Source: Nitrospinia bacterium (GTDB taxonomy: Bacteria > Nitrospinota > Nitrospinia > Nitrospinales > JAJDAT01). From it: DNA of 64,000 nucleotides. The stretch lies in the NCBI GenBank assembly GCA_029261715.1, contig JAJDAT010000015.1, forward strand, positions 1 to 64,000, given 5' to 3'. Positions 1 to 64,000 of the stretch are shown here, one piece after another (the first letter of the stretch is position 1; each line of letters opens with the position of its first letter). The notes below the pieces were generated by a model. That model was not told where the DNA came from. It searched no databases and worked only from the letters and a program-made list of their open reading frames with translations. A program made the position numbers and the translations under genes.

Positions 1-226
1 ACCTTACGAAATTCTTAAAGAAAAATTAAAATAGCTGCAGAGTCTGTGAACCCTGTGTGTAAACTGCGAAGCAGTTTTCCACAAGTACACAGACAAAATA
101 AAAAACTGTCAACCTATGTTTGTTTCATCACAAGGATGACATGCGATGGGGATTGCTATAAACCAATTTCACTTTTGTTAAGCAACTAACTTTCCTAACT
201 TAAAGGCAAAGTGGTGGTCGTGGTTT

Positions 227-268
227 CCTTCGACAGGCTCAGGGCAAGCTTAAGGCTCACCATGACAT
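227..268. repeat. Dispersed intergenic repeat, copy 1
   Basis: The stretch contains CTTCGACAGGCTCAGGGC and ends in CATGACATT. The same words recur in other gaps of this window (near 15755, 20307 and others). The remainder of bases 1-288 shows no convincing ORF; it is an AT-rich intergenic tail upstream of the first gene. The repeat type is a short palindromic intergenic element seen in many bacterial genomes; its function is unknown. Confidence 0.6.
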
Positions 269-288
269 TCTTTTTTGTTCAGGATGCA

Positions 289-1323
289 CTATAGGCGCTC
301 TTTAAAACCATTTCCCACTTTTTCAAAAGTTTGAGTTGTTCTCGAAGCATTCACACCTAGTTCCGGAGAAATTGTTTCTACATAAACCTCAAACATAGAC
401 GCTTTAGTTATTTTAAAAGAAACTTTATCAATTTTTTGATGAACAGCTTTATATTCATTTATGCTTTTCGCACCAATCTCCCACCCTTTTTCAACTCTTT
501 TAAATTCAAATAAACTCAATTTAGTTTCACATCCAACGCAGACTACAGTTGACTCCGAAGAAGATACGATCCCTATTATATTATTAACACTCCCATTAAA
601 AGCTAAATGGAAAAAACCATAAACTTCTTTTATCGCTTTTGCATTTTTTTTATTTAAAATAGATATAACTATTTCTTCTGCCTTCTTTTCGTCCCATTTC
701 CCAACTATTTTAGTTTCATTCTTTTCTTCATCAACAAGAATTCCAACAATCAGTAAAAAAATGAACACTACAAAAAGCGTCTTTAGTGTTTTTCCTATTA
801 TATTCGCTATAAAACTCTTAGGTTTTTTACCTGGCTTCTTTTTTATTTCAGGGGCATTGAGGCTTTTCTCTTTCTTTTCGTTTGTTTTTTTTTCATGTTT
901 AACTTCGTCATTAGAAGACCAATAAGAGTCATTTATCGACAATTTATCTTTAAGGTCTTCTAATAATTTCTGGAAGTTGGAGGAACTTTCAAAATCTTCT
1001 AAATTTGTCAAATCTGCAGTTTGAATATTCCGGTATCCCATCGGAGGCTTTACATTTTCAATTTTTACTGGAATCAAAACCCCTCGCCCTTTTCCTTCTT
1101 GCGCCTCGTCGTCTACCCAATCTGATTCCAAAGAAGTCTTAGACCAAACAACGATGACACATCTGGCTGACGCTAATTCTTCTCCAATTACTTCACGATA
1201 CTTTTTCCCATTGGGAATACTAGGATCCCACCACACAGAAAATCCTTGACGTTCTAGCGCGTTTGCCAGTTTTTTCACTTTAGGACGGTCTGCGCTCGAA
1301 TAACTAAGAAAAATATCGCTCAT
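289..1323 (-). CDS. Membrane-anchored TIR-domain protein
   Basis: Residues 1 to about 135 form a bacterial TIR domain: the start DIFLSYSSADR is the typical first strand, and SDWVDDE carries the glutamate (E73) expected of NAD-cleaving TIR domains. A lysine-rich linker (about 140-170) leads to one membrane helix (about 180-197, VVFIFLLIVGILV), followed by a roughly 140-residue C-terminal domain that I do not recognise. The topology suggests TIR inside the cell and the C-terminal domain outside. Known bacterial TIR proteins act in NAD depletion, often in phage defence, or as scaffolds; which applies here cannot be told. No obvious defence partner lies next to it. The ATG at 1323 is preceded by no clear ribosome-binding site. 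Confidence 0.75.
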   Translation of the reverse strand: MSDIFLSYSSADRPKVKKLANALERQGFSVWWDPSIPNGKKYREVIGEELASARCVIVVWSKTSLESDWVDDEAQEGKGRGVLIPVKIENVKPPMGYRNIQTADLTNLEDFESSSNFQKLLEDLKDKLSINDSYWSSNDEVKHEKKTNEKKEKSLNAPEIKKKPGKKPKSFIANIIGKTLKTLFVVFIFLLIVGILVDEEKNETKIVGKWDEKKAEEIVISILNKKNAKAIKEVYGFFHLAFNGSVNNIIGIVSSSESTVVCVGCETKLSLFEFKRVEKGWEIGAKSINEYKAVHQKIDKVSFKITKASMFEVYVETISPELGVNASRTTQTFEKVGNGFKERL

Positions 1324-1450
1324 TATTAAACTTCAGTATTTTTAAATGGGTAACTTATTTTGAAATAAGTATTAATTCTAAATAAAAAAACATATTATTT
1401 CCACTTTGATTAACAATTATTTCCTATACTAAAAATAAGGAGGAGGCTTT

Positions 1451-1495
1451 ACCTAGATCCTTCGTCACCCTCTGTTAGGGCTCCTCTAGGATGAC
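1451..1495. repeat. Dispersed intergenic repeat, diverged copy
   Basis: ACCTAGATCCTTCG followed by an imperfect hairpin and AGGATGAC. The phrase GACCTAGATCCTTCGA recurs at about 20566. It belongs to the same loose family of intergenic repeats as the copies at 227 and 20307. Bases 1324-1592 otherwise hold nothing I can call. Confidence 0.45.
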
Positions 1496-1592
1496 GTCGA
1501 TTTGGAGTTTTATTTTTACGCTGGATTTTTTTTCCTGCAACCATTGAGCTTCCTTCTTTTATAAATCAACACGAAACATGATAATTGGAAAC

Positions 1593-2204
1593 TTAATCGT
1601 TCCACTTCCAATTGTCGGGATCGTTCATACCGGGTTGCCAGAGGGTTTCTTCTTCTCCCATAACCGCTCCAACCCAACGTCCAAAGACGAACAACGCATC
1701 GGACAACCTATTCACATAGGCCAACACATACGGCCCAATCTCTTCGTCGCGGCTCAATCGCACAATATCTCTTTCCGCTCTTCTGCAAACGGTGCGGCTT
1801 TGATGTAAAAACGAATTGACTATTCCGCCTCCCGGTAAAATAAAGCTTGTTAGCGGCTCTAAATCTTCGTTCATTTCATCAATCACGTTTTCGAGCCACA
1901 AAACGTTGCTCTCTTTTAATGTGAGGTCTTCTTCTTTTTTGAAGTCGGGTTTTGTTGCCAGCTCCGCGCCCACATCGAACAGTCTTTGCTGAACATTCGC
2001 TAAAATCAGATCAAATTTATCGCGCTTAACAGACTCTTCTTTTTGGGAGTTGAAATGTCTGACCAATCCGATAATGCTGTTTAACTCGTCGATGGTTCCA
2101 TAAGATTCGATCCTGGGGTGATCTTTTCCTATACGACCTCCTCTACCCAATCCCGTTTCGCCCGCATCGCCGGTTTTTGTATATACTTTATTGATATTAA
2201 ACAA
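1593..2204 (-). CDS. PduO-type cob(I)alamin adenosyltransferase
   Basis: This 203-aa protein matches the PduO/MMAB family of ATP:cob(I)alamin adenosyltransferases, which attach the adenosyl group of ATP to reduced cobalamin. The N-terminus has VYTKTGDAGETGLGRGGR, the family's ATP-binding segment, then SYGTIDELNS. The later RTVCRRAERD and NRLSDALFVFGRW blocks are the helical core that binds substrate. Length is normal for the family. The start is TTG at 2204, supported by AGGAGA about eight bases upstream. It stands alone, divergent from the pyr operon, so the B12-dependent partner enzyme must be elsewhere. Confidence 0.9.
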   Translation of the reverse strand: MFNINKVYTKTGDAGETGLGRGGRIGKDHPRIESYGTIDELNSIIGLVRHFNSQKEESVKRDKFDLILANVQQRLFDVGAELATKPDFKKEEDLTLKESNVLWLENVIDEMNEDLEPLTSFILPGGGIVNSFLHQSRTVCRRAERDIVRLSRDEEIGPYVLAYVNRLSDALFVFGRWVGAVMGEEETLWQPGMNDPDNWKWND

Positions 2205-2263
2205 GTTGCGTCTCCTAAACAGTTTCCCCCTTATTCCCCGCTAGTTTGCGGGAGAATTAAACC

Positions 2264-2291
2264 TTGACTCATGCGTCCATTCTGTTAAGAT
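2264..2291 (+). promoter_or_regulatory. Probable sigma-70 promoter of the pyr operon
   Basis: TTGACT (2264-2269), a 16-bp spacer and TAAGAT (2286-2291). Transcription would start near 2298 and yield a leader of roughly 185 nt before pyrR, enough to contain the PyrR-binding hairpin and the terminator described next. Assigned by eye; an experimental start site is not known. Confidence 0.55.
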
Positions 2292-2350
2292 TGTGACAAA
2301 TTTGAAGGAAGTTTCTAGATTAAATATAAGGAAATTTCCAATAAGAATCT

Positions 2351-2380
2351 CTTTAAAACAGTCCTGCGAGATTGTTAAGG
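2351..2380 (+). promoter_or_regulatory. PyrR-binding hairpin (anti-antiterminator) in the pyr leader
   Basis: The leader contains AGTCCTGCGAGATT, which agrees at 13 of 14 positions with the PyrR-binding consensus ARUCCNGNGAGGYU as I remember it. It folds as expected for such a site: lower stem CUUU/AAGG, a 5' purine bulge AA, a 7-bp upper stem AACAGUC/GAUUGUU and a hexaloop CUGCGA. In Bacillus, PyrR bound to UMP stabilises this hairpin and so lets the downstream terminator form. Confidence 0.8.
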
Positions 2381-2413
2381 ATCTTACCAAGAATGGAACA
2401 AGATAATTCTATC

Positions 2414-2452
2414 ACCTCCTCCTGCGCTTAAACAATGAGGGGGTATTTTTTT
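2414..2452 (+). terminator. Intrinsic terminator (attenuator) before pyrR
   Basis: An 8-bp stem ACCTCCTC/GAGGGGGT (one G-T pair) with a 15-nt loop is followed by a run of seven T (2446-2452). It ends only 32 bases before the pyrR start codon, so it must act as an attenuator of the operon rather than as the end of an upstream gene, because the gene to the left runs the other way. Confidence 0.8.
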
Positions 2453-2484
2453 GCCTTTTTTTGGTTCCTTCCTGCAATAACACT

Positions 2485-3021
2485 ATGAACCCAGTTGTTC
2501 TAAATTCACAGCAAATTTCTAGAGCTATCAGCCGAATCGCTCATGAAATTGTCGAAAAAAATTCGGGTTGCGATAATTTGGCTCTCGTAGGTATACGGAC
2601 TCGGGGGGTTCCATTTGCCAAACGCCTGCAAGCTAAAATCAAATCGATTGAAAACGTCACTCTCCAACTGGGGATACTAGATATTACCCTATATCGGGAC
2701 GACATCCAAACGGGAAGATCACATCCAGAAATTAGAAGCACTGAAATCCCCTTCCCAGTGGAAGAAACTAAAATTGTATTGTGCGACGACGTTCTATTCA
2801 CTGGCAGAACAATCCGAGCCGCTATCGACGAATTGATGGATTTTGGAAGACCCGCAGGAGTGCAACTGGCGACCTTGATTGATCGCGGTCACAGAGAACT
2901 ACCTATTCGCCCTGATTATGTCGGCAAAAATATTCCGACCAGTAAATCACAATTGATCAAAGTTAGACTTAATGAAGAGGACGGAGAAGATCAAGTTATT
3001 TTGGTCGACGCCCCACAGTAA
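2485..3021 (+). CDS. pyrR: PyrR: pyr attenuator / uracil phosphoribosyltransferase
   Basis: The 178-aa product has the PRPP-binding loop VILCDDVLFTGRTIRAA-type motif (here IVLCDDVLFTGRTIRA) and the ALVGIRTRGVPFA segment of PyrR. The protein is bifunctional in its family: an RNA-binding regulator of pyrimidine genes and a weak uracil phosphoribosyltransferase. I prefer the ATG at 2485, which gives the usual PyrR length, over the TTG at 2461 in the ORF track, which would start just eight bases after the terminator T-run. First gene of pyrR-pyrB-pyrC-carA-orf290-carB. The leader site upstream makes autoregulation through attenuation likely. Confidence 0.93.
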   Translation: MNPVVLNSQQISRAISRIAHEIVEKNSGCDNLALVGIRTRGVPFAKRLQAKIKSIENVTLQLGILDITLYRDDIQTGRSHPEIRSTEIPFPVEETKIVLCDDVLFTGRTIRAAIDELMDFGRPAGVQLATLIDRGHRELPIRPDYVGKNIPTSKSQLIKVRLNEEDGEDQVILVDAPQ

Positions 3022-3027
3022 TACTTT

Positions 3028-3963
3028 ATGCAATATTCCCAAAAACATCTGCTAGGAATCAAGGGGTTGTCAAAAGAAGACATCCTGGCCGTATTGAACG
3101 CGGCAGATACCTTTAAGGTTTATACTCAGAGGGATATTAAGAAAGTTCCTACTCTGCGCGGCAGAACTATCATCAATATGTTTTTCGAGCCTAGCACTCG
3201 CACCCGAACCTCTTTTGAGATCGCCGGTAAACGAATGAGCGCCGACGTTATAAACATTGCTGGTTCGTCCAGTAGCGTGGTTAAAGGCGAAACGCTAGTC
3301 GACACGGTTAAGAACTTAGAGGCGATGAACTGCGATATCTTGATCATCCGCCACGGTGAAGCGGGAGCGGCAGAATTGGCCGCGCGTCATTTGAGCAACC
3401 CTGTCATAAACGCTGGCGACGGTTACCACGAGCATCCGACTCAGGCTCTTTTGGATTTAATGACTATCCGCGAACATAAACAAGAACTAGAAGGGCAAAA
3501 AGTCACAATCGTTGGCGATATTGCGCATAGTCGCGTGGCCCGTTCCAATATTTACGCGATGAAAACTTTAGGAATGGACGTTTCGGTGGTTGGACCTCCG
3601 ACTATGATCCCTGCCGACATGGAAAAAATGGGCGTTAAAGTTTTCCATAATTTAGAAAAGGGTATTAAGGATGCGGATGTTATAATGATGCTCCGCATTC
3701 AGATGGAGAGACAAAACAAAACTTTTTTCCCTACACTGCGTGAATATTCAAATTTATTCGGCCTGAACCTCCAGAAATTAAAAAAAGCAAAGAAAGACGT
3801 TCTTATCCTGCATCCGGGTCCGGTAAACAGGGGGATAGAAATTTCTACCGACGTGATCGACGGCCCTCACTCCGTAATATTGAATCAAGTAACCAATGGA
3901 GTGGCGATAAGAATGGCTCTCATGTATCTACTATTAGGATTGAGCGATGAAACTGTTAATTAA
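3028..3963 (+). CDS. pyrB: Aspartate carbamoyltransferase catalytic subunit
   Basis: PyrB condenses carbamoyl phosphate with aspartate in the second step of de novo pyrimidine synthesis. FEPSTRTRTSFE carries the carbamoyl-phosphate binding STRTR motif, HPTQALLDL is the second phosphate-binding block, and GDIAHSRVARSN begins the aspartate domain. At 311 aa it has normal length. It starts six bases after pyrR and overlaps pyrC by 17 bases, so the genes are surely cotranscribed. No pyrI regulatory subunit is present, and pyrC follows directly, as in many bacteria whose control is by PyrR rather than allosteric PyrI. Confidence 0.97.
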   Translation: MQYSQKHLLGIKGLSKEDILAVLNAADTFKVYTQRDIKKVPTLRGRTIINMFFEPSTRTRTSFEIAGKRMSADVINIAGSSSSVVKGETLVDTVKNLEAMNCDILIIRHGEAGAAELAARHLSNPVINAGDGYHEHPTQALLDLMTIREHKQELEGQKVTIVGDIAHSRVARSNIYAMKTLGMDVSVVGPPTMIPADMEKMGVKVFHNLEKGIKDADVIMMLRIQMERQNKTFFPTLREYSNLFGLNLQKLKKAKKDVLILHPGPVNRGIEISTDVIDGPHSVILNQVTNGVAIRMALMYLLLGLSDETVN

Positions 3964-5236
3964 AAACGGTCGAGTTATAGACCCGGCTTCTGGCATCAAT
4001 GAAGAACGCGACGTTCTCATCGAAAAAGGCAAAATTGCCGCTGTCGAAAAGAAAGGCTCTATTTCCGAAAGCTCTTTAGATGGAGCTAAAATAATAGACG
4101 CCAACGGCTGTGTTGTCGCTCCAGGGTTTATCGATATGCACGTCCACTTTCGCGAACCTGGTTTTGAATATAAAGAAACCATTGAATCGGGAGCTGAGTC
4201 TGCCGCCGCTGGAGGATTCACCACCGTTGCGGTGATGCCAAACACCAATCCGGTTAACGACGTTCGGTCGATCACTGAGATGATTGTTAGCATCGCGAAA
4301 GCAAAAGCTATCGTGAATATTTTACCGATTGGCGCGATCACTAAAGGACTCAAAGGAGAAACGCTCACTGAAATGGCTGACCTAAAGGAAGCGGGAGCGG
4401 TCGCTTTTTCCGACGATGGTATGCCTGTCTCTAGCAATGAAATAATGCGCCGGGCTTTGGAATACAGCCACATGCTTGATCTTCCTCTCATTCAACACAG
4501 CGAAATGAAAGACCTCACCGCAGGCGGCTGTATGAATGAGAGTATCGTTTCAACGGAACTTGGTCTTGGCGGGATGCCGCGCGAAGCGGAAGACATCATG
4601 GTTTACCGCGATATATCCTTATTGCCCCGCACGAAGGGACGGTTGCATGTCGCGCATATCAGTAGTGGCAACTCGGTTGAGTTGGTTCGTCAGGCAAAAG
4701 CCAAGGGGCTGCCCGTAACTTGCGAAGTGGCTCCTCATCATTTCATCTTAACGGATGAATGCGTTCGTGGTTACGACACCAATACTAAAATGAGTCCTCC
4801 TTTAAGAGAACAATGGGATATCGATATGATTAAAGAAGGTTTGCGCGACGACACTATCGATATTATCGCAACCGATCATGCTCCTCACGATACCGTCGAT
4901 AAGGAAGTGGAATACGCTAAAGCCTGTTTTGGAATTGTGGGTCTCGAAACCGCCCTCCCCTTAACAATGAAGTTAGTCGATGAAGGAGTTCTCACTTTAG
5001 AAAAAGCGGTCGAAAAGCTGACGATAACTCCGGCTAAATTATTCGACCTGGACAAGGGAACTTTAAAACCTGGAAGCGTAGCGGACGTAGTTATATTCGA
5101 TCCTGAAAAAGCTTATAAGATAAATGCGGCGGAGTTTAAATCTAAAAGTAAAAATACCCCTTTTGATGGCTGGGATGTGAAAGGGCAAATCGTCCATACA
5201 TTAGTGCAAGGCAAAATTGTTTATTCAAACACCTAA
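3947..5236 (+). CDS. pyrC: Dihydroorotase (class I)
   Basis: Cyclises N-carbamoylaspartate to dihydroorotate. The zinc ligands are visible: GFIDMHVHFREPG (HxH near residue 60), the lysine-free metal-ligand histidines in LIQHSEM and VAHISSG, and the catalytic aspartate in IATDHAPH. The 429-aa length and the HFREPG signature place it in the class I (Bacillus-type) amidohydrolases. It overlaps pyrB and is 15 bases from carA. All predicted metal and substrate residues are in place, so an active enzyme is expected rather than a pseudo-dihydroorotase. Confidence 0.96.
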   Translation: MKLLIKNGRVIDPASGINEERDVLIEKGKIAAVEKKGSISESSLDGAKIIDANGCVVAPGFIDMHVHFREPGFEYKETIESGAESAAAGGFTTVAVMPNTNPVNDVRSITEMIVSIAKAKAIVNILPIGAITKGLKGETLTEMADLKEAGAVAFSDDGMPVSSNEIMRRALEYSHMLDLPLIQHSEMKDLTAGGCMNESIVSTELGLGGMPREAEDIMVYRDISLLPRTKGRLHVAHISSGNSVELVRQAKAKGLPVTCEVAPHHFILTDECVRGYDTNTKMSPPLREQWDIDMIKEGLRDDTIDIIATDHAPHDTVDKEVEYAKACFGIVGLETALPLTMKLVDEGVLTLEKAVEKLTITPAKLFDLDKGTLKPGSVADVVIFDPEKAYKINAAEFKSKSKNTPFDGWDVKGQIVHTLVQGKIVYSNT

Positions 5237-5251
5237 TCAACTGATCAAACT

Positions 5252-6388
5252 ATGAAAGCTAAATTAGCTCTGGCAGACGGTAGAATTTTTGAAGGCGAGT
5301 CCTTTGGGGCTTCCGGGCAAGCGGAAGGCGAAGCTGTGTTCAACACCAGCATGATGGGATATCAGGAAGTCTTGACTGATCCCTCCTATAGAGGACAAAT
5401 GGTTGTGATGACATATCCGTTAATTGGAAATTATGGCATTAATCCTGAAGACTTCGAATCCGATAAGCCACACCTTTCTGCTTTTATCATTAAAGAGTTA
5501 AGTTCAATTCCCAGCAGTTGGCGTTCTACCGAAACTTTAGACGAGTTTCTTAAAAAACACAATATTATGGGAATTCAAGGAATAGACACAAGAGCGTTGA
5601 CTCGCCACATACGGGAAGCTGGAGCGCAACAGGCCGTGCTATCTACCGAATCTATTTCTGACGAAGAGTTAGTCCAATTGGCTAAAAAATCTCCAAGTAT
5701 CGTTGGGCAAGATTTGGTCAAGGAAGTGACCTGCTCCGAACCTTATACTTGGAACGAAGGAGAATGGGATGTTGCATCCGGTTACTCTAAAACTAGTTCT
5801 CAAAACCAATCCAAGCCTCTAAACATAATCGCTTATGACTTGGGTATAAAACGAAATATCTTGAGAAACTTTTTTCAACTAGGTTGCAAAGTCAAAGTTG
5901 TTCCGGCATCGACTTCGGCAGAAACTGTTTTAAGCGAAAATCCCGACGGCGTGTTTATTTCAAACGGTCCTGGCGATCCTGAAGGAGTTCCTTACGTCAT
6001 AGAAACGGTTCGTAATCTTATCGGTAAAGTTCCTATTTTTGGAATTTGCCTTGGGCATCAAATCATTAATTTAGCTTTGGGCGGCAAAACCTTTAAGTTG
6101 AGATTTGGTCATCATGGCGGCAACCAACCCGTTATTGACTTAAAATCAAAAAAAGTAGAAATCACTTCTCAAAACCATTGCTTCGCCGTTGCCTCGCCTC
6201 CTACTAACGAAGACGTAGAGGTAACAACTATTAATTTAAACGACCAAACTGTTGAAGGAATAAGGCATAAAAAACTACCGGTTTTTTCAGTGCAATATCA
6301 TCCTGAAGCTTCTCCTGGCCCTCATGATTCTTCTCACCTGTTTGAAGAATTCATCCAATTTCTGAAGGAAAATCATGCTCCAAGATAG
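5252..6388 (+). CDS. carA: Carbamoyl-phosphate synthase small subunit
   Basis: Glutamine amidotransferase subunit that hydrolyses glutamine and channels ammonia to CarB. The N-terminal half is the CarA-specific domain (GEAVFNTSMMGYQEVLTDPSY). The C-terminal half is a class I glutaminase: nucleophile cysteine in FGICLGHQI and the His-Glu pair in VQYHPEASPGP. At 378 aa it is typical. Its last 14 bases overlap the next ORF, which separates it from carB. An immediate carA-carB order is usual, so the intervening gene is noteworthy. Confidence 0.96.
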   Translation: MKAKLALADGRIFEGESFGASGQAEGEAVFNTSMMGYQEVLTDPSYRGQMVVMTYPLIGNYGINPEDFESDKPHLSAFIIKELSSIPSSWRSTETLDEFLKKHNIMGIQGIDTRALTRHIREAGAQQAVLSTESISDEELVQLAKKSPSIVGQDLVKEVTCSEPYTWNEGEWDVASGYSKTSSQNQSKPLNIIAYDLGIKRNILRNFFQLGCKVKVVPASTSAETVLSENPDGVFISNGPGDPEGVPYVIETVRNLIGKVPIFGICLGHQIINLALGGKTFKLRFGHHGGNQPVIDLKSKKVEITSQNHCFAVASPPTNEDVEVTTINLNDQTVEGIRHKKLPVFSVQYHPEASPGPHDSSHLFEEFIQFLKENHAPR

Positions 6389-7247
6389 CGTCGAAAAAGT
6401 AATCGAATTCGCCGCCGGACCTTATTGCGCGGATGAAATAAAAGACGCCAAGGCGGAGTATAGCGAAATTCTAGGAAACATTTTTTCCGACGACGAATCT
6501 TTCGATAGCCGAATGGCCTCTTTTTTAGAATGGTACGTCTTTGATAGAAACCTTAAGGCAACTGGCACTCCTCCTATTTCGGTCTATATAAAACACCACC
6601 TTCAAGATTGGCCAGAAGAAACGCAAAGCTATTTTCGCTCTTTTGAGAAAAATGTTCACGGATTGTTTCTCGTAAAAAAACCAATGAAGGGGAGCGTTTT
6701 AGCCATCAATTTGTTCGACAAAATTAAATACAAAGTCGAAGATCCTCAGAGCGAGATGATTTTTAGAAAAAACGATATCTTCGAAGGTCGCGCAATTCCT
6801 TTTTCAGATGGAAATCGTTTTACAGGAACCTATTGTTTTCATCCCCAGCAAACCTCAAAGTTCATTAAAAACCAGATTGAAAAAATTGTAAAAGAACGAG
6901 AGGCTTGGGAAACTCAAATAAAAAGATTGAACTCAGACTTGAACAAGTTGGACTCAAAAATCACAAAATTTACGGTTAAATCAGAACGTCTTTCAAATAA
7001 AATCGAATCGGCAAAATCAGAAGCCAAAAAATCGGTTCTTGAAAATGAAAGAAAAGAAGTTGAATCGGAAAAAATAGATTTAGAAGTTCTTAGACCTCCG
7101 CTTCGCGACGAATTGGATAATATCGAAACTAAAAAACTCGGAATTGAAATTCCACTATTACAAAAGAAACTCATGCATCAATTGTCTTTTATGAACCTGC
7201 GTTGGGAACGATCGCGTCAGATTGATCTCAAGGATATTTACAAGTAA
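6375..7247 (+). CDS. Uncharacterised coiled-coil protein inserted between carA and carB
   Basis: A 290-aa soluble protein that I do not recognise. Residues 1 to about 165 look globular ([33 protein letters not shown]), with no signal peptide or membrane helix. About residues 170-260 are a highly charged coiled coil rich in K, E and S. It overlaps carA by 14 bases and ends two bases before carB, so it is translated as part of the operon and responds to the same PyrR attenuation. Its position suggests a role linked to carbamoyl phosphate synthesis or simple hitch-hiking; the sequence alone cannot decide. Coding is supported by the tight overlaps and by codon use like its neighbours. Confidence 0.85.
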
Positions 7248-7249
7248 AA

Positions 7250-10200
7250 ATGCCTAAACGAACGGATATTAAAAAAATTCTTTTGATAGGTTCAGGCCCT
7301 ATCGTCATAGGTCAAGCCTGCGAATTCGATTACTCGGGAACTCAAGCCTGCAAGTCTTTAAAGGAAGAGGGATATGAGGTCATCCTCATTAATAGTAATC
7401 CCGCGACGATCATGACCGACCCTGAGTTTGCCGATCGTACCTACATTGAACCCGTCGATCCGGCCACTGTCGAAAAAATTATTGCGAAAGAAAGACCAGA
7501 CGCTATTTTGCCTACCATAGGCGGGCAAACAGGTTTAAACACTACATTAGCGTTAGCGGAAAATGGCGTCCTCGAAAAATATGGCGTGGAGTTAATCGGC
7601 GCGAAAGTCGACTCGATTAAAAAATCAGAAGACCGCAACCTTTTTAAACAGGCTATGATTTCTATCGGTCAAAAGGTGCTTCCAAGCGGCCACGCACATA
7701 GTCTGGAAGAGGCATTAGAGATTGTTAAAGAAACGGGATTCCCAGCTATTATTAGACCATCGTTTACTTTGGGTGGAACGGGAGCGAGCATCGCTCACAG
7801 TCCTGATGAGTATGAAGAACTCATTTTAAACGCTCTTAAATCCAGCCCAATTAATGAAGTGTTGGTTGAAAAATCTGTTGTCGGCTGGAAAGAGTTTGAA
7901 TTAGAAGTGATGCGTGATCTTCGCGACAACGTAGTCATCATTTGTTCCATAGAAAACTTAGATCCCATGGGTGTCCATACCGGCGATAGCATTACCGTCG
8001 CGCCCGCGCAAACTCTGACAGATAAAGAATATCAAATCATGCGAAACGCCGCGATCGACATCATTAGAGAAATCGGAGTCGATACGGGTGGGTCCAATAT
8101 TCAGTTCGCCACGGATCCAGAAACTGGCGATATGATTGTCATTGAAATGAACCCACGCGTTTCTAGAAGCTCCGCGCTTGCTTCTAAAGCTACTGGTTTC
8201 CCCATCGCCAAAATTGCGGCAAAGCTGGCCGTCGGTTTAACTTTAGACGAAATCCCTAATGATATTACGCGCGAAACCCCTGCTTCTTTTGAGCCCACAT
8301 TAGATTACTGTATTGTTAAAGTTCCGCGATTCACATTTGAAAAGTTTTTCAAAACCGATCAAACGTTAACGACACAAATGAAATCGGTTGGCGAAGTTAT
8401 GTCAATCGGCAGAACGTTTAAAGAAGCTCTCCAAAAATCATTGCGGTCGTTGGAAATTGGCTCCTATGGCTTGGAAGAAAATCCCGCCTGGAAGCTTTCT
8501 GGCCTTGAAAAAGAAGACCAACAAACTCAGCTTAAAAAACTTTTAGCTTCTCCACATTGGGAAAGGCTTTGGCATTTAGCCACTTCTATAAGAAAAGGAA
8601 TTTCCCTTGAGGAATTAAACCGCATTACTTTTGTCGATCCCTGGTTTTTGCATCATCTTAAAGAAATCATTGATCAGGAAGAGGAAATTAAAAATTCCGG
8701 TTTAAACAAAGACACTTTGAGAAAAGCCAAGAAGAATGGTTTCTCGGATATATATTTATCAAAACTTCTTGGCCTAAGCGAAAACGAGATTGTCGAAAAG
8801 AGAAAACAGGAAAATATTAGACCCGTATTTAAACGAGTCGACACCTGCGCCGCCGAGTTTGAAGCTCACACTCCTTATCTATATTCTACATATGAAGACG
8901 AGTGCGAAGCCAATCCGACAGACAGACAAAAAATAATGATTCTAGGCGGTGGTCCCAATCGCATTGGACAAGGCATTGAGTTTGATTACTGTTGTGTCCA
9001 TGCGGCATTTGCGCTGAAAGAAGATGGTTACGAAACCATAATGGTTAACTGCAATCCTGAAACCGTGAGCACTGATTACGATACTTCCGACAGGCTCTAT
9101 TTTGAACCCGTCACATTTGAAGATGTCGTTCACATCGTTGAAAAAGAAAAACCCAAAGGCGTGATCGTCCAATTTGGAGGACAAACCCCATTAAAGCTGG
9201 CGTTAGCTTTAAAGAAAGCGGGAGTCCCTATATTAGGCACCAGCCCAGAAGATATTGACCGAGCGGAAGACAGAAAACTTTTTAAAGAAGTTTTAAATAA
9301 GCTTTCTTTAACCCAACCTGAAAACGACACCGCAACTTCTTTAGAAGAAGCGGTCAAGATTGCCGAAAACCTGGGCTATCCTGTTGTTGTTCGCCCTTCT
9401 TACGTCCTCGGCGGAAGAGCGATGGAGATTGTTTACAACACCGAGAGGCTTAACTTTTACATGAATCATGCTGTGGACGCTTCGCCCGAACATCCTATCT
9501 TGATCGATAAGTTTTTGGATAACGCTACGGAAGTGGATGTTGACGCTATTTGCGATGGCAATGAAGTTGTTATAGGCGGAGTCATGCAACATATAGAAAA
9601 GGCCGGAATCCATTCAGGAGATAGCGCATGTTCCCTACCGCCTTTTTCTCTTTCCAAGCCTTTAATTGAAGAAATAAAAGTTCAAACAGAAGCTCTCGCT
9701 AAAGAATTGAACGTGATTGGTTTACTCAATATTCAATTCGCAATTAAGGATGAAGAGATTTTTATTTTAGAAGTGAATCCAAGAGCCTCGCGAACGGTCC
9801 CATTTGTAAGTAAAGCGATTGGTAGACCATTAGCTAAACTAGCCGCTCAAGTAATGGCTGGGAAAAGCCTTAAAGAATTAGGTTTCACAAAAGAAATAGT
9901 TCCAGACTATATATCCATCAAAGAATCGGTCTTCCCATTCATCAAATTTTCAAACGTGGACGTTTTGCTTGGACCGGAAATGAAATCCACAGGCGAGGTT
10001 ATGGGGATAGATAATTCTTTTGGACGAGCGTTTGCTAAAGCCCAAATTGCGACTGGCCTCAACCTTCCGGAAAAAGGAACGGCCTTTATTAGCGTTAAAG
10101 ACGACGACAAACCCGCCGCTCTTGCTATTGCCAAACAATTGCGCGAAATGAGTTTCAACTTAGTGGCTACGAGTGGAACTGCGGATTACCTTTCCAAAGC

Positions 10201-10474
10201 GGGCTTAAAAGTCGCGTCAATCAATAAATTCAAAGAAGGTTCTCCGCATATTGTAGAAGCGGTAGAAAAAGGCGAGGCGGATATTGTTATAAATACGGTT
10301 TTTGGTCCGCAAGCTATTGAAGATTCGTTCACGCTGAGAAGAACTAGTTTAACCCACAATCTTCCTTACTACACAACCATCGCGGGAGCGGAAGCTATGC
10401 TAGAAGCCTTGAAGGAAACGCGAAATAATCCGCTTACGGTCACTTCTCTTCAAGATAGGTTGGGTCTAAAGTAA
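7250..10474 (+). CDS. carB: Carbamoyl-phosphate synthase large subunit
   Basis: Makes carbamoyl phosphate from bicarbonate, ATP and ammonia supplied by CarA. The 1074-aa protein shows the internal duplication of CarB: two ATP-grasp halves, each opening with a similar block ([19 protein letters not shown] near residue 10 and [19 protein letters not shown] near residue 560) and each with an [13 protein letters not shown] metal-binding motif. The C-terminal MGS-like domain (about 935-1074) is where UMP or other effectors bind in the family. Last gene of the pyr operon; only 17 bases separate its end from the convergent gene downstream, and no terminator hairpin is obvious there. Confidence 0.97.
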
Positions 10475-10491
10475 GCTTTAGGCCAAAAGGA

Positions 10492-11385
10492 TTATTGTAT
10501 TGGCGTTAAGTTGTGGAACTGCCACCACGGTTTTTTTCTGCCCGAAAGAGAAGTATCCCGAGGTTTGACCCAATACTCTTGCTTAAAATCCCCGCCTCCA
10601 ATAATCTCGGCTTCGGAAAAATGTTCGTTAACATTTTTTATTTTAATCACTCCCTGGCGAACCCATTTTTCTCCTAAACTTTGCTTTGTAATGGGATCCA
10701 TGAAACCGCTATCCAAGGAAAACACATGAAACCTATCTCGAATTTTAACTCCTTGAGTAGAGCCTGCGCTAATCATCACAACATCGTTCTCTTTATCAAC
10801 CGCTATAATCATGGCTTCAAATGGTAGATTTTTTACGACCTCGTTTACATAACCTGCAACTTGAGTAACCAAATTACCCATTGCCCTAGCGACGCCTGCA
10901 TTATCGATTTTGACTCCCTTAGGTTCTTCCATCATCGCCAGCTTGCCAAAGTTCTTTCGACCTCCTCCAGAAGAGCTAGTCCAAAACTTTTCTTTAATTA
11001 GAGGTTTCCAGGTTTTACCGCTCACAACTTCCAATTCAATGCCAACTTCTGCTGAAGTTGAGAGTTTGTCGTCCATTGTACGATTTGGATCGACGTCAAA
11101 CGTCAAAATTTTTCCTTGAATTATGAACTGCGCGGGAGATACGGGTTGTGTTTTGGGATCAAATTCTATTAAATGGTAACCGTCCATTTTCCAAAAAGCG
11201 CTTTTTAATTTATCTGATAAAATAGCTCCGGGATTGTATTCTTCTGTCCACCCTAGCGGGTTGTCAAAATGCTTAATCATTACTTTCTTTTTATAAATTG
11301 AGTCTGCGGAATATACCAATTCAATTGGAATAACGACCCAAAATAAAAGAAACCAAAAAATTAAATTTTTGCGCAATTTGGCCAT
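10492..11385 (-). CDS. Exported FlgT/CsgG-like protein
   Basis: 297 aa with an N-terminal signal (hydrophobic about 9-24, cleavage likely after VYSA). The first half (KKKVMIKHFDNP, AILSDKLKSAFWK, AQFIIQGKILTFDVD) resembles the CsgG/FlgT middle domain that starts with a conserved strand and assembles at the outer membrane. The C-terminal part (VVMISAGSTQGVKIRDRFHV, EAEIIGGG) resembles the small beta domain of FlgT. Both families work in envelope assemblies (curli secretion, flagellar H-ring), but no curli or flagellar genes are nearby, so only a periplasmic or outer-membrane-associated role can be proposed. No lipobox cysteine was seen. Confidence 0.6.
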   Translation of the reverse strand: MAKLRKNLIFWFLLFWVVIPIELVYSADSIYKKKVMIKHFDNPLGWTEEYNPGAILSDKLKSAFWKMDGYHLIEFDPKTQPVSPAQFIIQGKILTFDVDPNRTMDDKLSTSAEVGIELEVVSGKTWKPLIKEKFWTSSSGGGRKNFGKLAMMEEPKGVKIDNAGVARAMGNLVTQVAGYVNEVVKNLPFEAMIIAVDKENDVVMISAGSTQGVKIRDRFHVFSLDSGFMDPITKQSLGEKWVRQGVIKIKNVNEHFSEAEIIGGGDFKQEYWVKPRDTSLSGRKKPWWQFHNLTPIQ

Positions 11386-11629
11386 TGACTTAAAATTAGT
11401 TGCGTTCGATTAACATTTTGAATTTATTATAGTTTATTATAACAATTTTAGATCGTTTTTAAAGTTTTCTATTTATGGGAACCTCTAAAAGTCAAGATCT
11501 GCCATGAGCCTAGCGCTTGTTATCAAGGACTAGGCAATAGCAAACTAGCAAAAATATGAATTATTAGAAGCTTTCTTAATTCAAAGATTACCAATTGACA
11601 AAAACATTTCTAAAAGTAAAATTTTCACC

Positions 11630-12376
11630 ATGAAATATTATCTCAATATTCCCTTAGTTTTATTACTCTTGCTTGGAATTGTGCAAGTTTCCAACGCCGA
11701 TACAACCAAAATGAAATTAATAAAAGGCGGTTGTTTCCAAATGGGAACTCCTCAAAAAATCGATTACCATAGCGGCATTGAAAACTATCGAGAACGCCCA
11801 GTGCATGAGGTGTGCGTTGATTCATTTTATATAGATATTTATGAAACCACCCAAAAAGAATGGGCCGATGTCATAGAAGGCGAGATCAATGTCCATCGCA
11901 CCGCTCACCATGGCGAAGATCTGCCAATGGACCACATCGATTTCCCGGAAGCCCTGAGATATTGTAAAAAACTGGGAAAACGTTTGCCAACAGAAGCCGA
12001 ATGGGAATATGCAGCCAGAGCGGGTTCAACAACCTTGTATCCCTGGGGCGAAAAAATAAGCCGAAGGCATAGTTGGTACTCGGGGAGCGCCGTGCGCAAA
12101 CCTCATCCTGTAGGAACTAGAAAACCCAACGCTTGGGGTCTTCATGACATGATCGGAAGCGTTTGGGAATGGACCTCCGATTGGTATGGAGAGCATTATT
12201 ACAAATCAAGCCCTAAAGATAATCCCAAAGGTCCTAAAGGTGGAAGCTGGAGGGTGATTCGTGGAGGCTCTTGGATCGATGAAGCCAATGAAATTAGATC
12301 AGGCGTCCGATTTCCAGGTATGCAAGACGGAACAGAACATTTCCATGTAGGCGTTCGTTGCGTAAAAAATAAATAA
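11630..12376 (+). CDS. Exported SUMF1/formylglycine-generating-enzyme-like protein
   Basis: 248 aa, with a signal peptide (MKYYLNIPLVLLLLLGIVQV, cleavage after SNA) and one FGE-sulfatase domain. Family hallmarks are GGCFQMGT at the start, RLPTEAEWEYAARAG in the middle, GSVWEWTSDWYG and RVIRGGSW towards the end, and GVRCV as the closing strand. The copper-binding cysteine pair of true formylglycine-generating enzymes is not evident, and no sulfatase gene is nearby, so this is likelier one of the many SUMF1-domain proteins of unknown periplasmic function. Confidence 0.8.
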   Translation: MKYYLNIPLVLLLLLGIVQVSNADTTKMKLIKGGCFQMGTPQKIDYHSGIENYRERPVHEVCVDSFYIDIYETTQKEWADVIEGEINVHRTAHHGEDLPMDHIDFPEALRYCKKLGKRLPTEAEWEYAARAGSTTLYPWGEKISRRHSWYSGSAVRKPHPVGTRKPNAWGLHDMIGSVWEWTSDWYGEHYYKSSPKDNPKGPKGGSWRVIRGGSWIDEANEIRSGVRFPGMQDGTEHFHVGVRCVKNK

Positions 12377-12439
12377 AAAAAACTTCTATTTAATTTCGGG
12401 CTCTATTCACACTTCTCATTAGATTCCTTTGAGCGTTCA

Positions 12440-13072
12440 TTGGATACCAAAACAATAAATAAGCTTTATTCTAAGCTCCATAAGAAACTCGCCGGAGCAA
12501 AATCGGAATTGGATTATAAAAACAATTTCGAACTCTTGATCGCCGTTTTATTGAGCGCGCAATCAACAGATAAGACGGTCAACTCCGTAACCAAAGATTT
12601 GTTTGTTGCCTGCCCTTCTCCAGAAGCGTTTTTAAAAGCTGGAGAATCAAAAGTGAGAGTCCTCATAAAACGAATCGGCTTAGCTCCAACCAAAGCAAAA
12701 AATATAATCAAAACCTGCACAATTTTATTGAACGAACATAAAGGGAAAATCCCCGACAACCGCGCAGATTTAGAAAAACTACCGGGCGTCGGCAGAAAAA
12801 CCGCCAATGTGGTGCTAAACGAGGGCTTTGGAGTTCCTACCATAGCTGTAGATACCCATGTGTTTCGAGTTTCCAACAGAACAGGTTTAGCCCCCAGTAA
12901 AACGGTCGAATTAGTGGAAGAAAAATTGCTGAAGCTTACTCCCAAAAAATGGCTTTTAGACGCGCATCGATACCTCATCCTCCATGGACGCTATGTATGC
13001 AAAGCTAAAAACTTTTCCTGTAAAGAATGCGTCATCTTAAACGAATGTGAATTTCCTGATAAAGTTTTATGA
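12440..13072 (+). CDS. nth: Endonuclease III (DNA glycosylase/AP lyase)
   Basis: Removes oxidised pyrimidines and cleaves the abasic site in base excision repair. The helix-hairpin-helix LPGVGRKTANVV ends at the position of the catalytic lysine region (LLSAQSTDKTVN), the catalytic aspartate is in VDTHVFRVSNR, and the C-terminal cysteines follow the C-x6-C-x2-C-x5-C pattern of the [4Fe-4S] cluster. Length 210 aa is normal. The start is TTG at 12440. The stop codon overlaps the next gene's start (ATGA), so the two are translationally coupled. Confidence 0.95.
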   Translation: MDTKTINKLYSKLHKKLAGAKSELDYKNNFELLIAVLLSAQSTDKTVNSVTKDLFVACPSPEAFLKAGESKVRVLIKRIGLAPTKAKNIIKTCTILLNEHKGKIPDNRADLEKLPGVGRKTANVVLNEGFGVPTIAVDTHVFRVSNRTGLAPSKTVELVEEKLLKLTPKKWLLDAHRYLILHGRYVCKAKNFSCKECVILNECEFPDKVL

Positions 13073-13830
13073 CCCCTCTTCCTAGAAACTTTAAAATCAT
13101 ATTAGATCGACTTGAAAATTTTTCGCAGGCTGAAAAAATTCCTTTAGAAGTTCTCGGAAAAATCTCCGCAGATGAAGAAACTCTTCCTATTCTCAAACTT
13201 GAACTGAATCCTCAATCCACAGCGCAAAAAAAAGTCTTAATATCTGGAGGCATTCACGGAGACGAACCTGCCGGAGTCGAAACGATTTGCGAGTTTTTAG
13301 AAAATAAACTCTATAGTCCTTTTTTAAAGGATTGGCGCATAACGCTACTACCCTGCTTAAACCCATCAGGTTATCAGAGGGACACTAGAAATAACTATGA
13401 AGATAAAGATTTAAATAGACTCTTCAAATTAGATTCTTCATGCACAGAGGTAGAAAGCGCTCAAAAAGTTTTAGAGTCGCCTTTTGATTTAACCTTAGAA
13501 CTTCATGAAGATTGCGATAGCGATGGGTATTATATTTTTCAAAAAGAAAATCTTCAATCAACCCCGCCCTTAGGCCGAAAGATTTTAAATGCAATAGAAT
13601 CCATTATGCCAATTAATAGAAGTTCGGAAATAGAAGAAATACCGGCAGAGGATGGTCTAATCATGCGACTAAAGGAACCGGACGAAATGCCCTGGTGGCC
13701 TATGGCTTTATACAGTTATCATATTGGGTGCCAACGTTCTTTTACTTTAGAAACTACTCCCAAGCTTTCAATGAACGTTCGCGTTGAAGCGCATTTAAAA
13801 GCTATCGAAATAGCCTTGAGTCAATATTAA
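13069..13830 (+). CDS. M14-family zinc carboxypeptidase-like protein
   Basis: 253 aa resembling the succinylglutamate desuccinylase/aspartoacylase and M14 carboxypeptidase fold. ISGGIHGDEPAG gives the first zinc ligands (HxxE), NPSGYQRDTRNN and DLNRLF contain the substrate-binding arginine/asparagine, LTLELHED supplies the third histidine, and SFTLETTP near the C-terminus provides the catalytic glutamate. No signal peptide, so it acts in the cytoplasm; the substrate (peptide or acyl-amino acid) is unknown. It overlaps nth by four bases. Confidence 0.8.
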   Translation: MTPLPRNFKIILDRLENFSQAEKIPLEVLGKISADEETLPILKLELNPQSTAQKKVLISGGIHGDEPAGVETICEFLENKLYSPFLKDWRITLLPCLNPSGYQRDTRNNYEDKDLNRLFKLDSSCTEVESAQKVLESPFDLTLELHEDCDSDGYYIFQKENLQSTPPLGRKILNAIESIMPINRSSEIEEIPAEDGLIMRLKEPDEMPWWPMALYSYHIGCQRSFTLETTPKLSMNVRVEAHLKAIEIALSQY

Positions 13831-13880
13831 AGTAGATAGTTTAAACTCGCCAAATCACCAAACCATAACAAGGTCGAGAC

Positions 13881-15671
13881 TTGAATACCTTTTGGAATAT
13901 TATCCAAATATACGCAATCCTTTTTGGAACCTTGTCTCTTTGCGTCTTACCCTGCTGGTGTATCTGCGGGAGATTCAAAATGTCTCCATCCGTACGTTTG
14001 TTTGTAACGGCAGCCTTCAACTTCTCTCTTTTTTACATATTAGGATGGATTGTATACATTACTTCTCTTCCCCCTTGGTTTCCCGCTTTCGTGTTATTAG
14101 CGTTAACGGCGGTTTCTGCATTTTTAATTTTATCTAAAAAAGTTCCTCTCTCTATAACCGTGAGCGGTTTAGTATTTTGGGCAATTTTATCTATATGGAT
14201 ATTATCTTTTCAGTTTGGCGTCGTTGTCTATGGCGGGGCTAATTGGTTTGGCGACTGGCGGGAAAACTATGAACACGCCCTGTTTTTTCTGGAACAAAGA
14301 CCTCTAGAAACTCAAGTCTTGTTTAATATGTGGGCTTTACCATCGCATGGCCCTTTATTTAATAGTTCTGTCGCTATTTTAATGAGCCTCTTTGGAAAAG
14401 AATTCTGGGTTTATCAAATAATTTCTACCGTTCTAAGTACGTTTGCGGTTCTTCCATTCGCTTTACTAATCCAGTCCATCGTAAAAATAAAGCAAGCCGC
14501 AGCTCATTGGGTATCGCTATTTATAATGATCTTTGCTCCTTTCGCTTTTCAAATGGAGCTATACACCAATACAAAGTTCTTCACTCTTGCTTTCATTTTA
14601 GGAGCGCTCTATTTATACCGACGCGGTATAAGAACTGATCGCCCTTATTGGTCGGCAGGTAGTATGATTGTTTTTTCATTAGGTTTCCTCGCGCATTATT
14701 CCGTTTTCCAATTCGCTCTCTTTTTTGTGGGACATTTCTTTTTTGTTACCTTCAAAAGGAAATGGGGAATTAAGCCGCCTCTTTATGCGTTTTTAGGATG
14801 TGGGATTTTAGCTTCCAGTCTGTTTTTGCATTTATTTTTTCATCCTGGATTCGAGCAAACTATAAAGTCCAACAACGAAACAGATTCTGAAAAATCAATC
14901 AACCTAACCGAGAGTATCAAGAGAAATTTACTAACCGCAATAATTCCCTACAGCTTTAGAAGAAATTGGGAAGGAGTTGCCGCCGCTCCGGTAATCGCAC
15001 AAAAGGATGACCGATTTGGAAAAGAATTTGAACCGCAAGAAAGCGATCCAACATTCGAGTGGTATTACGATCTTATAAATAATCAAGGAAGCTTATTGAG
15101 CAATTTAGGCATCGCCGGTATTTTGGGTATCTACCTCGCTGCTGGCTGGCTTGTAAGGAACTCAGGTATTCTTAAAAATCGCGCTAAACAGGCAAAGACA
15201 TTATTGGGCTGGAAGTTTTGGGCATTATTTTTTGGCGTTGGAATTCCTATTCATATAGCTCTATCGCCATATGGAACAGCCCAACTCAATCTCCATTTCT
15301 TTGTTTGTTTAACTATAATATGGATCTTTAAATACTTACAACAAATTCCTAATGCCATAAAACAAGCGCTTGCAGTAATTTTTATTGCAGAATCTCTTGT
15401 AACTTTATGGGCATGGATGAATGTGTTGATTCGATCTGTACCGATCTCAATGATTCAGGAAGAAGAACTTTTTATAACAGGAGAGCTAAACTTCAATCCT
15501 TCCTACATTAATAACTTTATTTTAAAGTTAAAAACAGGCTCTATCTTTTTATCGGATAAGGTAGGGGTATATGGACTGCAAACCGGGCTTACATTTAATG
15601 TTGCGCTTTTACTGTTAACAAGCTGGGTTTGCTACTCAACTTATAAAAAGCAGCTGCCAAAAACAAATTAA
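13881..15671 (+). CDS. Polytopic membrane protein, possible glycosyltransferase
   Basis: 596 aa with about 12-13 predicted membrane helices and one long extramembrane loop near residues 325-400, plus an early loop with GANWFGDWRENYEHALFF. The arrangement (helix, acidic loop with conserved W/D/E, many helices) is like lipid-linked-sugar glycosyltransferases of the PMT/ArnT superfamily, but I cannot see a diagnostic motif. Translation begins at TTG (13881) in the ORF track; no strong ribosome-binding site is present. It stands alone between the nth pair and larC. Confidence 0.6.
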   Translation: MNTFWNIIQIYAILFGTLSLCVLPCWCICGRFKMSPSVRLFVTAAFNFSLFYILGWIVYITSLPPWFPAFVLLALTAVSAFLILSKKVPLSITVSGLVFWAILSIWILSFQFGVVVYGGANWFGDWRENYEHALFFLEQRPLETQVLFNMWALPSHGPLFNSSVAILMSLFGKEFWVYQIISTVLSTFAVLPFALLIQSIVKIKQAAAHWVSLFIMIFAPFAFQMELYTNTKFFTLAFILGALYLYRRGIRTDRPYWSAGSMIVFSLGFLAHYSVFQFALFFVGHFFFVTFKRKWGIKPPLYAFLGCGILASSLFLHLFFHPGFEQTIKSNNETDSEKSINLTESIKRNLLTAIIPYSFRRNWEGVAAAPVIAQKDDRFGKEFEPQESDPTFEWYYDLINNQGSLLSNLGIAGILGIYLAAGWLVRNSGILKNRAKQAKTLLGWKFWALFFGVGIPIHIALSPYGTAQLNLHFFVCLTIIWIFKYLQQIPNAIKQALAVIFIAESLVTLWAWMNVLIRSVPISMIQEEELFITGELNFNPSYINNFILKLKTGSIFLSDKVGVYGLQTGLTFNVALLLLTSWVCYSTYKKQLPKTN

Positions 15672-15690
15672 GACTTAATCCCAACAAACA

Positions 15691-15800
15691 CCATCTCGTG
15701 TCATCCTGAAGCAAACTTATAAGTTAGGTGAAGCATCATTCTGAATCCTAATATTGTCACCCTGAGCTTGTCGAAGGGTCGCCTCGATTCAATAAAACTA
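15691..15800. repeat. Intergenic repeat downstream of larC
   Basis: Contains GTGTCATCCTGAAGCAAAC, then TTGTCACCCTGAGCTTGTCG and finally GCCTCGATTCAATAAA. The first and last words recur at 17092-17149 on the other side of larC in the same orientation, so larC is bracketed by direct copies. Part of the dispersed intergenic family found throughout the window. Confidence 0.65.
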
Positions 15801-15820
15801 ATTCCTCTTTATTAATTGAT

Positions 15821-17017
15821 TTAAAGCATTCCCTTATTATCCTGAACTTTCCGCAACGCTTCGTTATAAATTTGCTTAAGCGGAACTTGCATTTGTTTTG
15901 CTAGGATTTTGCAGTCTTCGTATTCAGGCGCTATTTGCAGAACTTCTCCGTTCAAACTACCAATCTTCACGTTGACGGAACCATAAACAGTTTCTACATT
16001 AACGTTTTTTCTATCCAAAATAGCGCGGTCTACCGGGTAGTAGCGCAGCCCGAAAGTAGTCGATTCTTCAAATACAATTTTTTGGATTTTTTGGAAATCA
16101 ATCGATGGAGCAAGGATCGAAAGTTTTTGAGCAGGACGATTTTTTTTCATCAAGATAGACGCGCTAAAAACGTCCACAGCTCCAGCGTCAAACAGTCGTT
16201 GTGAAATATGATCGTAGAATTCAGGATTCATATCGTCGATATTGGTTTCCACCATGATCATATTTCCAGCGGAACCTTTTACCTCCCCCATCTCCCCTAC
16301 AATGAGTCGAAGAAGATTAGGCGTCGATTCAATTTCATGTCCTCCCGCGCCAAATCCTGAGCCTTGAATTTTTAGCGGTGGTAATGAACCAAACTCGTCA
16401 ACCATTTCATTCAAAATCGCTACACCCGTGGGCGTCGCCAACTCTTTTTTAACTCCAGACGAGTAACATGGAATACCTTCTAATAGTTTGACAGTAGCGG
16501 GCGCCGGAACCGGCATCGTGCCATGATCGCACTTCACCATTCCTTCTCCTGTATTAATCGCGGACGCATAAATCTTATCTGCCTTTAATGAAACAATTCC
16601 CGCAACAGAACCGACAATATCAACAATAGAGTCCAAAGCTCCCACTTCATGAAAATGAACTTTCTCTAAAGGGATGTTATGAATCTCCGCCTCAGCCACG
16701 CCGATTTTTTGGAAAACGTTCAGAGATCTTTTTTTAACTTCTTTGGAGAGGTTAGATTCTTCGATGATTTTTTTAATTGAGGAAAGATGGCGACCGTGGT
16801 GGTGAGGATCGTTTTGCGTTTCGGCCAATTCAACATCCACTTTAGTTCCAGAAATTTGACCGCGTTTGGTTTTGTAGGCTTTTAAGGAATATCCCAACAG
16901 GTTTAATTTTTCAAGTTCGCTTTTAATTGTTTCCAAGTCAACGCCCGAATCCACTAGAGCACCAAGGATCATGTCGCCACTAACGCCGGAAAAACAATCA
17001 AAGTATAAGGATTTCAT
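15821..17017 (-). CDS. larC: LarC-type nickel-pincer cofactor biosynthesis protein
   Basis: 398 aa with FDCFSGVSGDMILGAL at the start, the histidine-rich DPHHHGRHL segment, HFHEVGALDSIVDIVG and NTGEGMVKCDHGTMPVPAPA in the middle; these are diagnostic for the LarC (DUF111) family. LarC is a CTP-dependent nickel cyclometallase that inserts Ni into the pincer cofactor of lactate racemase and related LarA enzymes. In Lactobacillus plantarum full-length LarC needs a programmed frameshift; here it is one uninterrupted frame. larA, larB and larE are not in the window. Confidence 0.92.
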   Translation of the reverse strand: MKSLYFDCFSGVSGDMILGALVDSGVDLETIKSELEKLNLLGYSLKAYKTKRGQISGTKVDVELAETQNDPHHHGRHLSSIKKIIEESNLSKEVKKRSLNVFQKIGVAEAEIHNIPLEKVHFHEVGALDSIVDIVGSVAGIVSLKADKIYASAINTGEGMVKCDHGTMPVPAPATVKLLEGIPCYSSGVKKELATPTGVAILNEMVDEFGSLPPLKIQGSGFGAGGHEIESTPNLLRLIVGEMGEVKGSAGNMIMVETNIDDMNPEFYDHISQRLFDAGAVDVFSASILMKKNRPAQKLSILAPSIDFQKIQKIVFEESTTFGLRYYPVDRAILDRKNVNVETVYGSVNVKIGSLNGEVLQIAPEYEDCKILAKQMQVPLKQIYNEALRKVQDNKGML

Positions 17018-17084
17018 TTATTATAATTGCTTTAAATTTATAGAATGATCTACAAACGAAGGCCAATCCAGTTTAAGTCATTCC

Positions 17085-17150
17085 CCAAAGCGTGTCATCC
17101 TGAAGCAAACCTTTAGGTTTGGTGAAGGATCTCGCCTCGATTCAATAAAT
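17085..17150. repeat. Intergenic repeat upstream of larC
   Basis: GTGTCATCCTGAAGCAAACC, an imperfect hairpin around TTTAGGTTTGGTGAAGGATC, then GCCTCGATTCAATAAA. Direct copy of the unit at 15691-15800, without that copy's central TTGTCACCCTGAGCTTG part. Confidence 0.65.
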
Positions 17151-17173
17151 CCACTTCCACTAAGATCAACGGA

Positions 17174-17449
17174 TTAAGAAAACAACCTCTTAAAAAACCC
17201 TTTTTTCTCACCCTTATCTTTAGAAACAGCCTCTAGCTCTTCGCCTTTGGGAAACCGGTCATGATGCTGATCAATAAATAATTGAATCAATACATGGCAA
17301 GAATGACATCCCCCACCCGCTTCGCAAGCTTCAGTCACCTGTTCAACAGTTTCCAGATTACCTTTTGAGATGCAATCGCGGATTATCTCTTCTTTTACCT
17401 GCAAACATTTGCAGATCAGGTCTTGTTCTTCAGGAGGCAGGTCGCTCAT
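17174..17449 (-). CDS. BFD-like [2Fe-2S] protein
   Basis: 91 aa with CxC near residue 13 (LICKCLQV) and CxxC near residue 48 (GGGCHSCH), separated by a helix-rich stretch. This is the bacterioferritin-associated-ferredoxin fold, as also found in the centre of NifU. Such domains bind a [2Fe-2S] cluster and pass electrons or act in iron release. The basic tail KKGFFKRLFS has no counterpart in Bfd. No bacterioferritin or nif gene adjoins; it is separated from larC by the repeat. Cytoplasmic. Confidence 0.8.
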   Translation of the reverse strand: MSDLPPEEQDLICKCLQVKEEIIRDCISKGNLETVEQVTEACEAGGGCHSCHVLIQLFIDQHHDRFPKGEELEAVSKDKGEKKGFFKRLFS

Positions 17450-17813
17450 ACTTTATAAATAGGATTGAGAAATTAAGTAAAAATTAAAGTTTTCAGTATT
17501 TTACAGAATAAACACTACCTAGCAAAATAAAAACCTCCGTCCATCCTCTTTCTATGTCCTAGGTTAATTGAATAGTAAAGCTCATCAAACCACTTCACTT
17601 AGATCCGGAGTCAATCGCCTTTTATAGTCCACGGTGAGTTTATCTGAGGTAGTGAAGAAGCTGTCCTCGCTCCAAAAAACCTTACTATTTATGGAATGCA
17701 AAAAAATATATGCTATATTACTATGTCTTTCATAACTTCAAACTGTAATTATGGCTACTACAATACAACCTTAATTTTAAACTATAAAATACAATATAGA
17801 GAGGTGGTTTTTA
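17450..17813. other. Intergenic gap before the tyrosinase gene
   Basis: 364 bases between divergent genes, AT-rich. I see no ORF of note, no RNA gene and no repeat. The only element that can be supported is the ribosome-binding site GAGAGG a few bases before the ATG at 17814. Confidence 0.5.
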
Positions 17814-19280
17814 ATGAGCGACCAAATTGTAGAAAACCCAACATATATGGAACACATAAGGCATTTTTTTGAAGATATTGATCTAGATCATATGAGTCAA
17901 AAAGGTATAGACTTATCGACCTATGAAAGTCTCAAGGCAAACTCGACCGATGTTTTTTTTCAGACGCTTCCTCCAAATGCCAATATGCCGCCATCAGATG
18001 AACGTAAATGGAGTAAAAAACGATCTGATACTTTTAAGAATTGGATTCGAAATGGACATCCATTTGGCAGCCCAAAACTTCAAAGTTTAAAACCATCACA
18101 GGCCGGACGCATTCGTAAAGATGCCAGAAATCTATTAGAAGGTGAAATCGACAAGCTAACGCTTGCTTTTAGCGAACTGATGAAAAGAGATACAGATGAT
18201 CCAGACAGTTATTTTGCTCTTGCAGGCATGCATTGGTATCCCCTTCCATTCAAGTGTAAACACCACGAAGATCGTTATAATCCATGGCATCGGGCTTATC
18301 TTGAAAAGTTTGAAAACGCTCTTCGATCTGTTGACGGTTGCGAAGACGTAACGCTTCCCTATTGGGATATCACGTCACCGCCTCCGGAATTCCTGTTTAA
18401 GGAGCCTTTCGACTCTTATACGCTTCCTATAGATATACATGCTAATTATAAAGCCGGATACAAAACGCAACGGTTTTCCGCCAATGATATAGAAACAAAT
18501 GTTCAGAGTGCAAGAATTTCAGATACAATTACACACGCCATGAATCAGCCTGTTTGGGGGGATTTCGTTTCATACACAAATCAAGGAATCGAAAGCGCTC
18601 ATGATGCTGGCCACGGCGCTTGTGGCCCTACCTTATCAAATACAGACGCAGCTTCATTTGACCCAATATTCTGGTTTTTTCATTCTAACTGGGATCGCCT
18701 TTGGTGGGAGTGGCAACAAATTATGAGCGCTACTACCTTGTGGACTTTCAGGAGTACGATTAAAGGCAATACAGAGTTTCTGGAACCGCCCTTTAACGAC
18801 CTTGATCCATTCTCACGTACCGCTGATAAAACAATCGACTTAAATAGCATGGGTATTGGCTATGAGTTACAGTCAGATTTGGAGGAAGCGGATCCTCAAG
18901 CATTAGCGCGTAGTGGATTTGGTAGCTTGATAGCTGGACAAGGCATTCTAGTCAATCAGATGACTCAAGCGTCAGTCAGGCTCAAGGGTATTGATCGACT
19001 AAAAATCCCAGGCAGCTTTAAAGCAATTTTGAAATCTAATGGAGAACTTGTTGGGCAACGTACTTTTTTTCAGTCGACTGAACCTAGGGACTGCGAAAGC
19101 TGCCAAATGAAAGCAAAAGTAAACCTCGATTTTCCTGTTGATATTAACGCAATTGCGGGAAAGGAACTAACAGTCGAAATAAAAGTTTTGACCCCTAACC
19201 CAGATGTTGGCCCACGCATGCCGCTACACGCAATTGGAAACCCAACTCTGAATGTTAGGATGTTACTCCAAGAAAAATAA
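17814..19280 (+). CDS. Tyrosinase-family type-3 copper protein
   Basis: 488 aa. The central region (about 135-310) is the tyrosinase/polyphenol oxidase fold. CuA histidines lie in MHWYP, FKCKHHEDRYNPWHRAYL; CuB histidines lie in ESAHDAGHG and FDPIFWFFHSNWDRLWWEWQ. The cysteine two residues before a CuA histidine could form the Cys-His thioether known in plant and fungal enzymes. The family oxidises phenols to o-quinones. There is no signal peptide, so a cytoplasmic location is expected unless it is exported with a partner. The C-terminal about 120 residues resemble the beta-sandwich that shields the site in latent polyphenol oxidases. No caddie protein or copper chaperone is next to it, and the gene stands alone. 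Confidence 0.85.
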   Translation: MSDQIVENPTYMEHIRHFFEDIDLDHMSQKGIDLSTYESLKANSTDVFFQTLPPNANMPPSDERKWSKKRSDTFKNWIRNGHPFGSPKLQSLKPSQAGRIRKDARNLLEGEIDKLTLAFSELMKRDTDDPDSYFALAGMHWYPLPFKCKHHEDRYNPWHRAYLEKFENALRSVDGCEDVTLPYWDITSPPPEFLFKEPFDSYTLPIDIHANYKAGYKTQRFSANDIETNVQSARISDTITHAMNQPVWGDFVSYTNQGIESAHDAGHGACGPTLSNTDAASFDPIFWFFHSNWDRLWWEWQQIMSATTLWTFRSTIKGNTEFLEPPFNDLDPFSRTADKTIDLNSMGIGYELQSDLEEADPQALARSGFGSLIAGQGILVNQMTQASVRLKGIDRLKIPGSFKAILKSNGELVGQRTFFQSTEPRDCESCQMKAKVNLDFPVDINAIAGKELTVEIKVLTPNPDVGPRMPLHAIGNPTLNVRMLLQEK

Positions 19281-19414
19281 AAATTGTTTGTAATTTTTTT
19301 GTAAGAGTGGTTCAGACAATTTTTTCTGCAGTCTAAATGATGACTACTTAAGCTTAAATACTGCTTTGGGACAATTATTTCTCGAAAGACGACAAGCACA
19401 TTTTGGGAAGGAAA

Positions 19415-19474
19415 TGGTAGCGACGCAGGGACTTGAACCCCGGACCTCACGGATATGAGCCGTACGCTCTAACC
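19415..19474 (-). pseudogene. Partial tRNA-Met copy
   Basis: These 60 bases equal the 3' part of the intact tRNA-Met gene at 20361-20437 with a single difference (GCGACGC against GCGGCGC): CCA end, T arm, variable loop and the whole CAT anticodon arm. The continuation (19475-19497) still resembles a D arm but no longer pairs with the acceptor strand, so it cannot form a normal tRNA. Either a decayed duplicate or a site-specific integration remnant. Confidence 0.8.
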
Positions 19475-19618
19475 CCATGAACTAAACGTAGTTTCGTCTA
19501 GTAAAAATTTCCATTCAATATCCTATATCTATAAAGTTAAAAAACTAAGTCAAATTGGTTTCTTCTATAAAATTTGATATGATTGCATATGATTACTTTT
19601 AAACAGGAGTGATTATAT

Positions 19619-19864
19619 ATGCCTGAAAAAACTGGAAACGTCACTGTAAGAGTTTCAGCGAAAACACAAAAAAAACTGGACGATGTTGCCGCTAATATGG
19701 ATCGATCACGAAACTGGATCGTAAATGAAGCAATTGAAAGCTATCTAAATATCTACGAATGGCAAGAAAAAAGAATTAAAGAAAGACTCAAAAAGTCGGA
19801 AAAAGGGGGTAAGTTCTATACAGGCGGTCAAGTTGATAAAATCGTTGAGTCTTTCAAACCATGA
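19619..19864 (+). CDS. Ribbon-helix-helix antitoxin (ParD/CopG-like)
   Basis: 81 aa. The N-terminus GNVTVRVSAKTQKKLDDVA is a ribbon-helix-helix DNA-binding fold, and SRNWIVNEAIESYL is its second helix; the C-terminal part would wrap the toxin. It overlaps the next gene by four bases, the usual arrangement for antitoxin-toxin pairs, and has a good ribosome-binding site (CAGGAG). Antitoxins of this type neutralise the toxin and repress their own promoter. Confidence 0.85.
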   Translation: MPEKTGNVTVRVSAKTQKKLDDVAANMDRSRNWIVNEAIESYLNIYEWQEKRIKERLKKSEKGGKFYTGGQVDKIVESFKP

Positions 19865-20154
19865 TGGAGGTTGTATGGCTTGAAGACGCTACAAAAGACT
19901 TAAAAGAAATAGGTCTTTTTATCTTTAAAGAAAATCCTGCCGCCGCTTACGACGTTCTCACCAAAATTAAAGCTTCAGCAGATTCCCTAGAACTCAACCC
20001 GGAATTAGGACGAGTTGGACGGGTAAAGAAAACTCGCGAACTTGTTATTGCGGGACTTCCTTATATTATTCCTTATACTATTTATAAAGAACAAATCCGT
20101 ATTTTAGCTGTTATGCATACTTCCAAAAAATGGCCTGATGATTTTATAAAATAA
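19861..20154 (+). CDS. ParE/RelE-family toxin
   Basis: 97 aa. VVWLEDATKDLKEIGLFI, NPELGRVGRVKKTRELVI, LPYIIPYTI and ILAVMHTSKKWP are the typical sequence blocks of the ParE/RelE superfamily. With a ribbon-helix-helix partner, the ParE branch (gyrase poison) is likelier than RelE (ribosome-dependent mRNA nuclease), but similar proteins include both. The pair lies between the intact tRNA-Met and its partial copy. Confidence 0.87.
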   Translation: MMEVVWLEDATKDLKEIGLFIFKENPAAAYDVLTKIKASADSLELNPELGRVGRVKKTRELVIAGLPYIIPYTIYKEQIRILAVMHTSKKWPDDFIK

Positions 20155-20289
20155 GAATGAAAGTTGAAAATCATATTTAATCGAAGCGAGATTCTTCCTC
20201 ACCCTTTTGGAGTTCATCTGAATGGCAGGTCATGGGGTGGGTTTTAAACTTAATAAATTTTTGCTTAGAATCTCCACACTAAACTAAAA

Positions 20290-20330
20290 TCGGAGAAGTG
20301 GTCGTGCTTCGACAGGCTCAGCATGACAAT
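20290..20330. repeat. Dispersed intergenic repeat, copy 2
   Basis: GTGGTCGTGCTTCGACAGGCTCAGCATGACAAT. Near-identical words occur at 227-268. A diverged relative lies at 20180-20230 and another at 20566-20640 (GACCTAGATCCTTCGAACC). Together they fill most of the gap around tRNA-Met. Confidence 0.65.
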
Positions 20331-20360
20331 TATTTTATTCAAGCTGAAATTTTGAGGAAA

Positions 20361-20443
<83 letters not shown>

Positions 20444-20661
20444 GGTTTCGCGAATCTCTTTGTCTATTTTGCGAAATGAGGATTTTAACCTTTCAATTAT
20501 AACCTGTCAACCCAGCATTTTCAGGAAATTTTACGCCGATTCATCAGGGTTAACATTGAAGGTTTGACCTAGATCCTTCGAACCTTCTAAGAAACTAAAA
20601 TATGGAAGTCGCATTTCGAGAGCCTCAATGTGACAATTTTTATTTTTTGCTTTTAGTTTCT

Positions 20662-22041
20662 TTAAGGCTTTGAGTTTTTCCAGCGGCGGACGTCTTTCAT
20701 GAACTTTTGTCGATCCATTTCGGGTCCGTCTGGAAATAACTGCGCTAGAGGTTGAGGGAATTTATTCTTCTGTGGATACATTTCAAATCGGCCCTGCTCG
20801 ACCCGATATATATTATGGAAGGTTCGGTATTGAGCCGCTACCCCTGCAAAGTCCCAACTGGTTTCACCACGAATGAATTGGTTAAATTCCGACAATCCAA
20901 TACCTTCATATAAATTGATTTTATCCATCCTACCGGAACTAAATTTCACTTCTCCGCCAAAATCGAGGGTCCATATTCTAGATTCATCGGGTCCGAATAA
21001 TTCCAGTTGATAAACAATTTTCCAGCTCTTCCAAGCTTCTACCATTTCACTTTTTACTAAGCGACCTGGCATCTGATTTTCAATAAAGTCTTCGGCGTGC
21101 TTCCACTCTTCTTCTGGACTCTTTCCATTTTTAATAAACGCTATGGGCTCGACTTTGGAAACGGGTTTAAATTCTATACTATGGCCATCGTTATCAGTAG
21201 TTTTCACAAAATCTGAAGCTTGCGGCAGGACCTGAACTTTTTCCGGTGATACTTCCACAACGTCGCCAGGAAAAAAAGTACTGCTTTCAATTTGCGGACT
21301 GAATGTCTTTAAGTCTCCCAAAAATTGTTCCTGCGTTGTGGGAAAAGACTGTTGATTTAAGAAAGCAAATTCCTCTTTGTATTTGAATCCTGCCGATCCG
21401 GGGACGACAAACCTTGGCGCTATAGCGTCCACTACTTTTATAAATGAACTGTATTCTTCGAAAGGCAATTCCACCGCTTGGTGAAAGCTAAAATTACCCT
21501 CTAAAAGCGGTAAAAATCGGGAATGCACTAAATCAACTTTTGGATACATTTGTTTGAGATACTGAATGATTTCTGGGCTGACAATCGTATCCACCTCATT
21601 CCAAATCGTGGTCTCTCCATCATGCACTAACAAACCATGTTCTGGGAAATTTGCCTGAATCAACGATGGTGTCGGGGTTAAAACGGCTCCCTTTACGCGA
21701 AAGGATTCAAAATCTTCCGAAACTCTGGGTTCTGAGTATTCCAACTCTTTCAACACTTCCAGCAAAATGGGATCATTAGGAGCGACAAGGGCAAAATCGT
21801 CTTTCAAAATGGAAGCGTTCTTCAAAAATGCAAGCGTTCGAACGTCAAAATGATCTTGATGTCTGTGGGAAATGTACAAAACATCTACTTTAGGAAACTT
21901 GTCAAAATCGATAGATCTTTGCGGACACAGGACGTTCACTTCCTCCCATAATGGATCGAAAAAAACAGGGTCGGTCAAAATAGTTACGTCAGTGGTTTGA
22001 ATCAACAAACAGGCGTGCGAAATGAGTGTCGTACGAATCAT
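20662..22041 (-). CDS. Metallo-beta-lactamase-fold hydrolase (UlaG-like) with extra C-terminal domain
   Basis: 459 aa. Residues 1 to about 275 form an MBL-fold domain: SHACLLIQTTDVTILTDPVF is the UlaG-type start and SHRHQDHFD is the metal motif HxHxDH. From about 300 to 459 lies a further domain (EEEWKHAEDFIEN, WTLDFGGEVKFSSGRMDKINLYEG) that could be SCP2-like; the assignment is weak. Members of this broad group hydrolyse lactones, phosphodiesters or hydroxylate sialic acids with a Rieske domain, but no Rieske cysteines are present. The substrate is unknown. No signal peptide. Confidence 0.7.
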   Translation of the reverse strand: MIRTTLISHACLLIQTTDVTILTDPVFFDPLWEEVNVLCPQRSIDFDKFPKVDVLYISHRHQDHFDVRTLAFLKNASILKDDFALVAPNDPILLEVLKELEYSEPRVSEDFESFRVKGAVLTPTPSLIQANFPEHGLLVHDGETTIWNEVDTIVSPEIIQYLKQMYPKVDLVHSRFLPLLEGNFSFHQAVELPFEEYSSFIKVVDAIAPRFVVPGSAGFKYKEEFAFLNQQSFPTTQEQFLGDLKTFSPQIESSTFFPGDVVEVSPEKVQVLPQASDFVKTTDNDGHSIEFKPVSKVEPIAFIKNGKSPEEEWKHAEDFIENQMPGRLVKSEMVEAWKSWKIVYQLELFGPDESRIWTLDFGGEVKFSSGRMDKINLYEGIGLSEFNQFIRGETSWDFAGVAAQYRTFHNIYRVEQGRFEMYPQKNKFPQPLAQLFPDGPEMDRQKFMKDVRRWKNSKP

Positions 22042-22098
22042 AGTTTATGCTTTTAAAGAAGCCTCTAAGTTAATGGAATCGTGGGATGATATCGAAGG

Positions 22099-22773
22099 TT
22101 GATAGAAATCTCAAGGATTTATAATGAATACTATAGAGCAAATCGGGATTTATCGTTGACAAGGCGAAAACAGTTGCACAAAATAGATGAAAAAAATAAC
22201 CACCTTATTGAGAAAGTAACCATGGCAGAATCTATACGTTTTGAAGAAGGGCAAATTTGCCCTGTTAGAATAAAAGGAGCTGGAGGCGGTCTCTCATTTT
22301 CGCCTAATGGCGACATGTTATTAATTGGCGCAATCGCTAGCCCTAGCGAAGCTCAGATTAAAACCTGGAGCGAACCGTGGCGCGCTAAATTGGTTGATGA
22401 ATCTGAGTTCCCTTCCATTCCAATATTTGCCATTGGAGAAGGAGAAGATTGGATTTTGGAGGCTCCATGCAATCCTGGCGTTATCGAGCAGGAAGCGCCT
22501 GGTTTTTGCGAAGCTCTTTATGCAAAAGAAGACTATAATATGGCCGCCGTTTTAGTAGATGAAGAGACGGGGATCATTAAAAAAATATCTACGGTAGAGT
22601 TAGACGAAATGTTTATTGAACGCCTTGTTATGGCCTGGAATCCTTATCGGTTTGCTGGCGGGAGTAATGGGTCAGAATACAGTCGCGCCTTTAGCGACGA
22701 AGAGTTCACTAAAAAAATCGGCGAAATTTTTAAGACCAAGTCGTCCCAAGAGCTTTGGCGCACTTCTTATTAA
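22099..22773 (+). CDS. Uncharacterised soluble protein
   Basis: A 224-aa ORF from a TTG at 22099; an ATG at 22222 (MAESIRFEEGQ) would give 183 aa and may be the true start, because the earlier segment is only a charged helix. The main part has a glycine-rich strand (RIKGAGGGLSFSPNG) and an acidic, aromatic C-terminal half. No motif, signal or membrane helix that I recognise. It is divergent from the MBL gene, with the two starts 58 bases apart. Confidence 0.6.
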   Translation: MIEISRIYNEYYRANRDLSLTRRKQLHKIDEKNNHLIEKVTMAESIRFEEGQICPVRIKGAGGGLSFSPNGDMLLIGAIASPSEAQIKTWSEPWRAKLVDESEFPSIPIFAIGEGEDWILEAPCNPGVIEQEAPGFCEALYAKEDYNMAAVLVDEETGIIKKISTVELDEMFIERLVMAWNPYRFAGGSNGSEYSRAFSDEEFTKKIGEIFKTKSSQELWRTSY

Positions 22774-23014
22774 AATATTTGAAAGCCTTTAGTTAGATAG
22801 CGCATTAAAATCTTTAGAACACCTCCCCTTGAGGGAAATATCATCTTCCTACCCTGCGCATGCTTACAAAATTCAATTTGGGTAAAAAATAACCGTTGAA
22901 AAATAGTTTTTTGTAAGCCCTTCTAGTCTTTTCTTTATTTTTTTGTTTTTTGCATTCAAAATTTTTGCTACCCTAAGCAAAAATTCCCCACCCAACATAA
23001 TTGAGGATCATAAA

Positions 23015-24895
23015 ATGAACACCCAAGAAAAAACCGTGTATAGAGAAGGACGGAAACTTTTTCGCGAGGGTCAGTTTTTTATGACCCATGATTTATTAAA
23101 AAATACTCTAAAAAACCTTCCAAACAGCATTCCTTTAAAACAACTCTCCGCCTTATCTTTGAATAAAATCGAAGCATACGAAGATGCAATTAATATTTTA
23201 CTTCCACTTACGAAACAAAAACATCCAAACAAAGAATCTCTAGAGGAGACTTGGGGTAATTTAGGGAGCTCTTATAAAGGCATTTGGAATCTTACCCAAA
23301 ATAAAGCCCACGCCATTCTTTCAAGAGACAATTACCTAAAGGGATTTGATGAAACAGGAAGAATATGGACAGGTACCAACTCGGCAACCATGTCTTGGGT
23401 TCTAAATGAACAAAGCAAAGCGGAAAAGCTCGCCAAAAAAGTTGTCAGCATTTTTAAAAAACAAATTGGCAACACTAAAGAAAAACAAGATCGCTATTGG
23501 GCTTTAGTAAATGGAGGAGAAGCTTACTTAATTTTAAAAAATTCAAAGGAAGCAAAACGTCATTATGACGAAGCATTCAAAATTTACAAAAAGATGCCAG
23601 GGTTTAATTTTCATTTCTTATCAACTGCAGCGCAACAAATCCAGTTACTTAAAAATCATGGCGTAGATGTAGACCAAGATATTTTAGACCAATTCAAACC
23701 TCTACAAGTTGTTTTGTTTGCAGGACACATGATAGATCGCCCAGGAGCCTCGCCTGAAAGATTTCCCACAAAAATTGAAGAATTAGTAAGACAAGAAATT
23801 AGCGCTCATTTAAAAGAAATTAATCCTCAAATAGGTTACAGCGGAGCGGCATGCGGAGCCGATATCATTTTCTTAGAAGAAATGTTGAAGCTAAAAACCG
23901 AAGTTAATATATTTCTTCCTTTCTCTCAAAAAGACTTTATCGAACAAAGTGTTGGATTTGCCGGAGGGAAGTGGATAGACCGGTTTAAAAATGTTATCGA
24001 AAAAGCTAACGCTATAAAATACGTTACTACTGAAGATTTTTTAGGAGACACACAATTATTTTCACTTGGAGGCTCTATTTTCCAAGGTTATGGGAGACTT
24101 AGAGCGCTAAGGGAAAGTTCTCAACCTGTTCTTTTATCATTATGGGACCACTCACCAGACCAAAAAGTAGGCGGCACCTCACACATAATTAATAGCTGGG
24201 CTGACAAAAAAAATCTCATCACTATCGACATTAACAAGTTACTATCTAAATTCCCAAGCAATGCCCAGGCTCCTAAAGCTAAAAAAACTATTCCCAAAAA
24301 AACCAAAGAGAAAAAAGAAAAAAGCCAACGCACAATAAAAACTCTATTATTTTCCGATATTGCCGGTTTCAGTAAATTAGAAGAGGGCAATTATCCATAC
24401 TTTGTAAAAGATTTTCTTAAAAGAATTTCCAAACAAATTAAACGATTTAAGTCCAAACTAGACTTCATCAATACTTGGGGGGACGCTATTTTTGCAGCTA
24501 TGCCAGAGGAAGAAATCCTTGAAATAACTGATTATGCATTTTGCTTATTAGATGCCGTTCAAGACACTCGCCAGCATTTCCCTAATCTTGCTCAACTAAA
24601 CATCCGTATAGCGCTTCACGTCGGACCAGTATTTGAGGAGATAGACCCAATCACCGAAAGACCAAATATTTATGGCTGTCATGTTAATAGAGCCGCTCGA
24701 CTAGAACCAGTCACTAAGCTTGGTCATATTTATGCAACCGAGCAATTTGCAGCTTTACTAACAATTAAACAATCCGAGCAAGGATCTGGGAAAAAAGCTA
24801 AACCCGCTAAATACTCCTGTCATTATGTTGGCAATCTACCTTTGGTAAAAAACTTTGGATCTCAAACGATTTATAAAATAGTAAAAAAAGCCTAA
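23015..24895 (+). CDS. TPR - SLOG-like - class III nucleotidyl cyclase protein
   Basis: 626 aa from the ATG at 23015, which has GAGG upstream; the ORF track starts 24 codons earlier. Residues 1 to about 235 are TPR-like helices (similar in layout to TRAFs-binding DUF4071). About 245-400 resembles a SLOG/Rossmann nucleotide-binding domain (VVLFAGHMIDRPG, GYSGAACGADIIFLEE, VNIFLPF). After a lysine-rich linker, about 455-620 is a class III cyclase: TLLFSDIAGFSKLE and NTWGDAIFAAM hold the two metal aspartates, VNRAARLE the transition-state residues. The two positions that usually choose between ATP (K, D) and GTP (E, C) both appear to be asparagine. Cytoplasmic. Such architectures suggest sensing of a nucleotide-derived signal and making a second messenger. 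Confidence 0.8.
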   Translation: MNTQEKTVYREGRKLFREGQFFMTHDLLKNTLKNLPNSIPLKQLSALSLNKIEAYEDAINILLPLTKQKHPNKESLEETWGNLGSSYKGIWNLTQNKAHAILSRDNYLKGFDETGRIWTGTNSATMSWVLNEQSKAEKLAKKVVSIFKKQIGNTKEKQDRYWALVNGGEAYLILKNSKEAKRHYDEAFKIYKKMPGFNFHFLSTAAQQIQLLKNHGVDVDQDILDQFKPLQVVLFAGHMIDRPGASPERFPTKIEELVRQEISAHLKEINPQIGYSGAACGADIIFLEEMLKLKTEVNIFLPFSQKDFIEQSVGFAGGKWIDRFKNVIEKANAIKYVTTEDFLGDTQLFSLGGSIFQGYGRLRALRESSQPVLLSLWDHSPDQKVGGTSHIINSWADKKNLITIDINKLLSKFPSNAQAPKAKKTIPKKTKEKKEKSQRTIKTLLFSDIAGFSKLEEGNYPYFVKDFLKRISKQIKRFKSKLDFINTWGDAIFAAMPEEEILEITDYAFCLLDAVQDTRQHFPNLAQLNIRIALHVGPVFEEIDPITERPNIYGCHVNRAARLEPVTKLGHIYATEQFAALLTIKQSEQGSGKKAKPAKYSCHYVGNLPLVKNFGSQTIYKIVKKA

Positions 24896-24942
24896 AACCA
24901 TTTTTCTAGAGGATAAAAACTCATTAACATTTTTTATCAAAC

Positions 24943-26616
24943 TTATGGTTTTATTTGGACAGTTTTCCAGGTGAGATAAGAACCAGAAAGGTTTTTAACG
25001 TTATACCCTTTCTGCGCTAAAAATCGATCGGCAAAATAAGAACGTTGACCGGTTTGGCAATAAACAATAATTTCCTTTTCTAGCGGCAACTCGCTATATC
25101 GCTCTCTAAGTTCCGGTAGTGGGATATGAATGGACTTAGGAATGTATCCCTGATCCCGTTCGTTTTTATCACGAACATCTAACAAGACAGTTTTATTCGA
25201 ATCTAGTTTATCTATTTCGTTCCACTTAGCGTTTTTAACATCATTGTGTACTACATGTTGAGCCACCATTCCCGCTAAGTTCACGGGGTCCTTAGCCGAC
25301 CCAAACGGCGGCGCATAAGCTAACTCTATATCTTCCAACTCATGGACGGTCATCCCCGCTTTTAAAGCTGTTGCAAAAACATCTATCCTTTTATCCACTC
25401 CGTCTCGTCCAACCGCTTGAGCCCCCAGTAGTTTTCCAGTTTTTGGATCGAACAGGACTTTCATAGCGATACGATGTGCGTCTGGATAGTAAGTAGCGTG
25501 AGAAGCGGGATGTAAATAAACCGAATCGTGTGGGATATTAAGTCGTCGCAAATTCTTTTCATTCGCTCCGGTACAAGCGGCGGTTAAATCAAACAACCTT
25601 AAAATAGACGTGCCCCATGTTCCTTGATATTTCATGGAAGAACCGTAGATATTTTCTGCGACGATTCGCCCTTGACGGTTGGCCGGACCTGCAAGCGGAA
25701 TTAGAGTCCATTCTTTTGTGACGCAATCTCGAACTTCGATAGCGTCTCCTATAGCCCAAATATGAGGTTTATTGGTTCTAAGGTGTGAGTCAACTTTAAT
25801 TCCTCCCTTTTCTCCTATTTCTATACCACCTGTTTCAGCCAGAGAGGTTTCCGGACGAACGCCCAACCCTAATATAACCAAATCAGCCGGTAGGCTTATA
25901 CCGTTCTTTAACTGAATAATAGAAGCGCAAGCGTGTTCATCGTCTCTTGGCGTGTCAAACCGGTTGACTGGATTTTCTAGAAAAACATCGACGCCTTGAG
26001 CTTTAAGTTCCTGATGAAGCCAAGCGGCCATTTCTGGATCAAGGGGAGCCATCAATTGATTGAGAGCTTCAAGCACAACAACATTAAAATTTCTTTTGCA
26101 AAGTTGCTCAACCATTTCCAGTCCAATAAAACCGCCTCCAACTACCACCGCATTACGAACGTGATTTTTTGAAATCCATTCATTAATAGCTTCTACATCG
26201 GGAATTCCTCGGACAGTAAAATGTCCAGGTAAATCGATTCCAGGAATAGGAGGCAATAACGGTCGAGAGCCTATTGATAAAATGAGATCGTCGTAAGTTT
26301 CCCAATATTTATCGCCAGATATTCGGTTCAATACTTGGATGCGCTTTTGTTTTGAGTCTATTTCTAAAACTTCTGACATCACGCGAACGTCTAAATTGAA
26401 TCTAGAGCGAAGTCCTTCTGGAGTTTGAACGAGCAACTCGTTTTTTTCTACAATTTCACCGCCTATGTAATAAGGCAAACCACAATTGGCAAATGAAACA
26501 TAAGGACCGCGTTCAAAAATTACAATTTCGGATTCTTCGCATAACCTGCGCGCATGCGCGGCGGCAGTGGCGCCACCCGCCACCCCGCCAACAATAAGAA
26601 CTTTTCTTTTAGACAT
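24943..26616 (-). CDS. CoA-disulfide reductase with C-terminal rhodanese domain
   Basis: 557 aa from the ATG at 26616 (a TTG two codons upstream is possible). It belongs to the pyridine-nucleotide disulfide reductases: FAD-binding VGGVAGGATAAAHARR, single redox cysteine in FANCGLPYYIGG, NAD-binding VVVGGGFIGLEM, and LDVRPETSL-type second FAD motif. Residues about 465-555 are a rhodanese with its active cysteine in VYCQTGQRS. Such fusions reduce CoA-disulfide, polysulfide or persulfide. It is four genes down from sorA in a same-strand run and fits sulfur handling next to sulfite oxidation. Confidence 0.9.
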   Translation of the reverse strand: MSKRKVLIVGGVAGGATAAAHARRLCEESEIVIFERGPYVSFANCGLPYYIGGEIVEKNELLVQTPEGLRSRFNLDVRVMSEVLEIDSKQKRIQVLNRISGDKYWETYDDLILSIGSRPLLPPIPGIDLPGHFTVRGIPDVEAINEWISKNHVRNAVVVGGGFIGLEMVEQLCKRNFNVVVLEALNQLMAPLDPEMAAWLHQELKAQGVDVFLENPVNRFDTPRDDEHACASIIQLKNGISLPADLVILGLGVRPETSLAETGGIEIGEKGGIKVDSHLRTNKPHIWAIGDAIEVRDCVTKEWTLIPLAGPANRQGRIVAENIYGSSMKYQGTWGTSILRLFDLTAACTGANEKNLRRLNIPHDSVYLHPASHATYYPDAHRIAMKVLFDPKTGKLLGAQAVGRDGVDKRIDVFATALKAGMTVHELEDIELAYAPPFGSAKDPVNLAGMVAQHVVHNDVKNAKWNEIDKLDSNKTVLLDVRDKNERDQGYIPKSIHIPLPELRERYSELPLEKEIIVYCQTGQRSYFADRFLAQKGYNVKNLSGSYLTWKTVQIKP

Positions 26617-26625
26617 AATCAATTC

Positions 26626-27621
26626 TCATTCGCCTTTAAATGTTTTCTTCAAATAAGCAATGAGATCCGCCAAGTCCTGCTCTGGAATTGTCATACCCCA
26701 GTCTGGCATATCTGGCGATTTACCCACGCTCTTTCCACCGTAGAAAATCAAGTTATATAGATAATCGTCTGGATAATCGCTTAAGGGTAACTCTGAATGC
26801 ACTGCCGGTTTGGGATCTAACCCAGCTGCGCCAGGGCCATCGCCCTTGCCTTCCGCTCCATGACACTGCGCGCAATAAGTTTTGTAAATCGGTTCTCCCC
26901 GTTTAGCTTCGGCTTTTTGAAAAGCCTCGCTGGTCCACGGTTCGTAATATTTAAAATCGTCCACGCCTAACGTCATTAAATAACCAATGATATATCGCGC
27001 ACCCAACATACTGAGATCTGCTAAATATTCACCGCTATGAGGGGTAAAATCTTGTGGGTTTTCCGCAAAGCGCGACCACCAATCTAAATTATATCGATTA
27101 CCGGCATCGTAAAGATTAAGGCTAATAGGACCGCCTATTTTTTTGCTGTCTTCTTTTATTTGATGACATCCAAAACACGAAAAGTTTTTATAAATTTCCG
27201 CTCCAAATTCTGCTTCGCGTAAAGTTAACGTCGAGAGATCGACAAAACTTTTTTTAATTCTGGAGTCGAGAAAATGCTTCTCAAAATAATCAGCCACCGC
27301 ATTCGCGTTTGTTTCCGAAAGAACAGGATGCTTAATTTGAGTTCTAGAGAGATCCCATCTATATCCATTAGGATAAAGATTTTCTTCTTTACCAGTTAGC
27401 CACCTAATTAACCAAGGACGTTGGTATTTATTACCCGCCCACATGAGATCCGGTCCCTTTAAGTTAAATTTTGATTCCGGTTTCCCTTCAAACTTATGGC
27501 AACTCACGCATTGAGTATCTAGCAACTTTTTAGTGGCAGCTTCATCAGCCGCTAAAACGGGACTAGTCAATATAGCTAATTGAAACAAAAAACTTACCAA
27601 CAATAAAAACATCCTATTCAT
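26626..27621 (-). CDS. Three-haem periplasmic cytochrome c
   Basis: 331 aa from the ATG at 27621, which has a strong GGAGG seven bases upstream; the longer ORF start overlaps sorB. The signal peptide runs to about residue 25 (LTSPVLAAD). Three CxxCH motifs: CVSCH (near 38), CFGCH (near 150) and CAQCHG (near 255, followed by EGKGDGPG, a class I cytochrome c signature). Probably the electron acceptor or shuttle between the sulfite dehydrogenase and a terminal oxidase. Confidence 0.9.
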   Translation of the reverse strand: MNRMFLLLVSFLFQLAILTSPVLAADEAATKKLLDTQCVSCHKFEGKPESKFNLKGPDLMWAGNKYQRPWLIRWLTGKEENLYPNGYRWDLSRTQIKHPVLSETNANAVADYFEKHFLDSRIKKSFVDLSTLTLREAEFGAEIYKNFSCFGCHQIKEDSKKIGGPISLNLYDAGNRYNLDWWSRFAENPQDFTPHSGEYLADLSMLGARYIIGYLMTLGVDDFKYYEPWTSEAFQKAEAKRGEPIYKTYCAQCHGAEGKGDGPGAAGLDPKPAVHSELPLSDYPDDYLYNLIFYGGKSVGKSPDMPDWGMTIPEQDLADLIAYLKKTFKGE

Positions 27622-27647
27622 TTTTTTCCTCCCCAAAATTCTCACCA

Positions 27648-28046
27648 TCATAAAGGATTAGATCTATAATCAAATTCATACATTTGGTTTTTACTTGGAC
27701 CTTGTTGTTTCGTATCTTTCCTCCTATCGATACCTTGATATTTAGAGAGGTAATTCAAGATAATATTCCGATCCTTTTTCTCTAACTCCCACATACCCTG
27801 TTCTCTTTGCATCCAATCGATTGTTTCATTCCATGCTTTTCTATCCATATGATTTTGTAAAATAATAGATTCGGAATGACAAATCGTACAATTGCCCACC
27901 ACTAACTCTTTACCAGTTCCCTCTGGCAAATTTTCAAAAGAGATTTTATCCGATTCCGCCCTGAGGGGAGAACCTAAATTCAATAAACAAGCTAGGAAAA
28001 GTAAGACAACAAAAGTTTTTTTATGATTAAGTCCAATAACTGACAT
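27648..28046 (-). CDS. sorB: SorB-like monohaem cytochrome subunit of sulfite dehydrogenase
   Basis: 132 aa with a signal peptide (FVVLLFLACLLNLGSPLRA) and a single haem motif CTICHSE, preceded by GKELVVGN. Size, single haem and its place directly after a sulfite-oxidase-family gene match SorB, the cytochrome subunit that takes electrons from the molybdenum subunit. The start has AGAGG upstream. The spacing to sorA is 13 bases. Confidence 0.85.
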   Translation of the reverse strand: MSVIGLNHKKTFVVLLFLACLLNLGSPLRAESDKISFENLPEGTGKELVVGNCTICHSESIILQNHMDRKAWNETIDWMQREQGMWELEKKDRNIILNYLSKYQGIDRRKDTKQQGPSKNQMYEFDYRSNPL

Positions 28047-28059
28047 TTTTAGCCTCTTT

Positions 28060-29367
28060 TTAGAAAGCCGTAACGGCTATACGATGCATAGCGTTATTTA
28101 AATAACCCTTAGGATTCCAACCGGGAACCACCATGGGTTGCATAACCCCTTCGCTATCGGTCGCCCTTGCCCAAACTTCGTAATAACCTTTTTTCGGCAA
28201 CTGAATACTTACCTTCCAATTTTGCCAAGCGTATTGATTAATTGGATTGTCTAATTTTGCCTTTTTCCAAGTGGCTCCAAAATCGTAAGAAACATGCACT
28301 TCTTTAACGTAACGATCGCCAGCCCAAGCATGACCTCGAATATCGAACAAGTTCCCTTGCGGAATAGAACCGCCAGTCTGTGGATTGGTTATTAGCGACT
28401 TGACAGGCATCGACTCAATAATTGCCATATCTTCCACAGAAACGTGAGAGCCTGGTTTTACTGGAAATTTTGGAACTCTATAGCTACTCATTTTTTGACC
28501 GTCATGAATCCTATCTCTAACCCAAATCTTTTTTAGCCATTTAGGAGAAGTCGAAGCAGGCCAACCAGGGGTCACTATACGTAATGGGAAACCATGTAAA
28601 TGAGGTAGAGGTTCGGAATTCATATCCCAAGCAATCAGAGTATGATCATCCAAGGCTTTTGGAATGGGCGTTCCTCTAGAAATTGAAACTTTTTCGGGAT
28701 CTCCAGAAAGGTGCAGATCGGCGCCATAGTAGCCTGTATAAACCGCAGAATCTTTTAATCCCGCCGCTTCTAAAATATCTTTCAGGCGCGCTCCCGTATA
28801 TTTTGCGCATCCAACCGCGCCAAACTTCCATTGATTTCCTTTAGCTGGAGGGTAATAGCCCGCTCTCCCATTTCCTCCGCATTCCAATTGTAAAGCGTAT
28901 GTATGGTGTTTAAATTTCTTTTTTATTTCTTCCAAATTAAGTTTCAGCGGTTTATGAACTTCTCCATCAATAGAAATAGTCCACTGGTTGGGATCGTCTT
29001 CAACTTCGGGAGGCAATCCGTTATTCCTAACAAAATGTTTTTCTTTCGGCGTAAAATCGTCGTCTAACAAATGAGCGGAAGGTTCCACGTTTACAGGGCG
29101 ATCGTTTAATACAGTTATCTCTTCTTTACCTTTTATTATTTTGTCTTGGTTCGAATCGGCTATTGCCAAAGGAATCATTCCGCTCGGCATATTCCTAAAA
29201 AAAGGGATATAAGATCCAATGGTAAGAGCCATAGCGGTTAACCCCGTTCTTTTCAAAAAACCACGCCTCGAAAAAGGTTCCGCCTTCCTACCCCAAATTT
29301 CTGCGTCCGCTTTTTCCGGATCTTTTAAATAAAGTTCCCAAAGTCCCCGCTCTTTTTTCTGGTTCAT
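28060..29367 (-). CDS. sorA: Periplasmic sulfite dehydrogenase molybdenum subunit (SorA-like)
   Basis: 435 aa. A twin-arginine signal (FSRRGFLKRTGLTAMALTIG) sends the folded Mo protein to the periplasm. The sulfite-oxidase fold follows, with the molybdenum-ligating cysteine in LQLECGGNGRAG, then GAVGCAKYTGARL, and the Mo-co dimerisation domain from about 300 (HAWAGDRYVKEVHVSYDFG). It oxidises sulfite to sulfate and passes electrons to SorB. The ribosome-binding site GGGGTGAG is strong. Head of a four-gene minus-strand operon. Confidence 0.92.
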   Translation of the reverse strand: MNQKKERGLWELYLKDPEKADAEIWGRKAEPFSRRGFLKRTGLTAMALTIGSYIPFFRNMPSGMIPLAIADSNQDKIIKGKEEITVLNDRPVNVEPSAHLLDDDFTPKEKHFVRNNGLPPEVEDDPNQWTISIDGEVHKPLKLNLEEIKKKFKHHTYALQLECGGNGRAGYYPPAKGNQWKFGAVGCAKYTGARLKDILEAAGLKDSAVYTGYYGADLHLSGDPEKVSISRGTPIPKALDDHTLIAWDMNSEPLPHLHGFPLRIVTPGWPASTSPKWLKKIWVRDRIHDGQKMSSYRVPKFPVKPGSHVSVEDMAIIESMPVKSLITNPQTGGSIPQGNLFDIRGHAWAGDRYVKEVHVSYDFGATWKKAKLDNPINQYAWQNWKVSIQLPKKGYYEVWARATDSEGVMQPMVVPGWNPKGYLNNAMHRIAVTAF

Positions 29368-29834
29368 CTCACCCCCTTAGTAAAAACTATTCAACTTTAC
29401 TTACCTTTAATAATAGATATATGACCAAGTTATTTATTTCGCCATCACAATTCTCTCTAAGACATAAGAATTGTATGAAAACGAAGCCATTTCTAAAATC
29501 GTCAAAATAGCGAAACTTTTGAAATAAAAACCCGATTATTTTTGTAGGAGAGTTACTACAATTAATCCTACGCAATCAATCAACCATTACCCAAACCGAC
29601 TCTTCATACTCAATAAAAAAAAGAGATACCTCAAATTAGAAATTAAGATACCTCCCTTGAGTTTTTTTCACTAAAGGTTGCTGATAGGCATTATCAATAA
29701 CCGATTTATAATAACTTAAATTTCAATAACTTAAAAAAAATAGTAGTTTTCGCTATCCCTTAGCAATATATTTTACTAGAGGGGTACGACTAGAGTTATT
29801 TACTAACCTAAAAACTTTGGATAAGGGGATACCA
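29368..29834. other. Intergenic gap between sorA and the secreted orphan
   Basis: About 470 bases, very AT-rich. The 62-aa minus-strand ORF in it has no convincing features. A weak hairpin CTCAA/TTGAG followed by seven T lies at about 29657-29688 on the plus strand but ends no gene. Promoters for both divergent genes are expected here; I could not pick them with confidence. Confidence 0.4.
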
Positions 29835-30317
29835 ATGAAACGAAAATTAATATTAATAGTTTTATTATTAGCGGTTTTTGTATTTCCACTAGGCGGGATA
29901 AATTTGGTAAACGCGGAAGTAGTCACACCAGGGCTGATCAAATGTAATCAGGACGCCCAACAAATGAGAGACCTCATGTCGGCAACTTGTAAATATGCTA
30001 ATAGTTTTTACGATGAAGTAGAAGATATGGTTTTTCCATACCAGCAAATCCAAATTAATATGCAAATAAAGTCCGCGAACTTAATCGATTACGCTTGTGA
30101 TGAAAGCTTTAAAGAAACTAGTACATTGGATGTTTGTACGGGGTATTGGAATGAGATGTGTAAAGGCGCCCGCGAATTAGAAATGCAAAGTAATGAAACA
30201 GACGGCGTTCTAATAGATCGAATTAGCACAATCAACGCAGGCGAAAGCAAAAAAGAAAAAAGAAAGGATTTTGAAGAAAAAATACAAAAGATTAAGAATA
30301 TGTCTTGTAGTCAGTAA
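29835..30317 (+). CDS. Small exported protein with six cysteines
   Basis: 160 aa from the ATG at 29835, preceded by AAGGGGA; the track start six codons earlier lacks such a site. The signal peptide is clear (MKRKLILIVLLLAVFVFPL, cleavage after VNA). The mature protein is helical with six cysteines (KCNQD, ATCKY, YACDE, DVCTG, EMCKG, MSCSQ), suited to three disulfides, and a highly charged C-terminus. No CxxCH and no family that I recognise. It lies alone. Confidence 0.7.
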   Translation: MKRKLILIVLLLAVFVFPLGGINLVNAEVVTPGLIKCNQDAQQMRDLMSATCKYANSFYDEVEDMVFPYQQIQINMQIKSANLIDYACDESFKETSTLDVCTGYWNEMCKGARELEMQSNETDGVLIDRISTINAGESKKEKRKDFEEKIQKIKNMSCSQ

Positions 30318-30404
30318 TATTTTTCTTCTTTTTATAGAACTCAAAAACATAGGAAACATGTATATCCATTGCGGATATATCAATAGGTCATAGGTGTTTC
30401 AAAT

Positions 30405-30422
30405 TATCAAGGTTTTATCAAG
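30405..30422. repeat. 18-base direct repeat, copy 1
   Basis: TATCAAGGTTTTATCAAG, identical to 30644-30661. Each copy contains TATCAAG twice, separated by GTTT. The continuation differs (CTTGGGG here, GTCGGG there). Confidence 0.7.
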
Positions 30423-30643
30423 CTTGGGGTAAACTAACTGGCAGAAAAACTATAACTTATTAATTTGATTGGCGAGGCGCTTCTAGGTTGCAATAAGGAC
30501 CTATTGAGTAAGAGTCAGAGGCGGCACATTTTAGTAACTATTTGATATTGAGGCAGTTTCCTTAATCTATTAATTTTTCAATGAGTTAAGAGTATTCCAT
30601 AAATCCCATTGAGTCCATTAATTCTGCTAGGAGAGGAAATTTC

Positions 30644-30661
30644 TATCAAGGTTTTATCAAG
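30644..30661. repeat. 18-base direct repeat, copy 2
   Basis: TATCAAGGTTTTATCAAG, exact copy of 30405-30422, start-to-start distance 239 bases. Both lie in the same gene-free gap. Confidence 0.7.
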
Positions 30662-30753
30662 GTCGGGTTTGCAAGGAGCAACTGATTATTTATCAGTAGA
30701 TCTTTCTATTTACTTTGAAGACGTTTTTCAATCAAATTAAGAATTTACAGATT

Positions 30754-32373
30754 TTAGATATCTGCTTCTTTTTCGGAAACATTGTAGTAATATTTTCCGA
30801 GAGTTCCGTTCGCTTTAACTAGTTGCTCTGCCATCCGACGAGTATTGCTCATCTTGTCGAGCAACTCCTCTGCTTTTTCCGAAGATAATTCCCTTAAAAC
30901 TACTGCCCTTAGAAACTCTGCTTTTGTTTCTTGATAATGGAACTGAAATTGGTCCGTGGCAACAAGTTGACTGTTATCCCTTTCCCGTTTCTGAGACAAG
31001 GTTACGATCTTTTGAATATCCGAAAATAACTGCTCCAGTTTATTTCCGCAATTTAATTTTTTAACGATATTAAAGTCGTGTACGAGGGCGTTAGCATCAA
31101 TAGATAACTCAACCGCCTCTTCCAGATAACGTGTTGTACGGATTACTTGAGCCAACTCTTCCGCTACGTCGCATGTCATGTTTTCCATTCGAACTTTCGT
31201 GACAAATTCATGAACGGTCTGTCCCAAAGAAAATGCGAGTTCAGATTTTTTTTTGATTGTTTCGGACTTTGTAAGGGGAAGTTTGATTGCCTCTAATACA
31301 ATGGAACAAACAAAATCGTTTAAGCGTAATAGCTCCTGCCAAAGCGCCACAACGGCCAAGGAAGGCGTTGCGACAACCGTTTTATCCAAATACTGAGGTC
31401 GGCTTAAATCTTCTTGTTCTGTCTTAAAGAGTTTGCTTAGAAAGTTAACCAACCTTGGCGTAAGAGGCAACATGATGGCGACGCCAAATACATTAAATAT
31501 CGTATGAAATAGTGCCAGGATAGATACAGTATTGTTGCCGAAGCCTGCCAGATGCCCGAACTTTGAAGTAATCCATAACAAACCTGGCAAAATTAAGAGC
31601 GCTGCAATTCCTGTAATTACATTAAAAATCACATGGCCTGCTGCCACTCGTTTGGCATTTGGCGTTGCATTTATCGCGGTAAGAGCGGTGGTGGAAGTTG
31701 TTCCAATATTCGCGCCAATAATTCCAGCGGCAGCGGCGTTCACGCCCATAACAGATTCACTAGCCGCCATTAGGATTACCGCAATAGCAGCGCTGGACGA
31801 TTGAGTTAAAACAGTCATCATGAAACCGGCAAAAATATAGGCAAACACCCCACCTATATCACTGCTGGTAATTAAACCAGTACCGAAATTTTGGGCGACC
31901 CCTGAAAAAGAATCTTTTAAAATAGACAGTCCCAGGAAAAACAACCCAAAGCCCGTTAAGGTTTCTCCCAGCGCTTGAATCCTTTTTCGAGACGCCATAA
32001 AACGTAAAGCTACCCCTACGGCAAGTATTGGCATAGCAAAGACTTCAACTTTAAAGCCATGTCCAACAAGATTGACAAGCCACCCTGTCATGGTTGTCCC
32101 GACATTAGATCCGAATATTACGCCGAGAGCCTGAACAAGGGTTAAGATTCCGGCATTTACAAAACCGATGGTTGCAACGGTTACGGCGCTAGAAGATTGC
32201 ACAATACCCGTGACCAAAGCGCCGCTTATAACCCCGCGTAAAGGACTAGAAGTCCATTCGCGAAAAAAGTTTTTAAGTTTGGGGCCAATGAAGATTTTAA
32301 GTCCACCGGTCATCATCAACATGGCCAATAGGATGAGCGCCAGACCGCCCGCTGTATTGAATATAGTCAACAT
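30754..32373 (-). CDS. Na/Pi-cotransporter family protein with PhoU-like tail
   Basis: 539 aa. The membrane part (1 to about 315) carries the inverted repeat of the NptA/SLC34 family: GIVQSSSAVTVATIGFVNAG and VLTQSSSAAIAVILMAA, both with QSSSA. From about 340 on, the protein is soluble and helical like PhoU (ELAFSLGQTVHEFV, TTRYLEEAVEL). The family moves phosphate with sodium; the tail probably regulates it. Stands alone. Confidence 0.9.
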   Translation of the reverse strand: MLTIFNTAGGLALILLAMLMMTGGLKIFIGPKLKNFFREWTSSPLRGVISGALVTGIVQSSSAVTVATIGFVNAGILTLVQALGVIFGSNVGTTMTGWLVNLVGHGFKVEVFAMPILAVGVALRFMASRKRIQALGETLTGFGLFFLGLSILKDSFSGVAQNFGTGLITSSDIGGVFAYIFAGFMMTVLTQSSSAAIAVILMAASESVMGVNAAAAGIIGANIGTTSTTALTAINATPNAKRVAAGHVIFNVITGIAALLILPGLLWITSKFGHLAGFGNNTVSILALFHTIFNVFGVAIMLPLTPRLVNFLSKLFKTEQEDLSRPQYLDKTVVATPSLAVVALWQELLRLNDFVCSIVLEAIKLPLTKSETIKKKSELAFSLGQTVHEFVTKVRMENMTCDVAEELAQVIRTTRYLEEAVELSIDANALVHDFNIVKKLNCGNKLEQLFSDIQKIVTLSQKRERDNSQLVATDQFQFHYQETKAEFLRAVVLRELSSEKAEELLDKMSNTRRMAEQLVKANGTLGKYYYNVSEKEADI

Positions 32374-33078
32374 TGTCCAAACCTAGGTCGAATTTGATCT
32401 AAATTACTTTGAGAACTCAATCGGAGGGTAAATGGATCGAAGGTTTTTCAAAACTCGCTTATGGACAAAATTAAAACTATTAGTATGAGCGCGAATAAAC
32501 TCCCAAAAACCGGCCATGCACCTAGTAAATCTTCAATTAGAAAAAATTAGTCTCTCTTGACTTAAAAAAAAATCTTTTCAAAAAAAAACTAAAGATAAAA
32601 AGATTGGAATAGAAAGCTTTTTGTTTTGATCAATCGCTAAAAGATGTTTTCTACAAAATTGAATAAAATTTCTCCAAACTTTACGATATCTCCTGGTGGA
32701 ATTTTACCAGAAAATGAAACTTGTGTTTTTTCCGATACGGTCCCCTGAAAAACCGATGAATATTCCAAGTCCAACGGCCCACAGGCTACTCCAAATTTCT
32801 TCGACTGTTAAGAAATAATTCATTGTAATAATGTTAAAAGGATAAAACCATGAAACTGCAAAACTAAGGCCGTGATGTTTTAAAGCTTATGGGAAGTCTT
32901 GGGAAATAATCAATCCAAGGTTTCCGGTTAAGGCCAAAGGTTTCACCATGGTCACTATCGTACTTCCGAAAACATACCTTTTCAACCCAACTCCTTACTT
33001 TAATTAAATAAGCTGATCAATTTATTTCAGGAAATATACCGTGCCAGGTTATCTGGCACGATATACTAAAAAGATGAA
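32374..33078. other. 705-base gap with possible gene remnants
   Basis: No long ORF. On the minus strand, 32704-32823 reads as a 39-codon frame (MNYFLTVEEIWSSLWAVG, then IFIGFSGDRIG) with one membrane-like stretch; it may be a short membrane peptide or a relic of a larger gene. The hairpin CGTGCCAG/CTGGCACG at 33041-33061 could be a terminator of the downstream minus-strand DUF2231 gene, although the T-run is poor. The remainder appears empty. Confidence 0.35.
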
Positions 33079-33645
33079 TCAATCTTCTTTTTTGTCATGA
33101 TCTTTATCTTTGTCGCGATCTTTATCTTTATCATTTTCTGAACTTTTAAATGTCCTTAGTTTAAAATCTCCAGAATTAAATTTAATTTGTTGTTTTGATG
33201 GCAAATGAGCGATTGCAGCTCCATATTTGTACACTAATTCGCCTCCTGTATGTCCGGCTTGCACCAAAGGAAAAATCGCAATCAAACTTAAAATTGCTAA
33301 AGTCAAACGCAAACGATCAGAGTTTTGGCGAAGATACCCAGCCAAGGAAACAAAGAATAAAGTTCCAGCGACCCAAGGAACTAATTCACCATCTTCTTCA
33401 TGCTCTTCAATAACGCGCTCGGACACAACATCTTCTACTTTCTCTTCATCTCTTTCCCCTAATTCCGAAGCCACTAATGCCGAAACACTATAAACCAGCG
33501 CTAAAGCCGCAACTAAAACCCAAACCCTCTGCGGGACGATTTCTTTTTTTATTCCCCACCAAAAGATAAAACCCACAAATGGAAGTAAAACTCCTAAAAC
33601 AATTGGAAAATGAACGACTAAGGGATGCAAGGGTAAATCAAACAT
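33079..33645 (-). CDS. DUF2231 membrane protein with charged tail
   Basis: 188 aa. LPLHPLVVHFPIVLG at the N-terminus and QAGHTGGELVYKYG later are the typical motifs of DUF2231, a four-helix membrane family whose conserved histidines suggest haem or metal binding. Between helices 2 and 3 is an acidic insert (EEKVEDVVSERVIEEHEEDG), and the C-terminus is an alternating K/D tail, unlike most members. Function unknown; often found beside respiratory or copper genes, which is not the case here. Confidence 0.8.
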   Translation of the reverse strand: MFDLPLHPLVVHFPIVLGVLLPFVGFIFWWGIKKEIVPQRVWVLVAALALVYSVSALVASELGERDEEKVEDVVSERVIEEHEEDGELVPWVAGTLFFVSLAGYLRQNSDRLRLTLAILSLIAIFPLVQAGHTGGELVYKYGAAIAHLPSKQQIKFNSGDFKLRTFKSSENDKDKDRDKDKDHDKKED

Positions 33646-33769
33646 GATAACCTCCTTTGTGATTAATAACTTTCAAGTAATTTCAGGCAAAAAACAGGAT
33701 TTTTCCATCCGGTCTTTGGCTTATATAATTACTCTTTAAAATCAATTTGTTATAAAAGACGTAGGTCAA

Positions 33770-34291
33770 ATGGAGGATGCTAAAAGGTTCAATTTAGTCC
33801 TTTTAATTTTGTCGGGAACATTTGCGATCCTAGTAGGATTGGACCTGATCACGGATTATTCCAGCGGGAGCTCAGGAACCCACCTTATTTTTGAAGGGTT
33901 ACTTTTGGGCTTGAGCGCAGGATTATTTGTTTGGGGTATCAGTAGACTGATAAAAGCAAAAAGTGAAATTAAATCTCTGCAAATTAACGTTGAAAAACTT
34001 TTCCAAGAAAAGGAACGATGGAAAACCGAAACTCATCAACTTTTGGAGGGGCTTTCAGTAAAAATAGAGGGGCAATTTTGCAAATGGAAATTAACTCCCG
34101 CAGAAACCGAGGTAGGTTTTTTATTGTTAAAGGGGTTTTCCCTCAAAGAAATTGCGGATTTCCGAAGTACTAAATTGAAAACCGTTCAACAACAATCGCA
34201 AGCCATCTATCAAAAAACCGGTTTGGCGAGCCGCTCGGAACTTGCCGCTTTTTTCTTGGAAGATCTCTTACCTTCGAAGTCCCAAACATAA
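33770..34291 (+). CDS. Membrane-anchored LuxR-type regulator
   Basis: 173 aa. Two membrane helices (about 8-27 and 39-60), a short coiled coil (about 65-95) and a C-terminal LuxR/GerE helix-turn-helix: LTPAETEVGFLLLKGFSLKEIA and TVQQQSQAIYQKTGLASRSELAAFFLEDL. Single-gene membrane-tethered regulators of this kind act without a separate kinase; the signal is not known. Divergent from the DUF2231 gene with 124 bases between the starts, so that gene may be a target. Confidence 0.8.
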   Translation: MEDAKRFNLVLLILSGTFAILVGLDLITDYSSGSSGTHLIFEGLLLGLSAGLFVWGISRLIKAKSEIKSLQINVEKLFQEKERWKTETHQLLEGLSVKIEGQFCKWKLTPAETEVGFLLLKGFSLKEIADFRSTKLKTVQQQSQAIYQKTGLASRSELAAFFLEDLLPSKSQT

Positions 34292-34540
34292 TTAAAGTTT
34301 GTTAAGTTAAAAGCGCCTGTTGACCGGGTAGGCATGCCTTGACAAAATGGATACATACTTAGTTTTAATTTAAAATAGCAAACCTGTGTGCATTATTTGG
34401 AAAAAATAACCACAGAACGCACTTTACTAAATTAGTAAGGTTGAGTGACAATAATATTTATTTTTGTTTTTTCTAGATAGTAAATACGGATAGCATAATT
34501 AAATTTAGATCTGATTTAGAACCCATTTCAAGGAGATGCC

Positions 34541-35938
34541 GTGTCGAAATTAACTTTTTACAATTCAGCAAAAGGTGTCTCCGGGTCTGCATATTTATTG
34601 GAAACAGATTCTTCAACAATTTTATTGGATTGTGGCCTGATCCAGGGGAGACGCGAAGAAGAAAAATTAAATGAGGAACCCTTTCCCTTTAATTTAAAGA
34701 ATCTGGATGCAGTGGTTCTATCTCACGCCCATCTTGATCATTCTGGCCGTATTCCAAAACTCGTTGGCGATGGTTATAAGGGGCCGATCAGTATGACTTA
34801 TCCTACCTATGAATTGCTGACAATTATGTTAAAAGATGCCGCGTTCCTGGAAAAACGGGATACAGAATGGGAGAACAAACGTAGAAAGCGTGCGGGAAAG
34901 CCAGAGGTCCAGCCTTTATTCACGCTAAATGATGTAGATACGGCTCTAAGGCAATGTGAAGGCATGGTGTACGATAAAATCTATGAAATTGCCAAGGGAA
35001 TTCAATTATGCTTTCGAGAAGCAGGGCATATTCTAGGGTCAGCCATTGTAGAAATATTTATTACCGAAAAGGGCTCCATTAAGAAGCTGGTCTTTTCTGG
35101 AGACCTTGGAAACAGTTATGCAGCTTTACTACGCGATCCCGCTACTATTAAAGAAGCGGATGTATTGTTGATGGAATCCACTTATGGAGATCGAAATCAT
35201 CGTTCTCTTGACGAAACACTTCAAGAATTTGAAGAAATAATTACAAAAGCATCAAAAACTAGGGGAAACGTACTTATTCCCTCATTTGCCGTTGGCCGCA
35301 CTCAGGAACTTATCTTTCGCTTGGGCGAGTTATATCAGAGAGGAAAACTAAAGCAACAGGCAATCTATCTGGACAGTCCTATGGCTATAGCGGCGACTGA
35401 AGTTTATCATCGTCATCAAGATGTATATAATCGGGAAGACATGGCAGCGCTACGTCAGGCTAAATCTGGCAGTCTCCATTCTTTCCTTCCTACATTAAGG
35501 TATTCTCAAACCACGGAGGAATCCATTGCCATTAGCAGGATTGAATCCGGTGCCATTATTATCGCTGGCAGCGGCATGTGTAACGGAGGTCGAATCCGCC
35601 ACCATTTAAAACATAACCTGTGGAAAAAAAAGAACCACGTCATAATTGCTGGTTTTCAAGTAAATGGTACTCCCGGTCGTGCGCTGATCGATGGCGCTAA
35701 AACATTTCATATTGGTGGCGAAGAAATTGCCGTCAATGCGAAAATCCATACACTCGGTGGGTTCTCAGCGCATGCAGGTCAAACTCAGCTAATAGATTGG
35801 ATAAGAGGTTTTAAGAATCTGCCAAGAACTTTTCTCGTTCATGGAAACCCAGAGGCGAAAACAGCTCTTTCCGAAAAACTTGCTAAACAAGGTTTTAAGG
35901 TAAATATTCCCGAAGAGAATACTTCCATTAACATATAA
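34541..35938 (+). CDS. Beta-CASP metallo-beta-lactamase RNA-processing protein
   Basis: 465 aa of the CPSF/YSH1 type. Motifs in order: VVLSHAHLDHSGRIP (metal motif 2), EAGHILGSAIVEI (motif 3), VFSGDLGN (motif 4), VLIPSFAVGRTQEL (beta-CASP motif A region), IIIAGSGMCNGGRIRHHL (motif B) and TLGGFSAHAGQTQLIDW, FLVHGNPEA (motif C). Relatives are exo/endonucleases on RNA. Starts at GTG (34541) with AAGGAG six bases before it. Stands alone. Confidence 0.88.
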   Translation: MSKLTFYNSAKGVSGSAYLLETDSSTILLDCGLIQGRREEEKLNEEPFPFNLKNLDAVVLSHAHLDHSGRIPKLVGDGYKGPISMTYPTYELLTIMLKDAAFLEKRDTEWENKRRKRAGKPEVQPLFTLNDVDTALRQCEGMVYDKIYEIAKGIQLCFREAGHILGSAIVEIFITEKGSIKKLVFSGDLGNSYAALLRDPATIKEADVLLMESTYGDRNHRSLDETLQEFEEIITKASKTRGNVLIPSFAVGRTQELIFRLGELYQRGKLKQQAIYLDSPMAIAATEVYHRHQDVYNREDMAALRQAKSGSLHSFLPTLRYSQTTEESIAISRIESGAIIIAGSGMCNGGRIRHHLKHNLWKKKNHVIIAGFQVNGTPGRALIDGAKTFHIGGEEIAVNAKIHTLGGFSAHAGQTQLIDWIRGFKNLPRTFLVHGNPEAKTALSEKLAKQGFKVNIPEENTSINI

Positions 35939-36045
35939 TTTTTATTAAATATTCTAATTTCTCTCAACAATCACATCAAGAAGATATACAGAAACAAGAT
36001 AATTTTTAATTAGCTGGTTTGCGTAATCAAAACTTGTTTATAGAA

Positions 36046-37413
36046 TTAACCCTCAACTGTTGGGCTTTCGGTTTTTTTTAACCAATATTCCATAACAACA
36101 GTTGCCGTTAGATCACCTGTCACATTCACAGCGGTTCGGCACATATCTAGAATTCGATCTACTCCTAAAATAAGAGCGATTCCACTACCTGGGACACCAA
36201 TTTCTTGGAGAATTGTTGCCAAGATAACAATCCCGACTCCTGGTGCGCTTGGCGCTCCAATAGAAGCCCCAACCGTGGTTACCATGAGCAAAACAAGACT
36301 TCCAGTAGTTAGATCAATTCCGAAAACTCCCGTTAGAAATATAGCCGCAATTACCTGATACAATGCGGTCCCATCCATATTTATTGTGGCGCCAATTGGT
36401 ATAACGAATTGGGATATTGAAGGGCGGACGTCCAGTTTTTCCTGGGAAGTTTTCATTGAAAGCGGCATCACGGCGGCTGAACTGGATGTCGAAAATGCAA
36501 GCAATTGGGCGCTACGTATCTTTTCTAAAAAAACCAATGGGTTTTGATGGGTAATTAATAAAACGATCACAAGATAAAAAATAAGTAAAATTAGCAACCC
36601 CAGCAAAACAGTCCCCACATATACCGACATACCCACAATGGCATCAAAACCAACCTTTACCGTAACCTGAGCGACTAAGCCAAAAACCGCTAATGGGGCA
36701 AGAACCATGGCCCAACTAACAATTTTCATGGACAGTTCCTGAACCGAACTGGCCAATTCAATTACCGGTTTGGCTTGTTTTTGGGGAATAGCAATTGCCG
36801 CTATTCCAAGCAAAATAGATAGAACCACAATTTGCAGCATACTTCTTTCCAGCGCTGCGCGGGTTGGGCTGGCTGGAATTAGGGCCGCTATTCGTTCTGG
36901 TATGGATTGAGGCGGGGTTCTTATTTTTAAAGGAGGTTCTTGTCGCTGCTCCGTTGACAAGGTTTTTTCAATCAATTTTTTATCGATATATTCTCCCGGT
37001 TTTATCACTAGAGCCACTGAAACTCCAATTCCAACAGCAACAATGGTAGTCCCAATAAAATAAGGAGCAATACGTAGGCCAAGTTTTTTTAATTCCTCCT
37101 GGCTGCCACTTGAAGAAATGCCAATCATTATGGAAGAAATTATCAGAGGGATGACGACCATCTGAATCAACGCTAAAAAGATTTGACCCGGTAGTCCCAA
37201 CCATCCAGCAATAATATCGGCCAAATGAGGAGACACTATTGCTAGACCAGAAGGGGATAAGAATAATCCCACCCCAAATCCTAATGCCAGTCCCACTAAA
37301 ATCTGAGCCCAAAGGCGGTTGCGAATAAGAAAATGAAGTTTATCGACCTGTTCACCAAGAGGCTGGTGATGGGGGTGTTGTTGAAAACGATCAAAAAAAC
37401 TAACCAAGCCCAT
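36046..37413 (-). CDS. Dicarboxylate/glutamate:cation symporter (DAACS family)
   Basis: 455 aa from the ATG at 37413 (GAGG upstream; the track adds three codons from a TTG). Eight-helix glutamate-transporter fold: serine-rich hairpin LAFSTSSSAAVMP, unwound helix 7 motif NMDGTALY, hairpin 2 GASIGAPSAPGVG, and helix 8 DRILDMCRTAVNVTGD with substrate-binding Asp, Arg and Asn. Substrate is aspartate/glutamate or a C4-dicarboxylate; the arginine in helix 8 (CRTAVN) favours an acidic amino acid or dicarboxylate over neutral amino acids. Confidence 0.92.
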   Translation of the reverse strand: MGLVSFFDRFQQHPHHQPLGEQVDKLHFLIRNRLWAQILVGLALGFGVGLFLSPSGLAIVSPHLADIIAGWLGLPGQIFLALIQMVVIPLIISSIMIGISSSGSQEELKKLGLRIAPYFIGTTIVAVGIGVSVALVIKPGEYIDKKLIEKTLSTEQRQEPPLKIRTPPQSIPERIAALIPASPTRAALERSMLQIVVLSILLGIAAIAIPQKQAKPVIELASSVQELSMKIVSWAMVLAPLAVFGLVAQVTVKVGFDAIVGMSVYVGTVLLGLLILLIFYLVIVLLITHQNPLVFLEKIRSAQLLAFSTSSSAAVMPLSMKTSQEKLDVRPSISQFVIPIGATINMDGTALYQVIAAIFLTGVFGIDLTTGSLVLLMVTTVGASIGAPSAPGVGIVILATILQEIGVPGSGIALILGVDRILDMCRTAVNVTGDLTATVVMEYWLKKTESPTVEG

Positions 37414-37779
37414 TGTCCTCAAGTCAGATTAAGCGGCCAGAAAAATTGTGATGGGCCTAGAATATACGTAAATGAAACTCTATGTGGTTTTCACATTAAA
37501 TACAATGGCTGAAAATATACCCACAATAATAATTTAGCCTACTACCCTCCATCGTCCAAAAGTTGTGATTCGCCTTTTTAACCTATAACCTATTTTAAAG
37601 CCAACCACGTCGCACCTTTTTTCCATAGTTATCCCCATAGGCAAAAGTGTATTAATATGATATTACCTTATAATTTTAGATTTGATTGTTTTCTAAGGAA
37701 TGAGTTTCTTTACAATAATTCAGATTTTGTAAATTTTAATTTGGCTATAATTCGCCTTATCGATATATAAGAAATCCCC
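37414..37779. other. Intergenic gap, nothing identified
   Basis: About 360 bases between two minus-strand genes. No ORF, RNA or repeat that I can support. It marks the border to the GC-richer PepSY/TonB gene pair on the right. Confidence 0.4.
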
Positions 37780-39045
37780 CTACCCTGAAAAACCAGGGTT
37801 TTCACTGGAGGTAAGGGATGCCTGTCGATATCCTGACCATGAACGTTTACGCCACCAGATAACGACACCAGTGATGGTCACCGCCACCGTAACCAGGCCC
37901 ATAATAGAAACCAGAATACGACCCGGAATACCCAGAATTCGTCCCGAGTGTAATGGGAACTGAGCCTGAACAAAAATATCTGCCGCCGTACCCGTCCATG
38001 GCTTGCGAACACCCAGGTAACTTCCGTCTTGACCATCGTAATACAGTGTGGCATGACCTACACCACCTGCGCCGTGTCCCTCTGTAAGATGAAAAAATCG
38101 CACGCCATAAATACCGAAGTTCTGCGAATAGAACACATCCCCGACCGGCTTATTCCATTGACGTCCTTCAGCCTCTGTTGTGGCGGCTGCGATTACTGTG
38201 GCATAATTCTTCTTTGGCGTTACCGGTTCGTGCAAGGGGGTAGGAGCTCGTTGTTCGAAGGGCCCAGGAGTAACTTTGGAAATTTTTGACATTACTGGAT
38301 AAAACACCTCCCCATAAAGGTTCATGGAAAACCCGGTAAAGGCCAGCATAAACAGAAGGGGCCAGGTCCACAGGCCAAAGGCTCGATGAATGTCAAAGTT
38401 AATACGGCCCGACGTACCGCTAGCCTTGATTTTCCAAGCCGATGCCCAGCGGGCCCAAATACTCTCGCTGGCAGACTTGCCATTAGAACTCTTCCTTACA
38501 GGCAAAGTGAGATAGAACCCGACAAAACAATCCAACGTCCATATCAGAGCCACAATCCCCATCAGCCAAATACCCCAGCGGTCTGTTTCCCACAACTCTG
38601 GAATATGCAGCGTGTAATGGAACTTATAAAGAAAGGAGACGAAGGTTTCGCGAGTCACCGGCCAAGCAGCTCCCCATTCCCGGCGACCCTGCTCTTTTCC
38701 CGTCACTGGATCAATGAATACCTGGTTGTAGTTCAGCTTGTGCAAACGACCGGTTGCAGGATCCACTTTGGGTTCAACACCAAACCCCAATGTTCCTCCT
38801 GGTTCTGCCGCTAATGGCACAAAAGAAACTCGAATCCTTGGGTCGCGCCGTTCAACGATTCGGGCCAACTCCAGGGAGCCCATGGAAGGTCCCTTGCTAT
38901 CGGTATGCATTAATCGTGGGTTGAGCCAGTCATCCAGCTCGTGGTCCCAGGAAATTACCGCGCCCGTGAGGCCGGAAAAAATTAGAAACGCCGCAATTCC
39001 AAGCCCTACCCATCGATGTAGGATAATGCACAGCGAGCGAATCAT
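37780..39045 (-). CDS. PepSY-associated membrane protein, probable siderophore-iron reductase
   Basis: 421 aa with four membrane helices (about 13-35, 156-180, 232-252, 375-400) and histidines at membrane borders (IILHRWVGLG, FLYKFHYTLHIP, FDIHRAFGLW, FPLHSGRILG), the layout of PepSY_TM proteins such as FpvG/FoxB that use haem b to reduce siderophore-bound iron in the periplasm. Two periplasmic loops contain PepSY-like segments (INFDPVTGKEQG-type: FIDPVTGKEQG, YYDGQDGSYLG). It begins three bases after the TonB receptor gene, so the two are cotranscribed. Base composition is clearly higher in GC than in the flanking genes, suggesting acquisition. Confidence 0.85.
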   Translation of the reverse strand: MIRSLCIILHRWVGLGIAAFLIFSGLTGAVISWDHELDDWLNPRLMHTDSKGPSMGSLELARIVERRDPRIRVSFVPLAAEPGGTLGFGVEPKVDPATGRLHKLNYNQVFIDPVTGKEQGRREWGAAWPVTRETFVSFLYKFHYTLHIPELWETDRWGIWLMGIVALIWTLDCFVGFYLTLPVRKSSNGKSASESIWARWASAWKIKASGTSGRINFDIHRAFGLWTWPLLFMLAFTGFSMNLYGEVFYPVMSKISKVTPGPFEQRAPTPLHEPVTPKKNYATVIAAATTEAEGRQWNKPVGDVFYSQNFGIYGVRFFHLTEGHGAGGVGHATLYYDGQDGSYLGVRKPWTGTAADIFVQAQFPLHSGRILGIPGRILVSIMGLVTVAVTITGVVIWWRKRSWSGYRQASLTSSENPGFSG

Positions 39046-39048
39046 AAA

Positions 39049-41331
39049 TCACCAACGGTAAGCGATAGTGCCCCTAATAGAGCGTTTTGCTCCATATGTA
39101 CAAAAGTTTTGTCCTGCCGGAAAACAGGAAGCGACATAGGTTTCGTCGGCAAGATTATGTACATTCAACGCCAGGCGCGCCCCATTCCAATCGTAACGTA
39201 TTGCAGCATCGCCAAAAGTTACACTGGGTACTTCAAAGCTGTTTGTGTCGTCCCCAAAGGTAGAACCAATGTGCCTGACGCCACCGCCGATACCAAGCCC
39301 CCTAAGCGCTCCATCGGGAATCGTATAGTCCAACCATAGGGAGGCCATATGGTCAGGAGTTTGCGCGGGAGTAGAGCCAACCTCGCCTGTTACATTGCTT
39401 GAAGTAATCTCCATATCTAAATAGGTATAAGCCAAATTAAAAGATAAGCCAGAGTCCAAAGTTCCAACAGCTTCCAGTTCAATCCCTTTAGAATTTACTT
39501 CGCCGGTTTGTTCCTGAAATCCAACGTTTGCCAAATCCGAAGTGGTAACATTTTCCCGCGTCAAATCGAAAAATGCCAACGTAATAAAACTGTTCCATCC
39601 ATCGGGTTGGTATTTAAGGCCAAATTCATATTGATCGCCAGTTTCAGGTTTAAAGGCGCCTTGAGAGGCGTCGGTTCCGACGACTTGAAGAAAAGACTCA
39701 GAATAACTGAAATAAGGCGCCAGACCTATTTCGGTTTGGTAAACAACTCCACCTCGAAAGGTAAATTTATTATCATCCTGTTCCGTCTCTGTGCCTGCGA
39801 TGTCATTTTTCGATGTATTTTCCGCCCAATCCTGCCTTCCGCCGATCTGAAAAATTAAGCGATCAACTTTAATTTGATCCTGAAAATACAAACCAACCTG
39901 ATCCTGTGTAGTAACGGTATCGCCAAAAACGGGAGGATCGGTTACAGCTGAACCATATGTGGGATTAAAGATATCTAGATTGGGAGCCGTGCCAAATGCT
40001 TGCACCGAATCAACATGGATATGTTGATAATCAAGTCCCGCAAGAAAGGTGTGCTTAACTGAACCCGTGGCAAACTTTGCCTGGACCTGATTATCAATAG
40101 CAAAGGCCCCAAGCTTACCATCGCTTCCGAAAATACTTCGGGTAATTGTGCGTTGATCATCCAATAGAGAGGTCGTGAAAATAGTAACATCTTCTACATC
40201 CGTAGAATTCAATCGCAAGTTTTGACGTAAAGTCCAGGTTTTATCCACCCGATGCTCAAACAGATATCCCAGGCTGTACTCCCGCCGATCATACTTCTCT
40301 ACACCTTGCTCGCCAGTATAAGTTTCGGTGGGAATCTCCCCATTAATATTGTCGTTCAATGTGCCGCTAGCTGGGAGTCGCTGTGAAATACCGGACCCGT
40401 CATCCTGAAAGCTGGCGAGAAATGTCAGGGTCGTGCCTTCCCTCGGTTGCCAGGTTAACGCCGGGGCAAAAAATATTCGGTCATTGGGAACAAAATCTAC
40501 CTGGGTTCCCGCGTCGCGAATGAGCGCTGTCAATCTGTAAGAAAGTTTTTCATTTCCTTTCACCTTATCGCTGTAATCAAATTTGCCTTGATAATAATCG
40601 AAGTTACCTGGTTCAAAAATGACCTCGTGCAACGGTTCTTTAGTTGGCTTTTTAGAAACGAAATTGATTATCCCCCCGGGGTTTCCCTGCCCATAAAGCA
40701 CGGATGCTGGACCACGAGGAATTTCGATTCGTTCGGCGGAATAGGGTTCAACATTATAACCAATAGCAAAATTTGGATTTCTCAATTGAAGCCCGTCGCG
40801 AAAAAGACCAGTGGTGGTCGCGTCAAATCCTCTTAGTCTTAAATTCGTGAACCGCGTCTCAAAACCAAAGGGTTCACTCCGAACGCCAGGCGTGTACCGT
40901 AAAGCCTCATTTATATTAATAGGTTTTTGATCTCTTAATTGTTTTTGAGTAATAATAGAAATAGACTGCGGAGTTTCAATAAGGGGGATATCGCCTTTTG
41001 TTGAAGAGGAGGCGCTGTTAACAACATAACTGTTGGTGCCTTCCACAATCTTTTGCCGTTTAGCAAATACGTTCACAGGTTCCATTTTGACAGATATCCC
41101 GGTATCTTTAGAGGAGCTTTTTTCAGATTGTTTTTTCTTTGCCTCCTCTGCTTGGGCCATCAAGTAAGAAGCCCCCTCATTATCCATAACGTCTTGTTTA
41201 TTGACTGATACCGTTTTTTCGCCAATTCCCATCTTGGCTGCTTCCTTTTCCTCAGCCCAGACAAGCCCCGAACAAACTATTAGGTAGAGCGAAACTATAA
41301 GAACTGTAGTTATCTTTTTTGATAACCTCAT
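39049..41331 (-). CDS. TonB-dependent siderophore receptor
   Basis: 760 aa. Signal peptide to about residue 26 (VCSGLVWAEE). A linker of about 90 residues holds a possible TonB box (SVKMEPVNVFA). The plug domain starts near 115 (ETPQSISIITQKQLRDQ) and includes RLRGFD, RGPASVLYGQGNPGGIINFVSKKP, typical for ferric-siderophore receptors of the FhuA/FpvA type. The 22-strand barrel ends with TIAYRW, a proper C-terminal aromatic. No N-terminal STN signalling domain. A Fur-box-like site sits in its promoter. Only the reductase follows; no periplasmic binding protein or ABC transporter is present in the window. Confidence 0.93.
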   Translation of the reverse strand: MRLSKKITTVLIVSLYLIVCSGLVWAEEKEAAKMGIGEKTVSVNKQDVMDNEGASYLMAQAEEAKKKQSEKSSSKDTGISVKMEPVNVFAKRQKIVEGTNSYVVNSASSSTKGDIPLIETPQSISIITQKQLRDQKPININEALRYTPGVRSEPFGFETRFTNLRLRGFDATTTGLFRDGLQLRNPNFAIGYNVEPYSAERIEIPRGPASVLYGQGNPGGIINFVSKKPTKEPLHEVIFEPGNFDYYQGKFDYSDKVKGNEKLSYRLTALIRDAGTQVDFVPNDRIFFAPALTWQPREGTTLTFLASFQDDGSGISQRLPASGTLNDNINGEIPTETYTGEQGVEKYDRREYSLGYLFEHRVDKTWTLRQNLRLNSTDVEDVTIFTTSLLDDQRTITRSIFGSDGKLGAFAIDNQVQAKFATGSVKHTFLAGLDYQHIHVDSVQAFGTAPNLDIFNPTYGSAVTDPPVFGDTVTTQDQVGLYFQDQIKVDRLIFQIGGRQDWAENTSKNDIAGTETEQDDNKFTFRGGVVYQTEIGLAPYFSYSESFLQVVGTDASQGAFKPETGDQYEFGLKYQPDGWNSFITLAFFDLTRENVTTSDLANVGFQEQTGEVNSKGIELEAVGTLDSGLSFNLAYTYLDMEITSSNVTGEVGSTPAQTPDHMASLWLDYTIPDGALRGLGIGGGVRHIGSTFGDDTNSFEVPSVTFGDAAIRYDWNGARLALNVHNLADETYVASCFPAGQNFCTYGAKRSIRGTIAYRW

Positions 41332-41395
41332 GTATTTTCTCCTGCAACGAATAAAAATTTAATAAATACCAAGGATGAGAATAAACTTCACCGTA

Positions 41396-41424
41396 ACAAT
41401 ATTGAAAATGATAATGAAAGTCAA
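41396..41424 (-). promoter_or_regulatory. Promoter with overlapping Fur box before the TonB receptor gene
   Basis: On the minus strand TTGACT, exactly 17 bases, then TATTGT. The spacer overlaps GAAAATGATAATGAAAGTC (41404-41422, plus strand), which matches 14 of 19 positions of the Fur consensus GATAATGATAATCATTATC. Distance to the receptor start codon is about 65 bases. Fe-Fur bound here would block RNA polymerase. Confidence 0.75.
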
Positions 41425-41926
41425 TATAAAAAAATTAAACATCTCTCCAATTAAGTCTGTACCAATTAATAGGTCAAAAAGTTAAAAGTAGCTTTTCTCA
41501 AAAAAGGTGGGATTTTTAATCATTTCCCGAGGATCTACTAGGCTAAAAGAGGCAATAATATTCAAAAGAATTTACAACTAAAGTCGTTCAGATAGTAATC
41601 TCCGAATAATAATACATAGCGAATTAGTTTTACGAAGGGACATTGATTTATTAAATGCCCTGAAGACGAGATAACACAGGCTTTAGTTTTCGCAAACTTA
41701 TGCAGGGTGATACGGTCAAGAAAGTATCACTTAAATAATCCATCATTGAAAGTCAAAGTAGAGAATCGCAAGAACCATCCAAGTTGGAGGAGATTGAGGT
41801 CTCTGGACTCGACTGATTTTGCAATCCTCTACTGACAAAATTTATTTACTAATTTAAAAGACGGCCAAGAATGAAAAAAGAAATACCCTTTATACTCGAT
41901 ACTTAAACCTTCCCCTCTAACCAAAA
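41425..41926. other. Intergenic gap with an inverted repeat
   Basis: About 500 bases, no supported ORF. Contains the inverted repeat 41757-41773 / 41817-41833 (AGTAGAGAATCGCAAGA against AGTAGAGGATTGCAAAA on the opposite strand, 13 of 17 equal), with a smaller palindrome TCCAAGTTGGA inside. It lies just downstream of the FMN-binding protein gene; no T-run follows, so it is not a standard terminator. Confidence 0.45.
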
Positions 41927-42463
41927 CTACAAATGCCTTAGCACTTGATCCCACGTATGAGTAAGACGATTGATACCGTCAGTAAGGTGGCGAGAGGATA
42001 GAGTCGCTCCTGAAATATTTTTTATTTGCTCATCTAACCTTAGGATCTCAGTGTGGTCTTTACCCAAGAACTGAGCAAGCCATTTAGGATGTTTAATTTC
42101 AAACCCATAAGTTTCACGATACTGTAGAACCTCAATCCCTTTAACTTTTCCATCATTGGTTAAGGCTACAGCTACATCGATCATTTCATGTTTACCGACA
42201 ACCTGATCAATAATAAACCAACCTCCGGTTTCGGTTTTCCATGCCTTTACTTCATTAGTTCTAACCCTTGTATCGGAAGCATCCTCAATAGAATCCATTT
42301 GATCTTCTGTTAGCGTTACCCCCAAAGGACTCATAGAAGCGCTTCCCCATAACGCCTCTCTTGCTTGCTCATTGGTAAGGTATGTTTCAGCATAAAGCTC
42401 TGTTAAAGGCAATAATGTAAAACCAACAAATGTCGCAATCTTTAAAAAACTTTTTAATATCAT
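41927..42463 (-). CDS. Exported FMN-binding-domain protein
   Basis: 178 aa from the ATG at 42463, giving a clean signal peptide (MILKSFLKIATFVGFTLLPL, cleavage near LYAE); the track start 23 codons earlier would bury it inside the barrel gene. The domain is FMN_bind: VVGKHEMIDVAVALTNDGKVKGIEVLQYRET and NISGATLSSRHLTDG, where the threonine of SGAT(L)S is the residue that ApbE links to FMN. Single-domain exported proteins of this kind carry electrons on covalent FMN. Its likely modifying enzyme, ApbE, is at 44208. Confidence 0.88.
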   Translation of the reverse strand: MILKSFLKIATFVGFTLLPLTELYAETYLTNEQAREALWGSASMSPLGVTLTEDQMDSIEDASDTRVRTNEVKAWKTETGGWFIIDQVVGKHEMIDVAVALTNDGKVKGIEVLQYRETYGFEIKHPKWLAQFLGKDHTEILRLDEQIKNISGATLSSRHLTDGINRLTHTWDQVLRHL

Positions 42464-42467
42464 AATG

Positions 42468-43445
42468 TTAGAAGAGTCGATTTTGGAACTCATAGCCAAA
42501 AATGAGGCCAATATGATATCTTTCATGCTCATCCAAGTTTAGGCTACCTCTGTTATACGCAAACTCTGACCCACCACCGCTAACTTGCCACAACATACCA
42601 ACAGTAGCCCACCAAGATCTTTCGGCATAATGATAAGATGGTCCTATATATTGACCATATTGATGTCTTGAGCCCAATTTGATATTGGTTAAATCAAATT
42701 CAGATGGCTCAAGCGAAGGCTCGTCATATTGGCCTGTTTCAGTATTAAAAGGACTTAAGTGATCCTCCTGACGGCGATATTCGAATCCCACAAAATGCTT
42801 TGGCGCAACTCGATATGAAACGCCAATAGAGCCATCAAATGCAATTTCTTCTTCAAGAATACCGGGAGATTTTCTGCGTTCAAACTCAGTCTGAAAATTA
42901 ATAGCGACGGTTAACGTATCATCAAGCCAATTCTTTTGTAGCCAAATTTTTGGGATATAAGACTTTTGCTCAATGTCTCCACCGTCAAGACGATATTGCT
43001 CTAAACCTTGAAACTGGAAACCAACAGATAGCCCGATAAAATCCTTATAGGGACTGAGAATATTATATTTTGTATTATATGAATAACCTGCATATTGACT
43101 TTTATTAAACCTACCGCCTGCGGCTGTTTGTGTTTCAAACATAGGGTTAAGATCTGGATCTTCTACAGAGTAGTTATGAGCATAAAACAACGCTGTAGCC
43201 GACACAGTCCATTTATTGGTAATCCCTAACTCTATATTGGGTCTAATATCATGAAACGAATAATCTCCATGATCTTTTCCAATTCGCCATCTATCGGTAA
43301 TTTTCATTTCAACACTACCTTTTGGCCTCACGTCAGTTCCTTGAACGTATACCCATGCATTTTCACCAGCTTGGGAAACTTGATAATTAAATAAGAAAAC
43401 TGCGAAAACGCTTGCAGCAATCAAAGATTGTTTAAACTTTTTCAT
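42468..43445 (-). CDS. Outer-membrane beta-barrel (DUF6662-like)
   Basis: 325 aa from the ATG at 43445, which has GGAG upstream and gives a signal peptide (KQSLIAASVFAVFLFNYQVSQA). The mature protein alternates polar and hydrophobic residues, is rich in W and Y, and ends in FQNRLF with the terminal phenylalanine of outer-membrane barrels. It resembles the DUF6662 group, but no function is known for it. It ends four bases before the FMN-binding protein gene, so the two are cotranscribed. A role as porin or surface conduit for the redox module is only inferred. Confidence 0.8.
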   Translation of the reverse strand: MKKFKQSLIAASVFAVFLFNYQVSQAGENAWVYVQGTDVRPKGSVEMKITDRWRIGKDHGDYSFHDIRPNIELGITNKWTVSATALFYAHNYSVEDPDLNPMFETQTAAGGRFNKSQYAGYSYNTKYNILSPYKDFIGLSVGFQFQGLEQYRLDGGDIEQKSYIPKIWLQKNWLDDTLTVAINFQTEFERRKSPGILEEEIAFDGSIGVSYRVAPKHFVGFEYRRQEDHLSPFNTETGQYDEPSLEPSEFDLTNIKLGSRHQYGQYIGPSYHYAERSWWATVGMLWQVSGGGSEFAYNRGSLNLDEHERYHIGLIFGYEFQNRLF

Positions 43446-43582
43446 AATTAGTAACTCCAAATTACTCATTAGTATTTTCAACTGATTTTTTAAATATTTA
43501 TTACAAATTAAAAAATGAATACTATTGCCATTCATCGCTTCGTCTTGAACTGCCATCACCTAATCACTTATGCTTTTCCCTC

Positions 43583-43629
43583 AAAAAAAAAACGCTCATC
43601 CAGACAGCCAATGCTGTCCGAATGAGCGT
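43583..43629 (-). terminator. Intrinsic terminator, minus strand (inverted copy of 45602-45644)
   Basis: Read on the minus strand: ACGCTCATTCGGACAGC, loop ATTG, GCTGTCTGGATGAGCGT, then nine T. A long, strong hairpin. It ends transcription from the small gene at 43662-43853. Together with the adjacent 20 bases up to 43650 it forms a unit that recurs inverted at 45581-45644 with 59 of about 64 positions equal. Confidence 0.9.
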
Positions 43630-43661
43630 CAGTTCTTGCTGATAGCTCTGATTAGTTTTTA

Positions 43662-43853
43662 CTATTTACGGCGTGGGTTTACATCTCCTTTTCCATGCTC
43701 ATGTTTCTCCCATTTCCGCCAAACACCATCCGAAAAATGGAATGTGAGCGAACCATTAAACCCCTGCATAGAACCCATCATATATTCCTGTATCAACTGG
43801 CCTATGCTTCTCATTTTATCTGTATCGTTATCGACAACGTTTTTTGCTTCCAT
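43662..43853 (-). CDS. Small uncharacterised protein (63 aa)
   Basis: MEAKNVVDNDTDKMRSIGQL at the start, then FNGSLTFHFSDGVWRKWEK and a basic tail. No signal or membrane helix. It is kept because a strong terminator follows it by 32 bases on the same strand and a Fur-box-like site lies about 50 bases upstream, so a dedicated transcript is likely. No clear ribosome-binding site precedes the ATG. Unknown family. Confidence 0.5.
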   Translation of the reverse strand: MEAKNVVDNDTDKMRSIGQLIQEYMMGSMQGFNGSLTFHFSDGVWRKWEKHEHGKGDVNPRRK

Positions 43854-43899
43854 CTAGCTTTAAAACCTATGTTTTCAGATATATCGGCAAAAAAGAAAT

Positions 43900-43924
43900 G
43901 AGTTTAATTCTCATTATCATTACT
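43900..43924. promoter_or_regulatory. Fur-box-like site
   Basis: GAGTTTAATTCTCATTATC matches 13 of 19 positions of GATAATGATAATCATTATC, with the right half CATTATC exact; an overlapping register (to CATTACT) also matches partly. It lies upstream of the 63-aa minus-strand gene and 290 bases before apbE. Confidence 0.5.
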
Positions 43925-44076
43925 GAAGGTACATATTAATATGAAAAACAAAACTTATCAATAGAAAAAAAGATATTTCTGATTTTAAAAAAAAACTTAT
44001 TGATAATACTCAAAAACCTATAAGTCTTTTAAATTAAATCTCTTATAAAGTTAAAATTCATCCGCAAATCAATTAC

Positions 44077-44095
44077 GCTAATGATTCTTATTGTC
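44077..44095. promoter_or_regulatory. Fur-box-like site before apbE
   Basis: GCTAATGATTCTTATTGTC agrees with the Fur consensus at 14 of 19 positions. It lies directly upstream of the -35 element of the apbE promoter, slightly further upstream than is usual for a repressing Fur site. Confidence 0.55.
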
Positions 44096-44105
44096 AAAAT
44101 CATTT

Positions 44106-44134
44106 TTGACGCGTATACTAGCCCAATTTGATAA
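44106..44134 (+). promoter_or_regulatory. Probable promoter of apbE operon
   Basis: TTGACG, 17 bases, TGATAA. Start of transcription expected near 44141, about 67 bases before the apbE start codon. Confidence 0.55.
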
Positions 44135-44207
44135 AAATTGTCAACATATTTCTAAAAATCTCAAAATACTTAAACAGTAATTTTGATTTAAGGCAAAGCC
44201 TAGTAAC

Positions 44208-45077
44208 ATGCTGTTAGAATCACCTGCAATTAATCATATCAAGCGCTGTAAGCCTCTACTCGGTACTTATGTCGAAGTAAGCGTTTTATCAGAAAGTGAC
44301 GATAAAGCTTTACTTAGCATAACGGAGGATGTGTTTTCTGAAATACAAAGGATTGAAGACTTGATGAGTTTTCATAGTCCTGACAGTGAACTTTCATTTA
44401 TCAATAAAGAAGCATATAAGCATTCTTGTTCGATTTCTAAGGAAATGGAAGAAGTCTTAACGGTAGCGCTGAATTTAAGTGTAATAACCAATGGTGTCTA
44501 TGATATTTCCATCGCCCCTACCCTCGTTAAAAACGGCTTACTACCAGATCACTCCCTTGATATTGATGAGCAGGCAAATTGGCAAGATGTCTCAATAGCG
44601 AACGGAAACATTCGCTTTAAAAGAAAACTATTACTCGACTTAGGGGGAATCGCCAAAGGTTACGCTGTCGATAAAGCATTATGCCTGGTGGAAAACCGAG
44701 TAAAGAACATAACCATCAATGCAGGCGGCGATTTGCGTATGAAAAAATGGCAAGGCAAAACTGTTGGCATTAAAACTTCAAATACTAAAGGTTTAAAATC
44801 CATAATAAGCATGCCTATGCATCAAGCAGCCGTAGCAACTAGTAATAACTCCTATATGGACAGCAATCAAAGCTCTATCGTACACCCATTCACAAAAAAA
44901 ACCGTGAAAGATAAAAAGAGCATTTCTGTTTTTGCGTCAAGTTGCATGCTTGCCGACGCATTAACAAAAGTAGCTTTTTTGAGTGCAAACCTCAAACCAT
45001 TTATTAATTCAACTAACACTAAAGCCATATCAGTAGATGAAAATGGCAACATTCAAAACTTATGTGAAGTTTTATAA
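44208..45077 (+). CDS. apbE: FAD:protein FMN transferase (ApbE)
   Basis: 289 aa. Transfers FMN from FAD to a threonine or serine of a flavoprotein. Motifs: PLLGTYVEV at the N-terminus, LLDLGGIAKGYAVDKAL, NAGGDLRM, HPFTKK and ASSCMLADALTKVAF, the last containing the Mg-binding D-A-x-x-x site. Unlike the usual periplasmic ApbE there is no signal peptide or lipobox, and an in-frame stop a few codons upstream excludes a longer start. Either it works in the cytoplasm before export of its client, or it is exported by an unrecognised way. The obvious client is the FMN-binding protein at 41927. Confidence 0.92.
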   Translation: MLLESPAINHIKRCKPLLGTYVEVSVLSESDDKALLSITEDVFSEIQRIEDLMSFHSPDSELSFINKEAYKHSCSISKEMEEVLTVALNLSVITNGVYDISIAPTLVKNGLLPDHSLDIDEQANWQDVSIANGNIRFKRKLLLDLGGIAKGYAVDKALCLVENRVKNITINAGGDLRMKKWQGKTVGIKTSNTKGLKSIISMPMHQAAVATSNNSYMDSNQSSIVHPFTKKTVKDKKSISVFASSCMLADALTKVAFLSANLKPFINSTNTKAISVDENGNIQNLCEVL

Positions 45078-45078
45078 T

Positions 45079-45552
45079 ATGGTTCAAATCAAAATTCCTA
45101 AGCTCCATCAAATGTGGCTCTTTAGTATTTTTACTCTTGCTTGGTGTAGTGGAGTCGCCTTTTTTGTTCTTAAAACATGGTTTATTGTTGAAGGGGAATT
45201 TGGTCCTGAAAAACATCCGTTCCAATTCACTTCTCTACAAATACATGGTTTGATAGCTTTTTTAATGATGATTACTTATGGCTATTTTATAGGAACACAT
45301 GTGCAAAATACTTGGAAAATGAAATCAAAGCGCACTTCAGGCATTTTGCTTGTTGTCATACCAGCATTCATGATGATCACGGCATATTTGCTCTATTACA
45401 TTGCTAAAGATAGAACCCGCGAAATCATAGGATATGTGCATCTTGGTATAGGACTTATTTTGCCACTTATTTTAACAATACACGTACTCCAAAAAACGCA
45501 AAAGCCCAACACTGTAAATAGAAACAGTATGAACATGGAAAAGGCGATGTAA
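45079..45552 (+). CDS. Four-helix histidine-rich membrane protein, possible b-type cytochrome
   Basis: 157 aa from the ATG at 45079, one base after the apbE stop; the track start inside apbE is less likely. Four membrane helices (about 10-32, 53-73, 83-105, 116-136), with histidines near helix ends: KLHQMW, QIHGL, GTHVQ, GYVHLG, TIHVL. The spacing suits one or two haem b groups, as in DUF4405/cytochrome b561-like proteins. It would pass electrons from the quinone pool across the membrane to the FMN or PepSY proteins. An intrinsic terminator follows, and a second, decayed tail of a homologous gene lies at 45687-45746. Confidence 0.75.
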   Translation: MVQIKIPKLHQMWLFSIFTLAWCSGVAFFVLKTWFIVEGEFGPEKHPFQFTSLQIHGLIAFLMMITYGYFIGTHVQNTWKMKSKRTSGILLVVIPAFMMITAYLLYYIAKDRTREIIGYVHLGIGLILPLILTIHVLQKTQKPNTVNRNSMNMEKAM

Positions 45553-45601
45553 AACCAAGCATTAAACAGTAAAAAGAAAGCAGAGCTATCAGCACAAACT
45601 G

Positions 45602-45644
45602 ACGCTCATTCGGACAGCATAGGCTGTTTGGATGGGCGTTTTTT
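45602..45644 (+). terminator. Intrinsic terminator, plus strand (inverted copy of 43583-43629)
   Basis: ACGCTCATTCGGACAGC, ATAG loop, GCTGTTTGGATGGGCGT, then six T. The preceding 20 bases (45581-45601, CAGAGCTATCAGCACAAACT) also match the other copy. It ends the apbE transcript after the four-helix gene. Confidence 0.88.
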
Positions 45645-45686
45645 ATTTTAAGTAAAGCTTAGAAGATTGAGTAATAGAAATTTAAA

Positions 45687-45746
45687 ATAACACTCATTTT
45701 AACAACACACGTACTTCACGACCAAAAGAAGAAGCTTAAGAGATGA
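45687..45746 (+). pseudogene. Remnant 3' end of a second four-helix gene
   Basis: In frame up to a TGA at 45744-45746 this reads ITLILTTHVLHDQKKKLKR. The intact gene upstream ends with PLILTIHVLQKTQKP, so LILTxHVL and the following QK are shared, and the DNA is nearly identical over about 28 bases (CACT-ATTTTAACAA-ACACGTACT). The TGA overlaps the ATG of the PepSY gene (ATGA), as expected of the original operon junction. An in-frame stop lies just upstream at 45675, so no gene remains. Confidence 0.7.
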
Positions 45747-46312
45747 AAATTAAATGGAACAAAGTAAATCGTCAGACACATCATTGGGGATCGTTTATTT
45801 GTGCCATTCCTGTATTAATAGTCATCGTCACAGGCATATTACTCCAGTTAAAAAAAGAACTCATTTGGGTTCAACCGCCAACAATAAAGGGTAGCGCGAA
45901 AACGCCAACATTAACCTTTGACCAAGTTTTAAATATCGCAAAAACAGTAAAGGAAGCTGCCATTAATGACTGGAAAGATATCGACCGACTTGATGTTCGT
46001 CCTAAAAAAGGTGTGATAAAGATTCGCGCTAAAAATAGATGGGAAATACAAATCGACCACCAGACAGGAAAGCTTTTACAAACTGCTTATAGGCGCTCAG
46101 ATTTAATTGAATCAATACATGACGGTAGTTTCTTTCACGATAATGCAAAGCTTTGGATATTTCTTCCTTCAGCTTTTGTACTCCTAGTTCTATGGATAAC
46201 AGGAATTTATTTATTCACAACGACAACAATGCGCGAAAAAAATAAAAAGACAAACCCAAAAAAGAAAAACCTAAAACGGACTACTAATATTACAAATGAA
46301 GTTGGAGTTTAA
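45743..46312 (+). CDS. Small PepSY-associated membrane protein
   Basis: 189 aa, two membrane helices (about 16-35 and 135-155) flanking a PepSY-like periplasmic domain (TFDQVLNIAKTV, IRAKNRWEIQIDHQTGKLLQ). Histidines at the membrane edges (QTHHWGSF, ESIHDGSFFHD) may bind haem. It looks like a half-size relative of the PepSY_TM reductases such as the 421-aa protein at 37780. The C-terminal tail is very basic. It overlaps the next gene by 17 bases. Confidence 0.82.
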   Translation: MKIKWNKVNRQTHHWGSFICAIPVLIVIVTGILLQLKKELIWVQPPTIKGSAKTPTLTFDQVLNIAKTVKEAAINDWKDIDRLDVRPKKGVIKIRAKNRWEIQIDHQTGKLLQTAYRRSDLIESIHDGSFFHDNAKLWIFLPSAFVLLVLWITGIYLFTTTTMREKNKKTNPKKKNLKRTTNITNEVGV

Positions 46313-46970
46313 TTATTATATAAAAAAAATATTATTACTATTTTTAGGCATTTTTTTTGTTGGCGTTTCCACACCCTGCTATGGGTTTGAGCATAATGAA
46401 AAAATATCAATAAAACGTAACGGTCAGGAAGTAACTTTTTCTACTGAAATAGATTATCGCTATGATGGGGACAATAATTTCCGTCGTCATTATGACGTAG
46501 GCGTTAAGGTTCCTTTAAGTTTCCTGGGCGAAGGGTGGTCTGTTGGCGCTAATTTTCGCATGATATATAAAAAATCGCGCGCTGGGGACTGGAATTTAGA
46601 AAAAAGACCTCATGGAACAATTCAAAAAACATTCAAGTCACCTGAATTAGAATGGCTCCCTGAATTGAAATGGACTCTAAGAACGCGACAAGAGTATAGA
46701 ATCAGAGAAAATGGCAGCTATACCACACGTAATCGCATTCGCTATAAAATCAAATCGGAGGAAGAATATTTAAAAGTAAAACCTTTTTTCGGTCATGAGA
46801 TTTTCTATGATTTTGACTTAAAGGATTTCAGTAAAAACAGAATAACTTTAGGAATTCAATTACCTGAAGTTAAAGGAACCACACCGAGTATATATTACAG
46901 GTTCGTAACTGATTTAGACGATGAACCTGTGCATACATTATCAAGTTTGGTATTCAAGTTAGGCTTTTAA
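46296..46970 (+). CDS. Outer-membrane barrel-like protein
   Basis: 224 aa. Signal peptide (KKILLLFLGIFFVGVSTP, cleavage near CYGF). The mature part has the alternating pattern and many R, Y and K residues of short barrels such as DUF2490 (EIDYRYDGDNNFRRHYDVG, WTLRTRQEYRIREN), and closes with LVFKLGF, ending in phenylalanine. Overlaps the PepSY gene by 17 bases, so made with it. Function unknown. Confidence 0.75.
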   Translation: MKLEFNYYIKKILLLFLGIFFVGVSTPCYGFEHNEKISIKRNGQEVTFSTEIDYRYDGDNNFRRHYDVGVKVPLSFLGEGWSVGANFRMIYKKSRAGDWNLEKRPHGTIQKTFKSPELEWLPELKWTLRTRQEYRIRENGSYTTRNRIRYKIKSEEEYLKVKPFFGHEIFYDFDLKDFSKNRITLGIQLPEVKGTTPSIYYRFVTDLDDEPVHTLSSLVFKLGF

Positions 46971-47100
46971 AAGAAATGAACATATTTAAATTGTCTCGAA
47001 GGATGGACAAAAGGTTTTACCTGTTAGGCAAAAAAATATGAAGAAGAGGTTTCGTTCACAAAAGCCCTTTCACCCCAATTAAGAGAAATGGATTATAAAG

Positions 47101-47373
47101 ATGATCAAGTTATTAAATATATTATTACTTTTGCTCATTGTGTCCTGTGCGTCTACTCGAAAGTTTCCGGAGGAAAACTCCCCTGATGTTAAAGTATTTA
47201 AGACCGTATGTGGTCAGTGTCATAACCCATCACCACATCCAAAAGAGCATATCTCAAAGGATTGGGATAAAACTGTGGACGTTATGGTAATACATATGGA
47301 AAACAGAGGCATGGCATATAATCAAGACGAAATACAGACGATTCGAGATTATTTAAAACGAAATGCTAGCTAA
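47101..47373 (+). CDS. Lipoprotein monohaem cytochrome c
   Basis: 90 aa. Lipoprotein signal peptide with lipobox LLIVSCAS, then one haem motif CGQCH (near residue 37), followed by helices typical of a small class I cytochrome c. Anchored to a membrane on the periplasmic side, it could be the exit or entry carrier of the redox module upstream. A strange feature is that the codons before the ATG (from about 47040) remain open in another frame through the start region; I consider that a shadow. Confidence 0.82.
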   Translation: MIKLLNILLLLLIVSCASTRKFPEENSPDVKVFKTVCGQCHNPSPHPKEHISKDWDKTVDVMVIHMENRGMAYNQDEIQTIRDYLKRNAS

Positions 47374-48040
47374 GAGGTGACGGAAAGAAAAATCTTCTAT
47401 GACATAGTCAATGAAATAGATAGAACTTAAATGATCTTCTGATTTTACATTTATTTTTTTAAAAGCCTCAAAATGTTTGACGCTGAAGTTCCTGGAAAGA
47501 TTAACTTTATAAAAAATTGGATAACCAATTATTTAAATTTCGAAAACCAAATTAATAACATTAAAAACACATCAAAAAACATAAACATTTTAAACAGCTA
47601 AACGTTATTTTTTGATAATTTAAAAGAAATGCCTTTTTAACGTCAAAAACTGTTTTTTTATTGTTTTTAACAATAATTCTCCCTCTCCCATTTGGGCAAT
47701 ATCTTTTACTATTTTAAGTGCAAAGTTTTAGGCGATTTCCGTCTTCATAACTCAACCATTATTGAATTTCAAAACTAAAAAATTACTTAGAAAATCTTCA
47801 CTTTAATTCCTTCATAATTTCGTAAACCAATCACTCTCATCCTCTCCAACTTTTTTAACGCACAGCCTTCCTCTCTAGAAGTGATAATTGTTGTAATGCC
47901 CTCTTTGGACGTTTATACTTAATTTCGCAAATTGATAGCTAATAGTTTCAATAAGTTGTGACTTTTAAAATGCAATAAAACTTTGCGACAATAATAGAAA
48001 TATTCAACCTAAATTCATCTATATAATCAAAGTCCCCGGA
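47374..48040. other. 667-base gap, nothing identified
   Basis: Very AT-rich, with long T and A runs. No ORF above about 60 codons that makes sense, no hairpin strong enough to call, no copy of the window's repeats. It separates the iron/flavin region from the chemoreceptor. Confidence 0.45.
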
Positions 48041-50062
48041 ATGAATTCCATAAAATTCAAAATTATTTTTTGGTTTGTTCTTATTGGTTCGGTTCCCGCA
48101 ATTGGTATTGGAGCCTATGCCATCAAACAACAATCAGAGACATTAGAACAAGAAGCTATTCAAACTCAACAAAAACTTTTGTCCCAAAAACTCCTTGAAG
48201 TTAATACTTTTTTGCAAGATATTCGATTCGATCTGAAAGAGATTTCCCGCAGATTTACTCTGCAAAACCTAATAGAAGCCATTCCAACTCAAGACCAAGA
48301 GGAAGTTGAATTTTGGCTTGAACCCGTCCAAGAAGACTTTTCAAGGTTCGCTAAAATACGGCAAAGATATAATGTCATTCAATTAGCCAGAATCGATGGC
48401 CAAGAAATAATCCATGTTAATTTTGACGGTAAAGAATCGAAACTTGTAGATAGCCAAGACTTACCATCTGTTAACGGTCAATCTTTTTTCGAAACAATTC
48501 GCGCTCTAGGTGAAGGCCAATACGCAGTCTTACCTCTTATGGCTTTTGATACAAAAGTTTCAAAAGAAAGTTTTCGCGGCCCCGTGATTAGGTTTGGAAT
48601 GCCTCTATTCACTCCTGGGTCTCAAAAAGTAGGAGTCCTAGTTCTTACCGCCTTTGCAGATCATTTACTAGAAACTTTTTCAGATATCTCAAACGGCAAT
48701 ATATTGTTATCCGATTCAGACGGTTATTTAATTGGCCATCCCGATTCTCAGGTTAGAGACAATTGGGTTTTGCATGATAAGGATGAAAAACTCAGACACT
48801 TTTTAGATCAAAGTTTAATTTCAAAAATGTTTAAGCGGGAATCAGGTCTCATTACTGATCACTCAGAAGAAATAATATCTTTCCAAAAAATAGTCTTTAA
48901 CCCGCAAGATACTTCAGATTTTTGGATTGGAATACTAAGCCAAAAAAGAGAAGACGTTTTACTCTCCATCACGCAGTTTCGAACGCGATTCATCTTTATC
49001 ATTTTAACTGTGGTGGCAATTGTCGTTTTTGCCGCAATGTTTTTTGGTAATAATTTAACGCGACCATTACGCAAAGTGGTTAAGCTTGCCAATTCCATTT
49101 CTAATGGAGAACTTGAAGTCGGTCGTCTTAATTACACTTCTAAAGACGAAATTGGCATTCTTGCTGGCACTTTTGACAAAATGGCGGACACCTTACGCAA
49201 AAATATTTTTTCTATTAAAGATGTAGCAAAGACCTTATTTGGTTCTTCCACCGAAATTTCAACTGCGGTACAACAACAGTCTGCCATAATGGCGCAGCAA
49301 TCAGCTTCTATAACTGAAATAACCGCCACTTTAGAAAGTTTGACAACAACTTCTTCGCAAATTGCAGATAACTCTAATTCTGTTGTGCAAATATCCGCAG
49401 AAGCTTTAGAGCAATCTAAAGAAGGAATGAACTCTATTTTAGAAATTAATAAAAAGATGTCCCAAATCGCTGAAGAAAATGAAAACAGCGTTCATGAAAT
49501 TGTAGAATTAGGCCAAAAGTCTAAAGAAATTGGTAGAGTCATGGAAATTATTAACGATATTGCCGATCAAACAAAGCTCATCGCTTTCAACGCAGCAATT
49601 GAAGCTTCAAGCGCGGGGGAAGCTGGAAAAAGATTTGGAGTGGTCGCCATAGAAATACGACAACTCGCCGAAAACGTGATGAGAGCCACTCGTGAAATAG
49701 AAAACAAAGTTGAAGAAACCCAACAAGCAATTAATCGCTTGGTAATCAATTCAGAAAGAGGAGCAAAGCGAGTGGATGAAGGAGCTCAATTAGCCACAGA
49801 GACTCTCGCAAAGTTAGAAAAACTTGTTAATGGCGCTCAATCTACAAACGAAGAAGCCGATCAAATTTCATATTCAACAAAACAACAGAAAAACGCGACA
49901 AGTCAGGTTTTTGTAGCTCTAAAAGAAATCCAGCAAGGAATCCATGAAACATTCTCCGCGATAAAACAGACAAGCTCAATCACCGACAACTTAGCTAACT
50001 CTTCTAAAATGTTAAACGCGCTTGTAGGAGAGTTTAAATTTAATAAAAAAAAGAATCAATAA
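48041..50062 (+). CDS. Methyl-accepting chemotaxis protein
   Basis: 673 aa. A membrane helix at about 8-28, a periplasmic ligand-binding domain of cache type (about 35-300; GVLVLTAFADHLL, GNILLSDSDGYLIGHPD), a second helix (about 310-333), HAMP (LTRPLRKVVKLANSISNGELEV) and the cytoplasmic signalling hairpin with the highly conserved tip MEIINDIADQTKLIAFNAAIEASSAGEAGKRFGVVA-type sequence. No che genes are near, so it must use a pathway encoded elsewhere. Long gaps flank it on the left. Confidence 0.93.
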   Translation: MNSIKFKIIFWFVLIGSVPAIGIGAYAIKQQSETLEQEAIQTQQKLLSQKLLEVNTFLQDIRFDLKEISRRFTLQNLIEAIPTQDQEEVEFWLEPVQEDFSRFAKIRQRYNVIQLARIDGQEIIHVNFDGKESKLVDSQDLPSVNGQSFFETIRALGEGQYAVLPLMAFDTKVSKESFRGPVIRFGMPLFTPGSQKVGVLVLTAFADHLLETFSDISNGNILLSDSDGYLIGHPDSQVRDNWVLHDKDEKLRHFLDQSLISKMFKRESGLITDHSEEIISFQKIVFNPQDTSDFWIGILSQKREDVLLSITQFRTRFIFIILTVVAIVVFAAMFFGNNLTRPLRKVVKLANSISNGELEVGRLNYTSKDEIGILAGTFDKMADTLRKNIFSIKDVAKTLFGSSTEISTAVQQQSAIMAQQSASITEITATLESLTTTSSQIADNSNSVVQISAEALEQSKEGMNSILEINKKMSQIAEENENSVHEIVELGQKSKEIGRVMEIINDIADQTKLIAFNAAIEASSAGEAGKRFGVVAIEIRQLAENVMRATREIENKVEETQQAINRLVINSERGAKRVDEGAQLATETLAKLEKLVNGAQSTNEEADQISYSTKQQKNATSQVFVALKEIQQGIHETFSAIKQTSSITDNLANSSKMLNALVGEFKFNKKKNQ

Positions 50063-50191
50063 TTCCATGCTTGATAAGCATTTCACCCCCCCAAGCCATA
50101 TAAAACTTTAAATATATTTTTTAGCATTTCTCCCTTAAAACCTTCCTGAAAGCCTTACCAGCTTGTATAACGAAATAATTTAAATTTAACA

Positions 50192-50791
50192 ATGACTATA
50201 CTTAAATTAATTGTATTTATTTCCGGAGCAGTTTTAATGGCGCTAGAGATAGTGGGAAGTCGCTTGCTTTCGCCATTTTTTGGAAATTCAGTCTTTGTTT
50301 GGTCGAGCTTAATATCGGTGTTTTTAATATCATTAAGCGTGGGATATCATTTAGGAGGGAAGTTAGCGGACAAAATGCCCACCCCAAAAATTCTTAGCGT
50401 AATTATTTTTGGGTCGGGAGTCTTAATCTTTATTATTCCTTTTATCCAAGAACCTGTTAATAACGCTATTTTTGATTTAGATCTTGGAATGAAAATTAGT
50501 CCTCTAATCGCTTCATGCTTACTCTTCCTATTGCCAAGTATTTTAATGGGTGCGGTCTCTCCATTTGCCGTTAAGATGAGCGCAACTTCTATTGAAACTT
50601 TAGGCAATGTATCCGGCAATATTTCCGCTATTTCTACAATAGGAAATATCTTTGGAACTTTGTTCACATCGTTTTACTTGATCCCAACAATAGGAACCAA
50701 ATTAATAATTAATTTGCTTGGTTTAACACTTTTGTTGTCTAGCGGACTAATATTTATTTATTGCCGTTTTGTATCAAAAAATACGCAATAG
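50192..50791 (+). CDS. Membrane half of a spermidine-synthase-like protein
   Basis: 199 aa with six or so helices. It matches the N-terminal membrane segment of the 'fused MFS/spermidine synthase' group: GAVLMALEIVGSRLLSPFFGNSVFVWSSLISVFLISLSVGY and LMGAVSPFAVKM are typical. The frame stops after the membrane part, and the catalytic part is a separate gene 244 bases downstream. No sign of a frameshift linking the two was found. Confidence 0.82.
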   Translation: MTILKLIVFISGAVLMALEIVGSRLLSPFFGNSVFVWSSLISVFLISLSVGYHLGGKLADKMPTPKILSVIIFGSGVLIFIIPFIQEPVNNAIFDLDLGMKISPLIASCLLFLLPSILMGAVSPFAVKMSATSIETLGNVSGNISAISTIGNIFGTLFTSFYLIPTIGTKLIINLLGLTLLLSSGLIFIYCRFVSKNTQ

Positions 50792-51035
50792 TTCTTTCCT
50801 GTTCTATAAACTCAACTTACTATTTTACGATTCCGCTGCCCTCAATATGAAATCTTGCAGATGATCTCATCTTAAGATTCAGGCTTGATTAAGGATTGAC
50901 TATTATCTACACTTAGATATACGAGTTAACGCAAAAAGCTCTATAACAAATAACTTAGTGAACGTTATTCTTCAAAAATTTTGACAAGCTAAGTAAATAC
51001 TTCAAGAACTTTTAATCTCTTCTCAAATTAACGCA

Positions 51036-52013
51036 TTGAAAAAATATTTCCTAAAACTCCCAATTTATATTTCGGTTAGTATTTTTCTGCTCATTATTGG
51101 ACTTCATAATGCCTTTGCAATTCCGCCTTACTCAAGCGACATAAGGTTCAAACCTGTTCTTGAAAAAGAATCTATTTATAACAACATCGTCGTCTATTAT
51201 TCAGATAAAGATAAATTGGTTATGGCGTTTAAAAGTAAAGGGACGACATATAGCGAAACCGAAATCGATCTATCCGATCCAATAAACCTTACCATTGAAT
51301 ACACTCGGCTTTTTATGTCGACATTATTCTTTGTTCCAGAACCTAAAAACATATTGATAGTTGGATTAGGAGCTGGAGCTATGTCCAATTTCCTCCAGAG
51401 TTATTATCCTAATACAAATATAGACATGATCGAAATTGACGAAGAGGTTGTCAAAATTTCTAGAGAATATTTTGGAATGAGAGAATCTAAATTAACTAAA
51501 GTTCACGTAAAAGACGGTAGAGTTTTTGTTAAAAGGGCCAAGAAAAAATACGACATTATTTTCTTAGACGCGTTTAGAGGAAGTTTTGTTCCATTTCATC
51601 TAAAAACCAAAGAGTTTTACAAAGAAATAAAAAACAAACTAACTCCAAATGGCGTGGTCGCTTCTAATCTATTTGGCGGGTCAGCGCTCTACCCATATGA
51701 TCTAAGAACTTTTAGCGAAGTATACAAAAAACTATACTCATTCAAAGGTCAAGGTAATGTCATCTTGATTGCGGGAAACGATGAGGCTATCAAACTTGAA
51801 GATGCTGGTATGATGGAAGCGGCGAAAAAACTTATGGCCGAAAAAAAATTCAATTTTGACTTTAAATATATCGCGGAAAGTTATTTTCCTGTTGGGTCCA
51901 TCGACAAAAACTTAAGAGCTTTTACCGACGACTTCGCTCCAGTTAACTTCATCAACAGCGTGCAAGACCACAATACGGAATGCTTTGCCTGCCTGTACGA
52001 CACGCGAAAATAA
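51036..52013 (+). CDS. Spermidine-synthase-like methyltransferase-fold protein, exported or membrane-tethered
   Basis: 325 aa, TTG start at 51036. A hydrophobic N-terminus (IYISVSIFLLIIGLHNAFA) is followed by the polyamine-synthase fold: ILIVGLGAGAMSNFL (nucleotide-binding loop), IDMIEIDEEVVKISREYF (acidic residue for the ribose), VKDGRVFVKRAKKKYDIIFLDAF (catalytic region). The polyamine-synthase gatekeeper residues are not obvious, so the substrate is uncertain. It pairs with the preceding membrane gene. A C-terminal CFACLYD is unusual. Confidence 0.8.
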   Translation: MKKYFLKLPIYISVSIFLLIIGLHNAFAIPPYSSDIRFKPVLEKESIYNNIVVYYSDKDKLVMAFKSKGTTYSETEIDLSDPINLTIEYTRLFMSTLFFVPEPKNILIVGLGAGAMSNFLQSYYPNTNIDMIEIDEEVVKISREYFGMRESKLTKVHVKDGRVFVKRAKKKYDIIFLDAFRGSFVPFHLKTKEFYKEIKNKLTPNGVVASNLFGGSALYPYDLRTFSEVYKKLYSFKGQGNVILIAGNDEAIKLEDAGMMEAAKKLMAEKKFNFDFKYIAESYFPVGSIDKNLRAFTDDFAPVNFINSVQDHNTECFACLYDTRK

Positions 52014-52060
52014 TCTAACTACAGATTGTGTGAAGAAATTTTCTAGAAGAATATTTGAAA

Positions 52061-52558
52061 CTATTCGTAAATTTCAAATTTTTTGAGGTATTTTACAAAA
52101 TCAGCGACATCCACAAGCTCGATGGACTCTTCTCTAACAATTTGACGAGCCTCGTCTGAGAAGTATCCTGTCGTGACCAAGATTCCCTTGGCTGCCCCTT
52201 CCCCTTTAACAGTATCCAAAAACCCGGTTACCATAGTCCCTGGTATAATATTATTGGGAGGTTCAAATACGCAAAGTCCTAAATAAAGACCTCCAACAAC
52301 GGGAGTTTCGTCTTTTAAAGACACCTCTAGTTCATTGTCTTCAGCCCAAACAGAATGTTCGTAATCAAGATTAAATTTTGAAAAAAAGGCTAAGCACTTC
52401 TCCTTAAACTCATTTCTTTCGGTAAGGAAGAGCGGAAGATCGTCTCGTACTTCGTCGCCTAATCTTTCTCTTGGAGGGGGGGGAGCGGTATTTTTTAATA
52501 ATAAGATTAGGACAAGCCCAATCATTATGCCCGCGAAGGCAATTATAAAAATTCCCAC
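52061..52558 (-). CDS. Membrane-anchored Mrr-like protein without catalytic motif
   Basis: 165 aa. One membrane helix (about 3-22), then a domain like the Mrr/PD-(D/E)xK restriction fold; TVKGEGAAKGILVTTGYFSDEARQIV and IELVDVADF are the second half of that fold. Where active members have Q-x-K (as in VQCKRY), this protein has LGLCVFEPP, so the metal/catalytic lysine is absent. It overlaps the next gene upstream by one base and lies at the end of the cytochrome bc cluster. A structural or sensing role is possible; nuclease activity is unlikely. Confidence 0.75.
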   Translation of the reverse strand: MGIFIIAFAGIMIGLVLILLLKNTAPPPPRERLGDEVRDDLPLFLTERNEFKEKCLAFFSKFNLDYEHSVWAEDNELEVSLKDETPVVGGLYLGLCVFEPPNNIIPGTMVTGFLDTVKGEGAAKGILVTTGYFSDEARQIVREESIELVDVADFVKYLKKFEIYE

Positions 52559-52740
52559 TACTTAATCATTTCGTCGTAAACTTTTTCCTTTTTACCCGCT
52601 TTAATCAATTTATCATGCTTAATCATTTCTTTTATCGCGATCCAAAAGAGGAAAAATACGATACCCAACATAGCCCCAATAGGAATATTATCTGGCTTAG
52701 TTGCAATTAATAGGAAATTTTGAAGAGCTGAGTTTTCCAT
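52558..52740 (-). CDS. Small single-helix membrane protein (60 aa)
   Basis: A membrane helix at about 20-38 (AMLGIVFFLFWIAIKEMI) and a basic C-terminus with KAGKKEKVYDEMIK. Directly follows the octahaem cytochrome gene (69 bases) and overlaps the Mrr-like gene by one base. Probably an accessory subunit of the bc-type complex, by position and size. Family unknown to me. Confidence 0.7.
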   Translation of the reverse strand: MENSALQNFLLIATKPDNIPIGAMLGIVFFLFWIAIKEMIKHDKLIKAGKKEKVYDEMIK

Positions 52741-52809
52741 GTTAATTTATTTTCTCAAAATTCAAGGTTTAAAAAGTATAAGCCTTCTGAATAATTAAAC
52801 AATAGTTAA

Positions 52810-55527
52810 TTATTCTTCATCCTCATCGTCTTCATCGTCACCACCTTCTTCATCATCGCCGTCTTCCTCATCTCCCTCTTCTTCGCCACCTTCTTCACCA
52901 AATGCTAAATCAAAGTTAATCTCGGCAGTGTTATAGGAAACAATATAGTCTGTTAGACGGTCGACTTGGCGATCGACATCTCCATCCTCAACTTGCTCTA
53001 GGTCGCCAAACTTAGAACTAATGACGTATTTATCGCCTTGTTTAGGCCAATGAGAAGGCATCTTTGTTTCTGGGATCAAATCACGCGTATTTTTAAGCCA
53101 TTTAGGAATCCACTCATGTCTCAATCTAGAACTGGCAATGGAGAAATCAATTCCTTTTTCGCCATCATCATGACAATTACCACAATCCATGTAATTGGCC
53201 ATTTTAACGCCGGTATTTATAGACTCTTGCGGCTTCGCAACATTTAGACCAGATTCATATTTAAGATCTTTATCAGAAGGAACGAGAGCCTCAAAGTAGG
53301 CAGTTAAAGCCATCGCCTCTTCTTCTGAAAAGTTAAAGGTAGGCATTTTAACCTTCAACCAAGTTCTAACTGGAGTCGGATGTTTTAAGAAAGAGAAAAT
53401 CCAAGAAGATTTAATTCTTTCGCCAACATGATAATCGCCTTTTTCTAATGGAGGCGGATACATATTTTTGGCTTTAATATACTTTTGTATGATACCACCC
53501 GCTCCTTCAATAACATGACATCCCTTACAATTATATCTATCGACAATTCTTCTACCAGTTTCTAAAGCTTTTGCTTTAGGGCTCAAATGGTGCTTATAGT
53601 TTGCTGGAATGTTCAATCCACTCCATCCCTTAAGAAGCACTAATAAAGAGTGAATCTCTTTGTCACTCAAACCAAAATTAGGCATTTTATCCAAAACGCG
53701 TTCCGTACGGAATGAGTCTGGTTTTTTTAGTTTAGTTCCCGCCCAAGACTTCCAGGTATGAGGTATATGAGTATCCCCAAACTCTAACTCCCAGGTTTGC
53801 TTACCACCAAAAGAGGAAAGCTCTGGAGCAATTTTTCCTTCTTTCTCCATGCCTTTAATTTCATGACAGGCAAAACAGCCTCTTCTTCTAACAACAGTTT
53901 CACCATGAGCAATGAACTCTTTAGATCGAATTCGATCTTCAATACCCCTAATGTGCTTAGGCTTGCCAAATTGCATTAAATAAGCGGCAATATCGGAAGC
54001 GCTCTCTATACCAACTCGCAAATTAGGCATTTTGCTTTTGGAGTTATAATGAGCTGGGTTTTCAATCCAACTGACCAACCAATCTGAGTTTACTTTATTA
54101 GCTATATTGGATAAATCTGGGGCAAATTCTTCTCCCTTACCATTAACAGAATGACACGCCTGACAACCAACTGACTCAAAAAGCTTTTTGCCATTCTCAG
54201 CATCGCCACCTTTAAACTTATGAGCGACTTTATAACCTTTTTCAGAAGAAGCCATTAAATAAGCCGTAACAGCTAAAGCGTCTTTGTTGTCAAAACCAAA
54301 ATTTGGCATTCTGGTTTTAGGAAGATACCCTTTAGGATTTTTAACCCACTTATACAACCAGGTAGCGTTTACTTTTGAGGCTAATCTCAACAACCCTGGT
54401 CCAACCTTCTGAGCGTCTTGAAACCCATCAGCGAGATGACAGCCGTGACAACCTAACTCTAAAAACAACTCTCTACCATGAGAAAGCTCTTCAGCTCCGT
54501 CTAGATGAATGACCTCTGAATGACAGTTCATACACATAGATTCCATAAATTGCTCATGGACGATTGGCTCATTAATTCCCGCAGATTGATCCATTTCATG
54601 GTGAGAACCATGAGCGTCTTCCGCTGGGGCTGTAGCCGCGCCCTGCCCTTTATGACACCAAGTACATCCCGTCTTTCCAGGAGGATGTTTACCAATTATA
54701 ATTTTTTGTTTTGGATGAGTCTTCAAAGGTTCATGATGATTTTCATAGCCTGGCTTGTCATAAGCGATATGACAAGTCATACACCGATCAACCTTATAGG
54801 TAATCTCTTTAAATTTATTGAGCCTGGCTCCAGGTATAACGGCCTGCTTGATTTCGGCCGGTTTCCAAAAAAAAGGAAAAGGCTTATAGAAATCCATAGC
54901 GCGAACTAAACCGTCTCTTTTGGTAGTGAGCGTTTGAAGTTCTTTCTCTAAGCTCATAGACTTAGCTTTTTGCTCTAAAACTCTTCCTTCAAGCTCATCA
55001 TATTTTGCCTGCAACTTTTTGATTATTGGATCAAAAGCGTCGATTTCCTTCTGAGTATTTATCCATGTAGCTTTTTGAACGGCAAAATTTTCACCTTCAT
55101 GCTGAGCCTTTTTAAAATAGTAATAGGCTTCGTCTAAACGACTACCGGCAAACTTCTTTTCCTCTATCGTTTCGTCTAAACGAATTTTTGCCTCAAGTGT
55201 TTCATCGGCTAGCTGACTAAAACTAGAAGAACTATCTAGCTTATCGCCTTCCTCTTCTAAACCTTTTTGAATTTCCTGCTCTTTAGCGGAAATTTCATCG
55301 TTTACCTTCTTCCACTCTTCTTTCGCCTTAGCAAATTCTTCTTTATAATACTGCTCTTGATATTGCTTGTAGCCACGACGCGCATATTCATCATCCCAAA
55401 ATGACCATAGGGTGACAACTAGCAAAGCGCCAGACATTAAAAAGAAAAGGAAACTATAGGAAACTTCTTCTACCGGGATGTATTCCCCGGTATCTTCTTC
55501 TGGTGTTGTTTTTTCTGGAGTATCCAA
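52810..55527 (-). CDS. Membrane-anchored octahaem cytochrome c of the bc complex
   Basis: 905 aa. One N-terminal helix (about 25-44), a long coiled coil (about 60-215), then eight CxxCH motifs: CMTCH, CTWCH, CMNCH, CHGCH, CQACH, CFACH, CKGCH, CGNCH. Several are followed by repeats of a class I cytochrome module ending in MPNFG or MPTFN, with methionine as the sixth ligand. The C-terminus is a long run of acidic residues (over 25 E/D/G), which could dock basic electron-carrier proteins. It sits 18 bases after the subunit IV gene and replaces cytochrome c1 or f in the complex. Periplasmic with a membrane anchor. Confidence 0.92.
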   Translation of the reverse strand: MDTPEKTTPEEDTGEYIPVEEVSYSFLFFLMSGALLVVTLWSFWDDEYARRGYKQYQEQYYKEEFAKAKEEWKKVNDEISAKEQEIQKGLEEEGDKLDSSSSFSQLADETLEAKIRLDETIEEKKFAGSRLDEAYYYFKKAQHEGENFAVQKATWINTQKEIDAFDPIIKKLQAKYDELEGRVLEQKAKSMSLEKELQTLTTKRDGLVRAMDFYKPFPFFWKPAEIKQAVIPGARLNKFKEITYKVDRCMTCHIAYDKPGYENHHEPLKTHPKQKIIIGKHPPGKTGCTWCHKGQGAATAPAEDAHGSHHEMDQSAGINEPIVHEQFMESMCMNCHSEVIHLDGAEELSHGRELFLELGCHGCHLADGFQDAQKVGPGLLRLASKVNATWLYKWVKNPKGYLPKTRMPNFGFDNKDALAVTAYLMASSEKGYKVAHKFKGGDAENGKKLFESVGCQACHSVNGKGEEFAPDLSNIANKVNSDWLVSWIENPAHYNSKSKMPNLRVGIESASDIAAYLMQFGKPKHIRGIEDRIRSKEFIAHGETVVRRRGCFACHEIKGMEKEGKIAPELSSFGGKQTWELEFGDTHIPHTWKSWAGTKLKKPDSFRTERVLDKMPNFGLSDKEIHSLLVLLKGWSGLNIPANYKHHLSPKAKALETGRRIVDRYNCKGCHVIEGAGGIIQKYIKAKNMYPPPLEKGDYHVGERIKSSWIFSFLKHPTPVRTWLKVKMPTFNFSEEEAMALTAYFEALVPSDKDLKYESGLNVAKPQESINTGVKMANYMDCGNCHDDGEKGIDFSIASSRLRHEWIPKWLKNTRDLIPETKMPSHWPKQGDKYVISSKFGDLEQVEDGDVDRQVDRLTDYIVSYNTAEINFDLAFGEEGGEEEGDEEDGDDEEGGDDEDDEDEE

Positions 55528-55545
55528 GAGAAAAGGCCTTACTAG

Positions 55546-56301
55546 CTAAACGTTAAACCAAGGGGTTACCCATATATACTTTATGTTAAAACCCAAACGA
55601 AGGACAATTTTAACCACGATACCGATCATGATTAAATACAAATTTACTTTAATCAACATTCTCACAATACCGACGCTCTTAATCGCTTTTCTTTCTAAAA
55701 ACATATAAGCGGCAGTTCCAACGGCAAAATAGCCTAAAACGACTACACCTCCAAATAGGCAGGCCATCCAATAATCACGGACGCCGAATGCGTATGGTAA
55801 ATCAACGCTGGTAAGAGCAACAACTTTATGAGGATCCCAATACTGCCAAGGCATGAACAGGTTCCAACCTGGACCTCGAAGGAAAACACCCATAATAATC
55901 AAGGCAATCCATAAAACTAAAAAACCAAAGGAATAAACCCAAATAGCGGTCTTTCTTTCAGTGTACGTATAATATCCATTCCCTTTAGGATTTACGTCTA
56001 AATATGGAATCAACATCAATCCAACAATGATCAATACAGGAGCGACAACTCCAGCAAACCAAGGATCAAAGTAAACTAAAATATCCTGTAGCCCCAAAAA
56101 GTACCAAGGAGCCTTTGAAGGATTTGGAGTTTTAGTAGGATTAGCCGCTTCTTCAAGAGGAGCGTCAATAACAATCGACCAAGCTGTTAAACCAACGACC
56201 ACTAGAATGGAACATAAAAATTCCAAACGAACAAGATAGGGCCAAACGTGGACCTTATCGTGAGTGATCTCAGCTCCTTTTTTCTTTATTTCCTCTGCCA
56301 T
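55546..56301 (-). CDS. Cytochrome b6f-type subunit IV (quinol oxidase site half)
   Basis: 251 aa with five membrane helices. The first two thirds are the cyt b C-terminal half: KAPWYFLGLQDILVYF is the Qo-site loop that corresponds to PEWY, here APWY without the usual acidic residue, followed by helices with NPKGNGYYTYTERK. Two extra helices at the end go beyond the usual subunit IV length. Splitting of cytochrome b into b6 and subunit IV is characteristic of the b6f/Firmicute type. It lies 38 bases after cytochrome b6. Confidence 0.92.
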   Translation of the reverse strand: MAEEIKKKGAEITHDKVHVWPYLVRLEFLCSILVVVGLTAWSIVIDAPLEEAANPTKTPNPSKAPWYFLGLQDILVYFDPWFAGVVAPVLIIVGLMLIPYLDVNPKGNGYYTYTERKTAIWVYSFGFLVLWIALIIMGVFLRGPGWNLFMPWQYWDPHKVVALTSVDLPYAFGVRDYWMACLFGGVVVLGYFAVGTAAYMFLERKAIKSVGIVRMLIKVNLYLIMIGIVVKIVLRLGFNIKYIWVTPWFNV

Positions 56302-56339
56302 GTTTTTTACCTTTTAAATATCCTTAACGTTCAATCAAT

Positions 56340-57170
56340 TTAAAGCGGACCGGAAATTCCACCATCTTTTCGTATACGCCAGAAGTGGACTATCATCAAC
56401 GCTCCGGCAACCAAAGGAATAAAGATACAGTGTAAAACGTAAAAGCGTAGTAACGCTGGAGGTCCAACAATACTTCCTCCAATCAGCACGGATCTGGCGT
56501 CATAACGTTGCGAAACCCCTACAAACTCAGCAAAAGGCCCTTCATGCCCTAAAAACGGAGTCGCCCTAGCCATATTTGTTCCAACGGTAACAGCCCACAT
56601 AGCTAATTGATCCCATGGCAACAAATAACCTGTAAAGCTCAGCAGCAAGGTAAACGTTACTAAGAATACCCCAATAACCCAATTGAATTCCCGTGGAGGC
56701 TTATAAGAGCCGCTCAGGAAAACTCGGAACATGTGTAGCCAAACTGTAATAACCATAGAATGCGCCGCCCATCGATGCATATTCCTCATCAACATACCAA
56801 ATGGAACGTCGTATTGGAGGTACTTCATATCAAAATATGCGTATTCGCCTACCGGGCGATAATAAAACATCAATATGATGCCGGTGACAACTGTGGACAG
56901 AAACAAAAGAAATGTAATACCACCCATGCACCAAGTAAACCGAATTCTTAAGGCATGGCGGGAAATTTTAACGGGATGTAAGTGCAACCAAACGTTGCTG
57001 GCAATTTGAAGTACCCGGTTTCGAGGTGTATCTGCGTAACCATGCCTAAAAGACGACGTCCAAATTTGGGAATCGGTAACGGCCTTGGCTAATTCTTTCC
57101 AAATTTCCCCACTTTTGATCTTATCGATCAAATCGGTAATACCGGGAATGCCTTGAGTCTTGTTTGCCAA
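56340..57170 (-). CDS. Cytochrome b6-type subunit
   Basis: 276 aa, four core helices. Haem ligands are H-x13-H ([15 protein letters not shown]) and H-x14-H ([16 protein letters not shown]), the latter spacing being b6f-like. [10 protein letters not shown] places a cysteine where b6 attaches the additional haem c-i. The C-terminus is ISGPL, as in b6. An N-terminal stretch of about 60 residues ([14 protein letters not shown]) precedes the core. Between helices C and D it has an insertion ([21 protein letters not shown]). Confidence 0.94.
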
Positions 57171-57254
57171 AACGTATTTCCTCCAAAGCTAAAACAAAAT
57201 TTAGCGTAAAAATTTATTCAAAAAAACTATTTATGATGAATGACTTAGAAAGTA

Positions 57255-57824
57255 TTAGACCGCTATTATTGAACCAGGCTTATTCCAGTCGTCTTTTTCC
57301 ATAAGAAACTTCTTACTCTTATCAATTTGGATAAGCCCATCAGGACCTAATGAAATTTTTAATCTCTCTAAAGCTCTAGGAGCAGGCCCTTCAAAGTTAA
57401 CGCCCTTCATTGTAAAACCACTGCCATGACAGGGACATTTAAATTTGCTTTCAGTTCTCAACCATTTGGGAGTACAACCAAGATGAGTACAAAAAGCAAA
57501 AATGGCATAAATTCCAGCTTCTTCCCGGACAATCCAGACCCTTTGGTCTTTAACCCATTTGGTGCTTACCTCTCCCAAGGTATAATCGCCAGGCCGGCCA
57601 GCTTTAAAAATAGGAGACGGCTCAAATAAAACCCTAGGGAATAATAATCGAGTAAAAAATGCCCCAGATAAACCTAGAGAAGCCATAAAACCCGCCCATC
57701 CGGCTAAAGAGAAAAAGTCACGCCGAGACCATAAAGTATCCCCGCTCTCTTCACTTTTCTTTTTTTTATCCGGTTTGGATTTAGCTGTCGGTAATTCCAT
57801 CTTTTTTTCTTCGCCTTCTGCCAT
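57255..57824 (-). CDS. Rieske iron-sulfur protein
   Basis: 189 aa. Twin-arginine signal-anchor WSRRDFFSLAGWAGF (about 33-60), then the [2Fe-2S] Rieske domain with CTHLGC and CPCHGSGF (two cysteines and two histidines as ligands) and the disulfide cysteines adjoining. It transfers electrons from quinol to the octahaem cytochrome. The N-terminal 30 residues are rich in K and E. First of the bc subunits; cytochrome b6 follows after 84 bases. Confidence 0.95.
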   Translation of the reverse strand: MAEGEEKKMELPTAKSKPDKKKKSEESGDTLWSRRDFFSLAGWAGFMASLGLSGAFFTRLLFPRVLFEPSPIFKAGRPGDYTLGEVSTKWVKDQRVWIVREEAGIYAIFAFCTHLGCTPKWLRTESKFKCPCHGSGFTMKGVNFEGPAPRALERLKISLGPDGLIQIDKSKKFLMEKDDWNKPGSIIAV

Positions 57825-57965
57825 TGAATACTCCCAAACTTTCTATAAATGGATTTCTTATATTTGATTATGGGACGTAAATAACCCTATATTCACAAGA
57901 AAAAAGGGTTTTAACATATATAAAAAAACGAGTCAAGAGAAGATATGTTTTAACAAAATAACTGC

Positions 57966-59339
57966 TTAACGAGAAGTTTTCAAGTCTGTTAAGATTTCCC
58001 TAGAAGCTTTAATTATTGGATCTATCGACTCCATCGCTCCAAAAGAAAGGTTTGATAAGTCCTTTAAAGTCAAACCTTTTTTAAAAGCCAAATGTAATAT
58101 CGGAATCATTTCCGAAGCATTTGGGGAAACCACTCGAGCCCCTATCATTTTTTTTGTTTCTTTATCTATTGTCAATTTAAACAAACCTTTTTGGGCTATC
58201 TTACCATTTTCATCTGAGCCTTCAACAATCGAGCCTCCACCAAGCGCCCGAAAACCTTTGTAATGAGCATTTTCAAAATGACAACCTATCGATGCAAACT
58301 GAGGATCGGAGTAAATTATTGAAGGAATTTTATCAAGGTTTAAAGACCTTGCTTTGCCTAAACAATTATAAACAGCCACTTTTGCCTCTTCATAATTACG
58401 GTTGGCTACCCTTTGCTGTCTGGTTACGCTTCCAATCGCAAAAACTCCGGGAAAACTTGTTTCCATTTTCTCATCCGCCAAGATTTCTCCATGTTCACCC
58501 AACCTAATATCAGAGGTCTGAATATTTAAAGCTTTTGACCTTGGGGTTCTAACGCCACCAAAAAATATTTTTGAAACAGGAAACTTTATCCCTCCATCCA
58601 ATGAGACATCTATTTCTTTATCTCTTTTATATATAGAAACGATTTTTTTATTTAGGATGATCTTTAGTCTCTTTTTCCGAACTTGCTCTTCGTAAAAATC
58701 CATTATTTCAGAATCTTCATCTTCCAAAACTCTAGAGTTTTGTTCGCATAAAAATGGCTTAGATCCTAAGACTCTTATTAGCGATGCGGCCTCAGCTCCT
58801 TGAGCTCCACCATCAACAATCAAAACCTTCTCCGGGAGTTCCTGAAATTCGCCTAAACTATCCAAAGAGCATATAGTTTTTCCATCAAATGGTATCGTTT
58901 CTGGGTGTTTAGTTTCTGATCCAGTTGCCAGAATAATCTTTTCAGAAGAAATCAAATCAGTTTGATTTGAAGCTTTAATTTCTACTTTCTTAGAACCCGC
59001 AAGACTTCCTTCCCCCGTCTCGATATGAACGCCTTTTTCCTTCAGATTAATCTTCCATCTTTCTGAATAGGCCTGCTTTAAAATACTGGCTTTTTCAAAC
59101 GCTTTTTGAATATCCAATTCAGAGCCAATTTCTACCGAACCTTCTACTTTATATCGCGATGGGTAAAAACCTAAAGTAGTCAAAATCTTTCTTAGAGTAA
59201 AAACTCCGGAATCTAAAAAAGCTCCTCCAAGGTTTCCCTTTTCAATGAGACAAACTTTGGCTCCCAAATCAGCCGCTTGGCTTGCGGCAAAATATCCAGA
59301 TTCGCCTCCTCCAATGATTGTAATATCAAATTTTTTCAT
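57966..59339 (-). CDS. Dihydrolipoamide-dehydrogenase-like flavoprotein lacking the redox cysteines
   Basis: 457 aa of the class I pyridine-nucleotide disulfide oxidoreductase fold: FAD loop IIGGGESGYFAASQAADLG, NAD loop VLIVDGGAQGAEAASLIRVLG, second FAD motif FAIGSVTRQ. Where true members have the CxxxxC pair (GGTCLNVGCIPSK) this one has GGAFLDSGVFTLRK, and the C-terminal His-x-x-x-x-Glu of the partner active site is also replaced (LSFGAMESID). It cannot be a disulfide reductase. Gene order suggests an NAD(P)H- or ferredoxin-linked flavoprotein attached to the bc complex. Confidence 0.85.
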   Translation of the reverse strand: MKKFDITIIGGGESGYFAASQAADLGAKVCLIEKGNLGGAFLDSGVFTLRKILTTLGFYPSRYKVEGSVEIGSELDIQKAFEKASILKQAYSERWKINLKEKGVHIETGEGSLAGSKKVEIKASNQTDLISSEKIILATGSETKHPETIPFDGKTICSLDSLGEFQELPEKVLIVDGGAQGAEAASLIRVLGSKPFLCEQNSRVLEDEDSEIMDFYEEQVRKKRLKIILNKKIVSIYKRDKEIDVSLDGGIKFPVSKIFFGGVRTPRSKALNIQTSDIRLGEHGEILADEKMETSFPGVFAIGSVTRQQRVANRNYEEAKVAVYNCLGKARSLNLDKIPSIIYSDPQFASIGCHFENAHYKGFRALGGGSIVEGSDENGKIAQKGLFKLTIDKETKKMIGARVVSPNASEMIPILHLAFKKGLTLKDLSNLSFGAMESIDPIIKASREILTDLKTSR

Positions 59340-59363
59340 TATTTTTTAAAAATAAAAACTCAG

Positions 59364-59720
59364 TTAGAAAACGCTAAAGCAAATAACAATCATCAGCATA
59401 ACCAAACCAATGGAAGCAATCACCGCGTGTAATGTCACGTTAATTTTTCTGCTCCATTGAACTACAACGGCAAAATAAAAGAACACAAACCAATCAAAAT
59501 AATTATTTTTCAGAAGCTTGTGATTATAAAATAAAAAAATACCGTACAAGGCTAACACAACCCAAAAACCGATTTTGTGCGCTAGATACCCCTTTTTCCT
59601 CTTATCTTTTGGAAGAATGCTAACTCCAATAAAGACATTGGCAATACAAGCCAAAATAGTCAAAAACAAAGTTATAATATTTGGATAAGAGAAAAATTCT
59701 CCTAAGGTCGACGCGTGCAT
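59364..59720 (-). CDS. Four-helix membrane protein
   Basis: 118 aa with four predicted helices (about 12-33, 45-66, 72-90, 95-116), two histidines (YNHKL, TLHAV) and lysine-rich loops. It follows the TPR gene by 14 bases and precedes the flavoprotein by 24, so it probably belongs to the same transcript. Unknown family. Confidence 0.65.
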   Translation of the reverse strand: MHASTLGEFFSYPNIITLFLTILACIANVFIGVSILPKDKRKKGYLAHKIGFWVVLALYGIFLFYNHKLLKNNYFDWFVFFYFAVVVQWSRKINVTLHAVIASIGLVMLMIVICFSVF

Positions 59721-59734
59721 GAATGAAACAATTG

Positions 59735-61312
59735 TTAATTATTATTCGAGTTCAATATATTAGGACCAAGATTATAGTCTTTTAAGTTATTTTTTTCTTT
59801 TGTTAATACATGTAGTTCAAATAATTCTTTAATTTTCTTTTCATCATTTCCAGTCTTTGACTCAATCACAGCCAAATTATAATAAGGATCAGGGTCTTTA
59901 GGGTTTAGTTCCCTAGCTCTCATAACATAGACTTTCGCTTTTAAGAATTGCCCTCTATCCATTAAAGTAGCCCCATAATTATTTAATGCTTTTGTTAAAA
60001 AAGGTTTTTTTGTAAAAGCTTTTTTATAAAACTGAAGCGATGATTCAATGTTTTTCGCTTTCCGCTCGACCAATCCCGCTTCAAACTGGGACTCCGCCCA
60101 ATTGGGATAAGTTTTGGCTATGTGTAACCAGAATGGACGAATTTCTTTAAAAACTTTCATATACTGCAAAGTTATTCCAATAAAACAACAGCTAACCATA
60201 AATACTACCCCATATAAAAAAGACCTTCTTTGTTGCAAAAGCTGGCTACTACATATTATGGATGAAAGGAACGCTAAAAGAGCAATTGCGGGCAAATAAA
60301 GATATCGGTCCTGACGAAGTGTATTTAAAGGAATCAAATTGGAAACTGGAGACAACCACAGCACAAACCAACCAACTCCAAAAGCTATCAGAGGACGTTT
60401 TTTTACATTTCTAATAGACCAATAAATAACTCCGGGGACGGCAATATAGCAAACAAAAGTTTTCACACTCTCTAAATCTGGATAAATATAATAGTAATAT
60501 GGAGAAAGTCTTACTGGGAAAAAAATAGAAGATACGTAATCTCCATACACTCTGAACGTATATAAAAAATTTATCCAAAAACTTCCTCCGGCATAAGACA
60601 CCAAAGCTCCAGCTTTTTCACCTTCAAAAACAAGCGTCAAAAAAACTATCGCTATTGCGAATAAAAAATACGGGATCTTTTCTTTGATCCGCCATCCTCT
60701 TTGGAAGAGACATATATCGGCCCAAATCATAACAGCTGGAAGAACGACGGCAATGGACTTACTCAACAATCCACAAATAAAAAACAAGAAAGAATAAAAA
60801 TATAATTTTTTCTCAAATACTCTTTTATCTTGGGCAAACTGTATGTAATAAAAAAATGAAAGCAATGAAAAAAAACTTGCCAAGATGTTTTTTCTTTCAG
60901 ATATCCAAACTACCGTTTCAACATTTAGAGGATGAATAGCAAACAAAACCGCCGTTAAAAACGCAGCATTTTTAACCGTAATTAAACGATTTAAAATCAC
61001 AAAAATCAAAATGGAGTTTGCTCCATGCAACAACACTTGGGTTAAGCGATACCCAGGAGCGTATAACCCCCAAATTGAAAAATCTAAGGAATAAGAAATA
61101 TTCGTGAGCGGAATGTAGGTAAAAAACGCATGAAGATTGGAAAAAATATTCCAAACATTCTCCAATGAAATATTCCTTAAGTATGGGTTCTCGAAGATAT
61201 AGGCTCTATCATCCGATTCATACAAAAAGTTATATGGGAATGAAAAGGAAAAAACCGCAAATGCGATCAAGAAAATACTAAAAGGAGCAAATCTATATTT
61301 TGAAATTGGCAT
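59735..61312 (-). CDS. TMTC-like membrane protein with TPR tail
   Basis: 525 aa from the ATG at 61312. The first about 400 residues have ten or more helices and resemble the GT-C glycosyltransferases of the TMTC/O-mannosyl type: RYFENPYLRN-like start (YIFENPYLRNISLENVW), HPLNVETVVWISERKN, and LRQDRYLYLPAIAL. The tail (about 405-500) has three TPR units (FEAGLVERKAKNIESSLQFYKKA, ALNNYGATLMDRGQFLKAKVY, DPDPYYNLAVIESKTG). Probably glycosylates exported proteins or lipids. Not obviously part of respiration, though it precedes the bc cluster on the same strand. Confidence 0.78.
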   Translation of the reverse strand: MPISKYRFAPFSIFLIAFAVFSFSFPYNFLYESDDRAYIFENPYLRNISLENVWNIFSNLHAFFTYIPLTNISYSLDFSIWGLYAPGYRLTQVLLHGANSILIFVILNRLITVKNAAFLTAVLFAIHPLNVETVVWISERKNILASFFSLLSFFYYIQFAQDKRVFEKKLYFYSFLFFICGLLSKSIAVVLPAVMIWADICLFQRGWRIKEKIPYFLFAIAIVFLTLVFEGEKAGALVSYAGGSFWINFLYTFRVYGDYVSSIFFPVRLSPYYYYIYPDLESVKTFVCYIAVPGVIYWSIRNVKKRPLIAFGVGWFVLWLSPVSNLIPLNTLRQDRYLYLPAIALLAFLSSIICSSQLLQQRRSFLYGVVFMVSCCFIGITLQYMKVFKEIRPFWLHIAKTYPNWAESQFEAGLVERKAKNIESSLQFYKKAFTKKPFLTKALNNYGATLMDRGQFLKAKVYVMRARELNPKDPDPYYNLAVIESKTGNDEKKIKELFELHVLTKEKNNLKDYNLGPNILNSNNN

Positions 61313-61551
61313 TGTCCACGACAACTTAGATTAATAACCGCAATTATTAAGGGTTGTTTTACTTTGTATCTGTGGCAAAAATAAAATTTAACCCTATATC
61401 TAAAGTCAAATAGAAGATTAAAAAAATCAAAAGATATAATCTCATATATTAGAGCAAGACAATAAAAGCCTCTTGATCCGACTCCAGTTTTTGAGTCCCT
61501 GACATCATATTTAATAGCAACTATCGTTTGCTAAAAACTTAAGGAATTTCT

Positions 61552-61938
61552 ATGTTTAGAAGCATTTTAGTCGTGATTTCTGGATTCTTTTCTTGGGGAG
61601 CTATTTGTTTAATCATAAACCAAATACTTTACGCAGTTATACCTGATTCTTTCAATAAAGACGGAATAACCGATAGCGCAACGCTCTTAATATTTTTGCT
61701 CATTATGAGCATTTTTTACTCAATCTTATCGGGATTTGTGACAGCTACTATCGCTCAAAAAAAAGAGATGTTCCATGTCTTTGTCCTAAGCTCAGTGAAT
61801 TTATCTTTTGGAGCTTTTATACAATATCAATATTGGGACAAAATGCCCCTATGGTATCACTTGCCATTTTTAGCGCTGCTAATCCCTGGAATAATATTGG
61901 GAGGAATTCTAGGTAAAAGGAGAAAAATTATTACTTAA
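61552..61938 (+). CDS. Small four-helix membrane protein
   Basis: 128 aa, four membrane helices (about 3-25, 40-65, 75-93, 100-120). No motif recognised. A good AAGGAA site precedes the ATG. Alone on the plus strand between two minus-strand clusters. Confidence 0.65.
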   Translation: MFRSILVVISGFFSWGAICLIINQILYAVIPDSFNKDGITDSATLLIFLLIMSIFYSILSGFVTATIAQKKEMFHVFVLSSVNLSFGAFIQYQYWDKMPLWYHLPFLALLIPGIILGGILGKRRKIIT

Positions 61939-62025
61939 AAAGGAATTATCGAACTGAATCAAGACTTTAGCTAGTCTTGGGAAGGAAACTATGGAAGGGT
62001 GTATCAAATTCTAGCGGGGAAGCGA

Positions 62026-62436
62026 TTATTCCCCGTCTACGTTTTCTAATCTAGCGGTAGCCCTAAATAATCGAAGCTGAGCTTCCTCAAACTCAGGCTC
62101 GGAAAGCTTGGCTCCTGCTAACGCTTCTTCTGCCTTAGCTTTAGAAGCTAAAGCTCGTTCTCTATCTATCTCATTTGCAAATTCGGCATTTTCAGCCAAA
62201 ACAATAACTCTATTTTCGGCAACTTCCATAAAACCACCTGTTACAACCAATGTTGTTGACTTGCCATCGACTTCATACGAAAGCGAACCTGGTCGAAGCG
62301 TAGAGATGATAGGCGCATGATTTGGCAAAATCCCCATATCACCTTCAGCTCCAGGTATATTAACCTGTTCAACCTTTTCAGCCACCAATAGCCTCTCTGG
62401 AGTGACTATATCAAGCTCTAACGTTTCGTCAGCCAT
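62026..62436 (-). CDS. atpC: ATP synthase epsilon subunit
   Basis: 136 aa. ELDIVTPERLLVAEKVEQVNIPGAEGDMGILPNHAP is the N-terminal beta-sandwich of F1 epsilon, and the C-terminal helices (ALASKAKAEEAL, EEAQLRLFRATARL) complete it. It lies four bases downstream of atpD. Epsilon couples rotor and catalytic head and can inhibit ATP hydrolysis. Confidence 0.96.
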   Translation of the reverse strand: MADETLELDIVTPERLLVAEKVEQVNIPGAEGDMGILPNHAPIISTLRPGSLSYEVDGKSTTLVVTGGFMEVAENRVIVLAENAEFANEIDRERALASKAKAEEALAGAKLSEPEFEEAQLRLFRATARLENVDGE

Positions 62437-62440
62437 AAGA

Positions 62441-63889
<1,449 letters not shown>

Positions 63890-64000
63890 TTAACCTTTGA
63901 GAGCCTCAGCTCCGCTGACGATTTCAGTCAATTCTGTCGTAATATAAGCCTGACGCGCTTTGTTATAAAACAGAGTAAGCTGTTCTATCATTTCTTTCGC
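63890..64000 (-). CDS. atpG: ATP synthase gamma subunit, C-terminal end (partial)
   Basis: Only the last 36 codons are in the window. The translation [20 protein letters not shown] then [12 protein letters not shown] is the typical C-terminal helix of F1 gamma, and its stop codon is at 63890-63892. The start lies beyond 64000. Confidence 0.93.

Follow-up and report, generated by a model that had tools for sequence, protein, structure and literature searches.

A four-gene flavinylation module with a predicted dihaem membrane cytochrome, probably serving extracytoplasmic iron reduction, in a Nitrospinota genome and other Gram-negative bacteria

The window analysed here, a stretch of 64,000 nucleotides, comes from a 97%-complete Nitrospinota genome. 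An earlier note on this DNA had listed within it genes for an exported FMN_bind protein, its flavinylating enzyme ApbE, a four-helix histidine-rich membrane protein (TM4), a half-size PepSY protein, two outer-membrane barrels and a lipoprotein cytochrome c, and ORF coordinates together with Pfam searches placed all seven where they had been described (Table 1). The locus is laid out divergently, and the two Fur-like boxes claimed for the shared intergenic region match 14 and 15 positions, respectively, of the 19-bp consensus, the best score of the region having P = 0.01 in first-order Markov shuffles. The siderophore receptor and large PepSY reductase reported alongside were likewise recovered, as a FhuA/FoxA-like receptor, with Fur-like sites upstream of its gene (41404-41428), and a full-length PepSY_TM protein. 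FTR1 and Fur-family genes were found in the window genome, whereas FeoB had no match in its 97%-complete assembly. The 63-aa ORF that separates the divergent promoter from the DUF6662 gene was rejected as a partner gene, since neither 60 relatives nor the 80 loci considered below yielded a homologue.

Table 1. Coordinates of the genes and features of the locus (positions in the window)
Feature	Position	Strand	Evidence and remarks
Full-length PepSY_TM protein, FoxB/PiuB type (neighbour)	37780..39045	-	PF03929 full-length, E 7e-58
TonB-dependent siderophore receptor, FhuA/FoxA-like (neighbour)	39049..41331	-	NCBIfam FhuA 608 bits, under the equivalog cut-off
Exported FMN_bind protein	41927..42463	-	PF04205 E 8.5e-13; 178 aa from likely start 42463, not 42532, to which the ORF reaches
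DUF6662 outer-membrane beta-barrel	42468..43445	-	PF20367 E 2e-17; likely start 43445, ORF reaches 43559
63-aa ORF between divergent promoter and DUF6662	43662..43853	-	Doubtful gene
Divergent intergenic region	43854..44207	.	354 bp; Fur-like boxes 43900-43918 and 44077-44095
ApbE FAD:protein FMN transferase	44208..45077	+	PF02424 E 4e-39; no signal peptide
TM4, four-helix predicted dihaem b-type membrane cytochrome	45079..45552	+	Four invariant His; model; fold matches; likely start ATG 45079, just past the ApbE stop
Half-size PepSY_TM protein (clade-specific addition)	45743..46312	+	PF03929 E 5e-12
DUF2490 predicted outer-membrane protein, predicted barrel (clade-specific addition)	46296..46970	+	PF10677 E 1.6e-12
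Lipoprotein cytochrome c, one CxxCH	47101..47373	+	Weak Pfam match, E 0.06

The FMN_bind protein begins with a hydrophobic leader of the Sec type and is predicted to be flavinylated at Thr154, within the motif S151-G-A-T; SGAT, SGGT or TGAT is present in 84 of 85 FMN_bind homologues. An ApbE enzyme and its substrate can be recognised by a PF02424 match on the one side and [S/T]GA[S/T] on the other, and both were found here. Neither a signal peptide nor a lipobox was found in ApbE, as judged from motif position and hydropathy rather than with a dedicated predictor: its LGT motif lies 17 residues from the start, most homologues start fewer than 30 residues before this motif, and N-terminal hydropathy is low across the family. 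That the enzyme lacks a signal peptide although its substrate carries a Sec-type export leader counts against the reading favoured below, and raises the question of where in the cell the flavin is attached.

TM4 matched no Pfam or NCBIfam family and its sequence retrieved no solved cytochrome b. Its model is a four-helix bundle (pLDDT 92.1) carrying on helices 2 and 4 four histidines that are invariant across 54 homologues, in line with the earlier description of a four-helix, histidine-rich membrane protein. H56, H74, H121 and H135 are proposed as haem ligands, the model offering two potential bis-histidine haem sites within a helical bundle, as looked for in dihaem cytochromes b. The nearest solved folds include HyaC, the designed dihaem protein 4D2 and cytochrome b6; the absence of FoxB among the fold matches listed excludes nothing, and PF03929 was not matched by any of five TM4 proteins. 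TM4 looks, then, like a dihaem b-type cytochrome with a predicted haem content.

Loci were gathered by a profile scan with an FMN_bind alignment, and the resulting bias was checked by an independent search with TM4. Across 80 loci, drawn from Proteobacteria, Verrucomicrobia, Acidobacteria, Nitrospinota and other taxa, the genes for DUF6662, FMN_bind, ApbE and TM4 keep together on one strand with hardly any variation, the last three standing side by side in nearly all of these loci, and the same contiguity was seen in 7 of the 9 loci retrieved with TM4 alone. An outer-membrane barrel, which in some genomes is an OprP-like porin instead of DUF6662, belongs to nearly every cluster, while an adjacent ApbE is missing in two loci (L039 and L042), a point against the reading favoured below. 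The co-occurrence elsewhere that had been anticipated is real for this four-gene core, which recurs across phyla, and does not extend to all seven families. The seven-part electron path of the earlier note thus gives way to a conserved unit that is smaller in gene number and wider in distribution than first proposed. The half-size PepSY gene directly follows TM4 in five loci (L038, L039, L040, L041 and L042) and DUF2490 follows PepSY in three of these (L038, L040 and L041); both were added in a single, largely marine clade, to which the window's own locus belongs. No description of the module was found in the literature searched, outside which most subscription journals lay, and it is apparently an undescribed unit common to many unrelated Gram-negative bacteria.

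The operational rule of Meheust et al. (2021; PMC8238504) asks for a gene of PF03929 or PF16357 within a cluster associated with flavinylation, and the window conforms to it, solely by virtue of the half PepSY gene, so that the module might be a known PepSY-like flavinylation system with TM4 and the barrel as accessories. This is very improbable: half-size PepSY is missing from about nine in ten module loci, being present in 7 of the 86 scanned as against 84 for TM4, and is not the module's conserved membrane electron carrier, and DUF2271, a frequent though not universal substrate of PepSY-like systems, had no match among the window cluster proteins. The cytochrome c gene, lying within the same gene run, would in turn suit a branch of the respiratory chain leading from the flavoprotein to the lipoprotein cytochrome c, and in one locus (L024) the module is followed by a gene with three cytochrome c domains. 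However, 40 of 61 genomes from the lineage, the majority of them without the module, encode relatives of this cytochrome, and it is missing from the other module loci except for a Nitrospinaceae remnant, all of which makes such a branch extremely improbable. Because many genomes of the order have the family but not the cluster, we rejected it as a core part; it is adjacent but probably incidental.

The DUF6662 protein was modelled with 12 long strands (pLDDT 89.9), its fold matching those of FapF (Z 22.7) and a small COG4313 channel (Z 22.0). The constancy of a barrel in the clusters could suggest a porin-flavoprotein conduit by which electrons would cross the outer membrane and reach iron or minerals outside the cell, and transfer to the cell surface had been part of the earlier proposal. 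With only 12 strands, however, the barrel appears too narrow for an obvious MtrB-like conduit, its space being probably too small for a folded 18-kDa flavoprotein, and the conserved set seems to provide a single predicted flavin and no multihaem carrier. We consider a conduit quite improbable, and the claim of transfer to the surface drew no support from the model.

The proposed link to iron fared better. Fur boxes were found in 12 of 74 module promoters, whereas of 612 starts of other genes in these loci 20 carried one (Fisher P 4e-5); the other 62 module promoters scored below 13/19 and had no recognisable E. coli-type box. Fur-family genes adjoin the module in four loci, FTR1 lies directly downstream on the same strand in L056, FeoB downstream on the same strand in L112, and in L042 and L044 the module is immediately followed by TonB receptor genes. 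A role in iron is supported by this enrichment of Fur boxes upstream, by the adjacent Fur-family genes and by the recurrence, in some genomes, of FTR1, FeoB or TonB receptors in the module's own gene run. FoxB and FpvG offer a precedent for the proposed haem-mediated reduction of ferrisiderophores in the periplasm (PMC10866019, PMC13038864), and an earlier study had already connected flavinylation clusters with iron (PMC8238504). On the other hand, in most loci the module has no iron gene as its neighbour, a cytochrome c peroxidase gene lies two genes upstream of it in Ideonella, and CrpH, a PepSY_TM relative, is a proposed copper reducer (PMC13038864); the same electron path could therefore serve another extracytoplasmic acceptor (copper, peroxide or an oxidised protein), the iron link being secondary. 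We regard this as unlikely in view of the Fur-box enrichment and the iron-related neighbours, and none of the recurrent flanking families listed is a copper family. That the substrate could be another metal is nonetheless a point against the iron reading.

Gene conservation, the flavinylation motif, the invariant histidines, the folds, the Fur-box enrichment and the iron-transport neighbours, evidence taken from sequences and models, together point to what is probably a Fur-controlled extracytoplasmic electron-transfer module in which electrons pass from TM4 to covalent FMN and reduce ferric iron or ferric siderophores, with a presumed donor, substrate and role of the barrel. TM4, with its two predicted bis-histidine b haems, would accept electrons from a donor in the inner membrane (probably quinol) and hand them across the membrane to the exported FMN_bind protein, to whose SGAT threonine ApbE would have attached the flavin. 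This flavoprotein would then reduce Fe(III) in the periplasm, and the resulting Fe(II) may be taken in through FTR1 or FeoB. The 12-strand barrel (DUF6662 or OprP-like porin) probably passes substrate or spent ligand, and the half PepSY_TM and DUF2490 proteins added in the marine clade perhaps serve to dock the ferric chelate. A broader reading, slightly less likely than not, is that the four-gene set constitutes a further class of flavinylation-based electron transfer outside the cytoplasm, distributed across many diderm phyla; it would combine an unfamilied four-helix dihaem cytochrome b with an ApbE acting in the cytoplasm before Sec export of its substrate and would work as a general periplasmic iron reductase. 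For periplasmic ferric-siderophore reduction, FoxB-type proteins are known in some Gram-negative bacteria; the module, whose flavin site and four candidate haem ligands are open to experiment, may offer a second route, and gives a proposed context to DUF6662 and TM4.

Among known systems, RnfG and NqrC share with our flavoprotein the FMN_bind domain with a flavinylated threonine, in our case a predicted one, and are its closest sequence relatives among solved structures (E 4e-7). Membership in Rnf/Nqr was rejected, with RnfG/NqrC scores of 33 bits against a cut-off of 102 and 19 against 144; an origin of the FMN protein from such a complex, a possibility raised in the earlier note, does not hold, since no second FMN_bind protein exists in the 97%-complete genome. 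TM4 resembles the DUF4405 and FezC cytochromes of flavinylation and ferrosome clusters (PMC10979944) as a small histidine-rich, predicted b-type membrane cytochrome encoded beside apbE, but they have six helices or form homodimers (PMC10979944), whereas TM4 has four helices in one chain, and the partners differ. Similarity to the DUF4405 profile is weak and confined to helices 3-4 (hhalign probability 46, E 2e-4, 51 columns), and DUF4405 membership by Pfam was rejected (PF14358 at best 17.4 bits against a gathering threshold of 26.7, best E 0.0067). With HyaC-type and b6-type dihaem cytochromes b it has in common the four-helix bundle, its own invariant histidines lying on helices 2 and 4, and not the partners. 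The PepSY_TM reductases FoxB, FpvG and PiuB are similar in their proposed haem-mediated periplasmic ferric-siderophore reduction and in having two histidines near each membrane face (PMC10866019, PMC13038864); unlike them, TM4 has no PepSY domain, and the periplasmic part falls to a separate flavoprotein. PepSY-like flavinylation clusters, which comprise ApbE, DUF2271 and DUF4198 (Meheust et al. 2021; PMC8238504), also place an ApbE-modified exported protein beside a haem membrane protein, with ties to Fur, TonB receptors and iron transporters. The module departs from them in its FMN_bind instead of DUF2271 substrate, its unfamilied TM4, its conserved DUF6662 barrel and an ApbE devoid of signal peptide. 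By these comparisons, the module is distinct from Rnf/Nqr, from DUF4405 as defined by Pfam and from the published PepSY/DUF2271 cluster.

Comparison with other genomes reveals a conserved four-gene module. The alignment of the window's FMN_bind protein retrieved 366 relatives in GTDB species genomes, and gene orders were counted over 83 loci, i.e. the best 80 of the 366 and three plasmid records. DUF6662, FMN_bind, ApbE and TM4, the latter a four-transmembrane protein without known family, stand by themselves in this order on a single strand at 67 of these loci, and the FMN_bind-ApbE-TM4 run at 77 at least, several of the exceptions being contig ends or frameshifted ORFs. The module occurs in taxa including Alpha-, Beta- and Gammaproteobacteria, Verrucomicrobia, Acidobacteria, Chlamydiae, Omnitrophota, Bdellovibrionota and Nitrospinota. 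Since this sample had been chosen through FMN_bind, a further 368 genomes, all from one proteobacterial class, were searched separately with the TM4 profile alone. TM4 was present in 8 of them (~2%), the module being therefore patchy, and FMN_bind and ApbE adjoin it at 7 of 9 places; at the remaining two, one has a divergent FMN_bind gene and one neither partner.

Some loci deserve separate mention. In L117 neither FMN_bind nor ApbE was found within 1.4 kb of the TM4 homologue. In L039 and L042 ApbE is missing between the other genes (DUF6662, FMN_bind, TM4 and PepSY), and must either be supplied from elsewhere or be missing. In six verrucomicrobial loci (L064, L070, L072, L073, L076, L081) the module lies directly upstream of genes read from sequence as rpsB-tsf-like, a shared flank that suggests vertical inheritance in several Verrucomicrobia.

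All the genes named in the earlier note were found in the window, where DUF6662 and then FMN_bind read out of one side of a shared intergenic region and ApbE, TM4, half-size PepSY_TM, DUF2490 and a lipoprotein cytochrome c out of the other. The usual one-strand order is thus broken, and a 147-bp inverted repeat (main part ~84% identical, with terminator-like hairpins) may therefore mark a rearrangement of the module. Its arms bracket the divergent promoter, ApbE and TM4 up to the final codons, which the repeat overlaps.

Module features and neighbouring redox genes in the window
Feature	Positions	Strand	Remark
TonB receptor, then full-length PepSY_TM gene	37780-41428		FhuA/FoxA-like receptor; Fur-like sites upstream; known FoxA-FoxB type arrangement
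FMN_bind	41927-42463	-	start shifted to 42463 by comparison with relatives
DUF6662	42468-43445	-	start shifted to 43445 by comparison with relatives
Inverted repeat, first arm	43562-43708		
Divergent region	43854-44207		
ApbE	44208-45077	+	
TM4	45079-45552	+	start shifted to 45079 by comparison with relatives
Inverted repeat, second arm	45520-45668		
Half-size PepSY_TM		+	
DUF2490		+	
Lipoprotein cytochrome c		+	
Large multi-CxxCH cytochrome c	52810-55527		with the next, looks like a respiratory complex
Match to DUF4405 model	56730-56918		possibly a cytochrome b

The co-occurrence that the earlier note proposed to survey held for the four genes, but not generally for the rest of the set. In five loci (L038, L039, L040, L041, L042) the half PepSY gene comes directly after TM4, and in L043 it is found ~2 kb upstream of the module; L038, L040 and L041 also have DUF2490 after PepSY. 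The closest relatives of the window genome are Nitrospinaceae MAGs, which places it in Nitrospinota. A FastTree tree built from concatenated FMN_bind, ApbE and TM4 puts the window with two Nitrospinaceae (support 0.995), and these next join PepSY-bearing, mostly marine Alpha- and Gammaproteobacteria (0.997). The two Nitrospinaceae loci are devoid of the extension that the window retains. This grouping, together with the PepSY/DUF2490 distribution, makes the extension a clade trait, and the module has likely been transferred between phyla. Of 61 genomes of the lineage, 40 encode a member of the cytochrome c family, mostly without having the module; the only hint of a link is a split homologue in the Nitrospinaceae locus L025 (8975-9219), apparently frameshifted or interrupted, ~2.5 kb from the module.

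TM4 matched no Pfam or NCBIfam family and, by sequence, had no significant PDB match; a profile comparison with DUF4405 proteins gave a weak signal. Four histidines (H56, H74, H121, H135) are invariant in 54 homologues, as are G25, G68, G88 and L105-Y106-Y107. The predicted structure (mean pLDDT 92) is made up of four long helices; the second bears H56 and H74, the fourth H121 and H135. Its best structural matches include HyaC, a hydrogenase cytochrome b (Z 11.8), 4D2, a designed dihaem protein (11.7), and cytochrome b6 (10.7), the last listed among others including ion-channel domains. Since between helical bundles a Z below ~13 can reflect a common arrangement, the ligand pattern weighs more than the fold.

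FMN_bind occurs once in the window genome, which excludes the Rnf or Nqr origin raised in the earlier note as far as a 97% complete assembly allows. SGAT or a close variant, the motif of proven ApbE substrates (PMC8238504), is found in 84 of 85 homologues; the leader of the protein is hydrophobic and carries a twin-arginine motif in just 1 of 71. ApbE has no leader, its LGT motif starting <30 residues from the start in most homologues, with low hydropathy. The DUF6662 model (12 long strands, pLDDT 89.9) resembles FapF and the COG4313 channel; we read it as a small-molecule channel, the strand count making a conduit for the flavoprotein seem unlikely. Six loci (L050, L071, L087, L095, L109, L110) bear tandem copies ahead of FMN_bind, and the loci devoid of DUF6662 (L035, L036, L077, L101) usually have a larger porin-like gene close by.

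The Fur-like sites previously noticed are indeed present in the divergent region. Across loci, matches of at least 13/19 to an E. coli-type Fur box, a consensus that will miss other iron regulators, occur in 12 of 74 module promoters versus 20 of 612 other gene starts (odds ratio 5.7, P 4e-5). Fur-family genes adjoin the module in L085, L102, L107 and L114. In L056 FTR1 begins at the stop codon of TM4, L112 has FeoB downstream on the strand of the module, and in L042 and L044 a TonB receptor comes next. The window genome encodes Fur-family genes and FTR1, with no match to FeoB. In the most likely scheme, a donor would reduce the predicted TM4 haems, these the covalent FMN and the latter Fe(III), the Fe(II) being taken up by FTR1 or FeoB; this carrier order is proposed from position and precedent.

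Flavinylated clusters have earlier been linked to iron assimilation (PMC8238504), and FoxB-type proteins are proposed to perform haem-based ferrisiderophore reduction in the periplasm (PMC10866019, PMC13038864). The published flavinylation survey required a predicted signal peptide or lipobox of every gene that it retained (PMC8238504), so that leaderless ApbEs would have dropped out, a possible reason why the survey did not single out this module. No published description of it was found in a literature covered incompletely. Flavinylation-based extracytoplasmic electron transfer is already known as a kind; this is apparently an undescribed variant of it, set apart by the predicted family of membrane cytochromes, by DUF6662 as a partner and by an ApbE that lacks a leader.
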